From Rhizoclosmatium globosum (lineage: Eukaryota > Chytridiomycota > Chytridiomycetes > Chytridiales > Chytriomycetaceae): a DNA stretch of 64,000 nucleotides. The notes under the pieces were generated by a model that saw nothing but the letters and a program-made list of their open reading frames with translations, made no database searches and was not told the origin of the DNA. The position numbers and the translations under genes are program-made. The DNA is taken from contig MCGO01000010.1 of NCBI GenBank assembly GCA_002104985.1, positions 62,001 through 126,000 of the forward strand, given 5' to 3'. Numbering within the stretch: the stretch's first letter is position 1; the number at the start of each line of letters is the position of its first letter. This document shows positions 1 to 64,000 of the stretch, piece after piece.

Positions 1-2705
1 TTGCTGTCTCTAGTGCATCAAACTCAGAGACAGTATTTCCCTGAGTTCCACGACGGCGCAATTGCCAGGGCCTCAGAGAAAGAGAATCAAAGTCTTTTTG
101 AGCAGGAATAGCAAGCAAGCCCTCACGAACACCCTGATCCAGTAACCCAAAACTCTTTGCATATGCAAAGGGGTGACAATCTATCAAACGAACACTATTT
201 AAGTAAGAATCAGGTATTTTGTCAAATGTTAAACCCTTTGGGTCATCCCAATTGTTGACAACTGGGAAGCACAAACGATAGGTTAACAAGTGGCGATCCA
301 TGTGTGGGTTACATGTTACAAAGTACGACAATGTGGGTCCAAAGAAACGAAGAAGTGCTATCATTTGAGAGTACGCCTTTTTGCTACGTTCTTCAGAGTA
401 CCAAACTTGTTCACCGGCAGAAGCAATGAGTGGACCAATTTCTGAAAGAAGAAGTTTAGCATCTTTAGACTTTGGATTCTTAATGGCGTTTTCCAAACGA
501 GCTTCAACTCCTTCATTTAACAAACGTGTTAACTCTGCCATGGCAGCAGGTGTGTTACGCCACTTTTTACCAACACCCCGAAAAGTCTGAAGTTGAAGTT
601 GAAGGTGGCCAAAGAAGAAACCAAATTCAGGATAGTCTGCAAATACGTTTGAAGCTTGATTGAGCATGTGGCGGATCTGAGAAATAGTTGGTGGACCAGT
701 TCCAAAGGGCCAACCACAAAGAAAGAGGTGAAACATTGAACCATTCATCATTTTGTCCATCTCACCAAAATCTCCCATCAATTTTTTTTCTTGTTTTGCA
801 ATGAGGGGGGTTGTGTTTGATGGAACGGAGAGGGGATTTACAGACTGTGATGTTGGTTTAGAGGAGAAAATAGATGTAGGAGTAGCTCCAGAGGAAGTTG
901 GGACATCAATGCCAGGAAAGCTGTCATCATCGTCTTCGTTGTCTTCATCTTCTATCATCTCAATATCTTGTTCCATCCCATCAACATCTTCTTCAGTGTC
1001 CATTGATTCTTCAGTTTCATCAACATCTTCTCCAATTTTTTCTGTTTGGATTGCTTGGAGAACTTTGGAAAAGATTGATTCGTCTTGTTCTGAAGATGCA
1101 TCAAATGTTTCAACCAAGACAGGCTGCAATGGACCCAACAAGAATTCCTTGTCAGATGCTTCTGGAACTAGTATAGATGCAGATGGGGCACCTGGAACTG
1201 TAGCTGAAGCCATCCCTTCCATTGAAAGAGCATTTGGGTCAGCAACAACATTTGCTGTATCCAGCAACACATCCACCAAAGTTTCCACCCCATCAAAATG
1301 AGACTCCAAAACAAACTTTCCACGCATTTCAGGAGGGCCATAGTCAGAAAGGTGTTTTGCCCATATCACCAGTTCACTTTTGTCCAAGTGGAACACATGA
1401 CAATAGCCATTTTTGATTTGAAGTCTCCCATTAGCATCATTTAACACCATGTTCCATCGGGATAGAAAGCCAACAAACATAATAGAAAAGTCGACAGTTT
1501 CAGCTGTTACTGCTGAAGCAGGAAAAACACAAGATTCTTTTGCAGCAAGATGACGTGTTGATTGCTCAAAAGCAGATGTTGGAACTGCCACTAGATGATT
1601 TTTGAGAACAAGGCGGTCACGGGTGTCCACAAGTTTCAAAATGCCAGATTGCAAATGCACAGTACTCAAACAACGCACTCCGAGAAAGGAAAGTTTTGGA
1701 AGAGCTGTTATGTATGAAGGTTCAGAATACTGTTACAAAAACTGAAGACCTACAAGCACGATTTGCAGAGCCATAATCAATGCCTCCTGCTAGTGATAAT
1801 GTTGGCACACTTCTTACTGACGGTTGCTTTTTGTTATCTTTGTCTTTCTTTGAAGGAACTTTTTTCAGACAGGAACGGTGGCAACCAGAGCAAAGAGCAG
1901 CTTTTGTGTTGAGTGTGATGGGCTCTGAAGAACAGGTCTTCAGCAAAAAATGCTCGTGCAATAAATAGAACCGCCCGTCAAGGACAAAGTAAGTCCGCAC
2001 TGGATTATCGTCAGATAGTTTTGAAACAGACAAGTGATATAATTTTGCAAGACGGAAGCTCAAAACAACTTCATCCTTTTTCAAGATGATGCGAACACCA
2101 CAAGCAGAACATCCATAAAGAGGGAGATTTGGAGAAAAAACAGTGTCAAACTCTGTAATACAGGCTGTTTTTTCTTGATCAGAGATGGGAATAAAGGCGT
2201 CGTTTGGGTTTTTCTGATAGTCCAAGTTACTGTACCAATATGCACGTGCTGTCTGAGGATCATTGGTGTAGTCTGTTTTGCTAATTTGTTGGTGGATTTT
2301 TTAACCAAAATGTGTGACATTACCTTTAAACTTTTCAGGTAAAGCATTTAAGTCATCTTCATTCTCCTTTTCTCGTCGAGCTCGTTGTTGAATACGATCT
2401 TCTCTCTTGAGGCGCTCTTTCTCACTTTCAGACATAATTGTTCGAGCAGACACACGAGAAGAGGAGTCGTGCTCCCTGATTCCAGCCATTGTAGTGGATG
2501 AGAGAGACTCACGAGCAGACACACGAGAAGAGGAGTCGTGCTCCCTGATTCCAGCCTTTGTGGTGGATGAGAGAGAATCACGAGCAGACACACGAGAAGA
2601 GGAGTCTTTTTGTTTTGCAGTTGTTGTTTTAGAGAGTGATTGAAGACTGCGAGAACGTGCCCTCTTCATTGCGGAAGCAGATTGAAAAGGAGCAGTTGAA
2701 AGCAA
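1..2705 (-). CDS. Helitron-type transposase, N-terminal part (partial)
   Basis: The open frame runs leftward off the window edge, so only the amino-terminal part is present. I join three exons (2705..2324, 2272..1754, 1704..1) across two short GT-AG introns of 51 and 49 nt; both junctions restore frame. Seen in order: three copies of a ~23-residue Ser/Arg-rich repeat (about 2440-2640), a Cys-rich segment with CSACG and CSGCH pairs (about 1880-2110), an acidic linker (about 910-1060), then a block containing FGPTLSYFVTCNP (about 300-350). That block resembles the signature of the Helitron_like_N domain, which in Helitrons precedes the Rep (HUH) nuclease and helicase. Those two domains would lie left of position 1 and cannot be checked. 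No in-frame stop was met, so this may be a live or young copy. The family call rests on motif resemblance only. Confidence 0.72.
2440..2640 (-). repeat. 69-bp coding tandem repeat in the Helitron N-terminus
   Basis: Two full copies and one partial copy of a 69-bp unit lie head to tail inside the Helitron reading frame. The unit encodes SSSRVSAR followed by a Ser/Thr-rich stretch and AGIREHD. Copies differ by a few bases only, and the unit length is a multiple of three, so copy number can change without breaking the frame. A further degenerate SSRVSA is encoded just upstream near 2720. Confidence 0.8.
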
Positions 2706-2758
2706 TTGATTGGCTGAAACACGTGAGCTAAAGCGGATTCCTTCGACTGTCTGAGATC

Positions 2759-3190
2759 CTAACTCTGAGAAACAGTGATCAGATCAATACAACAATGCAT
2801 CAAAGACAAACCAGCCACAATTCCATTACTTGCATCCTTATTTGACAACTCCATGGAATCAATCGTCATAAACATCTCTCCTTTAGTTGCAAGCGACGAA
2901 GGGAAGGCAAGGTGCGACTCTGAATCTGTGGTATCAATGTAATACATGCGAATGCATTCCCTAACCTTGTGGATCTACATTCATAGGAGTTACAATTGTT
3001 TCAGAAGTACTGCTTTGGATGGAGGCTGGAGAAGAGGTTAGAACAATGCAAAGACAGTCTTTGCCCCAAAGTGCTCACACAAGGCAGCGTCAATAACAGC
3101 TTGAGATTGATCCAATTGATCTTCTCGATAATGCGGAGGAGCTGATCTTGCTCTTGTTGCGGATAGAGTCTTCTTCTGTTTTGGGGGCAT
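2759..3190 (-). CDS. Probable upstream exons of the Helitron gene
   Basis: Two short open stretches lie directly upstream of the Helitron frame on the same strand. The first begins at an ATG at 3190 (MPPKQKKTLS, basic). A later one covers about 2985-2770, broken by a possible 40-nt intron ending near 2907 whose removal keeps the frame (PMNVDPQ joined to DSESHLAF). A donor near 2810 and an acceptor near 2710 would link it in frame to the repeat-bearing exon. I could not find a convincing junction for the first exon, which ends in a stop at 3038. The chain is therefore tentative, and part of it may be decayed. Confidence 0.35.
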
Positions 3191-3232
3191 GTTCTGTTCT
3201 TGGTTGTATAATTGGCTAAGAATTAATACCAT

Positions 3233-4063
3233 TACACAATCAATTCATCAGATCACCAAAACACTTCCTAGCCATACGAAGGTTTTGGATATGCTGCATA
3301 TGCATACCTCAATTAAATAATAGAAACAGTTTATTTACACACACAAAACGCATTTTTGAACTCAAATCATCTTTGAAAATATGAGGAGATCCGACACAAA
3401 GTATCAATGAGGGAATGCTCTGCGAGTTTGGAGGATAATGGAGGTAAGACGAGTGTGTTGAGGTGACTAGTGTACTCACGTTTTACACAGATATGCCAGC
3501 ACCGTCGAAATATACGGAGAGTATCAAAACAACTACGAGGGAAAGATCTGCGAGTTTGAAGGCGAATGGAGGTAAGATGAGTGTGTTGTGATGAAATAAG
3601 TACTCAACTCCACATTCCCTTTGCCCCACAACTCCTATAGTCTTCAACTTTCGGCCGCATTCTTTCCTAATAATAGAGAAGGCTTGAGTAAAATTTAAGG
3701 GTCGCGCTGTGTCCGTGTCAATTGATTAGATTGGTTAGTTTGCGCACAACACAACCGTACCTCTAATCCTTGACGACATTGGCCCACATTTCCTACACGC
3801 CTTCTTTGAATCCAATTCAATCGATTGCGCTTGATTTCAGTGTTGGGAAAGGCTTTTTGGTGGAGTCAAGTTTTGGATGTTTCTGCGAATGAATAGAAGT
3901 GCTCTTCCTCATCATAACTCTTGGTTTTTATTTGATGAAAAGCCTTTCGCTGGCCACCGCCAGAACCCAACGTGGGGATTTTCAGTAATTCGCAAAGACC
4001 ATTTTCTTTTGTTAAGGTATGTTCCGAAAATCCCTCCGCCGCCGCCTCAATAATCCATCAATT
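3233..4063. other. Intergenic stretch with a duplicated exon-like segment
   Basis: No convincing gene. Two imperfect copies of a ~65-bp segment lie at about 3412-3477 and 3541-3606. Both carry 'tctgcgagttt', a 'aatggaggtaag' end and a following 'gagtgtgttg'. The second copy reads as an open exon (YGEYQNNYEGKICEFEGEW) between a CACAG acceptor near 3490 and a GTAAG donor near 3571. The first copy has a stop in the same frame. This looks like remains of a gene with repeated exons. The rest is AT-rich with nothing recognisable. Confidence 0.4.
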
Positions 4064-4180
4064 TCAAAATAAATTTGTGCAAACGATGCAAATGAATATC
4101 ACCATTTTATAATTCAAGATGGAGGGACAGGCTTGATTTTTTGGCGACGGGATCTCATTTGACGTAAAACTGAGGTGGGG

Positions 4181-4349
4181 ACAGACAGACAGACAGACAA
4201 ATTCCCAAAGGCGGCACCTAAATGAAGTCCGAGTATACATCCTCGGAAACAAATTCCCAAAGGCGGCACCTAAATGAAGTCCGAGTATACATCCTCGGAA
4301 ATTCCCAAAGGCGGCACCTAAATGAAGTCCGAGTATACATCCTCGGAAA
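4181..4349. repeat. (ACAG)n microsatellite followed by a triple ~48-bp repeat
   Basis: A short (acag)n run at about 4181-4199 is followed by three near-identical copies of a ~48-bp unit starting near 4201, 4253 and 4301. Each copy begins attcccaaaggcggcaccta and ends in catcctcgga. The first two copies are separated by about four extra bases; the last two abut. The array lies just beyond the 3' end of the gene at 4404-5384. No protein function is suggested by the reverse-strand ORF across it. Confidence 0.85.
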
Positions 4350-4403
4350 TTCAACTGAAATTATTATTTTGATTATGAGACGTTCTTTTCTGTTTTATTA
4401 AAC

Positions 4404-5384
4404 TTAAATGTGCACGTAACCAGTACCTCCCATTTGATTATACAGATTTCTGTACTTTTTCATCCTCTCTGCCAGAACATGCTCCAGCCTCCCTTCCTTA
4501 TTAAGCACATCACCCAACCAAACTTGAAGCAATGAAGAAAGAATCGCCAAAACCTGTCTCTGCTCGCAATTCAACCAACACAACTTATCCATCACAAACT
4601 CAATTTTCCCAAAAACAGGCCTGGGATCATGACTCCCACCCTTCCCAGGCGCCGACTCCGCCAGCGTATACTTATAAAACGGCTTGTGATCCACTTCCGC
4701 ATACGCAACAGTCACCCACTCCCCCTTCATCAACACCTGAAACTCATGTCTCCCCACATTCTCCTCCCCACTCCCAGCCCCAGTCCCACCAGAACTCGAC
4801 GACCCACCAACACCCGCGAAATTCCACCACTTGTTCGCGTCCCGCTCCTCACACATAATCCACCGCGCCGAAACACCATCCAGATCAAACCGCGCTTGCA
4901 CCTTTTTCACGTGGTAACCCTCCATCTGAAACGCACCCGGAGGAGTAAACCGCGCAGACTCATGGATATGCAGTACCACCTCTTCGTTACTGTTTTGGTA
5001 GCGCCCTTTGAACACAAATCTTTGCATGGCGGGGTGATCCTCCCTGGACCCAAGCGGGGGCAACACGTGGCGGGTTGTGAATGCGGCGGTTGTAGAAGGA
5101 GAGCGGAGGTCCCAGATGCGTGAGCCGGGGGACGTTCCTGGGTATACGTGTTTGAAATGGTAGTTAAGGTATAAATTGAACTGGGACCATGAGAGAGTGA
5201 ATGCGTCGATGCGGAATATGGGGGATGACGAGTCTGAGGGGGTTGGGAAGAGGTCTAGGACTGTGGCGTCGGTTGAGCGGCGGAAATAGAGGTGCGGTGG
5301 CCAAGATTCGAGGGTACTATCGTATGTTGGAGGAGCCTCTAAACCGTCGGCGGAATAACTTGGAAGGCCTTGTGTTGGATCCAT
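4404..5384 (-). CDS. Protein of unknown function, intact duplicate
   Basis: A 326-residue intronless gene starting at an ATG at 5384 (MDPTQGLPSYS). I do not recognise the family. Visible features: a proline-rich amino end with PPTY, which could bind WW domains or be an accessible tail; a compact middle region with many aromatic residues; a Gly/Ser-rich loop (about residue 205); and a conserved carboxyl part containing FGKIEFVMDKLCW and WLGDVLNKEGRLEHVLAER. There is no signal peptide or membrane segment. A nearly identical paralog exists as two separated halves at 5938-6570 and 14748-15108, and even the ~20 bases upstream of the two start codons match, so the duplication is recent. A membrane-associated scramblase- or tubby-like fold is conceivable but not supported by any motif I can name. 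Confidence 0.75.
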   Translation of the reverse strand: MDPTQGLPSYSADGLEAPPTYDSTLESWPPHLYFRRSTDATVLDLFPTPSDSSSPIFRIDAFTLSWSQFNLYLNYHFKHVYPGTSPGSRIWDLRSPSTTAAFTTRHVLPPLGSREDHPAMQRFVFKGRYQNSNEEVVLHIHESARFTPPGAFQMEGYHVKKVQARFDLDGVSARWIMCEERDANKWWNFAGVGGSSSSGGTGAGSGEENVGRHEFQVLMKGEWVTVAYAEVDHKPFYKYTLAESAPGKGGSHDPRPVFGKIEFVMDKLCWLNCEQRQVLAILSSLLQVWLGDVLNKEGRLEHVLAERMKKYRNLYNQMGGTGYVHI

Positions 5385-5937
5385 TTTGAGTTGCTTTTAA
5401 TTGGGGATTGATTGGTTGATTGTTGCTGGGTGGATGCATCCAGTGCTTTCGATTTGCTTGGCACAAGATCAGCCACCATTACTGATTGCAAAACTAATGA
5501 TTCGCCCCCTATATTTTGATGATGTGCAAAAGTGCAATAAAACAGATGAAAGCGAATGAAAAAAGGAAACTGTTGGATTTCCTTAAAAAATTAGGTTTGA
5601 GGCTTGCACAGTATGTGATACGCTGCAAGCCTCCTTCCACTAAAGCGTGTGACATTTTGACGCACCTGTTTCAAATTAACACATATGACGCATCGAAAGT
5701 ACGAAATCATCAGCTTCAAATGTTGTGGAACAGACAGGAAACTACTCTTTGCGAAACTGAACGTGCTATCATGGAATTTGGACTTGTGGACCAGGATTCA
5801 ACTGAAAACAAAATACCACTTCAGTCCTCTTTGCATAAACCTTTATATTGATATTTTTTATTTTTACTTCATATATTGTGTTGTTGTTTTAAGAATAGGA
5901 TGAATTCTCTCCCTCAATCTCTCGACGTTCGTCTTCA
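5385..5937. other. Intergenic spacer between the duplicated genes
   Basis: About 550 bp between the start of the intact duplicate and the 3' end of its paralog fragment. It holds a 111-codon plus-strand frame (5516-5851) with no recognisable features, which I treat as chance. In the pre-inversion order this was the spacer between two tandem genes on the minus strand. Confidence 0.5.
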
Positions 5938-6570
5938 TTAAAGTTGGAGGTAACCACTACCTAACGTTTGATTATACGGATTTCTAAACTTTTTCATCCT
6001 CTCTGCAAGAACATGCTCCAGCCTCCCTTCCTTATTAAGTACATCACCCAACCAAACTTGAAGCAACGAAGAAAGAATCACCAAAACCTGTCCCTGCTCG
6101 CAATTCAACCAACACAACTTGTCCATCACAAACTCAATTTTCCCAAATATAGGCCTGGGATCATGACTCTCACCCTTCCCAGGCGCCGACTCCGCCAAAG
6201 TATACTTAAAAAACGGCTTCCGATCCACTTCCGCATACGCAACAGTCACCCACTCCCCCTTCCTCATCAACAGCTGAAACTCATGTCTTCCCACATTCTC
6301 CTCGTCTCTCCCAGATTCAGACCCAGGCGCAGCAGAACTCGACGCCCCACCAACACCTGGGAAATTCCACCACTTCTTCACACCTTCAGACATAATTATT
6401 TTCCACATAACCCATCGCGCCGGAACACCATCCAGATCAAAGCGGGCTTGCACCTTTGTCACATGGTTTCCCTCGACATGATACATACCAGGCTCCATGA
6501 GCCGGGCAGACTCGTGGATGTGCATTAGCACCTCTTCGTCGCTGTTTGGGGTGCGTCCTTTAAACAAGAA
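5938..6570 (-). pseudogene. C-terminal half of the split duplicate (unknown function)
   Basis: The frame encodes about 210 residues matching the carboxyl two thirds of the gene at 4404-5384 (FKGR, HIHESAR, RFDLDGV, AYAEVD.KPF.KYTLAESAPGKG, FGKIEFVMDKLCW), with scattered substitutions and a slightly different Gly/Ser loop. It begins abruptly at FKGR without a start codon. The missing amino-terminal half lies 8.5 kb away on the other strand at 14748-15108. Immediately upstream (6571 onward) the sequence switches to the Gly/Ser linker of an unrelated secreted-protein gene. This is an inversion breakpoint rather than simple decay, since both halves are otherwise open. Confidence 0.85.
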
Positions 6571-8773
6571 CTGCTACTTCCGCTACTTCCACCACTACCA
6601 CTGCTACCGCCACTTCCACCATTACTGCCAGTGCCGCCATTGCCGTTGCTGCTACTTCCAGGATTCTGAGTTGTCCAGTGGATATCAAACTCGTATAAAC
6701 TGTCGTTTGAGTCAACAAAGCGAAGGTCCTTAAGACCTTGACAAGAATTGATTGAAGTGACGGGTTGCAAAGAACCCGTAGATCCAGCAAAGATAGTCAC
6801 AGTTGCAGAGCTGGACGAAGATGTTTGCGAAAAGCACGAAGACGGAATGGTCACATATTTGCACAAAGAGGGATCGGCGTTGCTACATCCAGGACTCACG
6901 GACAATGCGTTGATCCAAACTTCTATGTTTGTTGGAAGTGTGAAAGTAATGTCTTGATTGGCATTTTGAGATCCGTCTACTGATGCAACAGTGATGGATC
7001 CAAATGTTGGCGAAACTTTGAAAACATTTGAAACTCCGCAACCATAGGAAGAAACAGTTGAAGTCAATGGTGACGATAAAGATGCGTCAGCTGCAATTTC
7101 GTATGCACTCAGAGTCAGTACAACCTTCTTGGAGCAGTCAAGAGGGCTATTTGATGAGTATTTGTACAGCTTTCCAGAGACAAGATTGGGGGTCAAAACT
7201 ACGTTGGAAGCTGTGCAGTCTGTGTTGGTAACACCAGATGCTCCAACACAAACGGCAACTTCGTAGACTTTTGTAGTGTCCTTCAAGACACTTGTAAACC
7301 CAACCGTGAAAATTCCATTGTCACCAACGGATAAACTGTCAACTTCAAACGTTCCTCCAAACGGAGTAGTCGAAGGTGCTGAACCTCCCTTGATACTAGC
7401 ACCAACAAATGCATCACCTGACGCAAAACTGAGCTTGTAGTTACCGGTATTCGAAAACTGTTTGTATGAGCTCACAACTTGAATTTCACACCCTGATGGA
7501 ACTGTAATAGAGAAACCGCAGGCATTACTGAGACCAGCCGCAGGTATGCTGGTTCCGTCGGCATAAGGGCCACACCCACTGACAGCTGAGACGGTGAAAG
7601 TTTGACCATGGGCCTGGGATTGAGTCAGAATAAAGGAGTTGCCTGAAGTTTGGACTGTTGGCTGGAATGCCAAATCAGAGACAGATGAGGCGGAACCAGA
7701 ACACGTTGGATTGGCGTTACCGCCTCCATTTCCTCCACTACCGCCGCCTGTGTTACCACCTGTTGAACCACCTGTTGTGCCACCTGTTGTGCCACCAGTG
7801 TTACTACCTCCAGTGTTGCCTCCACCAGTGTTTCCACTTGATCCTCCGCCATTAGGATCAATCTGACATTAACGCTTTAAATTGCATTATCGATAAGAAA
7901 AAAGAAATTCAACTCACTAGTTTGTCTGACCAGGTAATGTACTGATTGATTGAGGGGTCACAGCCTAACTCCTCACAGACAGCAGACGAAGCATCAACGA
8001 CATTAACTTTGCAAGGTCTTTGTCCGCTGTGATCCACGTCACAGCCATTCTGAGAGTCGCATTCATCCACAACCTTTGCCGTTGTCATTTTCCCGTTCCA
8101 ATAAATATAAACCTCTTGCAGACATCAAGACCCTCCGTTGAACCAACCTGAAGAAACAAATTAATATGACATCCAACAAAAGAAAAAAAACAACTAATAA
8201 AACGCTACCAGTCGAAAGGGCAACAACTTTCTCGTCTTTCTGGGGCCAAATACCATCTTTGATACAGCTTCCGATGCCTCCTCCAGCTCCACCATCCGTG
8301 AAATCATTGTTAGTCATGACGGCAAGGGTTCCATGTGTCTTGTCCACTGGTGGCGAGCAAGTGTATCCCTTGTAACTGTGACCCGGAAAGCAACAAAGGG
8401 AGGCTCTTTGCGCCTCGTCCGCTCCATCTCCAGCGTTGCAGTCAACACCTTGGTACGTGATTGAATTGGAAGAAACGCAGGATGGAGGGAAAGTTTCTGG
8501 ATCCACATATCCGTCGCCAATAGAGCATCCGAGAGGGAAGTTGTACACCTCTTTGGCCCAGGGACTGTCCATACAAATTCCTTGGGCGTCGTCGCCATTG
8601 TACCGAGGAAAGCAACCCATTTGTCCGTCACAAGAGTCAGACCCAATGGGAGAGCACTGCCATCCACACATTGATTCGCTAGTAGTTTGGATAGGAGGCG
8701 TTGGCCAATGGGCAAGTTGGGCAGATGCAATTGTCCCAATGAGGCCAAGCTGAACGATCACTTTCAATTTCAT
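6571..8773 (-). pseudogene. 5' half of a split secreted multidomain protein: signal peptide, kiwellin-like domain, unknown domain
   Basis: Start at 8773 is chosen because MKLKVIVQLGLIGTIASAQ is a clear signal peptide; an ATG at 8815 would add 14 residues before it. Exons: 8773..8209, 8147..7918, 7862..6571. The first part is Cys-rich. It then matches the kiwellin/ripening-related double-psi barrel family: GYTCSPPV, NNDFTDGGAGGG, VALSTG, then AKVVDECDSQNGCD and ITWS at the end. A Gly/Ser/Thr linker follows, then about 280 residues of unrecognised Cys-containing beta-rich sequence, then a second Gly/Ser linker cut at 6571. An in-frame TGA lies at 8125-8127 inside the kiwellin domain, where relatives have Arg before Cys. 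Other kiwellins are secreted plant or fungal proteins. The rest of this gene is at 15109-16793. Confidence 0.8.
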
Positions 8774-9430
8774 TGCTGTTGAGCTTTGGTGAATTTTCTT
8801 TTTCATGGTTCTCATGGTACAAATTTTTGCTCAGAATTTAAACTCGCCTTGAACCAGTTTGAACCAGTTTGAACCACCTTGAACCACCTTGAACCAGTTT
8901 TACCAGCTACAACACATTTTTGATTAAAATAAAAAAATCATGAATTTCCTCTGAAGTTCCAAATGTCGTGGTTGTATGGAACCTATTGTTGGTCGCTAAA
9001 TGCTTGTGGCCATTCCGTGGTTAACCATTACGTTTAATTCGAACTTGAAATGCGTACGGTTTAGACCTGGACGAAGTAAGTCATTGGTTTCTGACTTCGG
9101 GTGGTTTGAATGCTGAATGGTTGTAAACCTTAACTTACTCTATTCAGCCTCTCACGTTCTCTCCAGTATGATTTGGAATTAATCTGCATATAAGAATGCA
9201 TGTCATCGTAGTAAAGATTTTTTAATTAAATATACCAATTTCAAGTTGAGGGATATCCAGAAAGATGAATCTATCTTCTTCCGAGTATCAGAACGTATCT
9301 ACTTGTATCGTGTCCAAGTTCTGTCGTTCGCGTTAAATTGAGGAACAGAGAAAGAGAAAGAGAAGCTCTCCCTTTTTGTTTTTTTTGATCCAGTCCCAAT
9401 CACCAACCACCAACCAACAACCAACCCGAA
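8774..9430. promoter_or_regulatory. Divergent intergenic region with a 10-bp tandem repeat
   Basis: The region between the secreted-protein gene (minus strand) and SGD1 (plus strand). At about 8851-8900 there are five head-to-tail copies of gaaccagttt or gaaccacctt, within 80 bp upstream of the secreted-protein start codon, so they lie in its likely promoter or leader. The SGD1 side is pyrimidine- and CAAC-rich just before its ATG. No other element was recognised. Confidence 0.5.
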
Positions 9431-12400
9431 ATGAAGGGCGGCGCACCAACTCGCAAAGACAAAACAACGAAGCTTCCCGCATCGATCGAAGCTTTGATTG
9501 CGGATTCGGCCTCACCTTCGACTGGCGCGGATGGATCCCGGCTCACTCGTGCGTGTCCTGTCGTCTGTTTCGATCCAGTCTAACCACTCAACCACTCATT
9601 CACTCAGACAAACAACAAAAGGAACTCGACAAACGATTCAAAGTAAAGTACTCAAAAAAGGCTCTCTTTGGACGAAAGGAGGAACGCAAAAAGAAGAGAC
9701 TCGAAAAGAAACAACATCGCGTCGAAGCTATTCAGAAACGGGCCCAAATAAACAAGGAAAAGGCTGCTTTGAAGGTATTTTTAATTGCGTTTCTATTAGA
9801 CAGTATATCTGATCCATTCCTTCAATCACAGTCTGGCGAGAAGTTTCCTTCAAAACCAACTCCATCAACTGCACCATCAACCACATCAAAACAAACAACC
9901 GCAAAAAAACAAGAATCAAAACTATCCAAACCCGCACTCTCATCCACAGTCCATGATGACATTGTCACCACACGAAAGAAACTCGAAAAGATTGCACAAA
10001 AGAACCCGGCCATGTTCAAGATGCTTCAAAGTACTAGTGTTGGTATCGAGACTGGAATGGGTGGTGCTTACGGTTACGGTGGTGGTGTCGGTGCATGGAG
10101 TGCTGATGGTTCTACTCCTTACGATCGTGACGACGAAGACATTGAATACTACTCTCGCAAACTGGGAAAAGCGAAACTCTACAAGAACAGTTTGAAGAAG
10201 GATGGACTTGATGGTATGGGATCTCTTCATAGCGTTTTGTTTTTGGGCCCATGTCACTGATTCTACAATCCCCACCAGATTTGTTTGATAGCTTGGATCA
10301 AAAGAAATCTGCTGATGCTCGTGCAGCTGCGGAAGCTGATGAAGATGGGGAGGGCGAGGAAGAAGTCATTTCAGATCTGAAGGCGTTGCAGCAACGGCCT
10401 TCCAAGATGCAGCTTGCTGCCATGAAACAAAAGGAAGAAGCTGCGAAGGCTGAAAAAGCCAAGAAAATTGAGAAGGCTGATAAAGCAGCGAAAGCTGCGA
10501 AAGAAGCGAAACCTTCCTCTGTATCCACGTCCTCAAAGAAGCAAGAGGCCCCAGTTCCATCGAAAAAGCCAAAGAAGACACCAGAACCTGAATCCGAAGA
10601 AGAAGAGGAAGAAGATGAAATGGACTTGGATGCCGATGACTTTGGATTGGGTATGGATGAGGACGACGATGAAGATGATTCTGAGGATGACTTTGATTTC
10701 GGAAGTGAAGCTGAAGTCAGCGACATTGAAATGAATGAAGGAGCTGATGAGGAAAACGGGTTCGATGATGAGGATGACGATGACGAGGATGACGAAGACG
10801 ATGATGAAGGCGATGAGGATGTGGAGGACGATGACAATGAAGACGGGGATGATGACGACGAGAACGACGAAGAAGAAGTGAAACCCTCCAAAGCCACGTC
10901 TAAAAAGTCGGCATCAGAACCAAAGAAAGAACAGGAATCAGCCGCGCCTGCTGCAAAATATATTCCACCTCGTCTTCGTGCAAAGGTCGTCAACCAATCA
11001 GAACAATATCTGCGATTGAAGCGTCAAATCCAAGGTCTACTCAACAGGCTGAGTGACTCGAACATCGAAAGTATCGTTACTGGACTGGAAGAATGTTACA
11101 GAAACAACAGTAGACACGGTAACCCATCCTTGTACTTTCCAGTGATATAGTAGCTCATTGTAGCTCATTGCCACCCTTTTAGATGTCACCGAAATCATCA
11201 CAGACGCAACGATCGGATTCATCAGTAACCACTCCAACCTCCTCGATTCCTTCGTAATGACCTACGCCGCCCTCCTCTCCTGTATCTTCAACGTAATCGG
11301 AATCGAATTCGGAGCCCACCTAACCCAAACTGCTGTCGAACTATACCTAAAATCCATGGAAGAAACCGCAACAGCCCCACCACCCCCAACCGAAGACGAC
11401 TCCGAAAAGGCAACAGACCATCCAAACAAAAAGGCAACAAACCTCGTAACCCTCCTCTCGCACCTCTACAACTTCTCTATCGTCGGTGCACCTCTCATAT
11501 ACGACGTTGTCCGCGCGTGTTTGGATCGAATGCTTGAACTTGACGTTGAAATCATTTTGAAGCTGTTACGTGTGTGTGGTGGACAAATGCGGAGCGACGA
11601 TCCAAGCGCTTTGAAGGAGATTGTGGCGCTTGTGCATGAACGGAGTGTGAAGAAGCAGGATCCTGTGTTCAACACGTGAGTAACTTTGGGTTTTTCTAGC
11701 GGGACACGGTGTGGTTCTAAAAACTGATTTGCATTTTTTTATACAGACCTCGTGTGAAATTCATGATTGAAACAATTATGGACCTGAAGAACAATAAACA
11801 TAAAAGCGGGGCCAAGAAAGGAGGCGCTGCTTCTGGTGCTTCGGGTGCGGCAACTGGGCTTCAGCAAGAAAAGTTGACCAAATTCGTTTCTGGGTTCTTG
11901 AGGAAACGTGGTGTTCCAGATCGCGAGGCCTTACGTGTGAATTTGGATGATATCAAGAACGTCCATACAAAAGGAAAGTGGTGGCTTGTTGGTGCTGCGT
12001 GGGCTGGTCATCAGGAAGATGGAAGTACTGTTAGGCCGGTGGAAAATGGTGGCGTTGGTGGGGATGAGGGTTTGGATGCTGGAGATGAGGGTGGAGCTGA
12101 TTTGATTAAGCTTGCGAAAGTGCAGAGAATGACGACGGATATCAGGAGGAGTATTTTCGTTGCTTTAATGAGCGCTGAAGTATGTTAGCTTTCTTTTCTT
12201 AAATCCTAACTAACATCATTATCAAGGACTTTGTTGACGCCTACGAAAAACTCATGAGACTCGGCCTCAAACAAAAGCAAGAACGAGAAATCGTCCGCGT
12301 TTTGTTACATTGCTGCACAAACGAGAAAACTTACAACCCATACTACTACCTCGTCGGAACTAAGTTCTGTTCCGCGTCGCATGGTTTCAAAATTACGTTT

Positions 12401-12934
12401 CAATACGCGCTTTGGGACTCAATTCGTGAATTTGAGACGGGTCACTCCGAAGACCAAGACATTGAAGGTGATGATGAGGAAAGTGGGACAAGCAGCAAAA
12501 CGTTACGTCGTGTCAGCCACTTGGCGAAGTTCTACAGTGCCCTCGTGGCCGGTGGATTCCTCGGCCTGACAATCCTCAAGTCTCTTGACTTTGCAACAAT
12601 GGGAATGTACCCTGCACTCTTCTGTCAACTCTTCTTTACACAACTCTTGATTTCGCAACCCCCACCAAACTCTGCAAACAAGAGCGCAGATGATCACGTT
12701 CGAGGTATCTTTGAGAAGTTGAAGGCTATCAAGGAGAGTGCGGATTTGTGTGAAGGAATTGAATTCTTTTTGGATCAGTACGTTGTTCCAAGGGGGAAGG
12801 AGGAGAAGCCTCGGATGGGTGTTAGTGTTGACTCTTTGGGTGTGATTTTACCGAAGGGTGGAGAGAGCTTGGCTGAATTGTTGAAGAGGCGGTGTAAAAG
12901 TGCCAGGGAAGTGCTTGTGGATGATGATTATTGA
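9431..12934 (+). CDS. SGD1: SGD1/NOM1-type nucleolar MIF4G-MA3 protein
   Basis: Seven exons (9431..9548, 9608..9774, 9832..10213, 10279..11118, 11183..11675, 11747..12179, 12227..12934) give about 1046 residues; every junction is GT-AG and keeps frame. The amino part is very basic (KALFGRKEERKKKRLEKKQ), followed by a Lys/Ala-rich stretch and a long Asp/Glu tract (about residues 340-440). YIPPRLRAK then opens the MIF4G domain (about 460-690), a common boundary in this family. An MA3 domain follows (about 795-930, RRSIFVALMSAEDFVDAYEKL). This architecture is that of Sgd1/NOM1, a nucleolar protein of small-subunit ribosome assembly. CWC22 shares the MIF4G-MA3 pair but lacks this basic-acidic head. 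The gene lies whole inside the inverted segment. Confidence 0.9.
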
Positions 12935-12955
12935 GTAAGGCAATAAATACCGGAA

Positions 12956-13380
12956 ATGAACTACCTTGGGTCTGTGTCAGCAATGGTTCTTACATCAATG
13001 ATCAATCTTCCAGGAGCTGCAAAGCGTGGTGCTGATCTTCTCGGCACCTCATCTTTCAACACAGCCCATGAACAGTTTGAAAGCGTTTTAGTACCTGAAA
13101 AACTTCAAGATACGGATGAATTTTATGGCAACGTCCTCCATAAGATTGACCATGAAGCCAGAAACTTTAAAGTCCGCATAATTATATGTATGACCAAGGT
13201 ATATACAACATCGTATTCAATCAGTTTCAACCAAGCACCACCTTTCTGCGGATCATTTTTCTTTTTTCATATATGTCTTTCTATGAATGTTATAACAAAT
13301 TCTTGTGAGTCTCTTTTTGTCCTTTGTCATTGCAGAAACAGGATTTTACTGGCTCGTTGCAAACTTTGACTGTTTCTTAA
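12956..13380 (+). CDS. Small hypothetical protein
   Basis: A frame starting at an ATG 21 bp after the SGD1 stop encodes about 80 residues (MNYLGSVSAMVLTSMINLPG, later DEFYGNVLHKIDHEARNFK). Unspliced it continues in low-complexity Phe-rich sequence. Splicing a 138-nt GT-AG intron (about 13198-13335) would instead give a 95-residue protein ending at a TAA at 13378-13380. The end overlaps the 3' end of the convergent TSC10-like gene. I do not recognise it, and the short distance to SGD1 leaves open that it is only untranslated sequence of SGD1. Confidence 0.3.
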
Positions 13381-14565
13381 AGTAAGAAACCACATCCACG
13401 TCAATAACCACTTGCCACAAAACGAAAATAAAAGTCAAAAGGCCGATGGAAAGTGTTTCGCTAATTGGATTAGATCTTGGCCCGGAACTCATATTCGCAA
13501 CAGTCAAAAGCTCTGTAACAATATCATTTGAACAATAGTATCGACCAGCAAGAATCCCTCCCAACATTGCGGATGCAGCTTTCGCAGGAAGTACAAGTGC
13601 ACTGACACCTTCAATCTTACGAGTAATCTCTGGCTTGGTCAAATTCTCAACAGCATAGCCTGGAGTATCCATATTCCCTGGAGAAAAGTAGTGGACTTGA
13701 ATGTTAAGTGGTTTGAGTTCATGGCGCAGAGCGTCTGAGAATCCACGAAGAGCGAAACGAGTTGCAGAGTAAGCTCCATATCCGATAAACGTCATAAAGG
13801 ACAGTGCCGAGCCGATGATCACAATTTTAGTTGGGAGGTGTGCAGCTTCCTCTAAAGTGAAACCAGAAACCTCCGCAGGTGGAATAGCATGAACTTTTTT
13901 AACTGACTCCTTTGCAATCGCAAAGATTGAACGAACAGTGTTGACTGCGGTAAAGTAGTTGCTGTCCATCTGAGAGCGAAGAGTATCATCGTCACCAAAC
14001 TGAATCTGATCTGAAATTAAACCTGGAGTAGCAGCTCCCGCAGCACAAATGACCCAATCGATTCGACCAGCCTAGTTTAGCAGATAATCAAACACCGATC
14101 TCCATAGTCAATCTGGCGGTTCTACTAACCACTGCTACCAAGCCTCTCAAGGCTTCTTTCGTGTTATCCCCGTTACGAAGGTCCACAGCAACTTTCCGAG
14201 CGACCGCACCAACCTGAGAAGCATTCTGCACTCTAACAAAAGCTTCGTCAAGAAACTGACTTTGACGGGCTGCGATAGTGACATTGGCTCCCGCTGCCGC
14301 AAGTTTGAGAGCTGTTTCAAGACCGAAACCTTTCGATCCTCCAGTAATGAGAATGTGACAGCCTTGGACTGTCTTTGAAAGTGTCTTGGGGTTGTATGAT
14401 TGGGTCAAGTAGAAAGATCCGATAACCTGGTTGGGGTCCACCAGTCAGTTTGTGAAGTATTAAAGCTTGAAGGAGTGAGATGAAGGCTACCTTGAGTAGC
14501 GCTGCGACAGGGACTCCGATGAATGCCACTGCAGCAAAGGTTCCAAGCGCTGAACCAATATCCAT
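13346..14565 (-). CDS. TSC10: 3-ketodihydrosphingosine reductase-like SDR, variant catalytic site
   Basis: Three exons (14565..14491, 14426..14130, 14071..13346) encode about 365 residues. An amino-terminal membrane helix (AAVAFIGVPVAALLK) precedes the Rossmann motif TGGSKGFG and is followed by NMDTPGYAVE, typical of the KDSR/Tsc10 family, which reduces 3-ketosphinganine to sphinganine at the ER. A hydrophobic carboxyl segment (IGLLTFIFVLWQVVIDV) fits a second membrane anchor. The catalytic YxxxK reads AYSATR here, so the Lys is Arg, and the usual NAG-type motif reads ICAAG. The second copy at 24715-26193 keeps YSASK and HNAG. This copy may therefore be weak, changed in substrate, or regulatory. 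It lies inside the inverted segment and is convergent with SGD1. Confidence 0.85.
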
Positions 14566-14747
14566 TTTGAACGATGAAAAATTGAATGAGAATGGAGAAA
14601 GACATACTAGTAAATATTGGTGTAATAACATTAAACTGACAATGAAGTGAGCTAAATCGGCGGCACCTATTAATGGCGGCTGATCTCCACTGCCAAGGAA
14701 ATTGAAGGCATTGCATCCACCCAATCCCCAATTAAAAGCAACTCAAA

Positions 14748-15108
14748 ATGGATCCAACACAAGGCCTTCCAAGTTATTCCGGCGACGGTTTAGAGGCTCC
14801 TCCAACATACGATAGTACCCTCAAATCTTGGCCACCTCACCTCTACTTCCGCCGCTCAACTGACGACACAGTCCTAGACCTCTTCCCAACTCCCTCAGAC
14901 TCGTCATCCCCCATATTCCGCATCGACGAATTCACCCTTTCAAGGTCCCAGTTCAATTTATATCTTAACTATCATTTCAAACACGTATACCCGGGAAATT
15001 CCCCCGGCTCACGGATCTGGGACCTCCGCTCTCCTTCTACAACTGCTGCCTTTACAACCCACCACGTATTACCCCCGCTCGGGTCCCGGGAGGATCACCC
15101 AACCATGC
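14748..15108 (+). pseudogene. N-terminal half of the split duplicate (unknown function)
   Basis: About 120 residues from MDPTQGLPSYS to GSREDHPTM, nearly identical to the amino-terminal part of the intact gene at 4404-5384, including the bases just before the ATG. At 15108/15109 homology stops and the frame passes into Gly/Ser-coding sequence of the secreted-protein gene. The remaining two thirds of this gene are at 5938-6570 on the opposite strand. A fused frame of 181 codons is open across the junction but reads the Gly/Ser linker in a wrong frame (Val/Ala-rich), so it is not a meaningful fusion protein. Confidence 0.85.
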
Positions 15109-16793
15109 TGGTGGTGGGAGTGGCAGTGGCAGTGGTGGAAGTGGAGGCACTAGCGGCGGAAGTGGTGGTTGCACTGGAGGTAGCTCAGGTGGATCCCCAA
15201 ATACTCGAACTACTGCAACCTGTGATGCAGTTATGGCCGCCATCAATGCCTTCTCAGCAACAAAAGATAGCACACAAGCTGTCAAAATTATGAACGCGGC
15301 GCGTTGGGAGTGGGACAACACTGTGCCAGCTTTATCTTGGTCCAGTGATCTTGCCGGCTCAAACTGTGCTGGATACGATATCAATTGGATGATAAACTCC
15401 AACCAGTGCAAAATGGAGCACGCTGAAAATAGTGACTCTCCTCCGCCATGTTGGGGCGAAAGTAATTCTGAACGCAGTTTTGGTGCGGTTATTGCCCAGG
15501 CGTATGACTTTCAGACGGCAATCGCCATGTGGGCCAATGAATGTTATGACTGTAAGTCGAAATTTTTGTGTATAAACCTTGTCCAACGGTTGATTTCTTT
15601 TAGATGTTGGCCAAACCGGCGGAGAAACTGGACATTTCGTCAACATGATTGTAACAACTACGAACACAGACGTTGGCTGTGTTGCTGACGAAACTTGTGC
15701 CATGGGTCTCACTGCATGCAACTTTGGCAGTGAAAAGGGAGATGATGGAAAAGGTGGACGTGCAAATGATGGATCAGGCTCTGGAAGCTGTAGCACAGGC
15801 ACTGGCACGGGGACTGGCACTGGTACGGGTGGAGGAGGAAGCGATGGTGGAAGTACTGGTAATTCCCAGCCCATAGATTTGTCACTATGGGCCATCCAAC
15901 TTCCAGACGGAACAGGCGGAACTCCTTTATCCGCCTCTGCCACACTTGGCAATGAACGATTCTACAAAGACGGAAGCAATATTGTGTTCATCACCCCAAC
16001 TGATGGCACACCAACTTCTGGAAGTGCATATCCACGAACCGAACTCCGAGAAATGGCTTCTGCAAGCGGAAAATTGAAAGCAGCCTGGACTGTTGATGAT
16101 GGACAATTGCATGAATTGTCAGTAACATTGCGCATTGACTCTTTCCCTTCTGGTGGCGAAGAATCAATTATTGTTGCCCAAATGTTTGGAAACGGCCCTG
16201 AACTCATGATCCGTGTCTATCAAACTGGCCGAGTGACAGTTGTCAACGATTATGAAAGCGCGGCATCCAAATGGAATGACTTGGATTCGCAGTATCAAGT
16301 TGGACAATTCATGGCCTTCACCATTTCACCTGATACGTCAGGAATGGTTGCTATCAAATACACAAATCAAGTGACTGGCGTCCAAAAATCTATTTCCACC
16401 ATGGTCGACCTATCCCAAAAATACTATTTCAAGACGGGCTCCTACTGCCAGTGCCAATCTACTGACTCAGGAACGTGTCAAGTTACCATGAGTGCTCTGC
16501 GCCTAAACGGTCAAAACAACTCGGCTCACAAGAAAAGAGCTACCACAAAGCCAGGAATTGAAATGGCAGGAGTTCGTGGGGTCCAATTGACGATTATTGC
16601 TCCGCAAGAATCAACCAGAAAGATTCACATCGCCGTCGTTGTTGGTATTGTTTGTGGCTGTGCTACAGTCGCATTGTTGGCTGTTGGGACTATTATCGCT
16701 CGCAGACGAAAGGCTGCTTATGCGGCCGTGCCCAACAAAAAGGACGACGAAACTCCAGAATGCGTTCAAGAACCGTTTCTCGCAGCCCATTAG
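15109..16793 (+). pseudogene. 3' half of the split secreted protein: CAP domain, PL7-type lyase domain, membrane anchor
   Basis: Read in the frame that continues the Gly/Ser linker of 6571-8773, exons 15109..15551 and 15604..16793 (52-nt intron) encode a CAP/SCP/PR-1 domain (WDNTVPALSWSSDLA, CKMEHAENSD, GHFVNMI). A Gly/Thr linker follows, then a PL7/PL20 alginate-lyase-like jelly roll with YPRTELRE and YYFKTGSYCQ. After that comes a single membrane helix (VVVGIVCGCATVALLAVGTI) with a basic stop-transfer RRRK and a short cytoplasmic tail. The QIH motif that supplies the catalytic His of PL7 enzymes reads AQMFG, so the lyase site looks incomplete. There is no start codon at the left edge; the amino-terminal half is at 6571-8773. 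Family biology: CAP proteins are secreted and can bind lipids; PL7 enzymes cut uronic-acid polysaccharides. Confidence 0.82.
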
Positions 16794-18232
16794 ATTCTTT
16801 TCTCGTTCTTTTCTTCTTTTTGTTATCAGATGAATAAATATCTACATAGGAAGCAAAGATTTCGGTTGAGGCTTGAACTTTCGAACTGTTGTCCTTTGCA
16901 CTGACCAGTCTGCAAAAAACAATGGCAAGCAGCAGCGTGGAAGGTTTGAGAGGATATTGGTGCTTTTATTTTATTGAATGTATGCTTGAGGCTGCCGGCA
17001 AGCATACTATTGTTGATCGAAACTACTACAAATGCAAGATTCCACGAAAGCGTAAATATCTGAATCAGATGATTGACGATGGAAGTACGGAGAAAGAATC
17101 ATGCAATCCAGTTGAAGACGAATAGTTGTTGAACTTACGTTGATCGCAACGTGTGAAGGTCCAACCAACTTAATAGTTGGCCGTTCAAATCGGCGGACGT
17201 CAAGTGAAGTGAGGACAAGGTGAAATCGAGAATATGTTTGAAATTTGGCAACGACGCTCCTTGTGACAAAGATATCAATACACACCCAGCTTGTAGGAAA
17301 CACTTTCCTGATTTATTGTTGAATTATTAGTATTCTCGGGAGGGGTTGGAGCTCGAAAAGTCCCCGAGGCAGGGTATTTAAACAGCTTTTCTTTCTTCTG
17401 CTTAAAATTTGATCAAAAAAGTACGCAACAGCACCTGCCATACCGACTCGAGGCTACGTGCCGATGACCCTGAAGTGCCATGCTGAATCTACAGTAACCT
17501 GCGTGTACATATAGAACCAACTCTTCAACTAATGAAGTACTTGGGCCGACGTCTCGCAACAATCATGACCTTATCCCCCTTCAATCCGTCCCCTTCGCCA
17601 TAGCCAAAACACTGCGCTAACACGATTGTTGGTTGCACTGTTTCCTCGCTCTCCTTACTTTGACCGCTCCTTCAGTACCTACCCCGCTTTTTTTCTTTTT
17701 TTTCATTAAGATCACTCTCAACACCAATGCTTCCCAAATCTCCAGTCCTTGAACGTACGTGATATGTTCTATGTGTAAGGTAAATACCAAAATCCCATGT
17801 CCTTCCTGCCTTTTCTGTACCGTGGCAGATACGATGAATCCACTGTATCCCAGCTCACTTTGAGTCCAAAAGACGTTGAATTGAACCTGCAGTCTAATAT
17901 CAGAACCTGATCCCTGTCCCACCCCGCACACCTTTTCGTCTTTTCTGCTTCACCCAATGTGATATCTAACCTTCATACCCATAGTTCTATTCACTCGCAC
18001 TATATCCTTCCTCTTTATTCAAATAATAAATCTGCTTATCATATTCAATGGTTTTATGTTGCATGTTGTTAGTCAACTATGTGAACCCCTTGCTTACCGA
18101 AACATTGTATCTAACCGCATGACACACGAACTAACGCAGCAGTCATGGAGTGACGAAACAAGAATGATCAAACTCCTTCCAAGCGATGTGGGAATCAAAT
18201 TCGTGATAAAATTGGAACCACACTACACCGCT

Positions 18233-18434
18233 AACCCTGTTCTGCAGGAGTTCTGGTGGAACTCTGTCGGAATTCTGTCGAAAAATCCGGCTGGAATTCC
18301 AACGGGTTACACCACAGAGTTCCCACAGAAGGTTATCTGCCAGAATTTCAACAGAGCTGCTCTGTCGGAATTCCGTAGAAAACTCTGTTGGATTTCTGCC
18401 AGACTCTTCCACAGAATCCCTACAGAGCAGGGTT
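18233..18434. repeat. Hairpin-rich MITE-like repeat, copy 1
   Basis: About 200 bp made of degenerate units such as ctctgtcggaattc and its complement, so the whole block can fold into hairpins. The two ends are inverted: aaccctgttctgcag at the left and the complement of ctacagagcagggtt at the right agree at 13 of 15 positions. No convincing target-site duplication is visible. The structure suggests a non-autonomous DNA element, but this is inference. Confidence 0.5.
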
Positions 18435-19606
18435 CGTTTCAGTTCCCCGTCTCTTATTTTGGGAGACAGCCACATGACAAAGAGATGGAAATGATTTGTA
18501 TTGGTTATATTATTAATATTTATTACAAGAACCGAATGAAATCAAAGATTAGAGCAGACTTAGAGTTAACTTACCACACCAAAGTCAACTGGAATTTGGT
18601 CACTCGGAAAACAAAGCAGAGGCATCAACCAAGAACTTGAAATCGACAGTCATCCATACACAGAAGACAAAGGTACACCCCTCCCCTCCTCTTACGCTCA
18701 CCTTTTAGTCTTCAACCTCGTCCAATTAGACAACTTCTCCATGTGAAGCATTTGACCGGTTCCAGCGCATACGAACATAGGGAGCACGTCGAGTGTGTTG
18801 TTGTACAAATCCGACAATGTCCAACTTTGGCAAGTTGTTCAAACGAGTTAAACTGGCACCAAGTCTCCAGTTTCAGGGCGACGGTCTTCAAAGGTATCTG
18901 TTCGGCTGTCAGCGAGAATGTCCGTGCAGGCGTCAACTTCTGCTCGATGTACACTGACAAAGGCCCTTCTCCTACTTCACAACCTCAAAGAAAGTGAACG
19001 GAACGGTAAAGATAGAACGTCCATGTTATATCTAAAAGCTCGATAAGACACATAACTGCATAACTTTCACTAGCTTACTTAATAAACAAGTACCGATCCA
19101 ATAATCGAGCGCGACTTTCTACTTGTCAACTGCGAAAGTGTGGATTAAGATGTTGAGCAATGAGAAAGTGAAAGGGAGGAAGTACCTGACTTGTAATAGA
19201 ACGTAATTGCAGCGTCGCTTTGAGATTGTTACTGATCCTAACTTAGTTTTACCATTGAATCCAATCAACAGTGTGGTATGGACTGAAGTACTCACCCGTC
19301 GCAGAGCGACCATTGTTTGGAACAAGCGGCTTTCGAGACAATACGCAAGGAGCGGACGTGAATTCTGGAGGGAAAACGAGGTGAGTTGAGTTTACAGTGT
19401 GGACTTAAGTCACCCCCCGTAACACTTGAAACCCAAAGGGAAGTCCTAGAGTGTGTCAATAGCAGCTTGTTTGAGGGATTAGCGCATTATTGGACACAGG
19501 AAATAGGTTTCTGTTGTCGACTTGCCATTGAATGTGCCAGCATTACTCATCAATCCTTGACTCTGTTGGTATGGATTGGGAGAGATATGCTTAATCAAGA
19601 CGCAAA

Positions 19607-19675
19607 TCGACGAGAGAGAGAGGGAGAGAGAGAGAGTGTGTGTGTGTGTGTGTGTGTGTGGGTGTGGGTGTGGGT
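19607..19675. repeat. Compound (GA)n(GT)n microsatellite
   Basis: A purine run of GA dinucleotides passes directly into a GT run and then a gggtgt run, together about 65 bp. It is the longest simple repeat in the window and lies in the gene-poor region. Confidence 0.9.
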
Positions 19676-20120
19676 GACGAGGGAAAGAACTTGAGCTTGT
19701 TGTTGTCTTGATTTCGAAGTTATTTCAAAGGAGGGCTATCATTATCCTGCGCTTTTATTGTGCTATTCTATACTTATTTGGCAATGAACAGTTGCGGAGG
19801 AAGGTCGCGAAGTCGGAAGTTAGATCGCCAGCAGGGACAGCTCGCATACAATCTATCACACAAGGTCACCAGTTGTAAATGGTGTCTTCGGTTTGGATGA
19901 GTTTTAATATATACACATAATCGAATATCAGTATAAATTTGATATATTGAACAGAGCGCGTGGCTGGAGTTCTAATGTTTCTTTCCTTACTTTTGTGCAT
20001 CCTAATTTTAATGAGTCCTGTGTTGAGGTATGCTTCCATTGGGAACACTTGGGGCAGTGTGCAAGGAGTTCTGTGTTCAAACTCCGGTCTCGAACTGTTT
20101 TAAAGTGGGATGGATTTAAC

Positions 20121-20320
20121 CCTAATCTGTTGATACTCTGTCGGAACTTCTCACAGAACATCCCACAGAACCTTCTGTCGAAAACTATGTCACAAATTCC
20201 CACGGCAATTCCCACCTAACAGATGCTCCGTGGGAACTATGTGATAATTTCCGACAGTGTTCCAACAGAACACGTGCTCTGTGGGAATTCCGTCGCAAAT
20301 ATGGTCTAGGGGTGTAGCAT
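20121..20320. repeat. Hairpin-rich MITE-like repeat, copy 2
   Basis: About 200 bp sharing the same motifs as the block at 18233-18434 (actctgtcggaa, cccacagaa, ttctgtcgaaaa, gtgggaattccgtcg) in a different order and more diverged. Its right edge, read on the minus strand, begins gctacacccctag, like the left flank of copy 1 (ctacaccgcta), so the two copies appear to be in opposite orientation. Confidence 0.45.
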
Positions 20321-20468
20321 TAAACCCGAAATAACTCTAAATTAAAACGTACCATGAAGAAATTCAATAAAAGGCAATGCTATATTCACAATGTATATAC
20401 AGATAGAAGGAAAAAGAAAGAAGTGCAATAATATCATTCGACATAGACGAAGATCCAGACGTTTTTCC

Positions 20469-21633
20469 TCACTCCTCTTCATCGCGAATATCACCTTGAG
20501 GAGCTTCTCCAGAGGCGAGTACTTTGGTAACCATCTTGAGAATCTAAACGATGGTTAATTTCGTAATGTTTAAATAGCCGAATGAATTACCAAATATCCC
20601 CAAAACACATTCAACGCTTGCAAGACATACAGACAGGCAGCGATGGGATAGAAGTAGTGACCATAACCGCGAGGCATTTGAACGCCGTCTTCATATTTGC
20701 TGTAAGTCATCAATGGGAAAACAATATAGACTGGGAAGATATAGTCGCGAGTAATCAGGAAGGTCAGAGCAAACACTCCAAAGAAGGCGTCGGCAAACTA
20801 CATGGAAGTCGACGAATTCAGAAAGGACACAATGAAGGAGAAATACTCACAGCCTTCTGTCCAGCATAGAGACAACTCTTGGCAAGCTCCATAATAGGGT
20901 CGCTGCAATCATGTAATAACAAAATCACCACTCCAGCACGAGTAAACCCAAGGACATAGCTCAACAACATTACAATAACAGTGGCAACATGATGACAAAC
21001 CATCTGTGCAAAATCAGATTGTCTTCGCTCGAAAAAGACGTTTACAAGTTGGTAGGCGTAGTTTCCAAACCCAACGTTGTAATACACCTTCAACCAAAAC
21101 GTAGTCTTATGTGGGAACCCTTCAAAATACAACTTTGAGTTGAAAACCCACGAGCTCTCCTGCGTGCAGATATAGATTCCTAGCACAGTAGACACAGTGT
21201 AGAGAAAAGCCCGCCAAGACGCCGTTTGAAACTTGAGGCGGTCCTTTTCCGCCTTCACATACGCTTCTTTATGCTTGCGAATGTATTCCGTGCTTACAGA
21301 TGCACGATCCACGTTGAATTCCGGGTACGGCACCACACGGAACGAAAGCGGGGTGAGGATGTAGCGGGCCGTGATTGAGTGCAGAAATGCCCATGCAAAA
21401 GCCCAAAGAACCAATGCGTACAAGTCTTGAGGAAACGCAACGTCCTTGTTGAATGGAGACGGGTACTGGGTTTCAGTTACACTCCCGTTCGTTGTGTTAT
21501 AGTTGGTCGCATTATAAACAGAGAGTGCAGACGCGTCGAAAGTTGGATTTTCTGTATTCGAGCCAGTCGAAAGCATAATGGAGACGAGGAACTGGGATCC
21601 AGATACCAGGGAATCAATGGCAGAGGAGAACAT
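20469..21633 (-). CDS. LAG1: Ceramide synthase (LAG1/TLC family)
   Basis: Three exons (21633..20851, 20797..20591, 20543..20469) encode about 354 residues with several membrane helices of the TLC (TRAM/LAG1/CLN8) domain. The diagnostic Lag1 motif is present: paired histidines in CHHVATVIVMLLSY followed by LLLHDCSDPIMELAKS. These residues form the acyl-CoA-dependent active site that joins a fatty acid to a sphingoid base in the ER. The acidic tail (GDIRDEEE) fits the acidic, often phosphorylated, C-termini of fungal ceramide synthases. An ORF extends upstream of 21633, but the ATG there precedes the hydrophobic start and is preferred. Two TSC10-like genes, which make its sphingoid-base substrate, lie within 8 kb on either side. 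Confidence 0.93.
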
Positions 21634-22013
21634 CACGAATATTGGGTTCAATTGGTGTAAATGACTGGGGACTGGGACCTGGAAGTGTTTTGGAAAAGAG
21701 TTTTTTCCTTTTAAATCCTTGAAAGACCTGGCGGGAAAGGAAATTTGGGACCAGGGCAGGTTCGCCCAACAATAATCCCGCCCAAATCCCACCCAGCCCC
21801 ACTTAAATCAGCATCCAATATACTCTGTCATGAGTCATTTAAGTTGATTGAACCTCTTACTTTACAAGTAATCTCATAATGATTCACATCCTGCATGTGT
21901 TTGGTTGTTAATCGCATTTCCCGATTACACGTACAAACTCTGAAATTTAACTACATTTAAGTTGTCCGGCTATGTTCAACACTTTTCTTCCTTCGAACAT
22001 ATTTATTCTGGTT

Positions 22014-24459
22014 CTAAATAGCTCCCGAGGATAACATATCAATTTCTCTGTCCAACGCATCCACATCCTGAGCAATCATTTGCTTCAGTCCCAAGACTTC
22101 CTTGAGCGACGAAAGTGGGAATACAGAGTCACGGAAACGGTCTAGTTCTTGTGATGGATCGTGAGATGTGAGTGTCTCGACGGATTCACGCGTTGAAGGT
22201 GTGGACGGTTTCTGTGGTGGTAGTGATGATTGAACGGCTGCTTTAAGGCGACGGTGGGAGGAGGATGCTGCAGAAGATGCGCTTTGGATTTCGGGTCTAT
22301 ATGCATTACATTTCAGTTTTAAATGTTTAATGAAAGAGACATTACCGATCCATCTTTACAGATCCGCGAGACAACCTTGCAGTTTTTTTACTTGGAATTG
22401 CGTCTTTGATGGAATCTAGGGATGCGTGTCTAGTGATTGCGTCTTCACGTTTAGGTGGTGTTGGAATTTTCGATTTTGGGTGTTGTGGGAGCTGCGTTGT
22501 TGTGGATGTAGCGGGTTTTGTTTTGATGGACGTGAGAGAGTTTTGGGTGGGTCCTGGAGCAAGAGGGGGAAGTCGGATGGAAGGGTCGTCCAGCGATGTG
22601 CGTGAAGTGGAACGCAGGTATCGTGTCAAGTATGGCGAAGGAGATGGTGCATTTTGAGACTGTTGAGAAGGAGGAAGCGCTCCACGCATACTTGCGCGGG
22701 ATGAGCAAACTGAACCCGCAGAGGAGAGTGAAATATCAGGAAGCTTTAAAGGTTGAGATTGAGGATTCTGAAATGGACTGTGAGTCGTATATCCAGATCG
22801 TATGTCCATCATTGGATTGAATGCACCACGAAATTCAACGGCGGCTCTTAAGGCAGCGTTTTCTCGGCGGAGACCATTGACTTCCCGACGAAGAGCGAGA
22901 ACTTTATCACCGACTGGTCCAATTTGAACAGCAGGTCTGTTGCGGATTTTTCTGGCTCGGGCTGCATATCGCAATGTTTGAGTGACTCTTGCAGATTAAC
23001 TGACGATGGAGAGATACACGCAATCATAAGGGCAAGACCCGACCCGCCCAGCGAATCAGATAAAAGTTTTGTAAGATTTGAGTCACGGTAAGGAATGTGC
23101 CCGTTCCGTTTTTTAGGGTCAGCTAGGGCTGAGATGCAGTTTCCTGTTGGATGGAGTTATTAAAACGAGTACAGAAGAAGAAATGCCCATACCAAGTGTC
23201 AATAAACTCTTATTAATGCTCATCGTCTCCGTCAGCGTATCCCCTTTCGCTCTTGACTCCCGAACACGCTCACTACCCGCTAAATCCACAAAACTAATCT
23301 TTCCCCTCTTCATCGACTCCCCCTCCCCACTTTCAATATACACTGTCATAATACTATGACTTCGACTACTATATTCATTCAACCTGTGAGCACCTGTTGA
23401 CCTATTCTTAAGCCCTTCCTCGAGGACCGCAATACAATCATCCAAGTCCCGACATTCGACTGTAATAGCGTTTTCGACGTAAAAACCTCGCTCTGCAGTC
23501 CATCGGACGGGAAGAGACGATGTCGGCGATGCGAGAGGAGACAGTAGGTCCTGCACCAGTTCGTTATATATCTCAAGGTATGTCGCGCGAATTATGAATG
23601 TATCTGCAGGATGATTCGCCGTTGTTTCAGAAAAAAGGTGTTCAAGAGCTCTTGGGATGATCCCCAAACGTTCGGGATGCAATGACCAATGGTGCTCCGG
23701 TCCTGTGATTGTAAACGTCTTTCCAGATCCCGTTTGTCCAAATGCGAAAATGGTGGCAGCGTATCTGATCGGGAGATTAGCTTTTAAGAAGTAAAGAAAA
23801 CGAATTTACCCATTGATAGCTTGCGAAACCAAATCTTTAACTCCACACTCCTCAAATACTCGTTCCTGATCAGTTGTTTCTTCATACACCCGATGAAACG
23901 TCAACACTCTCTTAGTTCCTTCGTCAGATCCTTTCCGTGAAATATCAAGCAACTGCAATGATTTCCCATCTCCCAACGGACTTATAGCGACTGGTTCATC
24001 TTCATGCGGTGCGTGTAATTGTGAGACACGAGAATTGGGCGTAGATGGAGAGTTTTCGCGAGAAATTTCGTAGTCAGTCTTTGGACGTATCCGGACTACG
24101 ACACGAATATTCGAAGTTTCAGGTGTTGTTGCGCTTTTTGGTGTGGCTGCGTATGACGTGAAAGTTGAGAATGATGTTTTCGAGGAACTTGACATTGGAC
24201 GAGAGTTTGAGAGGAGCGATGTACGCGGTGAGTTTGATTTATAAGGATTTGAGGGAGGGTGTGGGATTTGGTGGTACGACATGGGATACGAGCTGTTGAG
24301 CGGATTTTCATGATGGTTGTAGGAAGTGGCTGAAGAGGCTTGGCGATGGAGGTTGCCAATCGTTTGAGCCGATAAGTTTTGTAGTGACGCGTATTGTTGC
24401 GGATGGTAGTTTCCATCGTAGCCTTGTGCGTAGTATTGGTGTTGGTTTGGATGGGCCAT
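22014..24459 (-). CDS. Kinesin with N-terminal extension (one apparent frameshift)
   Basis: Exons 24459..23810, 23764..23193, 23143..22346 and 22296..22014. A low-complexity Ser/Pro/Tyr-rich amino end of about 120 residues is followed by a kinesin motor: [10 protein letters not shown], the P-loop GQTGSGKT, switch [10 protein letters not shown], switch [10 protein letters not shown], then [11 protein letters not shown] and [16 protein letters not shown]. Near 22975 the expected [14 protein letters not shown] is broken, because CTCAAACATTG lacks one A relative to frame. Downstream the motor end, a short helical stretch ([18 protein letters not shown]) and a Ser/Pro-rich tail continue in the new frame. 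The motor resembles kinesin-12/KIF12-like proteins but the class is not certain. The frameshift is probably a sequence error, since everything after it is conserved. A microtubule motor role is inferred. Confidence 0.87.
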
Positions 24460-24714
24460 TGCTGTTGGGAGTGACAATTTCCACACAGGAATTTAGAGTG
24501 TCGATCTCTCTCTTCTTTAATATGATACCTGATACTGTATTCAGCATGACAGTATTATCGCTTCTTGTGTGTTGAGTGAATCGCGACCCGAACATGCAGT
24601 TACATGCCGTGACCCGTCTGCCAAAAACTACTTTAGATACCCACATAGTATATGCGTTAGACTGTTGTGTGTTCTGCATTAACCCAAAACCGATTGGCAA
24701 AACTCAATCTCAAA

Positions 24715-26193
24715 ATGGCCGCCATGATTGAGGCACTCACAGCCAACCCGTACCGCACGGCCTTCTACACACTGCTCGCCCTTCCCCTTCTTGCCACAGT
24801 CAAAGTCCTCGTGCACTACGTTATCTCGCTCCAGTTCAGTGCTGCAGCCCTGCGCAGAAAGGTGGATGGCAAGAACGTTGTTATTACTGGAGGAAGCAAG
24901 GGCCTGGGCAAGGTGGGCACTGTGCTTGTCTTGTGTCTGGACTGGAAGTGGGGGCATTAACCACTTAGGGTTAGGGCATCGCGCGTGTCCTCGTCGAAAG
25001 CGGTGCCAATGTGACCCTTGTCGCGCGCGGTGTCGAGTCGCTCAAGGAAGCCCAGAAGGAGCTCCAGGCCATCGCTGCAAAGGGAAGACAAGTCCACATT
25101 CAGCCAATCGATCTGAGCAACGCCGACAAGGTCATCGACGGTGTCCGCTTAATTCGGAAGGCGATGGGCAAGATCGACTGGGTTGTACGTGCTCACTCTC
25201 TCGTGCTTAAATGTATCTAAAGAGATAATTAATGCATTTGTTCGCACAGATCCACAATGCCGGAACCGCGAATCCAGGCTTTGTTGCTGACCAGCTTGAC
25301 CAGGAAATCGACTCCATGATTGAGCACAACCTTCTCAGCGGCGCGTACGTCGTCAAAGCCCTTGTTGCTACTGCGAAGGAAATTGCTGAAGACAAAAAGG
25401 TGCCTGCTGGGGGTCGCACTTGGGCAATCTCAGGTCTGTCCCAAGCTGCTCAGGAGGAAATGCCAACAAAGCTTGTCTTTGTTGGAAGCGTCTGCTCTGT
25501 TCTTTCTTTTATTGGTTTCGCAGGTTATTCTGCCAGGTGTGTAAAATTGATGCTTTTATTACCTTCGACTCACTGACTTTCTCTCTGTCGCAATACAGCA
25601 AGTATGGTCAAAGAGGTTTCTGCGACGGCCTGCGTTCAGAATTCAAGCCACTGGGTATTGATGTCCATCTCTTCCTCCCTGTACGTTCCTCGTCTTTTCA
25701 TCTCACATGTACCCTAATGTCTCGTAGGCCAACATGGACACCCCTGGATTCGCTGTGGAGGGTGAAACTAAACCTCAAATCACAAAGCAAATTGAAGGAA
25801 CCCTTCAAACTGTGTCTCCAGAGGCTGCTGCTAAGGCTTTGTTTGCTGGAATATTGAGTGACAGATATTTGATTTCCAACGATATTCTCGGTGAGCTTGC
25901 CAGAGTCGGAGCACAAGGTGGAGTCGTTAGACCCAACATTATCACTGAGGTTTGTTCAAATCTGCAAAATATCGATATCGATGTCTGAATTATTGTAATA
26001 CTCGTAGACTATTGCCGCGCCAATCATTTTCATCGCGTTTAGTATCTGGGTTATCTTGACGGACATTGAAATCAAATCTTTTTCTCGTCAGCGCCAAAAC
26101 CGGAAGCAAACAAGAACAAGAAGTCAAACTGATGTCCTCCAGGCTGCACCACTTTTTTCTGATTCTATTTCTAGCATTGTTGACAGCAGTTGA
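24715..26193 (+). CDS. TSC10: 3-ketodihydrosphingosine reductase
   Basis: Six exons (24715..24912, 24975..25184, 25250..25536, 25598..25680, 25728..25949, 26008..26193) give about 394 residues. A membrane helix near residue 20 (TLLALPLLATVKVLVHYV) precedes the NADPH-binding TGGSKGLG. IHNAG and the catalytic YSASK are both intact, followed by NMDTPGFAVE. A second hydrophobic segment near the end (APIIFIAFSIWVILTDI) anchors the C-terminus in the ER membrane. This is the classical Tsc10/KDSR layout, reducing 3-ketosphinganine with NADPH. Compared with the copy at 13346-14565 it has more introns and the canonical catalytic Lys, so it is the better candidate for the housekeeping enzyme. It is convergent with the next gene, with 49 bp between the stops. 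Confidence 0.92.
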
Positions 26194-26242
26194 ATGAAGT
26201 TCCCAAATTACATCAGATATATATACTCTCACTTTGACTAAA

Positions 26243-27641
26243 CTATAAGATAACAGTCTCGACTACCCATAATCGTCGAATCCACAAAGATGCCACATCA
26301 TTGCATTCCTCAGTCCTAGGAACAACCTCGATTTCTCCACCTTTTACAACCTTCACGTTATAACTTTCCCACCACACCTTCCGCACAGCAATCCCAGCAG
26401 CCAGGATATCATCCACGGACTCATATCCGTCAACATTACCGTCTTCATCCGCCACCTGAGTAATTACATCATATTCATTATCACTACTTCCACCATTCGA
26501 TACCAATGGTTTTTCGTGAGCCAAATTCATATTTCGACGTGAGCATCCGCTACACACGCACTCTGAAGAACACCAACGCAACCGCCACTTTCCCTGAAGC
26601 CCCATTCCTTTTCTCTTACATCTACGCCAGCAAAGTTTTCAACTGCCGCCAGAATTGGTTGAAGTTTTGGGGGAGGTTGTACAAGTGTTGTCGTTTCAAG
26701 TGGAACGTGACTATGAACGGGAACAGGGATTTGAGAATGATGAGGGTGAACAGAAGTGGGTGTCGGGGACGCAGGTGGAGTGATAACTTGTGCATTGGCC
26801 ACTGCGTTGGCTACTAAGTCCTTGGAAAACACGCGTCGAAACCACTTCTTGATGCCAACGTTCTTTCCAGTTCTCTTCCCTATCCTATTTTCTTCTTCCT
26901 GCGATATTTTCGTTTCTTCTTCAAAGCCAGCATTCTCCGTCGCTGCCCGAGCACACAAATCAACCCCAGAATCAACACGCCCTTTCCTCCCCCGACTCAC
27001 CACCGACTCCAAAACCCCATCCAATCCCTTCAAATAATCTCCGCAATTACGTTTCATCGCTGTCGCGTCAAACGATGTCCCCTCAGCAACAGGCGGAAGC
27101 ACATAAAAATCGAGTTCCTCTTGAACCACAAGAATACAATCCACCTCCAAGACCCCATCTCCACTTCCATGCCGACTTTCACCTTCAGAAACCACGTCTA
27201 CATCAATCGAAAATTCAGGTACTTCGCCTTGCATCACTCCACCCACACTGGCAACCCGACTCTGCCTGAACACCACCCCACCCTCCACCACATCGACACC
27301 ACGATTCCTCAACACCTCACGAATCCTGGTAACAAGAAAGCGGAAGTACCGTGCGGACACTGCATGACTCACAACAAACTGATCCTCTCCCAACGATTCC
27401 AACCCAAGCCGCGGAGACTGAGGATCAAACAACGGCGAGAAGCGAGGATGCCCGGGATTCGGATGCTAACGAATAAGAAAAACAAGGGGGGGAAGGTCTA
27501 AGCTTGAGTCTTTTTTCCTTTGAAAGGAGAGTTTACCTCGAATTCAAGGCTGTCATCTGCATCGTCGTCGTTGGAAAAGTTTGCAAAAAGGTCGTTTAAG
27601 TCGTAGTAGAAGAAGGATCCACTTGGGAACAGCGCAGCCAT
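26243..27641 (-). CDS. Unrecognised protein, about 425 residues
   Basis: Exons 27641..27537, 27465..26644 and 26593..26243; all phases are zero and the introns are 71 and 50 nt. The start (MAALFPSGSFFYYDLNDLF) is followed by an acidic patch, then a folded-looking region (VVSHAVSARYFRFLVTRIREVL), a basic segment (KKWFRRVFSK) and a Pro/Thr/His-rich linker. The last exon carries CSSECVCSGCSRRN, a possible small zinc-binding Cys cluster, and ends in a hydrophobic stretch. I do not recognise the family. The 26594-26643 intron is the only splice that joins the two long frames; without it the protein would end within about 30 codons. Confidence 0.6.
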
Positions 27642-28110
27642 TAAGCTCGAAGGAAGGCACGCGATGACGACGGCCGAGAGACAGAAGCGCTCTTGCCCCA
27701 CTATTAAGAACATGGCATCTGTCAGTCGTGGGTCGTCTTGGCTAGGTGTTCATCCAGTTGCGAATCTTGTTGAGTGATCATTTGTCGTGAACTTTCCAAC
27801 CAATCCCTCAAACCAACCCTTGCTCTCAATGCCAAAGAAAGGTTCATTCATATCTCACATACCCTCCACCAACATTTAATGCTATGAAGGAAAAGATACA
27901 GATCAGGTCACTTCACTTTCTCTGATTCTGGTCAACAAGGGCAAAATGTCACAACTGAGGTTGCAACAAAAAGTAATGTACCATTCGTTTCGTTAGTGAT
28001 AATTATTAGCGTTCTAAGTTAAATTATTATTACATTATTCTTAAATCATTGTCCGATTGAGAAGTCACCCGTTCCAGCACTCGAGTTTGTTCTCGACGCA
28101 AGTGCTGAAA
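27642..28110. other. Intergenic, nothing recognised
   Basis: About 470 bp upstream of the unrecognised gene and downstream of the receptor-like gene. It becomes AT-rich near 28000-28050. No ORF, RNA or repeat could be supported. Confidence 0.5.
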
Positions 28111-29739
28111 TCACACATGAATCCCTTCCCGGTGCATGACCAGCGACATCTCCAGACCCCCGGGGTTTTCATCGCCCGTCACATTTTCCGAAAACCGTAA
28201 GGCGCTTGGAACCCGCGATATAATACTCACAACCAAATCGCCAGCGACATTACTTCCACTTTTCGTGCTCAACTTTCTTGACACCTCAACGTTCCCACTG
28301 CCACCAACACGATCCTTGACAATTTTCGGAACCTCCGGCATATCAGTACGCTCTTTTTTCAAGCTATCGCGTGGACTATGAACACTGGTGCTTTTATGGC
28401 TGGTATGAACGCTTCGCAAACTCTGAGCATTGAAACTTCTCAGACTCTTATTGTCAAACCCATGCAAGCTGTCTCGATCTCCAGGGAGTCCAACGCGTTT
28501 CAAACTTTCTCGAGTGGTGTGGATACTTTCGCGATTGGTGCTTAAAGGGACAGCGGGAACGCCGGAATTGTTGAGAGGGACTTCTTTCCCGCTTTTTGAG
28601 CTTTTTGAGCTGCTGCTGTCGCGTTTAGTGGTGCTGTCACGTTTGTAGCTGTCGCGAAGATTATTTCCACCACTGACAGCGGTTATTGACGCTGGAATGA
28701 AGCGTGTACTATTTGTTTCACGTAGTGGATGAAAGTTCTTCAAGCTTTCTGCAATTAAGCTTTTGACTTGTCGATCGGATTCTCGTCTCGATGGGTGTGG
28801 AGGAGGGCATGGAGGTTGGTCCGTGATCCCTAAATCCTCCTTCACGCATTTACTTCGCATCAACTCCGATATTGGATCATGATGTGTTTCGTCATAGACT
28901 TTTTGGCGGTACAGTATAATCTTGAACACGAATATGGTTAACCAAAACTTTTTTTCGTATCAACTCACCTTCATACTGAAAAGCACCGTTGAAATAATGA
29001 TCCATATACCTTCAGCAGCAGTGTCCAGTATCATTTTCTCCTCTATTGTAAGAACACTTCCAGCCCATACGTACATCCCCAAACTGAGAAAGCAAAAGAA
29101 ATTTGCCAATATTCCATGAACACTAACAATCCAAAACTCTGGCTCAACGTCTTCACGATGTAGAAAGCTTTGAACAACGTTTTTGACGAACGCAATAACA
29201 AACACAAAATCAAGGATACAACATGTGAATCCGCTAACAATAACGGATATAAACCAAAAATCATTACTCAGTGCCTCCCTTGGCGTTGGATCCGGTGCAA
29301 CCATCCTCCAGAAAGCTGGAATAATTGGAATGTAAAACACAGCAGGCGAAACCAGAACCATATAATACATGAACTTGTACACCGACGGCGCGTAAATACT
29401 TCGAACAAGTTTTCCACTGCGCTTCCAGCTATAAAACACATAACTGGATATCATAGTAGCCATAAACACTTGTTGAAGAAAAAACAAAAAGTTCCAAGGA
29501 AGAGTCAAGTCGCTTGTAAGATTCACCGCGTTTACAGCATAGGCTCCAACGAGACATGGTGATCCGATTACAAGAGGGATGTTGAAGGGAGTAAAGAGTT
29601 TGGTCCATTCAAACTTCCGATCACGTTTTTTGATTTCGTAGTGGAGAATGAAAACTAGGTAAAGCAGCCACTGTATAAACGAAAGGACAGCGAATATGGC
29701 GTAGACCATAACTAGAGTATCGTGTAGACTGTAGCTCAT
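28111..29739 (-). CDS. Seven-helix receptor-like membrane protein
   Basis: Two exons (29739..28969, 28920..28111) encode about 526 residues. The first 260 residues contain about seven hydrophobic helices (for example LVMVYAIFAVLSFIQWLLYLVF, FWFISVIVSGFTCCILDFVFVIAF, WIVSVHGILANFFCFLSLGMYV), giving a GPCR-like topology. The remaining half is a hydrophilic tail dense in Ser and RDS/RES motifs (KRDSTTKRDSSSS), a likely phosphorylation region. I cannot assign a GPCR class, and no ligand is implied. The ATG at 29739 is the first in frame and directly precedes the first helix. Confidence 0.72.
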
Positions 29740-29992
29740 TGGCGACTCGTCGCAGTTACAACAGAATGGTTGGATTGAAAATCCCTGTTTTCGGTAAATC
29801 CCTCACAAAGATTAAATCAGTGGGTATTCCGTCATCATCCGCAGTTTATTCACTCTCACCAAAAGAATCATCTTCCCTGCTGTTTTTGTGAACTGCTTTA
29901 CCAATCAGATTCACGTTGATCTCATAAAACTATCAAGTAAGAAATAGCAGATTCTCGTTCCTGACATGCAAGTTTATTCATAACTCGAATTT

Positions 29993-31489
29993 TCAAATCT
30001 CACGATACACTCGACCAACACCCTCTCGACCACCAACAACCAAAATACCATTGGGTCCTTCTGAGAACCCATCCAAAGGTTCCACATCCGTTCCAACATA
30101 TTCTGTAGCTACTCGAACCCCATTAGGGCCGACAATGATATGCGCGAATGATCCGTCTTGTGTTGTGAAACGGAGCCCGATAGGGTCAGAGAGCGTGGCG
30201 GATGCAAACGCAATATTGAGGATGGCCGCATTATTTCGCTTAATAGAATATAGCGGTGTTGATGGATTGGCGAGATTATATACTTGCATAGTTCCTGTTG
30301 ACTATTGCCAAAGGTTGAAGGAATTAGTCTAAAGATGAATACTTTGGAAAAAAACAAACTCACAGATCCAAGAGCGAGTAAGCCGTTTGCAAAATCGTAG
30401 GCAAGCGCGGTAATACCGTCCTTCATAAGTGTGGGAGTGAAAGAGAGGGCTACAGAATTGGATTCCAAATCATACACTTCAAGCAAACCCTTTTCTGTCC
30501 CAATAATGCACAACTTATCCGAAGTCCCCACTTCTCTTTCATCAACATCAATCACAACATCATTGGGAGCAGAATACCATGCTCCTTTGACTCCAAGGCA
30601 CATTGCTCCTACTGCATCCCCACCAACAAGAGGAACATCATCCCTGAGCTCTCGAATCACAGTCGCGCTCTTGACTTCCCACAACAACACTCGCCCATCT
30701 TTTCCCGCACTAATAATATTACGTCCTCTGTCAATAATCGCAGTCTCCACAACAGGTCGTGTATGTCCACCCTGCTTCGGCCCCATCGTCATTGCACAAT
30801 CACCAGAAACAGCATCCCAAATCTTTAACTGCAAGTCCATAGCCGAAGTCAGGAGCCTGAGCAAACAAAACCGATAAGCTCAACAAGTCCAAATCTACAA
30901 ACAGCACGTACACTGTAGAAGACGGAAAGAACTTTACAGTAGTCAGATCCCCAAAATGCCCGACAAAGACAGCTGGAGTTTCTGTCCAATCCGGGTCAGT
31001 AGAAAAGACCTTAAGCAGTCCATCTTCGCCACCAACCACAACATGTGCACCAGACTGTGCAATGTCCAGTGCGGTAATCTGCAACAACCGCATCAGCCAA
31101 TTACGCACCACATCACAAGAAACAGAAAACAACAAACGCACTTGTTTTCCGCCAAGTCCAAACACTGCATTTGGCGAGTGAAGCAACACAGACTGCGCAT
31201 GACCTTCAACAGAAACCCGCAGTGATGACTCATCTTCCTCAATCGAAACAGCGACTGAATTTGTGTCTGAAACCAGGGCCGCCGATCCGTCGATTGTTCG
31301 GGTTACTTGGATGGACGCGTGGACTGACTTGCCACTAAGATACGATGACACCCAGAACGACCCCTTTCGCGATTCAATGTCTGCTTTGAAGTCGGGTTGA
31401 ACTGTTACGTGTGGGATTGGTAGGACTTGTGCTGTATCCGTGGTCTGTGTCATTTGTTTGTTTTTTGTGTGAGAGACTTTATTCATCAT
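29993..31489 (-). CDS. WD40 protein, Rpn14/PAAF1-like
   Basis: Four exons (31489 or 31453..31142, 31078..30912, 30856..30364, 30301..29993). The ATG at 31489 adds 12 residues before MTQTTDTAQ at 31453. About 430 residues with WD40-type blades: ITALDIAQSGAHVVVGGEDGLLKVF, LLTSAMDLQLKIWD, NIISAGKDGRVLLWEV. The amino-terminal part before the propeller (DFKADIESRKGSFWVSSYLSGK) resembles Rpn14/PAAF1, a chaperone that binds the 19S proteasome ATPase Rpt6 during base assembly. The propeller is certain; the Rpn14 assignment is moderate. The start lies 158 bp from the divergent 7-TM gene. Confidence 0.7.
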
Positions 31490-31646
31490 TTAGAAACATT
31501 TGATTTCATCTTTGGTGGTGACTCACACATTATGGCATGCATGGAAATTATCCGAGATTTGCACAGAAAACAACGTGACAATCCACTCAAGAATTTCCTA
31601 CCACTCCCACACACCCAGCTGACCCACTCCCAAAAAGTCATCAACA

Positions 31647-32510
31647 ATGGGTCAAGTTCTAGCATCAACTCAAACCTGGTTCGATCAAACCAACAACGCG
31701 ATGGGAATGGTCTCCTTCGCCACCGTCGTCATGATGTTTGCGAATAATATCTGGCAACTGGACTACACCCCTCGAACCTGGGTCCGTTGGATGATCTACT
31801 TCGACGCCCTCGCCTTCTTCATAGCCTACGTCGGAACCTGTGCAAACGACTTGATGCCCGAGTGCTGGAAACAGAACGCGTATTGGCTCGCCGCAGATCT
31901 CGTGTGGTCCTTCAAAGACGCCTTTAAATACGGGTACATTGCTTACAAGGCTCTTTCGATCTGTGGAATCAAGACTCGTTGGCCTGCTTACGCTACAGTT
32001 GTGGGAAGTTTGATTTTGTATTGGATTCTTTGCTACCAGGCATATGGATTTACAATGCCAAACTGTCCCGGACAGTTCAACTCCCAGATACCACGTGTCC
32101 TTTTATATCTGTACTGGACAGTTGTGGATGTTGTTGCCTCGGCAATGATTCTGTGGAAAATGTCACAAGTCGTGGCAAACTCCAAAGGAGCCAACGCAGA
32201 CTCTTCAGTCTACTACATCATCAAGTTTCGTGAAGAGATCCGTTTGTTGGTTGTCGCGTTCGGTATGCTTGCCGTGACAATCTTGAGTATTATCCATGCC
32301 GCGAACCCTGACTTTAACGCGCTTAACATTTGGAGAATTGTGTTTGTATACGTTCAACTGCTGCTTGTGATGGGTAGTCAAAAGGTTGTTGTTGGAGGCG
32401 GTTCTTCTGTCAACAGTCAAGTTGCGTCTACTCCGAACAACCAAAATCAATCCGGCGATAATAAGCAACACAACACTGTCAGAGACTCGTCTGGCTTGCG
32501 AAAGAACTAA
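31647..32510 (+). CDS. Intronless 7-TM protein of unknown family, paralog 1
   Basis: 287 residues from an ATG with a clean start (MGQVLASTQTWFDQTNNAMG). I count seven hydrophobic helices at about residues 19-37, 45-65, 78-105, 115-137, 150-175, 196-217 and 228-250, then a polar Asn/Gln/Ser tail. Strongly conserved blocks shared with the paralogs include DLMPECWKQNAYWLAADLVW, GFTMPNCPGQ and IIHAANPDFNALNIWR. Two Cys-containing loops (GTCANDLMPEC, MPNCPG) could form disulfides. There is no signature of known transporters or receptors that I can name. Nearly all of its DNA matches the inverted copy at 46599-47441, while the adjacent copy at 32833 differs mainly at third positions. The absence of introns in an intron-rich neighbourhood is notable. 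Confidence 0.85.
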   Translation: MGQVLASTQTWFDQTNNAMGMVSFATVVMMFANNIWQLDYTPRTWVRWMIYFDALAFFIAYVGTCANDLMPECWKQNAYWLAADLVWSFKDAFKYGYIAYKALSICGIKTRWPAYATVVGSLILYWILCYQAYGFTMPNCPGQFNSQIPRVLLYLYWTVVDVVASAMILWKMSQVVANSKGANADSSVYYIIKFREEIRLLVVAFGMLAVTILSIIHAANPDFNALNIWRIVFVYVQLLLVMGSQKVVVGGGSSVNSQVASTPNNQNQSGDNKQHNTVRDSSGLRKN

Positions 32511-32832
32511 AGTCCCTCTCATTTACAAAAATTCTTTCTTCATCCACCTTTTTCAGTTGTTAAAATTCCTCCCGTCTTTTCATTACTTCCGTTTCCTCCA
32601 GTCCAACCAATAGAAATTTTTTTAAGTTTTCAATTTATCATCTCGTACCGCGAAGAAGAGATATAACTTCTCGTCCCTCGAAATTTTCCGAATGGGTCCG
32701 GCCTCTTTGCTTGACCAAAACAAGTTCAAAAAGATCAGCAGGTCAAACAAAACCCCGAATTCCCTTTTTAATCCTACACCCCTTCCACCCCACATCCCCA
32801 CCTCTCAAAAATAAAAAGATCAACGCAAAACG

Positions 32833-33717
32833 ATGGGCCAAGTCCTCGGCTCCACCCAAACATGGTTCGACCAAACCAACAACGCAATGGGAATGGTCTC
32901 CTTCGCCACCGTCGTCATGATGTTCGCCTCAGACATGTGGCAATTAGACCGCACACCGCGAACATGGGTCCGCTGGATGATCTACTGCGACGCGTTCGCG
33001 TTTCTTATTGTATACATAGGAACGTGTTTGAACGACTTGATGCCAGAGTGTTGGAAACAGAACGCGTATTGGCTTGCGGCGGACTTGGTTTGGTCGTTTA
33101 AGGATGCGTTCAAGTATGGGTATATTGCGTATAAGGCGTTATCGATATGTGGGGTGAAAGCGCGTTGGCCTGCGTATGCTACAGTTGTGGGGAGTTTGAT
33201 ATTGTATTGGATCCTTTGCTACCAGGCGTACGGGTTTACTATGCCGAATTGTCCGGGCCAGTTTCAATCTCAGATTCCGAGGGTTGTTTTGTATTTGTAT
33301 TGGACGGTTGTGGATGTCGTTGCCTCGGCAATGATTCTATGGAAAATGTCGCAAGTTGTGGCAAACTCTAAAGGGGCAAATGCTAATTCTTCAGTCTACT
33401 ACATCATCAAGTTCCGAGAAGAGATCCGTCTTCTTGTCGTTGCGTTTGGCATGCTTGCAGTCACAATCCTGAGTATTATCCACGCCGCCAATCCCGACTT
33501 TAACGCGTTGAACATTTGGAGAATCGTGTTTGTCTATGTGCAGTTATTGCTTGTGATGGGAAGTCAAAAGGTTGTGTTGAATGCCCCAACGTCTTCGGCG
33601 AATGGGGCTTCATCCTCGCATATGGCCTCCCGTATGTCATCGACGGTGTCCCATCAATCGCATCAAGTGTACTCGAGTGAAACCAAGGCTGGCCAAATTA
33701 GTATGAGAAAAGCATGA
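32833..33717 (+). CDS. Intronless 7-TM protein of unknown family, paralog 2
   Basis: 294 residues, head-to-tail with paralog 1 after a 320-bp gap. The membrane region is almost identical in protein sequence to paralogs 1 and 3, but codon choice differs at many third positions, so this is the older split. Differences cluster in helix 2 and its loop (CDAFAFLIVYIGTCLND) and in the tail, which here is Ser/His-rich (HMASRMSSTVSHQSHQVYSS). Strong protein constraint with free silent change argues that the protein is functional. The upstream 320 bp is pyrimidine-rich close to the ATG. Confidence 0.85.
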   Translation: MGQVLGSTQTWFDQTNNAMGMVSFATVVMMFASDMWQLDRTPRTWVRWMIYCDAFAFLIVYIGTCLNDLMPECWKQNAYWLAADLVWSFKDAFKYGYIAYKALSICGVKARWPAYATVVGSLILYWILCYQAYGFTMPNCPGQFQSQIPRVVLYLYWTVVDVVASAMILWKMSQVVANSKGANANSSVYYIIKFREEIRLLVVAFGMLAVTILSIIHAANPDFNALNIWRIVFVYVQLLLVMGSQKVVLNAPTSSANGASSSHMASRMSSTVSHQSHQVYSSETKAGQISMRKA

Positions 33718-33860
33718 GAGCCGTTATCCTTAGTTTTCAGCCTTTTCCTTTATTTTCCATCTCATTCGTTTCAATAAATAAATCAGTGCCTTTCTTCACC
33801 TTCCTTTCTCTGTGTGGATAAGTGACAGTTTGACTCTGAGGAAAGAAAACTTTGATTGAA

Positions 33861-35786
33861 ATGGGCACTCGACCACCACCACCACCACCAACCAAGTACT
33901 CCGTGTTTGGGCTTCCCCCGAGCCTCCTCGACCAACTTGTTCATGTTCAAGGCGGCCACGTTGAAGTCGCTGTTGAGTTGCCGGCCACTTTTGATGAAGA
34001 CAAAGACAACTCAAACGACACGAACAACACGGACGACGCGCGTGGCTTTTCGTGTGTCACGTGTTCGATTGCGTCGTTCGCGTCCGTGGCCGAGCAGCGC
34101 AGCCACGCAAAAAGCGCCTGGCACGCGGAGAACGTGCGCAGAAGAGTCGCGAGGAAGGACACCCTCGAAGAACAGGACTTTCTCAACTCGAACAGCGCGA
34201 ACTCGGACTCGGATTCAGATTCAGACGCAGACTCAGAAGAGAAGGAGGATATCGAAAGTACCCTCGAAACAGACGAGGTGGTCGTTGGCTTCGAGGATGC
34301 TGCAAAGGGCTCGCCTTGGATTGCCCTGCCTGTTGGAACTACAGCACAGGCTCTGTTTGTCTACAAGCAACTACTGGTGCAGAAACGAGTCGACTCGTCC
34401 GTCAACCTGCTGGCTGAACTACGGCTGCTCCAGGTTCCCTCAACCTGGGTCCTCATCATGTTCAGTGCTGGCCACTTTGCTGCTGCCGTCTTTGAAGCTG
34501 CGAACACAAAGCAACCTGTCCTGCTGGAACACAAATCGCTCCATAGGTATACTACTCGTCGAAAGCAGGGTGGTGCCCAGTCAGCGTCAGATAATGCAAA
34601 AGGAAAGGCCAACTCTGCTGGTTCAAACCTGCGTCGCCACAATGAAATGATGCTGCAGCAAGATATACAGACCCTGCTCCAAAGCTGGTCAAACTATCTG
34701 CAATCGTCAACACGCATTTTCATTCGTTGTCCACCACGAAATGCTCGAAAGATTGTCTTTTTCAATGATCAACTTCTCACGTCTACTGATCCTCGAATTC
34801 GAGGGTTTCCCTTCATTACACACCGTCCTACTACATCTGAGCTCACTCGTGCTTTCACGGAACTGACGACTGTGACGGTTCGGGACTACACCCCTCCAAC
34901 TCCTGCAACAAATCCATCGAGTCCAGCAACGGCCATCAAATCTCTTGCAGTGTCTTCACCTTCTCCTGCCTCTCCAGTGCAACCACCTAAACTCCTACCC
35001 CCACCTGAACCCTTCCCAAAACTAATTGACTTTGCCAAACGCAACAAACTCGACCTCTTCACCTCCACCCTCGAAAAGCACCTCTCCTCAAATCCATCTC
35101 CACCCCTCCCCGACCTCCTCAACACCCTCCTCGACCCCGCCCACGGAACAACCCTCCTCCACATCGCAAGCGCCTCAAACGCCCCCGAAATCGTAACCTA
35201 CCTCCTAACATCCGGCGCAAACCCAACTCTCCGCGAACCAACCGGAAAACAACGCCCCCCTTACCTCCTCGCCGAAACCAAAGAAGTCCGCGACGCATTC
35301 CGCCGCGCCTACGCATCCGACACCACCAACCTCTACAACTGGGTGCAAGACGCAATGGTCCCATCGCCCCTAACCCCATCCCTCGAGCTCGCCCAAAAAG
35401 AAAAAGAGCGCGAAAAGAAGCGCCGCCAAAAGGCACGTCAAAAGGAAAGCCTCGACGTCCGCGCAAAGGAGCTCGCGGCCGCACAGGAACTCGAGGCTGC
35501 GCAGCGGGAGAAGGAAGCGCAGGAGCGTGCTGAACGGGCAAAGGAGGGGAGTGTGTTTAGTCGACTTGCGAAAGCGGAGCGGGAGGCGATTGGGATGACG
35601 CCTGAACGGAGGATGCAGTTGGATAGGGAGAAGCGTGCGTTAGCTGCTGAAGCGCGGTTTCGGGCACAGCAGGGGAAATGCTCGAATTGTGGGGTTGTGT
35701 TGAATCCTGCTTCTACGTTTGAAAAGTTTCAGTACAAGTATTGTAGTATGGATTGTGTTGGGAATCAGATTGTTTTGCATAATTGA
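33861..35786 (+). CDS. VMS1: Vms1/ANKZF1-type peptidyl-tRNA hydrolase of ribosome quality control
   Basis: A single-exon gene; the ATG at 33861 gives about 641 residues. In order: a C2H2-like finger (FSCVTCSIASFASVAEQRSH, about 60-80), an acidic stretch, the VLRF1 release-factor-like domain with RRKQGGAQS (the catalytic Gln of Vms1 lies in this GGQ-like loop) and GSNLRRHNE, ankyrin-type sequence (TTLLHIASASNAPEIVTYLL), a long basic coiled region with AEREAIGMTPERRMQLDREKR resembling the p97/Cdc48-binding VIM, and a C-terminal zinc motif (CSNCGVVL, YCSMDCVG). In yeast Vms1 frees nascent chains from stalled 60S particles, notably those bound for mitochondria. All key elements are present. Confidence 0.92.
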   Translation: MGTRPPPPPPTKYSVFGLPPSLLDQLVHVQGGHVEVAVELPATFDEDKDNSNDTNNTDDARGFSCVTCSIASFASVAEQRSHAKSAWHAENVRRRVARKDTLEEQDFLNSNSANSDSDSDSDADSEEKEDIESTLETDEVVVGFEDAAKGSPWIALPVGTTAQALFVYKQLLVQKRVDSSVNLLAELRLLQVPSTWVLIMFSAGHFAAAVFEAANTKQPVLLEHKSLHRYTTRRKQGGAQSASDNAKGKANSAGSNLRRHNEMMLQQDIQTLLQSWSNYLQSSTRIFIRCPPRNARKIVFFNDQLLTSTDPRIRGFPFITHRPTTSELTRAFTELTTVTVRDYTPPTPATNPSSPATAIKSLAVSSPSPASPVQPPKLLPPPEPFPKLIDFAKRNKLDLFTSTLEKHLSSNPSPPLPDLLNTLLDPAHGTTLLHIASASNAPEIVTYLLTSGANPTLREPTGKQRPPYLLAETKEVRDAFRRAYASDTTNLYNWVQDAMVPSPLTPSLELAQKEKEREKKRRQKARQKESLDVRAKELAAAQELEAAQREKEAQERAERAKEGSVFSRLAKAEREAIGMTPERRMQLDREKRALAAEARFRAQQGKCSNCGVVLNPASTFEKFQYKYCSMDCVGNQIVLHN

Positions 35787-36053
35787 GTGCAGTGGCAGTA
35801 GGCGGTGTTTAATATTATTTGGATGAAAATGATAACAAGTAAATGATACTTTCACAATAAGCTTTTTCTTTTGTATCATGAAGATTACAAGCAGGAACAC
35901 GACGGTCATTACTTTTTCAAATGGTATCTATTTTATTCGTACTATTTCCCTACCTCCTCCAACAACCTAACCTCAAAAAAACCTCTTCCCCTTGTTTAAC
36001 ACACTCTCTTCCTTTTCCCCCATTCGAAACTCTCTACCACTTAAAAAACCCCT

Positions 36054-37427
36054 TCACTGATCACTCAAAACCCAAACAACACCCCCCTCCCCAACCCCAC
36101 ACTCCTTCAAACTCTTTACAAAATCAAACTCCTCAAACGCACCCGTCTCCGCATTCACCGTGCCCACCCGAAACGACCTCGAACTCCCCAACACAACATC
36201 ATACATACTCTTCTTGGTCGCCTGCAACCTTAACTGCGCCAGCAAGTACGCGTCGCGGATCATCAGCCGCTTGAGCATGTCGATTGACAGATCGAGGGTC
36301 GTGATTTTGAGGGACGCGCCGATTGGTTTGGAGGGGTTGTTGGGTGAGGTTAGCGGTTTGGATGTGAGGATGGGTGTGGAGAGGGGGGTTACGTCAAAGT
36401 CTTGGCTGTGTTGAGGGTTTGTGTTGGGTGTGTCTGGGAAACGGGAGAGGAGGGTGTTGCTGGTGGTTGTGGTTGGGTCTGGGTTTAAACTTTGGGTGGA
36501 TGCAGATGGGTCGTAGAGTTTGAAATGGATGGTGATTTTTTGGAGGGTGGAGTTGGATTGGGTGGAGGAGGTTGTGGTTGCTGGGTCTGTGTAGAGACGG
36601 CCGTTGTATTGTTTTGGGTCAAGTGCTTGTTTGAGGATTGCTTCGGTTTCGAGGTCAAAGTAGTCGCGTTTTTTGATCAATTCTTCAGCTGTTTCGTAGA
36701 CCTGTGATTTTGTATATGTGGGGGGTTTGTTGAGTGTTTGGAAATCAAGGAGATTTCCTTACATCGTCCATTCCTTCGTTCATGATGCGTTCCATTTCTT
36801 CTTGAACGCCCATCATATGTGCATACTTCATTTCACGCGAAGCAACAGTTTCAATGCTATCATACATATCGGCATATCTTGAACCCTATTTCGTGTTAAA
36901 CATGATCCAAATTGAATTGATCTCACCTTCAAGGCTTCAATTTTCGCTTGATTGATTTTGTGATTGGAAACCATCAGCTTTTTAATTAATGTGGCGAAAC
37001 ACGTGAGTAGAGAATGATGTGGCACGTGAATAGAGAAATAATACCTGTGCGCGCGTTTGAATCATTGCAGAGCTTTCGTAGTTGCGGTCAGACGCTTGTC
37101 TGTAATGGGAGATTTGCCTTGCAGCAATACGAGCCTTGACAAGATCGCCCTTTGCAGCAAAGTGCCTAATCTGAGCCATCTGTATGGCGAGTATCAAGAA
37201 CAAGTATACTGATTGGCTGATCAAATAAAGTAAAGAGTTACCAGCTGTCGTTCCTTCCGTTCCAAGTCGTTCCTGTCACGAGCAAGAGTTCTGTTGCAGC
37301 GATCTACATTCTGTCTTGCCTCCTTCAAGCGTCCATCACGCGAGGTCATTGACTGTGAGGCCAGGACATCTTTAATTCTAATTTTTGAAGGCAGGGCTGC
37401 GTTCAAGTCAGTCCAAAGTGATTCCAT
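36054..37427 (-). CDS. ESCRT-III (Snf7/CHMP) protein with extra C-terminal domain
   Basis: Five exons joined by GT-AG introns with frame kept (for example RQL to MAQIRHF, RAQ to LMVSNH, ALK to GSRYAD, MDD to VYETAEE), about 380 residues. The first 200 residues are a basic helical Snf7 domain typical of CHMP2/Vps2-like proteins (RTLARDRNDLERKERQLMAQ, AARQISHYRQ), then MERIMNEGMDDVYETAEELI. The next 90 residues are a Thr/Ser/Pro-rich linker. The final ~85 residues (SIDMLKRLMIRDAYLL to VVWVLSDQ) look folded, with a beta-grasp-like rhythm ending in GGVVWVL. Normal CHMPs stop at about 220 residues with a MIM motif, so this tail is an addition. ESCRT-III filaments cut membranes at endosomes and the midbody. 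The start codon is 50 bp from that of the divergent CLC gene. Confidence 0.75.
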
Positions 37428-37477
37428 TTTGCAGATCCTTTTTCTTGGTCTTCTTTCTTGAGTCAAAGAAACAAACG

Positions 37478-40300
37478 ATGTTGCCCACACCAACGCCTCT
37501 TTTGCCGCCAGCACCACCCACGACACCAATTCCGCACGGCCCAGTGAGTGTGGCGACTCCAGCCAGTGCGTACCAGCGACTGCGCGAGGGACTTCTTGGC
37601 GCCGAGGACGAAAGCCCCGAAGCATCAAGCAGCAGCCCCGCTCGAATCAAACACAGATCCACCACCACACACTCGCAGCCATCGACACCGAACCCTAATT
37701 CTTCAAATCCAAATCCAAATCCAAATCCAAATCCAAATGAAAAGTACGCAAACTTCGCAACAATCGACTGGATCAGAGACGAGGCCGCAGATCGAATGCG
37801 CTCGCGAACTCTCAAACGAAAGACGGTTCTTGCGCGTGTCTTCAACGGCGTCACGGCCTGGATCGTGGTTCTGCTGATTGGCGCGGCGATGGGCGTGTGT
37901 GCGGCAGTCATCGACATTGCGACAATCTGGTTAAACGACCTCAGAGACGGTCGCTGCGAAGCTGGATTCTACTTGAACAAAAAGTTTTGTTGTTGGCATA
38001 GACCGGGTGCGTGTGTGCTTTTGTTCTTGTCGGCTATCAGCTTTCTAAAATCCTGTCCATGTGTTGATACCATTCCATTCCATACAGAGACAAATTACAC
38101 GTGTCGTGAATGGATTCCTTGGACAACTTCTTCATTCTTGCAATGCGTGATTTATACCTTCTTTTGTATTGCTTTTGCGTCCCTGTCCGCGCTTCTCGTC
38201 AAATTATATGCTCCCTATGCGGCTGGCGAAGGGATCCCCGAAATTAAGACTATTCTCGGTGGATTCGTTATTAAAAAGTTTTTGGGTGTATGGACGCTTA
38301 TTGTGAGTTGCTGTTCATTCATACACATATAAAACTGAAACTTTCATGAACCATCTGACAGATTAAGATTATTGGTGTAACGCTATCAGTTGGTTCGGGA
38401 CTATCTCTGGGTAAAGAAGGCCCTTTAGTCCATATTGCATGTTGTATTGGGAATATCATTGCAAGGTTCTTTCCAAAGTACCGCGACAATGAAGCTAAAA
38501 AGCGACATTTACTGAGTGCAGCAAGTGCAGCAGCGATTTCAGTGGCTTTTGGTGCTCCTGTCGGCGGTGTTCTATTCTCAATGGAGGTAAACAACCATCA
38601 GTTATCATGTTTCGTGGCGTGCTCATCTTTTATTGCTCAGGAAATCTCGTACTATTTTCCTTACAAAACAATGTGGCGGAGTTTCTTCTGTGCAATGGTT
38701 GGCGCGATTGTGTTGAGGTTGATGAATCCTTTCCGAACAGGAAAGCTTGTTTGGTTTGAAGTGAAACTGAGTCGACGATGGCATGATTTCGAACTACCTG
38801 CATTTATACTGCTGGGAGTTCTCGGAGGCCTCGTTGGAGCCTTCTTTATCAAACTGGTACGTACATCTTTTTTCGACGTCCACCACGTTGACAACAAATT
38901 CCTATTGCAACACTAGAACTCTCAAGTGTCAATCCACCGCAAAAAATACTGGCGGAACTATCCAATCCTCGAAGTCGCAATCGTCGCCCTTATCACCGGA
39001 ATCATCGGCTTCCTCCACATATACCTCCGCGTCTCCACCGTCGACCTCGTCGCAAACCTCTTCCGCGAGTGCGCCGACATAACAGGCGACTTCCACGGCC
39101 TCTGCACAAACCCCGGCGCTCAAGTCATATTCCTCCTCCTCTTTGCAGCATGGATAAAATTCGCCCTCACAGTAATCACATTCGGAACCCAAATCCCCGC
39201 TGGAATATTCCTCCCCAGCATCACAATCGGCGCCCTCGTCGGACGCGCGCTTGGGATCCTTATGAGTATGATCCAGAAGGCACACCCGGAAGACCCGTTC
39301 TTCACGTCATGTACAATCAAACCTGTCGTCACGCCCTGCATCACACCTGCAACGTATAGTATCATTGGGGCTGCTGCTTTCCTCGCGGGGACAACACGGA
39401 TGACAATGAGTTTGACAGTGATTATGTTTGAGTTGACGGGCGCGTTGAGTTATATGCTTCCGATTATGGGGACTGTGTTGACTGCAAAGTGGGTTGCGGA
39501 TTATGTCGGGCAAGATGGAGGGGCTGGACTATATGGCGAGTTGATTGCTGTCAACGGGTATCCCTTCCTTGCCAGTGGGGATGAGTATATCGGTGTAGGC
39601 GAAGTGGGTGAAATCATGACACGAGTCGGGGATATGGCACTATTGGAAGGAACATCAATGAGAGTTGGGCAAGTAGAAGAGTTGTTGAGTGATACAGAAT
39701 GGAAGGGGTTTCCAATTGTTGTTGGGGGTGGGGATTTGACTGTTGTTGGGTTCGCCGGACGGCCTGAGTTACAGTTAGTGTTTTTACCATATTTTGTATA
39801 GCCCTCTTCTAATCATTGTTTGTATCGTCCAGGCTTGCTCTTGCACATGCGAAAAACGCTCAAGGAGGGGACGAAAAACTCCTGAATTTCGTCAGCGGCG
39901 ACGGAGATGGCACGTTTACATCGTCGCGGCATTCCTTTGACTCCAGCAGCGATGATACAACCGAATCCATTGATATGCGACAATGGATCAACGCCACACC
40001 ATTAACATTTCCAGTCGATTTCCCAATCAGTCTATGTGTTGAATTCTTCAAGAAGATGGGCGTTCGATATGTTCTCATCACTGAACGTGAAAGCGGGTTG
40101 TTGGCTGGAATCCTAACCAAGAAGGATCTATTACGGCATGGTGAGTCTCCAATCATATATTTCTGCTCGTGGTTGACTAATTTTTGGTAGTATCGACGGT
40201 TAAGGATGAGATGACGAGTGGAGGGTCAGGAATCGGAAGTCCTGGACAACGAAGGAGACCGATTGTAACGAATCGGAGCACGTTGCTTGGTTTAAATTAA
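37478..40300 (+). CDS. CLC-type 2Cl-/H+ exchanger
   Basis: Seven exons (37478..38006, 38088..38302, 38362..38586, 38641..38856, 38917..39773, 39833..40140, 40191..40300), about 819 residues. A cytoplasmic amino end with an Asn-Pro repeat leads into the CLC membrane domain with its selectivity motifs GEGIPE, GKEGP (the gating Glu) and AGIFLPS. After splicing, FSMEEISYYFP carries the second Glu that marks exchangers (the proton glutamate of CLC-3/4/5) rather than channels. Two CBS regions follow (around [10 protein letters not shown] and [25 protein letters not shown]). The layout is that of fungal Gef1 and animal CLC-3/5, which act in late Golgi and endosomes. It is head-to-head with the ESCRT-III gene. 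Confidence 0.92.
37700..37740 (+). repeat. In-frame CCAAAT hexamer repeat in the CLC gene
   Basis: Five to six copies of ccaaat encode a run of Asn-Pro in the cytoplasmic amino end of the CLC exchanger. The period of six keeps the frame, so length variation among strains would be tolerated. Confidence 0.85.
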
Positions 40301-40423
40301 GAGTCGCTAAAGTAAAGACTATTGATAGTAAATTGAAAAAAGATGATTGAATGAACGTAGTTCTGTTTGGGAACAAGGGATTTGATGAACCTAGAATATC
40401 GTAGATTTATTGTAATCTACAAC

Positions 40424-42291
40424 TTATAACGCAAAAGGTTCCACCACCAAATCAATATGCACATTTTTGTTCTCCTGCTGGAATTGTGAAACACTCTCGA
40501 GTGCGTGTTTGACAAATCCAGCTGAACCACAAACAAACACTCCAACTTCCACAATCGAGACATCCAAGTCAAGAACAGAAACATGCTTCTGCAAGATACT
40601 CAAAAAGTCAGATCGTTGGTGGTATAATTGATAACTAGCCAATCCAACTTCAACCAAATTCTTTTCATCTCGTTTGGAATCAATGTAACTCTCAGTTCCC
40701 ATATCAATTGCAGCAACACCTCCGTATGTGTTGTATAACTCAACGATGAAGTTAACTCTTGATTCTTTTCTTCCTTCGGCAATTAGCCCCTTGAGAAGAG
40801 AAAGGTGCTCAATTCCTGAAACCCTTGCTGACCAGACCAACAGGACTTTTGCATCGTCATTGCTCAGCAAAACTTTCTCAATTGCTTTGATACTAGCAGC
40901 AACTCCCGTTCCTCCAACGTAAAATACGTACATCGCAGGCTTCGTCTTTCCAACCACTCCAACCGTTTTCACAAACTCAATCTCGTTACCGTAAGGCCCT
41001 TGTAAGCATACATCAATTTCACACAAAGTTCCAGCAGCTTGACGCTCCAATAACAAACTGTGAAGCTTCCAAGTCCATTCTGATTTGTTTTCGCCCACAG
41101 TTGCAAACAAGAAGGTAACAGTTTCGGAATCTGCAGATGCAATACTCCAGGGATGAAATTCGAACTTAGATACTTCTGGAAAGCAGACACGCATAAATTC
41201 TCCTGGACGGGAAGTGGAGGCTTTTTTGGTGGACACTGTAAGTGTGATGTAACTGCAATCTTCGAAGATAACAGATTTGATTTTGTCTTTATGGTTGAAT
41301 CGCGAATGAAGACGGATAAATCCGTCAATGGCGTACATCAAAAGGCCTGGTATTATAATAAATCAGTATACCAGTTAAACCCAAAACAAACAAGAGACTC
41401 ACCAGGTAAAATGTAGTAGATACAATTGGATGCGTGGAAATAAGCAAATGCAATGAAAACAAAAACCAAGAAGTGTGTGTAAAAGAAAGTGTTGAACCAC
41501 TTGCGGCGAAAGAAATCCATTGAAGTGATGACAACAATCAAAAGCGCCACAGTTGCGACAACTCCACACGCTCCCATGTATCCTTCTTCACCCCATTCAG
41601 CTCCGGCGGGAACTCGGATCATGTTCAATGGATCTCGCTTGTTGTAAAGGTACTTGATAATTCCATCAACGACGTGGAAGACAGTCATCCACCAAATAGC
41701 GCGACCGATCCAAATATGAACTCTTGTCATAGCGTTATACGGAAGACCAAAGAATGTGGCCAGAAATGAGTTCTTGGACGCAGGAATCATTACAAACCCC
41801 ATCAACACGGCGACAACGTCACCAGAAGAATTGAACAAGTAACTAATGGTGACTTTGAATAAGTCAAGCGGTTTTCCCTTGGCCTTGGCGATTCCACGAT
41901 TCCACCAAAACATGAATCCCATGGCCGCAATGCCGAAAGAGACAAGCAGAGTCAAGATGAACCATGTCAGTTCACCAACAGTGATAGAGGAGGACTTAGT
42001 AACCGGTCGAGAAACAAGGCGCTGGGCTCTGGGAATACGGCGGATGGTTTCAATAGAAGCAATTGCCAAAGCGAGGAACCCGTAATAGACAAACAAAGTT
42101 TGTTGCATTGTGGGTCCAATATTGGCCATTGTCTTATCAACGCACATGTCAGCAAGGCACCATGATCTGTTGTCAATCAGGTAGTACGTGAAAATGGCCG
42201 ATGCCGGGAAGATAAGCAGCGAGCTAGCACCAAATGCTAGTTGGCCGGGAGTGTACTTCATGTGTTTGGTGATTGAATCCAAGTGAGGCAT
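40424..42291 (-). CDS. Ferric reductase / NADPH-oxidase family flavocytochrome
   Basis: Two exons (42291..41403, 41346..40424) encode about 603 residues. The amino half has six or more membrane helices of the ferric-reductase-like domain, with two histidine pairs that would hold two hemes: HIWIGRAIWWMTVFH (spacing 13) and HFLVFVFIAFAYFH (spacing 12). The carboxyl half is an FAD-binding barrel (FHPWSIAS, the HPF/W-S/T flavin motif) and a nucleotide-binding fold (YVGGTGVAASIKAIEKVL, VFVCGSAGFV). Such proteins move electrons from cytosolic NADPH across a membrane to Fe(III)/Cu(II) or oxygen. Which acceptor applies cannot be told from sequence. There are no EF hands. An upstream in-frame start at 42390 is possible, but 42291 directly precedes the conserved part. 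Confidence 0.87.
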
Positions 42292-43084
42292 TTTTGCTGC
42301 ATCGATTTTTATACCCAAGGTTCGTTGCTGTTGTGAATGATTGGTTAGACTGGTCCCGAAGCATAAAAATTGTTGGGCTTGTGGTTGCATTTTCGCTCAT
42401 TTCCAGCCGATTTTTCGCGAAGTCGTAATTTCATTGGAAGAGGTGCTATGCGAAAATAACGCAGTCTGGATAGAGCCTCATAGAGTCTTTGAACCATTGT
42501 TTGACTTTTGACGAGAGCCCATCAAAAGCAGGTGGGAAAGCCCAAGCTCTGAGAAGACCCATTTCGACTCAAATGAATAATCTTGCAGATATGGCATGTA
42601 TTGTTTGATATAGTTTTGAATTGACTTAGCAGACATTTGCAGTCAAGGACAGTACGCGACGAAGTGATCCAACGTCTGCCTTCATTGATTGGACGTGGTG
42701 GTGTCTCCGACTTCATAGCAGTTAACTCTAAAGTTACGTACACTCCGTGTTAATATGCTACCGCAGACGTTTCTTTGACCGTCACACCTATCTAAAACCT
42801 CGTCATTCTGACTCATTGTCATCTTCTAGCATTTTATGCATAAATATTGCTTTCGTTGAAACTTCAATGCGCTGAGGTTCAGTTTGTCATTCGAACGCTG
42901 CTGAGCTGACGACAAGAAACAAAACGGAGCCATATGATGTAGTCTTCTTCCACTAGCAGCATCAATCAAAGAAACTCGCTGAATTTTGCACGTATTCTCT
43001 TTCTTCTTTTGAGTAAGTTTGTTGGTTTTCCTTTTTCGAAGCATCTTCGCAATTTTTCGAACGCAACAACCTCCAACACTTCCA
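42292..43084. other. Divergent intergenic region, nothing recognised
   Basis: About 790 bp between the oxidoreductase and the transportin gene, which are divergently transcribed, so both promoters must lie here. No repeat, RNA or conserved box could be supported. Short frames inside it have no recognisable features. Confidence 0.5.
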
Positions 43085-46000
43085 ATGGCCTCGAGCTTCA
43101 CACCAGACCAAAATGCGTTGGGGCAACTCATGGACGCCTTGTCGAAAACAAGTCATCCGGACAATGCAATCCAGCAGCAAGTTCAGCAGGTGAGACGGGA
43201 CCTGTCCTAGTTGTTAGGTTACTGATGGCTAATACCTCGTTTAGTTCCTGTCTCAATTCAGCCAGAACCCGCTCTATGCTCACTATCTTGCCTACATCTT
43301 TGCGAACCCTGCCGTGAACGCGGAGGTGCGGCGAATGGCGGGTCTTCTTGTAAAGACTGTCGTTGCCAATGCGCAGTGAGTGCTTCATCGGCAGATACTG
43401 TATCTCGTTCTGTTCTTGCTGATTGCCTCTTCTTGCTCGTTAGGCAGTACCAAACACTCTCTGGTGAAACCGTTTCCTTCATCAAAGCCGTGGTTTTCCA
43501 GGAAATCGAAGACTTCAACAACCCGCCATTGCAAAAGACTGCTGCAATTGTTGTCACTTCCCTGGTTGCTGTTGATGTGCGTCACGCGGCCGATGTGTTG
43601 CGTGGCCTTGTGTCCAAAGTCGACCACCAAAACCAAACTGTCGCTGAGGTCTGTCTTTTAAATTACAATTTAAAAGCCAAGATTTAATTTCTTTGTGTTT
43701 GAAGGCTGCATTTGGGGCCATTTCTATTGTCTGTGAAGATTCAGCCCAATCACTTGATCAGGAAGCTTCAGCAGCACCACTTCTCAACGACCTTCTTCCC
43801 TTCTTCATCTCTAAATTCGACCATCCATCCGCGAAGATCCGTTCGCTCGCTATTGCCTCAACAAACCAGTTTGCAATCTCCCACTCTCCAGCGCTTATCC
43901 ACCACCTCACAACATATGTCCAAGGATTGTACCGCCGTGCAACCGACACTGACAAAGATGTGATTAAGAATGTGTGTCAAGGATTGGTTCTTTGTTTGGA
44001 GATCCGTCCAGAGGCCTTGCAAGCTGAAATGACTGCTCTCATCCAATTCATGCTCAAGTGCACAGAGAGTGGAGACGCTACCGTTGCTTTGGAAGCTTGT
44101 GAATTCTGGCTCACATTTGCCGAGCAGGATAATTTGATGGACCATTTGGAACCATATTTGAATGAGTTGGGTGTCATTTTTCCTCCAAACCGATTGTATT
44201 AACCTAGTGCAGGCTTGTTCGTGTTCTTTTGAAGGGAATGGTCTACAGCGAAAATGACTTGATGAATATGGGACCAGATATTGAAGACTCTCACATTGCT
44301 GATCGTATCGAAGACATGAAACCACGTCATGCTAAAGCCAAATCACATGCCTCTGAGCTCTCAGATGCTCAAAAGAAGCAATTAAAAGAGCAACAAAAGG
44401 CAGCAGGACAAGCTGATGATGACGACGACGATGATTACGATGACGACGACGAAGACGATGAAGATGGATCAAACGAATGGACACTTCGTAAATGCTCGGC
44501 AGCTGCATTGGACGTATTATCAAACCTGTATATGGATGCAATTTTGGAACCTCTCTTGCCTCTGTTGAAAGGGTATCTGACTAGTCCTGATTGGAGATTG
44601 CGTGAAGCTGGTGTGCTTGCTCTTGGTGCAATTGCCGAAGGTTGTTGCAATGGTATTGAACCCCATTTGAGAGACTTGGTCAAGTTCATGATTCAGTGTT
44701 TGGCTGATGTCAAGGTGTGTATACCCCTGTTATAAATCCAAAAGTCTGCTTTACTGATTCTGGTGTCAGCCATTGGTTCGATCTATTACATGCTGGACTC
44801 TCAGCAGATACTCTCGCTGGATTGTATACGGCCCTGAACTTTCTCAACCAGAGCCAAACCATGCCGAGTTGTATTTCCACCCGTCATTGCAAGGAGTATG
44901 TATACAGGAATTGATAACAACGTAATTGACGACTCTTAGCTCCTCGTTATGGTCCTTGACAACAGTAAGCGTGTGCAAGAGGCTGCCTGTAGTGCTTTGG
45001 CGACCCTTGAAGAAGAAGCCTTGGAACTCTTGAATCCATTTGTTCCTCACATTTTGCAAACCCTTGCAACTGCCTTCAACAAATACCAAGTGAGTCTATA
45101 TCGATACAATCAATGCATTGATTCCAACTCATTATCGATAATAGCACAAAAACTTGTTGATTCTGTACGACGCTGTAGGAACCTTAGCCGACTCTGTTGG
45201 AGCAGCCCTCAACAACCCACAATATATCCCAGTCTTGTTGACGCCTCTTATTGAAAAATGGAAAATCATCCACGATGACGACCGTGACATTTTCCCTCTC
45301 CTAGAATGTCTCTCATCTGTTGCTATTGCTCTTGGTCCAGGTTTCCGTGAAATGAGCCCTCCAGTTTGGGAGCGTTGTTTGCGTATTATCCAAAATACTC
45401 TCCAAAAGCAAGTTGCTTACAAGGAGGCCACAGCACAAGGTGCCCCTGAAGCTGCAGAAGAACCAGACATGGATTTCGTTATTGTTGCTTTGGACTTGCT
45501 GAGTGGTGTCGTTCAGGGTCTCGGTGATGGCGCTATGGAGCTTGTGCAACACTCGAACCCACCAATCATGGATGTTGTTACTTTCTGTATGAAGGTGAGT
45601 TTCCTGGATACCCTATAGTTTTCTAATTGTTAATAGGACCCAATGAGTGATATCCGACAAAGTGCTTACGCTCTCTTGGGTGACTTGATTATTTCTTGCT
45701 TCCCTGTTGTTCGACCCCGTCTTGAAGGCATCTTCCCTCTCATTATTCACCAAATCGGTCGTAAAGATGAAACCTACGAAATGTCTGTGTGTAACAACGC
45801 CACGTGGGCGACGGGAGAGCTCGCTATGCAGCTTGGTGCCGATGCCAAGCCTTTCATCGCTCCACTGCTCCCTGTTCTTGTTGGAATCGTCAATGCTCAG
45901 CAGGACCGAAGAATTCGTACTTTGCAGGAGAACGCTGCAATTACTTTGGGCCGATTTGGAATGGTTTGTCCAACTGATATGGCTCCTGCCATGCCAGTAT

Positions 46001-46406
46001 TTGCCCTTGGGTGGTGCGCTGCTTTGCGAGATGTTAGAGATAACTTGGAGAAGGAGAGTGCGTACAAAGGAATGTGTATGATGGTACAGGCTAACCCGCA
46101 GGGAATGTTCCCAGTAAGCATTTATTTTATTGATGTTGTTGAATACCATGTTCTGAAACTCAGTGCAGCAACTTGCCTTCTTCTGTGATGCCATCACAAG
46201 ATGGGAAAGACCTTCAGTTTCCATGAACGAAATGTTCCGATCGGTAAGATTTCTTCTTTTTCTTGTATCCTTAACCTAATTGCATGTTTCGTTTTCAGAC
46301 TCTCACTGCATACAAGAACGGATTGGGTGAAGCTCAATGGAACCAAATTCTCAACACTTTCCCTGCCCAAACACGAGACAAGATTCGTGCGAGATACGCG
46401 CTTTGA
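43085..46406 (+). CDS. KAP104: Transportin / karyopherin beta-2
   Basis: A multi-exon gene with introns of about 50-70 nt (first donors near 43190, 43376 and 43649; the last junction near 46300). The protein is built of HEAT repeats. Diagnostic parts are the acidic loop between HEAT repeats (a long Asp/Glu run near 44420-44470), then [20 protein letters not shown] and [16 protein letters not shown], and later [20 protein letters not shown]. All closely follow transportin-1/Kap104, which carries PY-NLS cargo into the nucleus and releases it through Ran-GTP and the acidic loop. The end ([22 protein letters not shown]) is the usual C-terminus. The start ATG at 43085 precedes [17 protein letters not shown]. 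No frame defect was noticed. Confidence 0.92.
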
Positions 46407-46598
46407 AGTCGTTGAAGTCAGCTTATTAATTTTTTGTATGTATGGGGAGGAGAGGGGGCTTTTGAGTCCCTTTGGAATTTATGATTGTTTTTGGAATAGC
46501 ATGGGAGGAAAAATGGATTTATTCTTTTCAATAAAAGGTGGAAATAGGGCATATTTTACAAATGAAATGAACAAGGGGACGGACGATAAAGGAAAGCG

Positions 46599-47441
46599 TC
46601 AAACTTTTCTCGGAGCGGTTGGAGCGCGAAGTGTATTGTTCTTGTCTTCCGAGTGGTTTGATCCAACTTGACTATTTGCAGAAGAACCGCCTCCAACAAC
46701 CACCTTTTGACTACCCATCACAAGGAGCAATTGGACATAAACAAACACAATTCTCCAAATGTTCAGCGCGTTAAAGTCAGGGTTCGCGGCATGGATAATA
46801 CTCAAGATTGTTACGGCAAGCATACCAAACGCGACAACCAGCAGACGGATCTCTTCACGAAACTTGATGATGTAGTAGACTGAAGAGTCTGCGTTGGCTC
46901 CTTTAGAGTTTGCTACAACCTGTGACATTTTCCACAGAATCATGGCTGATGCAACAACGTCCACAACTGTCCAGTACAGGTACAAAATAACGCGAGGTAC
47001 CTGGGAGTTGAACTGACCTGGACAGTTTGGCATTGTGAATCCGTATGCCTGGTAGCAAAGGATCCAATACAAAATCAAACTCCCCACAACTGTAGCGTAA
47101 GCAGGCCAACGCGTCTTGATTCCACAAATAGAAAGAGCCTTGTACGCAATGTATCCGTACTTAAAGGCGTCTTTGAAGGACCACACGAGATCTGCAGCGA
47201 GCCAATACGCGTTCTGTTTCCAGCACTCGGGCATCAAGTCGTTTGCACAGGTTCCGACGTAAGCTATGAAGAAGGCGAGGGCGTCGAAGTAGATCATCCA
47301 ACGGACCCAGGTTCGAGGGGTGTAGTCCAGTTGCCAGATATTATTCGCAAACATCATGACGACGGTGGCGAAGGAGACCATTCCCATCGCGTTGTTGGTT
47401 TGATCGAACCATGTTTGAGTTGATGCTAGAACTTGACCCAT
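46599..47441 (-). CDS. Intronless 7-TM protein of unknown family, paralog 3
   Basis: 280 residues, in the opposite orientation to paralogs 1 and 2 and 14 kb away. Over the seven-helix part it equals paralog 1 at almost every residue, and over long stretches at almost every base, including silent sites. Only the polar tail differs (SSANSQVGSNHSEDKN, then APTAPRKV). This indicates either a very recent inverted duplication or gene conversion with paralog 1. Its 3' end lies about 190 bp from the transportin stop in convergent orientation. Confidence 0.85.
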   Translation of the reverse strand: MGQVLASTQTWFDQTNNAMGMVSFATVVMMFANNIWQLDYTPRTWVRWMIYFDALAFFIAYVGTCANDLMPECWKQNAYWLAADLVWSFKDAFKYGYIAYKALSICGIKTRWPAYATVVGSLILYWILCYQAYGFTMPNCPGQFNSQVPRVILYLYWTVVDVVASAMILWKMSQVVANSKGANADSSVYYIIKFREEIRLLVVAFGMLAVTILSIIHAANPDFNALNIWRIVFVYVQLLLVMGSQKVVVGGGSSANSQVGSNHSEDKNNTLRAPTAPRKV

Positions 47442-47541
47442 CTCTGAAGGCTTTTGGCGAAGATTCTCGTTATAACAGGGTGAAGTGCTGGGCGAAAAAC
47501 TGGAAGAATTGTCAGGATTGACAAAGTCGGAATATTATTGA

Positions 47542-48909
47542 ATGCCGGCTCTCAAATTCGTTTATATTATCTCTTTTGGCTATTTCATTTCTTTTTGGTT
47601 CACACAAGCTTCAACCAACCAACCACATCACCACGCAGCACCAACAATGCCGCCCTCGCCATGGCAGCCGCTCTGTCCCACCACGCAACTGAAGCTGTCG
47701 ACGACGCTGTTCAACGGCCAGGCCTTCACGTGGCGGCAGACTGGGCCGCACCACTTCTCGAACGTGTTCTTGTCAACGCTCGTCACTCTGCGCCAACGCC
47801 CAACAGACCCGCACGTTCTGTTCCGCATCGAACATCCAACTTTGTTTCTTTCCGCGAACTCGGACTCGATCCAGGCCTTCCTTTCAAACTACTTTCTGCT
47901 TCACGTCAACGCTGACGCTCTCATTGCTAAATGGACCGAAGCTGACCCGTCTTTCTCTGACAGAACCGCGCATCTCGTTGGAATCAGGCTCCTGCGCCAG
48001 CCACCCGTCGAATGCACCTTTGCATTCATATGCTCCGCAAACAACAACATTTCTCGAATAACGGGAATGGTGAATAACCTGAAACGTGAATACGGAACTT
48101 GTGTGGGAAGAGTACATGCGGAAAGCTTGGACAAGGATCCAACAGGAACCGATGAGCCCTTCTGCAGCGGCGAAGACTTTTTCACCTTCCCAGAGCCGGA
48201 AGACATGTGCTCGGATGATGTAGAACCTCGGCTGCGAGAGCTTGGGTTCGGTTATCGAGCTGCGTATATTGCCAAGTCAGCTTTAATGCTTCAAGAGAAA
48301 GAAGGTGGAGGGAGTGCGTGGCTCCATTCCCTCCGCGATATGGAATACGAAGTGGCAAAAACTCATATCCTGGAATTATGGGGAGTCGGGCCTAAAGTCG
48401 CAGACTGTATTCTCCTCATGTCGTTGGACAAATTCAACGCTATTCCTGTTGATACTCATGTCTGGCGGATTGCACAGCGAGATTATGGACTCTCAAAGTC
48501 TGCTGTCACAAAGTCGTTGAGTGCAAAGACATATAAGGCGATTGGTGATAAATGGAGGGAAATATTTGGGGAGTACGCGGGCTGGGCGCAGTCATTGTTA
48601 TTTTCAGCTGAGATTAGTATTGGGAACGGGATGAAGAAGGTTTCACCAAAGAAAGAGAGTTCTGATATCAAGGAGGAGCCTGAGGATTTGACTGTAAAAC
48701 AGGAAGTCGAGCTCAATATGGACATTCATGGAACGAAAGACGAATCTGCAGCAAATTGTGTCGGAGACTTGAACTTTGACGCCAGCGTCGTTAAAACGGA
48801 GGATGTCGAAAGCGAGGGTGTAATGAAATTGGAACCCCCTTCAGAAGGAAAGACAACTAACGAAGAGCCTGTAAATAGTGGACACAAGCGTAAATTATCT
48901 GAAGAATAG
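47542..48909 (+). CDS. OGG1: 8-oxoguanine DNA glycosylase/AP lyase
   Basis: A single exon; 455 residues from the ATG at 47542, or 420 from the ATG at 47647 (MPPSPWQPL). The longer form begins with a hydrophobic segment (VYIISFGYFISFWF) that could be a mitochondrial or membrane signal or simply leader sequence. The OGG1 amino domain (TTLFNGQAFTWRQTG) is followed by the helix-hairpin-helix GPD domain: LELWGVGPKVADCILL with the Schiff-base Lys in GPKVADC, then IPVDTHVWRIA with the catalytic Asp. The enzyme removes 8-oxoguanine opposite C and nicks the abasic site. The carboxyl tail of about 110 residues is Lys/Glu-rich and ends in HKRKLSEE, a possible nuclear signal. Confidence 0.95.
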   Translation: MPALKFVYIISFGYFISFWFTQASTNQPHHHAAPTMPPSPWQPLCPTTQLKLSTTLFNGQAFTWRQTGPHHFSNVFLSTLVTLRQRPTDPHVLFRIEHPTLFLSANSDSIQAFLSNYFLLHVNADALIAKWTEADPSFSDRTAHLVGIRLLRQPPVECTFAFICSANNNISRITGMVNNLKREYGTCVGRVHAESLDKDPTGTDEPFCSGEDFFTFPEPEDMCSDDVEPRLRELGFGYRAAYIAKSALMLQEKEGGGSAWLHSLRDMEYEVAKTHILELWGVGPKVADCILLMSLDKFNAIPVDTHVWRIAQRDYGLSKSAVTKSLSAKTYKAIGDKWREIFGEYAGWAQSLLFSAEISIGNGMKKVSPKKESSDIKEEPEDLTVKQEVELNMDIHGTKDESAANCVGDLNFDASVVKTEDVESEGVMKLEPPSEGKTTNEEPVNSGHKRKLSEE

Positions 48910-48952
48910 AATTGTTCTATTATCTATTGTTCTAAAACTTAAACCAAGTTAA

Positions 48953-49937
48953 ATGGCTGAACAACTTTCAATCCTCCTCTCCCCACTTGTTGGCGATGAA
49001 TGCGCATCCACTCTTGTCACTTTGGCGCTTGCTTTGAACCCAGAACTCATCAAGGACAAGTGCTTCTCCCTCTTCATCTCAAAGGGTCTCGGACTTGGGA
49101 TTATTGCTGGCTCCTCATTTGTCAAGGTCCCACAGATCCTCAAGATTCACAACAGTGGAAGTGCAAGGGGTATTTCGCTTTCCTCCTATGTGCTCGAGAC
49201 CTTGGCGCTTGTTATCACTTTGGGGTACAACATCAGAAAGGAGAACCCATTCTCGTGAGTGTTTGTCTGAGCAATATCTATACGAAAGGTTTTAACTTTA
49301 TTTGGATATCATAGGACTTATGGTGAAGGTACAGGCCTTGTCCCTTGTGCTGCACACACGCTACTAGTCCACTAACCAACACCCAACGGAAACAGTTGCT
49401 TTCGTGTCCATCCAGAACTTTATTATTCTCCTCATGCTCACATCATACTCCAAATCGTACACGGCCCTTGTCCTCATCACCCTCTTCTTCGCCGTCTCAA
49501 GCTACGCCCTCTTCTCCGACATCCTCCCCGAAGAAGTGCTCGTATACTTGACATATGCGTCTATCGCAGCATCAACAGCGTCCAAGCTCCCCAGATTTAC
49601 ACAAACTTTGTGAACGGAAACACGGGTGCTTTGTCCGCGATTACAGTGTTTTTGCAGTTTATTGGGGCTGCTGCACGTATTTTTACTACGTTGAGGGAGG
49701 TGAAGGATCAGGTTATTTTGATTAGTTTTTTGGTGGCGACTACGTTGAATGGAATTTTGTTTGCACAAGTTGTGTTTACTGGGGGTGCTAAGAAGGAGAC
49801 AGGTGCTGCCAAGGCGGTTGGATCTAAGGTAATTATTTTTGTTGTGTTGTGACTTGATTCATTGCTTACAACATATCCCTTGGTGTTCTTAGGAAACCAA
49901 GAAGGGAGGATCAAGCAAAGGCAAGAAAAATGAGTGA
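48953..49937 (+). CDS. MPDU1: MPDU1-type PQ-loop membrane protein (one apparent frameshift)
   Basis: Four exons (48953..49255 region, a 14-nt mini-exon TTATGGTGAAG near 49316-49330, 49396 onward, and the last exon at 49893..49937). The protein has the two PQ-loop repeats of MPDU1/Lec35: KVPQILKIHNSGSARGISLSS and KLPQIYTNFVNGNTGALS, with ITVFLQFIGAAARIFTTL. MPDU1 is an ER protein needed for use of dolichol-phosphate-mannose and -glucose in glycan and GPI building. At about 49588-49592 the run CCCC is one C short: as written the frame goes to LPRFTQTL and stops, with one more C it reads LPQIYTNF and continues to the end. Because sequence on both sides is conserved, I take this as a probable sequence error. 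The tail is Lys-rich (KKGGSSKGKKNE). Confidence 0.87.
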
Positions 49938-50120
49938 ACAATGACATGAGGCGACGGGACTTCATGATCGAATAGGATGATGGGGACGGTATAAGATTTG
50001 TGGAATTTGAATTTGAATACAGAGCAATTTGGTTGGTCCAAAAGACATCCGATTGCATCCGACATCAAAAGCACATACAATCACACCTAAACACGAACCA
50101 AAAAGAATCCAAAACAAGAA

Positions 50121-50324
50121 ATGATTACTTCACTCCGCCGCTTCTCATCACAAGCCCCGGGCTTAGCCTCGCTTTGTCCGTCTGTTTCTGCGCGTCGAGT
50201 CACCGACTTTCTTCGAGTCGCTCCGCCGCCGCCACCGCCACCGTCCTTCGAACGAGAGAAGCAAAGCACCCAATTGCCAAGCACTTCAAAGAGCCGCGCG
50301 TCAGAGAAGAAACCGCCAAAGTGA
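50121..50324 (+). CDS. Small protein with mitochondrial-type presequence
   Basis: 67 codons from an ATG at 50121. The amino end (MITSLRRFSSQAP) is basic and hydroxylated with no acidic residues, as in mitochondrial presequences. A proline run (APPPPPPPSF) and a basic Ser-rich end follow. I do not recognise it. It sits about 180 bp after the MPDU1 gene on the same strand and could be a real short gene or an open stretch by chance; the presequence-like start is the only support. Confidence 0.35.
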   Translation: MITSLRRFSSQAPGLASLCPSVSARRVTDFLRVAPPPPPPPSFEREKQSTQLPSTSKSRASEKKPPK

Positions 50325-50515
50325 CGTCACTTTGGTGTTGGTGAAGGAGGATCATTCGTTTGCCAACTGGATTCCTTCCTCACACGTGTTCGACAAACAA
50401 GACCTTTCACCCCCATTTTAAGTTGTTTTTTTTTATGTAATATATTGCCCATTAAAAATTCGTTTTTTGAATTTCTCCCAATTCTGCCCACACTGAAGAA
50501 TACCGCCAATCTGCA

Positions 50516-50860
50516 ATGATTCCACAAGTCTCCAGCATGCGATCTTTTTCAACATCGACCCGCCTCATGGCCTCTGTAGCCCCCAGCTCCTCAGCCAAAG
50601 CCCATCTCGTATTCCTTTCATCTGCCCAAAAAGCCACCAAGGTCCCAATAAGTACCGGTGTAAGACCGTTGAGCGAAACTCAGCTTCCAAAAGATTTGCA
50701 AAAGGTGAGAGGTCCATTGATTCTTTACATAATGGAATCCGGGAAGGTGTAATACAGGGTGGCACCGTTCCAACTATAGAACAATGCTAAATTCTATTTT
50801 CATCTATAGTTCTTTGATACTTCCTCTTCACCGATAAAGAAAGATCCAAAGAAACAGTAA
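50516..50860 (+). CDS. Small mitochondrial-looking protein, 79 residues
   Basis: Two exons (50516..50704, 50810..50860) joined by a GT-AG intron of 105 nt give 79 residues ending DPKKQ at a TAA. The amino end (MRSFSTSTRLMASVA) has the RxFSTS pattern of cleaved mitochondrial presequences. The mature part would be only about 60 residues, Lys-rich, with no membrane helix. I do not know the family. Splicing that restores an open frame to a stop makes this a better candidate than the preceding small ORF. Confidence 0.5.
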
Positions 50861-50980
50861 CCTATCAAATTGAGAAGAAGGATGTGAAAGTATTTATGCA
50901 AAAAACAACAACAAGGGGATAAATAAATGTGCTATGTTGTACCGCACGATCAAAGATAAAGTTACGTTTCTTGCATCAAA

Positions 50981-52105
50981 TCATGTGCATTTGATGCTTG
51001 CCACGATTCTCAGCGATTTTTCGCTCACAACTGCCTGTCCATTCACAATCAACACCCAACCCATTGCTGCGAGTCGATATCGCACTTCGATGGGCTGCTC
51101 TGCAAAAGAGTACAATATCTCGCCTGGATCTCCTGATAATATCGGTCCATTCCGTGTTGCAAGATGTAAGTCCTCCAACTGGTTTGGGATTCGTGGGCGA
51201 GGTGGCGGTTGATGAGCCGGCTGTTTTATAGAGACTGATTTTGGAGCCAAACTCGTGGTTGTAATTTGAGAAGAAATTTGAGAGTGTGCCAGTTTTGGTG
51301 CTGGTGGTGGGGGTGGCGGGACAACAATTCCAGACATGCTTTGATGGTCATTCCACTTTAATCCCATAGCATCCGCGTCCAAAGCCCTTTCAAGATCCAA
51401 TTCATCTGCAACAGTAGTCTCCGATGACGTAGAGATAGCACTCGCGGCTCTCTTCAACGGACTCTCCGCCCTCATATTCGTCCTGTTCTTGGCAATCATT
51501 TCTTCAAAGTCGATATCTGAGATCCAGAATGCATTTTGGTGAATATGAACGACTCCATGCGTGAATGCATACACTGCGACATTATGACTCAGAGCAGTCA
51601 AGGCGACAAGTGATTGACGTGGAGGATGAGCTGCACGGGAGAAGCAGAGAATCTGGGCTGGCGAGAGGAGCGATGGAGATGGCGGGACAGAAAACTGTGG
51701 GGGCGGATCGAGCGGCGGTTGGAGGTTGAAGTGAAGGTGATTCGGGTTGTGCGGTTCAAGCAGTGGCGTTGACGTAAGCGTCGCTGGTTCTGCGGCCATC
51801 GAAAGCACTGGCGGCGAAAATGACGCGCGGGATATAGGTAACATTTCCCGGGTTGCCGTCGCCGGTCCTTGTTGCGGTCGCACCAGGTTAAAGCCGCCTT
51901 GATTTCGGCGTGATAAACTTTGGTGCTCAGCTGCAAATGTTATTAGTTCAGATACTCGCATCGACACGGTCTGTCGCGTTCGTGCCGGCTTTGTGTATCC
52001 GATAGTTGCCCCAGCCTCGCTCACTTGTGCATGATGCCGAAGGTTTGAGAGTGGTGCGTTTTTGAAGAATACTGTTTCGGCTGTCGGCGGCGGCTCGGTC
52101 ATCAT
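50981..52105 (-). CDS. Unrecognised protein, 374 residues
   Basis: An intronless frame from an ATG at 52105 (MMTEPPPTAETVF). A Pro/Ser/Leu-rich first half leads to a short folded-looking core (QSLVALTALSHNVAVYAFTHGVVHIHQNAFW), a Ser/Glu-rich linker, a proline run (VVPPPPPPAPK), and a second ordered part (ATRNGPILSGDPGEILYSF, VRYRLAAMGWVLIVNGQAV) at the end. No catalytic motif or membrane segment is visible. The proline run could bind profilin or SH3 domains, but that is a guess. Long open length and biased composition support a real gene. Confidence 0.6.
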   Translation of the reverse strand: MMTEPPPTAETVFFKNAPLSNLRHHAQVSEAGATIGYTKPARTRQTVSMRVSELITFAAEHQSLSRRNQGGFNLVRPQQGPATATREMLPISRASFSPPVLSMAAEPATLTSTPLLEPHNPNHLHFNLQPPLDPPPQFSVPPSPSLLSPAQILCFSRAAHPPRQSLVALTALSHNVAVYAFTHGVVHIHQNAFWISDIDFEEMIAKNRTNMRAESPLKRAASAISTSSETTVADELDLERALDADAMGLKWNDHQSMSGIVVPPPPPPAPKLAHSQISSQITTTSLAPKSVSIKQPAHQPPPRPRIPNQLEDLHLATRNGPILSGDPGEILYSFAEQPIEVRYRLAAMGWVLIVNGQAVVSEKSLRIVASIKCT

Positions 52106-52590
52106 ATTATGGATATAATGTCGGGTTGACGATCGCAGTTGTGGCGTGGAGCGGTGTCAACTGTCAAACAAACAATTACTACAATCAAACAAAAGTAAAT
52201 CTCTTTGTGTTTATCGAGACTTATCCGTAAATCTCTTTCTTCACAATTTGATTTTGAGAATAATGGAATCGGGGACAACGTTACCATTTGACCAAGTTAG
52301 GAACATGAAGTAGCATAAAATCATGACCTTTGACTTTAACGCGCCCGATTCTTCTTAACATAATTGTATTAAGATTTGGATATTCTCAAGCTGGGCAGGA
52401 ATTGAGCTAATATCCAAAATGGTTTCTAATTTCGAAAGTAACTCAATTGATGTATTGAAATTGAATCATCCTATATATTCATTGTCAGTAATTTCGTTTT
52501 ACTCTTCTTAGGTTGTTAAAATGACTCTTGACTTATGTGTGTGAAGATTACGCTTCGTTGTCGATAGATTTTGCCGCGTCAGTCGGAGTA
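52106..52590. other. AT-rich intergenic stretch
   Basis: About 485 bp between two divergently oriented genes. It is AT-rich, with no repeat, RNA or ORF I can support. An upstream exon with the start codon or signal peptide of the LRR gene may lie here, but I could not identify it. Confidence 0.4.
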
Positions 52591-52591
52591 A

Positions 52592-55500
52592 TTGTCAGAG
52601 ATCATCAAAGCCGAGACCAACACGCAACCAGTTACTTCTGACAGCCAAAAGTACTTACAATCAGAGGATATGTCTGACTGTACTCTTCTCAAACAGGGCT
52701 TTCAAGCCTTCTCGGCACTGACAGCATTGATAGGAGATTGCAGTAATTCGAATTACTTTTCAAATGACCTTGGAGGTCGATTGACCAAAATGTGAGATGA
52801 CGATCTCACAGTTCTAATGTCACAAACTAATACACCTCTTGAAGTGATCTTATGGGGGCAATGTGGGCTAACAACCTCCAACATACGATCACTACAACCA
52901 TACCGACTCAGATCGGAAGCCTCGATCAGCTCAGATATCTTAATCTCGCAAGCTTTGGATTAAGTGGGGCGATTCCGGACAATCTGTTCACTTTGCCACT
53001 CACGTCGCTCTATTTGGGGATAATGCTTTCAACACTCCGTTTCCAGCCAAACTAGCACAATTCCCGAATATGCAAACATTGAGCTTGCTCGGATGTAAAT
53101 TCACTGGATCGTTTCCATCGTCTATTCTGTCTAATACAAACCTTCGGAATCTTGATTTTGGGGATAACCAGCTCAGCGGTCAGTTTCCCGCATCAGGATG
53201 GAGCAACATGAACCAATTGTTAACGCTGTAAGATAGATTTCCGATATTTAGTGCCTGATGTTTGTCCATAGGAGTTTCGACAAAATAGCATTTACTGGAT
53301 CCGTTCCCACAGACTTTTGCAATATTCCTAATCTAAGCTCTTTGTATGTATAAAAATATGTTGAACCCAGTAATCTTACATTTCATTTAATATCTGCAGA
53401 ATGCTTTCAGGCCAAATTACGTTGCCAAATTGTTTGGGACAACTTACAAAACTGACATATTTGAGCCTGACTAATATGCCTATTACGCAATTTCCAGCTG
53501 GCTTACCATTGCTGACGGCTGTTCGATATATTGTAATCCAAGCCACTTCAATTTCTGGGGAAATTCCAGATGACTTCTGGAATATGCAAAGTTTGCAAAC
53601 AGTTTACCTTGATACGAATCAGATCTCAGGTATTGGTAGTCCATCCGGAAAACCTTCAGCTTCGAAGCTGACAACACTGTCATTGGCAAACAATCGAATT
53701 ACAAGTCTGGCGACTCTTACTGGGCTGACCAAAGTCGCTCAATTGAGTCTGGACAATAACTTGATAGCAGAAATACCGTCTAGTCTCACAACGAACAGTG
53801 GGGTCACTTGGATTGGTTTGAGTCACAATTCAATCACTACACTGCCATCACTGAATTGGAGTCTTTTCACCAAACTTACTCTTTTGGATTTAAGTAGTAA
53901 TCTGATTGGCTCTATTCCGGCTACAATAGCTGGCGTCAATGTGAATATATACAATAATTGTATAGCGAATGTTGGCACATATGGGCAGAAGAACACGGCA
54001 TGTCCTACTACAACTACAAGCACAACCACCAGCGGAACGTCGAGTACAACCACATCAAGCTCGACAACAACAAGTACAACATGCACTACATCAACGACAT
54101 CCTCAAGTTCAACATCGACAACAACGACACTGAGTACTTCAACCACAGTGACTACGTCTACCACGGCTACCACGTCAACCTCTTCCAGTTCGACCACAAC
54201 TTGGACTTCCAGAACTTCAACCACAATAACAACTACATCTACTAGTAGTACAACATTATCTACATTGACTACAGCCAAGACAACTTCTACACTTTCTACA
54301 AGCAGCACAAAAAGCACGTCTTTCACAACTGGCTTTGAAACCATGATAAAGAGCGAATCACAGAGTAGCCTGGCTTGCACAAGTCCGACTGGTATAAATA
54401 GTGTAATTTTCAGCAAAATTACCGTCGCAAGCAGTAGAGAGTCTCCATCAACTACAACGTTCTCCATCACCAGTAATAATAAGCTGTTTTCTTCCACAAT
54501 ACCATCCCGCACAGAATCCTCAGCAGTTACTGTCCCATCCACTATTGAAACTGCAACAACTACTTTCAAATCTTCACCCCTAAATCCAAGTCCTGCCAGA
54601 ACAGCCTTCTGGTCAACATCTGAATGCACTTTATTGAAACAAATGTTTCCGTCAGTGAAATACAGCTTTGACTGTTCAACTTATCTGGACGGAATGTATA
54701 CTGTTAGTCGCCACGGACTGACGCAGCGAAGGCGAGAGAAGAGATATCAGACTGAAACGTTGAGTAGTAATTTAATAACAAACCATTGGTTAATTTTACA
54801 GAAATGACAGCTATGTTAGGTTTTTTGAAGGTCAGCTTGTGTATATTATATTCCCACGTATGGGTTTATCCCAAGAAATACCGGAGAATATAGGAGTATT
54901 TCGAGCCTTACAAATTATGCTTGTCGCTGTCTAATTTAACGCACTCGAAGATTAACTCGGAATTTCGAATAACAGAGATCTCTCAGAAAATCAAATCACT
55001 GGCTCGATTCCATCCAGCATTGGTCAGTTAAAAACCATTCAGTCAATGTTAGAAGGTCATTCGATTTAAAGGCAGTTTATTGATATTTCCTTCAAACAGT
55101 AATTTAGCAGGAAATGCAATGTCTGGTGAGATTCCAGTTTCAATCGGACGACTTTCTCAGCTCAAGAAATTGTAATTGTCATCGTATTTTCTTGCTCGGT
55201 TATTAATATGGTTTTTTCAGGGATCTTTCACGAAACTCCCTCTCTGGAACGATTCCAAATCAGTTAGCTCAATTAGCAAATATTCAGTTGATGTGAGTTG
55301 TACCGGACAAAAAAATCATTTGTTCTGATATTTTCATTTTAGAAACGTGAACGGCAACAAATTGACTGGAATGGTTCCTGCAGCACTTGAAGTGTTGATA
55401 GCATCTAAAGGAGTAATTATTGATTACGGAATCAATTGTTTGAATGGTGCGGCAAATCAACGCAGTGTGTGCCAACAGACTGCCAAAACACCCGACTGTA

Positions 55501-55724
55501 GAGCAATTTCTTTAGATTCTGGATACTTGAGCCCCGCGTATAAGCCGCTCTGGGATGCACTTGCACGCGTGCAGAATGATATGAACGCGTTTGAGAAGGC
55601 GGCGTCAGGATCCAACTATTTTGGAGTTCAGGAGTATTACTTTGCAGCATTTCGGGCGTACGCAAGACAAAGAGCTTGGTGCATGGCAAAACACCCTGAA
55701 TATATTCCTGAATTGATGAGATGA
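52592..55724 (+). CDS. Two-module leucine-rich-repeat protein with Ser/Thr-rich linker (one apparent frameshift)
   Basis: The start is uncertain: the first in-frame ATG is near 52670 and no signal peptide is visible. Each module opens with a similar cap (DCTLLKQGF at 52680, ECTLLKQMF at 54625) and is followed by plant-type LRRs (LxxLxLxxNxLSGxIPxxL). The modules are joined by a ~200-residue Thr/Ser run (53990-54600). In the second module single LRRs sit in separate exons split at the same codon phase (NLAGNAMSGEIP, DLSRNSLSGTIP, NVNGNKLTGMVP). Near 53016 one G is missing from a GGGG run (YLG then DNAFNTPFPAKL in the next frame). The junction near 54930 is not clean. The last exon ends in a helical, aromatic-rich domain (AFEKAASGSNYFG, AAFRAYARQRAWCM). 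A cell-surface or wall role is inferred from the composition. Confidence 0.7.
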
Positions 55725-55849
55725 ACTGGATGGAATGGAGCAACGTTTTACTTGAACACCTTCTTAATGACTTTTCTTTCTTACATTATTAAACAAATCT
55801 CGTTGAAGCAAATTTCGTAACTTTCTGGAACTTTGTCAAGTTCAAAAGA

Positions 55850-57888
55850 ATGCGCATCGCCCCACCACCACCAGGCATCAAACCAGCACCACAACCACCA
55901 CCAACACCGGCCAGTTCAATTCCACCGCGTCCAACACAAACAACACAAACAGCAACAACAGCGACACCGGTTCCTCCACTGCGACCACGACCACCTTCAT
56001 CGGACTCTCTTTCAACAACAAACACAAACACGAACGAAGCACCGCCGCCGCCACTCGCACCCCGTCCCCCCACAGTCTCTTCAACTCAATTTCAAGCCCA
56101 AGTCCAAGCTCAATCCAAGGCCCAGGCCCCGACGCCCGTGCCGCCTCCCCGCCCAAATTTGAATATCCAAGAATCAGAACCACAATCGATTGGATCCCTT
56201 CTTGGAAATATTATTGGAAACTTTCAGCAACCCCAATTGACACCAACGCCAAAACCCGTTGTGCCGCCGCGTCCCGTTGTTCCTCCTCGGCCAGCGAGCT
56301 CTCAGTCACTTCAACAGTCCCACTCCCGTCCTCCTCCGCCACTGCCAACGAGAGCCCCTTGGCGAGACCCTGCTGTAGATTCGGGAGCTATAGCAGAGAA
56401 CGAAAATGCAGATATCGATGATTGGCATCCAGCTTTACTCAAACTCAAGAACTTCCCTGCATCACGCTATGATTATGTTAACATGGATTTCACTGATATT
56501 GACAACTATGCTATTGCCTGTCCGTCGTCTGAAACGGCGTCGGTTCAAAGATTGGCGGAATACCTGACCTACCCCTTTTCTGATGCTCTGTCAAAGATTC
56601 GTTCTATCTTCTGTTGGGTGGCAAGTAATGTTTCGTATGATCACGATGGGGTAAGATATGAATCATGGGATTAGAGACAAGGCGTGGCTAACACTTAACA
56701 ATAGCTTCGCTCCAACAGAATCGGTCCGCAAGACGCTAATTCAATTCTGAGAAATCGTTCAAGTGTTTGCGAAGGCTATTCAAACTTATTTATGGCGCTC
56801 TGCGAAGCAGCACCACTTTACCAAGGACACGAAGAAATCGCTGCCTTTAAAATATCCGGCGCTTGTCGTGGTGCTGGATTTGAAGCTGGAGATACTGTCA
56901 CTGAATTGAGCTCACACGCTTGGAACGCAATCTACATAAATGGAGAATACCGCTTCATCGAATGCACTTGGGCAGCAGGTGCAATGACAGACAGCGGCCC
57001 CAAAAAGTTCTATATGCCAAAACCATACTTTCTTGTCCCTCCTAATCAATTTATTTACGCGCATATTCCAGCTGAAGGAAACTCCCAGCAATACCTCCCC
57101 AACCCTCTCACCCACCGCGAATGGCTCCAACTCCCAAAAATCGAACCAACCTACATATCAAACGGCATGCGTCTCCTCTCCATCACAGGCGTCTCCCCAT
57201 CCACACATCACGGCCTCCTCAGCTACACTGAAATCACAGACAACTACCTCCAAATCCGAATCGAATTCGACACCCTACAATCCCAAGAATCAGGCGGCTG
57301 GACAAAAGGCCAAGTCTTCCCCGGCGTCGCTGTTCCCTACAAACACGCAAAACAAACAATCCACATACCGAACCCGCCCCACACAAACTCGCTGAAACGT
57401 GCAGGCGGAATGGCATGGGACATGCTTGTGCACACGGAGCCGTCGAGTCGGGTTGGGAAACATGTTAAGGTGTATCGCGGGCATCTCCCGCGTGGGGAAT
57501 GCGTTGTGTCTATTGTTGCGCAGTGTTCGTTTAGTGTTGGCGACGATCAAGCTTCCGAGGCCATTTCGTTCCGTGTTTTGAATCGAGGGATGGGATGCGA
57601 AAGGCAGCACCGTTAGTCTATATGGGAGATTCTGGGTTGGAGGTGATGGAGCCATTAGAGGGAGAGTTGGGGGTTGGTTCGAGGGTTCGGTTTGTGGTGA
57701 AGGGAGGAACAAATCCGGTCATTGTGAATCCTCGGAACAAAGTTTTGGATATGAGGAAGGGGGATAGTGGGACGTGGGTTTTGGACACGTGTGTAGATTG
57801 TGTGGGGAGTTGGTTTGTGTCGGAAAAGAGGAACACCTCTTTCGGAGCTTATTCGCTTATTCATGCTGCCATGTATCAGATTGTTTGA
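55850..57888 (+). CDS. KY/Cyk3-type transglutaminase-like protein (one apparent frameshift)
   Basis: Two exons (55850..56650, 56705 onward). The first ~190 residues are Pro-rich (PPRPVVPPRP, PPPPLPTRAP), suited to SH3 binding. A transglutaminase-like core follows: IRSIFCWVASNVSYD, SSVCEGYSNLFMAL with the Cys, SSHAWNAIYI with the His, then FIECTWAAG, where the third residue is Glu in place of the usual Asp. KY and fungal Cyk3 proteins share this layout and act in cytoskeleton and septum assembly, often without proven enzyme activity. Near 57588 one G is short: as written it ends in GMGCERQHR, while the next frame runs on as MRKAAPLVYMGD to a stop at 57888 and completes the family's beta-rich end. 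This is probably a sequence error. Confidence 0.75.
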
Positions 57889-57960
57889 TATAATAATAGA
57901 TTCCTGATTCTCTCTTTTGTTTATTCTTCTCTTTCTCTCTTCACTTATTTTATCTGAAAA

Positions 57961-59341
57961 ATGATGCAACAACCAACATCCCATCCGACGGAGCTCCCGT
58001 TTGAGCCAGGAACGCTCACTCCGGCCATGTTTCTCCCTCTCTACACGGCCTTCCTACATGCCTTCCACGCGGCCGCTGGAGATAAAGCAGCGGCGGCAGC
58101 TGTTGCAATGGGCGAAGCCCCAAAACCAAAATGCAAACTCGCAGGTGAGTTCTTGGTACTCTTTCTTCACTATGTCATCTATCTCGTCCTTCTTATCCTA
58201 TTCTCTCGTACTTCTTGTATTTGCTACACACGAACCCCAGACTAACTTGCTTTTTAGACCATCTGATTCGCTTTGAACAGCCACCAATGTACGAAGGCCG
58301 AACCTTCAACATCTTTGACTTTTTCGAAATTGTTAAAGGGCTTGGCGGCTTCTCGCAGATCCAGTCTTGGACAGCCCTTTGCAGAAAAGTCAACATGTAT
58401 GTGCTTGAGCCGTCTAAACTCAGTCGCAACTGACACGTATCTACCAATATCAGGAACCCTGCAAAGTCTAATATTTCAACGCGTCTCCGTGAATGGGCCG
58501 ACAAGCACCATATTATTCCTTTCTTTGACTTTCTCCTTGGAGCTCCAAACGACTTTTACAGAGACCTTCGACCCGATGAGATTATTGGAAACATAAAAAT
58601 TGAGAAGGATGGCTTTGACGAGCCGGTTTTGGAGTCGGACAAGGAAATGTGGTTGCGGCTCTATGGGTGCGTCTTTGTCTATTTCTGACGTCAATAATTA
58701 ACGTTGAAAATCACTTTCTCTACAGTCTCGATGGTGGTCTCACAACACGTAAAAAGAAACCTGTCGTCGCAGCCGCCCCTCCACCACCTATTCCCCAAAC
58801 CCCTCAACAAGCAAACGCAGCGTCAACATCCGTTCCTAGCACTGAACCTGCAAGCTCACTAGCCGGTGCGAAACGACTTCTCGATCTTTCATCTCACAAT
58901 GACGATGGAACACCCTCTGGGAAACGAAGACGCCACTTTGACGCTGACCGCATCGTCATTATTGGTGGTGTTCCTCATGCAGCGCTTTCAATTGCAGAAC
59001 AGAAAGTTTTGAATGACGTGAATGCGAAACTCAAGGCATTGAATCATGTGGCTTCTGCCGTCAAGGTGGAAGGAGGACAGCAAATTAGTACGGCGAATCT
59101 CGTTTCTGCAAGTGGAGGAGGGCTTATTGTTCCCAGTGCTTCATCACGTTTGGAAGCGTTGCAGAGTTCTTTGGACGCGTTGAAGAGTGTGAATGTCGTT
59201 GCTGGAGCTGGGGCTGGGCTACCTGCTCTTTCGGAGACTGATAAGCTAAAAGCAGAAGTGTCTCAGTTGTTGGATTTATTGAAGGGTCAGCAAGTCATCA
59301 TTGATGGTTTGAGAAAGCGAGTGGCAACTTTTGATGAATGA
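57961..59341 (+). CDS. ARID-like DNA-binding protein
   Basis: Four exons with junctions near 58144/58259, 58397/58453 and 58667/58726. The amino part contains GRTFNIFDFFEIVKGLGGF, SWTALCRKVNM and NPAKSNISTRLREWADKH, which follows the ARID pattern (a helix, GGF, a W and a second helix ending the domain). ARID proteins bind AT-rich or general DNA and often sit in SWI/SNF or histone demethylase complexes. The rest is Pro/Ala-rich with a basic KRRR patch (SGKRRRHFD), then Ala/Ser/Leu-rich helical sequence with a short coiled coil at the end (DKLKAEVSQLLDLLKGQQ). No partner domain is visible. The ARID call rests on motif spacing and is moderate. Confidence 0.6.
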
Positions 59342-59580
59342 TTGTTATCTGATTGGATGGTATCATCACATCAAATAAAACAAAGGAATTGTTTATATAA
59401 TATTCTATGCGGATCCTCTTTGCCAATCGCAGCTTGAAACAAAGTGGAAAGCAGGAAAGGGGGGAATATCTGTGTCGATTCTGATTGGTCCGGAGCTCCG
59501 AACCAACCAAAACGCAAGGAGTCTGTCCTTGTCGCTATTTAGCCTGCAAAAAACACCGTTGAATTCGTCCCGTATCCACT

Positions 59581-60512
59581 ATGATTGCATTGCGTTCTTC
59601 GTGCTCACGCCTGTTCTCCACATCTTGCCGGTCTAGACAAGCCTCTCCTCTCTGTGCTGCAACACAACTTCACTCACTACCTCCCCCTCCTTCAACATTC
59701 TACCGAAGGAATCTTCCACCTGTAAGTTACTCCTTTATTCATATTCATAGCCACTAATCACAAACTCTCCACAGATCTTGACATCATTCTCTTCACCAGA
59801 CGGCAAGAAACTCCTCAAAGACTGCCTCCGTCTTGGCACAGCAGAATCATTTCTCCAACTCTCCGGAAACCTGACCCACCAATCAGAACCCTCCTTCTGC
59901 GGCCTCGGCTCCCTCGCGATCGTCCTCAACGCTTTGGAAGTCGATCCCCAACGAGCTTGGAAAGGCGCCTGGCGGTGGTACGATGAAACCACTCTCTTAT
60001 CTTGCTCGCGATCCGTCGAAAGCGTGCGACAGTCTGGAATCACATTTGACCAGTTCAGCTCCCTCGCCTCTTCCAATGGCCTAAACGTATCAGGAAAACG
60101 GATCCAGTCCTCCTCTCACACGCTCACAACAAAGCAAGAATTCATCAACGACTTGCGACGAGTTTGTTCGGGCAGTGGTGAGCAGATGGTTGTGAGCTTC
60201 TGTCGAAAGATGTTGGGGCAGACTGGGGATGGTCATTTCTCGCCTGTTGGATGTTTTCATGAGGAAACAGGGATGGTTCTCGTATTGGATGTAGCGAGGT
60301 TCAAGTATCCAAGCTACTTTGTTCATGTGGATGTGTTGTATGAGGCAATGAAACCAGCTGACAAGGCAACAGGGAAAAGCAGGGGATATTTCGTATTGGG
60401 GAAGAAAGAGGAAGCTGTTGAAGAGCGGGGTAGCTTGTTGGGTGCAATTCAGGGACACTTAAATGGTTGTCTCTTCCACCAACACTCTGAGGGTGATATG
60501 TGTTGTGTATGA
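59581..60512 (+). CDS. Phytochelatin synthase with N-terminal presequence
   Basis: Two exons (59581..59721, 59775..60512), about 292 residues. The papain-like phytochelatin synthase fold is clear: FYRRNLPP at the start of the domain, SEPSFCGLGSL with the catalytic Cys, WKGAWRWYDE, GDGHFSPVG with the catalytic His, and LDVARFKYP with the catalytic Asp. The enzyme joins gamma-Glu-Cys units from glutathione and so binds heavy metals, or cleaves glutathione conjugates. The first exon is a basic Ser/Arg-rich leader (MIALRSSCSRLFSTSCRSRQ) like a mitochondrial presequence. The usual Cys-rich C-terminal sensing domain is absent apart from a terminal DMCCV, so the protein is close to the minimal catalytic form. 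Confidence 0.92.
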
Positions 60513-60889
60513 TTGGGATCTCTCGTTTATAATCTGTCTCCTTAAGCTTAATAATGTAGAAATAAAACAAAACTTGTGACTAATGGTCTGATTTTTCACA
60601 ACTTTGCCCTTCTCGCTTCTAGTGCCTATACCTCTTCTACAAGCTTCAATTTTAATTGACTGCATCTGCACGTTCAATTTTTATCACTTGACACTGAGTG
60701 TTAGATCTTGATCTCTGTGAGCTCAGCAATTAGAAGCTCAAAGACCAAGAGTCCCAGATAATGCTGTCAGCAAATACTTGAGAAGGTGGTCTGTAATTCA
60801 CAATCAAGTCCAATAAAAATCAAAGCCTCTTCAAAACAGTGCCTTATAATACATTTATGTTATATACAAACTAATTCAGCTCAAGATGG

Positions 60890-62287
60890 TCAACCTGATC
60901 CTACATTGGATAAGAGGGACAACAGCACTTTAAATATTTTGAGGGGTATTCCTCCAATAAACTGAACTGTTCCATCATTAGAAACAAATGCATAATTTGT
61001 TTTGATAACAGTGGGTGAATTTTGGCAGATGATAGCCTGATTGTGGCAAAATCCAGGATCTGATGGGCTTGTTTGAAACACCCTACCCAATATTACTATT
61101 GGCAACAAAGCACAAGGACTGACATACCTTGTTTGAATTTGCTCCAGCTCCTCCATTGATAAAATCATTTCACCACCATCGTCAACAATAGCTAGGTGTG
61201 GCTTCAACTTGATGTCCATACCAAGAACCAGAGCTTCCAAAATACTCCTCATATGGTCAGGTGTGAAGCTTACTCTTTGTAATGATGTCAAAAGTTCAAA
61301 TTCTATCCACTTGGTCACAGCTTGCTGTAGATAAAGATTGCCATTCATCAACACTAGTGAAAGCTTGTGGCTGGGTTTGTCCTCATCTGTCATTGATGAG
61401 AAATCAATTTTTCGGACCATCACTACCATCAGCTCAAGCTTGAAGGTAACTTGAGACCAAATTTTGATTATCCATCCTGTAAAAGCAAAGTAAGACATCA
61501 AGCCACATTTAACAGTTTTAAAGGAGGTCACCCACCCATACACTTCTCATATCTTACTTCTACCCTCCAGTCGGACAACAAGTCAGATCCAAATACTAAA
61601 TCTGTATGTTCTTGTGTATGAATAAATCTGGCTAAACTTGACTCCAAATCAGCAGGTATATTGATGTCTGGCTGATTCACAAAGTGATGTATTGTCCATG
61701 GTATGTTGCAAAGCACTAGCAAGCTGTTAATTTGGCATCAGGATAAGCATTTTTAACTCACTTGAAATGCTGTCATATGTTACGTCTTGGATACTTGCTT
61801 GACATAAGGACGTTTTCTTGACTGCTTGCAAGATTACAGGATTTAGTATTAAGAACATTTCAGAATAGAGTGTTACTCAACTTGTTGTCCTCTTTGAATG
61901 GGATTTGTTGGTTTGCAGACAACGAACAAATTTTTTCACTTTTGGGGGGAGGAGGTTGAATGGGATGTTTTCTTGCTTTGTTGTTTTTTGAGCAAAGGGT
62001 GTTCCTTCCCACATAAAGGCAATATCTTGTGCAGGGACTTGGTTTACGGAGTTGTCACTCTTGGATTGTAAACTACGTCCACAATCTTCAGTGTCTGTTA
62101 AAATCTCAGATTCAGGAGTATACAGCCTCCCTTCTCTTGTCATCTTTGACTTTGCACTAAGTATATGCAGGAAGTCATTGGGTGATTGGCTGTTATTGAC
62201 GTGGAGGAATGGCGAAGATGGCAGAGACGCAGGTGATGGTGGTGCTGGAGAGGATGGCGACCTCATTCCAATGGCAACATGATCCAT
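60890..62287 (-). CDS. Unrecognised multi-exon protein
   Basis: Starts at an ATG at 62287 (MDHVAIGMRSPSSPAPP) with a Ser/Pro-rich amino region. The next exons (VKKTSLCQASIQDVTYDSIS near 61840-61780, MLCNIPWTIHHF onward from about 61722, WIIKIWSQVTFKLELMVVMV from about 61478, and VFQTSPSDPGF from about 61082) can be joined by GT-AG introns with frame kept. The middle (DLESSLARFIHTQEHTDLVF, FTPDHMRSILEALVLG) looks like a folded alpha/beta domain. The protein ends at 60890. I do not recognise the family. The junction between the first and second exons is the least certain. Confidence 0.5.
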
Positions 62288-62657
62288 TCAAAGAAACAAG
62301 CTACGGACACAGGGTGGTGGATGGAAGATGGTGGTGGGGATGGACCTGTGTGGCGTCAACGTTTGTGACAATGTGAACAAAAAAGGTGACAATGTGGACA
62401 AAAAAAGAAAAAGAAAAGCAGAGATAGAAATTGCAATCTGACGAGGCACACATAACACCCAATAAGATAAGACAATCAAACAGAGACAAGGGAAAAGGCA
62501 GTATAAATTGTGCTCTTTTAATCCAAAAGTAAACCTTGCCCTTTGATTGTTTTGCTACCTTCACTCTGACCATTTTTTACAGATCCACAGGTTTGGGTAT
62601 TAAGGTTGTGATGATAAGTTTATGCATTAAATCCCAAGCCTTATATCAAGTCAAATA
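62288..62657. other. Intergenic, nothing recognised
   Basis: About 370 bp between the unrecognised gene and the TMEM245-like gene. It is Lys/Phe-coding by composition (A/T tracts near 62390-62480), with no repeat or RNA supported. Confidence 0.4.
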
Positions 62658-64000
62658 TCAACGATCAACAAGCAATCCATACACTCTCCTCAAAGCCATG
62701 AATCCCCATGGACCAGCAACTAATCCTGCTGGAGTCCCTACAGCCATCCAACCCATCCATGTTGCAAATCCATCAATCACACCAATTCCATCTGTCCCCA
62801 TCCACATATCCTGAATGCTTCCCTCAGGGCTCCACCAAAACTGGATATACATTACCACAGCTGCTGCCCATGGACTTCCATATGCAACAAACAGGATTAT
62901 AGCAGGAACAACACCAAGAGGCAGAAAAATGGGCACTGCAGGCATCAAAGTGGCAATCAACGCCACAAACGGCAACACTGCCTGAAGTGCAAGTGTATTT
63001 CCTGGAAATACCAGAATACTAGTCAAGTGTGTGAGACAGACTCTGTACACCAACAGATCAAGATTCAAATGGAAACTTGCATCCAACGGGTCAATCAGCG
63101 CAACAGCAAGATCTTTTCCAACTAGTTTTGTGAGGTATCCAAGAACACCCAGGTCTGAATAAACAAGTGTTCCTAGTGTTGAGAAGAAGACAAGACTGGA
63201 GAAGGCTAGGTCTGCAAGGAAAGGTGGTACTGCTCCAGGGAGTGTGGTTGTGATTGGATCCAGAGATTCTCTGGTCACATTTGGTTCATATGTAATAGCT
63301 TCACGAGAAAAGGCTGCAGGACCCATCCAGCGCACTTCCGCTATGGCAGGACCGAGTTTGAGGAACGCCTTGATTCTTTCACCATACGCAGCAAGCTCAA
63401 TAAATTCGACAGCTTGTGGGAAACGGGCACGGAACTGAGAGGCGGCGGTTGAAGGCATTGTACCTGGCTCTTTAGGTATACTGTAGAGCTTCTCCTGATA
63501 GACGTAGTATCCACCCAACGCAATTTTAGCTGCGTCAACACAAGAAACATTTTGATTTGGCCACGAAATTGCCAAATGAGAGTCAATTGCATCAATTACA
63601 TGGTTTCGCACTTCAATGGCTCCATATTGGAGAGCAAGTTTGCGCACACTAAGGTCAGGAATCACACTGAACGGGTTCGGAGAGTGTGCAGGAATAGGGT
63701 TCCCGATAAACGAAATGGCAGCATGAATTAGTTCTGGTGACGAGTAGATGAGGTTGTTGACAAAGAAGGCAGTGCTGATGGAGGGTATTATGACAAGGGA
63801 CCAGATCAGCAACGATGTGATAGATGCGTTCCACGCTTCACGTAATCTTGCAGGAGGTAATGAGGCAGCAGAAGTATCCGACTCCAGATGGATAGATGCG
63901 AAGCGAATAGTGACAAGAGTTGCGGCTGTAAGCAGGACGCCGGCTCTAAAAGGAGCCGATGACCAGGCCAGCGAGACTAGGGTGGCGCGAAGAGCCCATT
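62658..64000 (-). CDS. TMEM245 / AI-2E-transporter-like membrane protein, C-terminal part (partial)
   Basis: The frame is open from the right window edge to a stop at 62658, about 447 residues, so the amino-terminal part lies outside. Many hydrophobic helices are visible: LLIWSLVIIPSISTAFFV, FLADLAFSSLVFFSTLGTLVY, ALQAVLPFVALIATLMPAVPIFLPLG, VVPAIILFVAYGSPWAAAVVMY. Between the first helix and the rest is a ~170-residue polar loop. The arrangement of the last helices (a proline-broken re-entrant pair followed by LPGAVPP-type loops) resembles TMEM245 and the bacterial AI-2E/PerM family. Function in eukaryotes is poorly known. The call is based on topology and pattern, not on a catalytic motif. 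Confidence 0.65.
   Translation of the reverse strand, partial: WALRATLVSLAWSSAPFRAGVLLTAATLVTIRFASIHLESDTSAASLPPARLREAWNASITSLLIWSLVIIPSISTAFFVNNLIYSSPELIHAAISFIGNPIPAHSPNPFSVIPDLSVRKLALQYGAIEVRNHVIDAIDSHLAISWPNQNVSCVDAAKIALGGYYVYQEKLYSIPKEPGTMPSTAASQFRARFPQAVEFIELAAYGERIKAFLKLGPAIAEVRWMGPAAFSREAITYEPNVTRESLDPITTTLPGAVPPFLADLAFSSLVFFSTLGTLVYSDLGVLGYLTKLVGKDLAVALIDPLDASFHLNLDLLVYRVCLTHLTSILVFPGNTLALQAVLPFVALIATLMPAVPIFLPLGVVPAIILFVAYGSPWAAAVVMYIQFWWSPEGSIQDMWMGTDGIGVIDGFATWMGWMAVGTPAGLVAGPWGFMALRRVYGLLVDR

Follow-up and report, generated by a model that had tools for sequence, protein, structure and literature searches.

The window, that is, the whole analysed stretch of 64,000 nucleotides, covers positions 62001-126000 of contig C2 in the 56.9-Mb, 420-contig assembly of Rhizoclosmatium globosum. 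The isolate JEL800 of this fungus, a saprotroph used as a model, was obtained by chitin baiting (PMC12115818), and the sequenced strain is presumably JEL800. Near the left end of the window, the halves of two genes, A and B2, are found crosswise on either side of a segment of 8538 bp. The features of the locus are as follows, with splice sites of gene A placed by eye.

4404..5384, minus strand: B1, the intact tandem paralog of B2 (326 aa), located by a search of the own genome
5938..6570, minus strand: C-terminal half of B2, corresponding to B1 nt 371-981 (84% identity), with a frame open to its own stop
6534..6586, minus strand: 53-nt 'intron' of the public model BCR33DRAFT_781883 over the left junction, GT-AG, no YTRAY motif
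6571..8773, minus strand: N-terminal half of A, exons 8773-8209, 8147-7918 and 7862-6571
6571..15108, no strand assigned: inverted segment, 8538 bp, with halves of A and B crosswise at either boundary
8074..8123, minus strand: 50-nt 'intron' of BCR33DRAFT_781883 beside the TGA, no YTRAY motif
8125..8127, minus strand: in-frame TGA in the kiwellin domain of the N-terminal half of A, with no difference between C2 and C126 listed at the site
9431..12934 (start approximate), plus strand: gene inside the inversion, named SGD1 in the sequence-only reading; MA3 (PF02847) lies in 12254-12931, and the last part alone was tested
13346..14565 (start approximate), minus strand: short-chain dehydrogenase inside the inversion, named TSC10-like in the same reading; adh_short (PF00106), with 13346-13969 tested
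14748..15108, plus strand: N-terminal half of B2, corresponding to B1 nt 1-361 (92% identity); an inverted repeat pairs 14714-15108 with 5024-5418
15109..16793, plus strand: C-terminal half of A, exons 15109-15551 and 15604-16793, intron 15552-15603

At the left junction, the minus strand follows the linker of A (...AGTAGCAG) down to 6571 and continues from 6570 with the C-terminal half of B2. At the right junction, the plus strand follows the N-terminal half of B2 (...CCATGC) up to 15108 and continues from 15109 with the linker of A (TGGTGGTGGG...). The breakpoints 6570/6571 and 15108/15109, which had been proposed beforehand, were reproduced to the exact base. Each junction is thus made of half of one gene and half of the other, and the halves of each gene are complementary. 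The halves of A and of B2 were compared separately without joining them. Whole forms of both genes were found elsewhere, namely B1 for B and a Siphonaria protein (P0003) for A, although the PL7 domain of A is closer to another Siphonaria protein (P0005). A search of the own genome revealed no copy joined in any other way; with window positions 9000-15000 as a query it gave 20 matches, only two of which, on C2 and C126, were full length. A linker motif occurs at six places in the window, four of them within the two linker halves of A.

When the DNA of B1 (981 nt) was searched against the own genome, five matches were obtained: B1 itself and an N-terminal and a C-terminal half on each of C2 and C126. 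Identity to B1 was 92% for the N-terminal half, and 84% on C2 and 87% on C126 for the C-terminal half. The two halves have opposite orientations on each of these contigs. On C2 they are separated by about 8.2 kb, and only nine nucleotides of B1 (nt 362-370), between the matched parts, are left uncovered; such a tiling is beyond chance. At the protein level 12 matches were detected, five being the set found with DNA and seven being distant. On each of three contigs (C9, C79, and C68), two parts of B (within 24-128 and 221-314) follow one another on one strand as they do in B, which indicates that the colinear arrangement is the usual form of B; a further contig (C23) carries the first part only. 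Paired matches in several searches make C79 and C68 look like two alleles. The comparison of B1 with B2 gave a dS of 0.26 and a dN/dS of 0.12 for the N-terminal part (120 codons), and a dS of 0.29 and a dN/dS of 0.44 for the C-terminal part (204 codons), suggesting that B2 was constrained for much of its history. Gene B gave no Pfam match, and B1 retrieved only its own protein from the protein database.

The N-terminal half of A starts with a signal-peptide-like sequence (by eye), followed by a kiwellin domain (PF24300), Ser/Gly/Thr linkers, and a long region without Pfam match. The kiwellin (KWL1) domain scored 121.4 bits with X placed at the stop (Pfam cut-off 27). The C-terminal half consists of a Gly/Ser linker, a CAP-like region, a PL7 alginate-lyase domain (PF08787), and a hydrophobic C-terminal tail (by eye). 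This half had been described as a CAP and PL7 part, and the PL7 assignment was confirmed with 113 bits (cut-off 29.7), whereas the CAP assignment was weak: the region gave no Pfam match up to E 10 and one PDB match, yeast Pry1p, of borderline significance (E 0.0045); its best BLAST alignment to P0003 was not significant (E 0.33) and fell outside the CAP domain of that protein. CAP-like is thus a borderline label, if probably the best one, for this region. Only C2 and C126 of the own genome gave matches to the kiwellin and middle-region pieces of A. The PL7 search gave 11 matches, two of which are A on C2 and C126 and nine of which lie on C375, C388, C361, C406, and C398.

P0003 (HDU68_004228 of Siphonaria sp. 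JEL0065, 1106 aa) contains kiwellin (PF24300), CAP (PF00188), and PL7 (PF08787) domains and the C-terminal tail in one chain. Residues 7-666 of the N-terminal half of A are 58% identical to residues 1-633 of P0003, and residues 226-543 of the C-terminal half are 47% identical to residues 792-1106. The PL7 domain alone is 60% identical to P0005, another PL7 protein of Siphonaria that has no kiwellin domain, and 53% identical to P0003, whose PL7 domain lacks a stretch present in the others, which may be due to a fault in the gene model. The tail is the only part that ties the C-terminal half of A to P0003 rather than to P0005: it is 45% identical to the tail of P0003 (E 4e-10), and it gave no significant match to P0005, which is without that tail. 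The Siphonaria protein records carry the label UNVERIFIED_CONTAM. Searches of the protein database with the halves of A scored the 7989 candidates with the most words in common with the query, and since linker words are common, relatives may be missed. Among these best 7989 candidates, the N-terminal half retrieved three proteins (P0002, P0003, and a weakly matching one aligned to 3% of the query), and the C-terminal half also retrieved three (P0005 and two at 31% identity). The latter search did not return P0003, which exceeds the length that it admitted.

P0003 provides strong evidence that A would once have been whole. The reading phase, with two nucleotides left by the spliced N-terminal half and one needed by the C-terminal half, is compatible as well, but this is weak evidence as a fit is expected by chance in one third of cases. 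Because the two ends of A occur together in P0003, an ancestor of both genera most likely had them in a single protein, and the broken order is most likely the derived one. The claim that an inversion cut two genes is supported in this way for A, and by the tiling of B1 for B2. It is very likely that a simple inversion of 6571-15108 occurred in the R. globosum lineage, in which two breaks were rejoined by end joining. The tandem copy B2 and the Gly/Ser linker of A, a gene for a secreted multidomain protein, would each have suffered a double-strand break; the ends would then have been rejoined in reverse, with visible homology limited to 0-2 bp and a loss of at most about 9 bp at the B2 site. 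We infer both the mechanism of joining and the polarity, with the broken order as the derived one. The signature of end joining is present at the junctions: 0-2 bp of homology, and 9 nt of B1, here a stand-in for ancestral B2, unmatched. The sequence-only reading had placed GCAG at both ancestral sites, but only 0-2 nt are visible; the N-terminal half of B2 ends with GC and B1 continues with AAAG, so that B1 and the linker share nothing past GC at the break.

Over the four gene halves (4712 nt), the frames on C2 are open but for a single internal stop, the TGA at 8125-8127. The few disabling mutations suggest that the event was recent, and the proposed recency is supported to this extent, with the assumptions that follow. 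If substitution rates are equal and none of the four halves has been under selection, at most 0.024 substitutions per site would have accumulated (95% upper limit), similar to the 2.5% by which the homologs differ immediately to the left of the locus. This limit gives an order of magnitude only, because the TGA may predate the inversion and selection may persist on some of the halves.

Both inversion junctions are also carried by a second contig, C126 (64.8 kb). Its alignment along C2:18509-54091 consists of three blocks with 97.8, 95.6, and 97.0% identity when rows below 90% or 250 bp are left out, and C126:20097-27195 has no counterpart in this range of C2. The first 4 kb of C126 differ from C2 by eight substitutions in four 1-kb bins and by many indels. 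The following 12.26 kb of C2 and the greater part of B1 are absent from C126, which resumes along window positions 5938-28029. Just to the left, 383 substitutions were counted in 15,549 columns (about 2.5%), but only three in the approximately 21.7 kb from C126:43106 rightward. Within this near-identical tract, one-base indels are concentrated at C126:53-55 kb and at the end, and the two contigs differ by 14 bp at window position 7131. The C-terminal half of B on C126 resembles B2 as far as alignment column 715 and B1 from column 731 to the gene end, except that columns 739-740, 911, 924, 937, and 964 are B2-like and that some differences are its own. The loss of B1 on the C126 haplotype and this mosaic of B2-like and B1-like columns are what recombination between the direct C-terminal repeats of B1 and B2 would produce. 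The border of heterozygosity, the loss of B1, and the inversion breakpoint thus all fall within one gene remnant. Another contig, C106, starts at window position 28030, the base after the end of C126, and is divergent from its very start: identity is 94.5% over the 5.4 kb seen, and 11 substitutions fall within the initial 500 bases.

The near-identical tract begins about 0.3 kb before the left junction, and sequence special to the second homolog is close by, which suggests that the inversion is on both homologs. The presence on both homologs thus has fair support from the left junction in C126, and weaker support from the right one. The near-identical tract could reflect either loss of heterozygosity or the reuse of shared reads; near-identity at both ends of C126 favours shared reads, whereas the absence of a third copy among the matches favours loss of heterozygosity. 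C126 may therefore not be a fully independent witness, least of all for the right junction. As a sub-case of the simple inversion, the event may be confined to one homolog, the right part of C126 having been built from shared reads of the first. The change of C126 from about 2.5% divergent to near-identical inside the B half would fit, as would its near-identical first 4 kb, as if contig ends drew on shared reads, and the start of C106 right after the end of C126 with divergence in its first 500 bases. No third, divergent copy was found on any contig, though, and a 0.6-kb repeat overlap between homologs would be short for a long-read assembler, which counts against this explanation. We regard a single inverted homolog as possible but unlikely.

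A rather doubtful extension of the simple inversion is that ectopic recombination carried it from the homolog on which it arose to the other one. The 3' part of B1 on the second homolog would have paired with the C-terminal half of B2 on the inverted homolog, and everything from inside B rightward, the inversion included, would have been copied for about 21.7 kb. If true, one exchange would explain why B1 is lost, why the B half of C126 is chimeric, and why the border of heterozygosity is sharp, and the inversion would have been made homozygous via its own broken gene. The left end of C126, which is also near-identical to C2, argues against such a spread.

As to the fate of the genes, the frame of A continues beyond the left junction for 15 more codons, the first of which spans the junction, to a stop at 6525-6527, and the frame of B beyond the right junction ends at a stop at 15293. 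B2 would accordingly have been destroyed by the inversion, with B1 remaining on C2. A also appears to be destroyed: from the last upstream stop to the junction, the lyase half offers no ATG in frame, and the kiwellin half is followed by B2 sequence in the wrong frame and already carries the TGA. The public protein BCR33DRAFT_781883 of R. globosum (P0002, 873 aa) is a chimera of A and B2 across the left junction. It could be taken to mean that the inversion made a new working gene, in which the secreted kiwellin half is spliced to the C-terminal half of B2. The model indeed joins the halves in B's own frame via the 53-nt GT-AG stretch, a length that fits the other introns (47-71 nt), one of which also ends with AAG. 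It needs, however, a second odd intron to pass the TGA: a shifted frame before the intron at 8074-8123 avoids the stop and loses part of the kiwellin domain, the score of which falls from 121 bits in the N-terminal half of A to 68 bits in the model. In addition, neither of the two doubtful introns has a YTRAY motif, whereas seven of eight others have one (three of A and five of the SGD1-like gene, placed by eye, the first intron of the latter being left aside). A new working gene is thus improbable, and BCR33DRAFT_781883 is probably an annotation artefact made from a junction chimera.

The sequence-only reading had left open that the assembly is wrong at this locus. Since C126 carries the same junctions, misassembly is unlikely, although the near-identity of the two contigs there weakens C126 as full proof. 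The 395-bp inverted repeat (92% identity) that ends at the right junction and the 50-nt linker repeat (78%) at 6573-6622 / 15105-15154 might have misled the assembler. The former, however, has no copy at the left junction, the latter, the only repeat found near both junctions, is both short and diverged, and no repeat is shared by the B2 sequences at the joins; that the junctions exist in no molecule is therefore very improbable.

An inversion by homologous recombination is hardly credible: inverted repeats do exist today, but the 395-bp pair (5024-5418 / 14714-15108, B1 against the N-terminal half of B2) reaches the right junction only, the 50-nt pair is the broken linker matched against itself, so that exchange would be expected to leave linker between the halves of B2 and B2 unrestored, and B1 and the linker share only GC at the break. 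Neither pair yields the present joins, and no homologous inverted repeats were found at both breakpoints outside the exchanged parts.

The simple inversion by end joining thus accounts best for the locus. It is resolved to the base in an early-diverging fungus, and whole relatives of both genes make its mechanism and age testable. The locus also illustrates how a rearrangement junction can end up as a 'gene' in public annotation, and studies of the proteins that chytrids secrete could be misled by it. The border of heterozygosity, if real, would be a test case for an inversion becoming homozygous by recombination between repeats. New beyond the sequence-only reading are the Siphonaria protein, C126 with the border of heterozygosity, the chimeric public model, the kiwellin domain, and the TGA. 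In the literature searched, we found no paper that names BCR33DRAFT or deals with this R. globosum locus, and nothing on chimeras made by inversions in fungi.

Inversions that break genes and make fusions are a well-known kind of event. In the parts of the sources consulted, a polymorphic human inversion of 415 kb is described that disrupts ZNF257, makes a fusion transcript, and is ascribed to non-homologous end joining (PMC4591017). It resembles the inversion in R. globosum in being natural, in the proposed end joining, in the gene broken at a breakpoint, and in the fused product at a junction, but it involves one gene, 415 kb, and a fusion shown by RNA, whereas that in R. globosum involves two genes and 8.5 kb and is known from DNA alone. 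A de novo human inv(15) disrupts MEIS2 and NUSAP1 with fusion transcripts (PMC11621304); here too both breakpoints are genic, with fusion products and a small loss and gain at the junctions. Unlike the fungal assembly, it is a disease case with RNA evidence for which a replicative error was proposed. Loss of heterozygosity by mitotic recombination (reviewed in PMC10276065) is comparable in that divergent stretches flank the near-identical tract of about 21.7 kb; as a difference, the border in R. globosum sits in a gene remnant with the loss of B1, beside an inversion junction, and may be an artefact.

C126, a second contig of the assembly that carries the same two inversion junctions, was compared with C2, the contig containing the window. 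C126:43106-64831 runs along window 6274-28029 with only 3 substitutions in ~21.7 kb, and the stretches on either side of this tract differ by 2-6%. C126 ends and a further contig, C106, starts at neighbouring window bases. The public gene model BCR33DRAFT_781883 (P0002) spans an inversion junction, linking the N-terminal half of gene A, the secreted kiwellin/CAP-like/PL7 gene, with the C-terminal half of B2, the split tandem copy of B1. In gene A, C126 lacks a 14-bp stretch of the N-terminal half (window 7131-7144), where its reading frame is broken. The PL7 part (window 15987-16644) shows several one-base indels in C126, which are possibly sequencing errors.

To the left of B1, C2:54092-66349 (window start to ~4349) is a 12.26-kb insertion, absent from C126 and with AAA at each end. 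Because one of its ORFs contains a PIF1-like helicase domain, the sequence suggests a Helitron-like element. Pieces of it also occur on C79, C68, C418, C414, and other contigs, the C79 and C68 copies matching at 99% over window 1-2537. Its right end contains three near-identical tandem units (window 4197-4348; spacing 52 and 48 nt). The ~7 kb of C126:20097-27195 had no counterpart at >90% identity in C2:8001-126000; this is probably a second insertion by which the homologs differ.

B1 and the N-terminal half of B2 form an inverted repeat (395 bp, 92%) with the following arms:
window 5024-5418, arm at B1
window 14714-15108, arm at the N-terminal half of B2
Recombination across this repeat might flip window 5419-14713 again.
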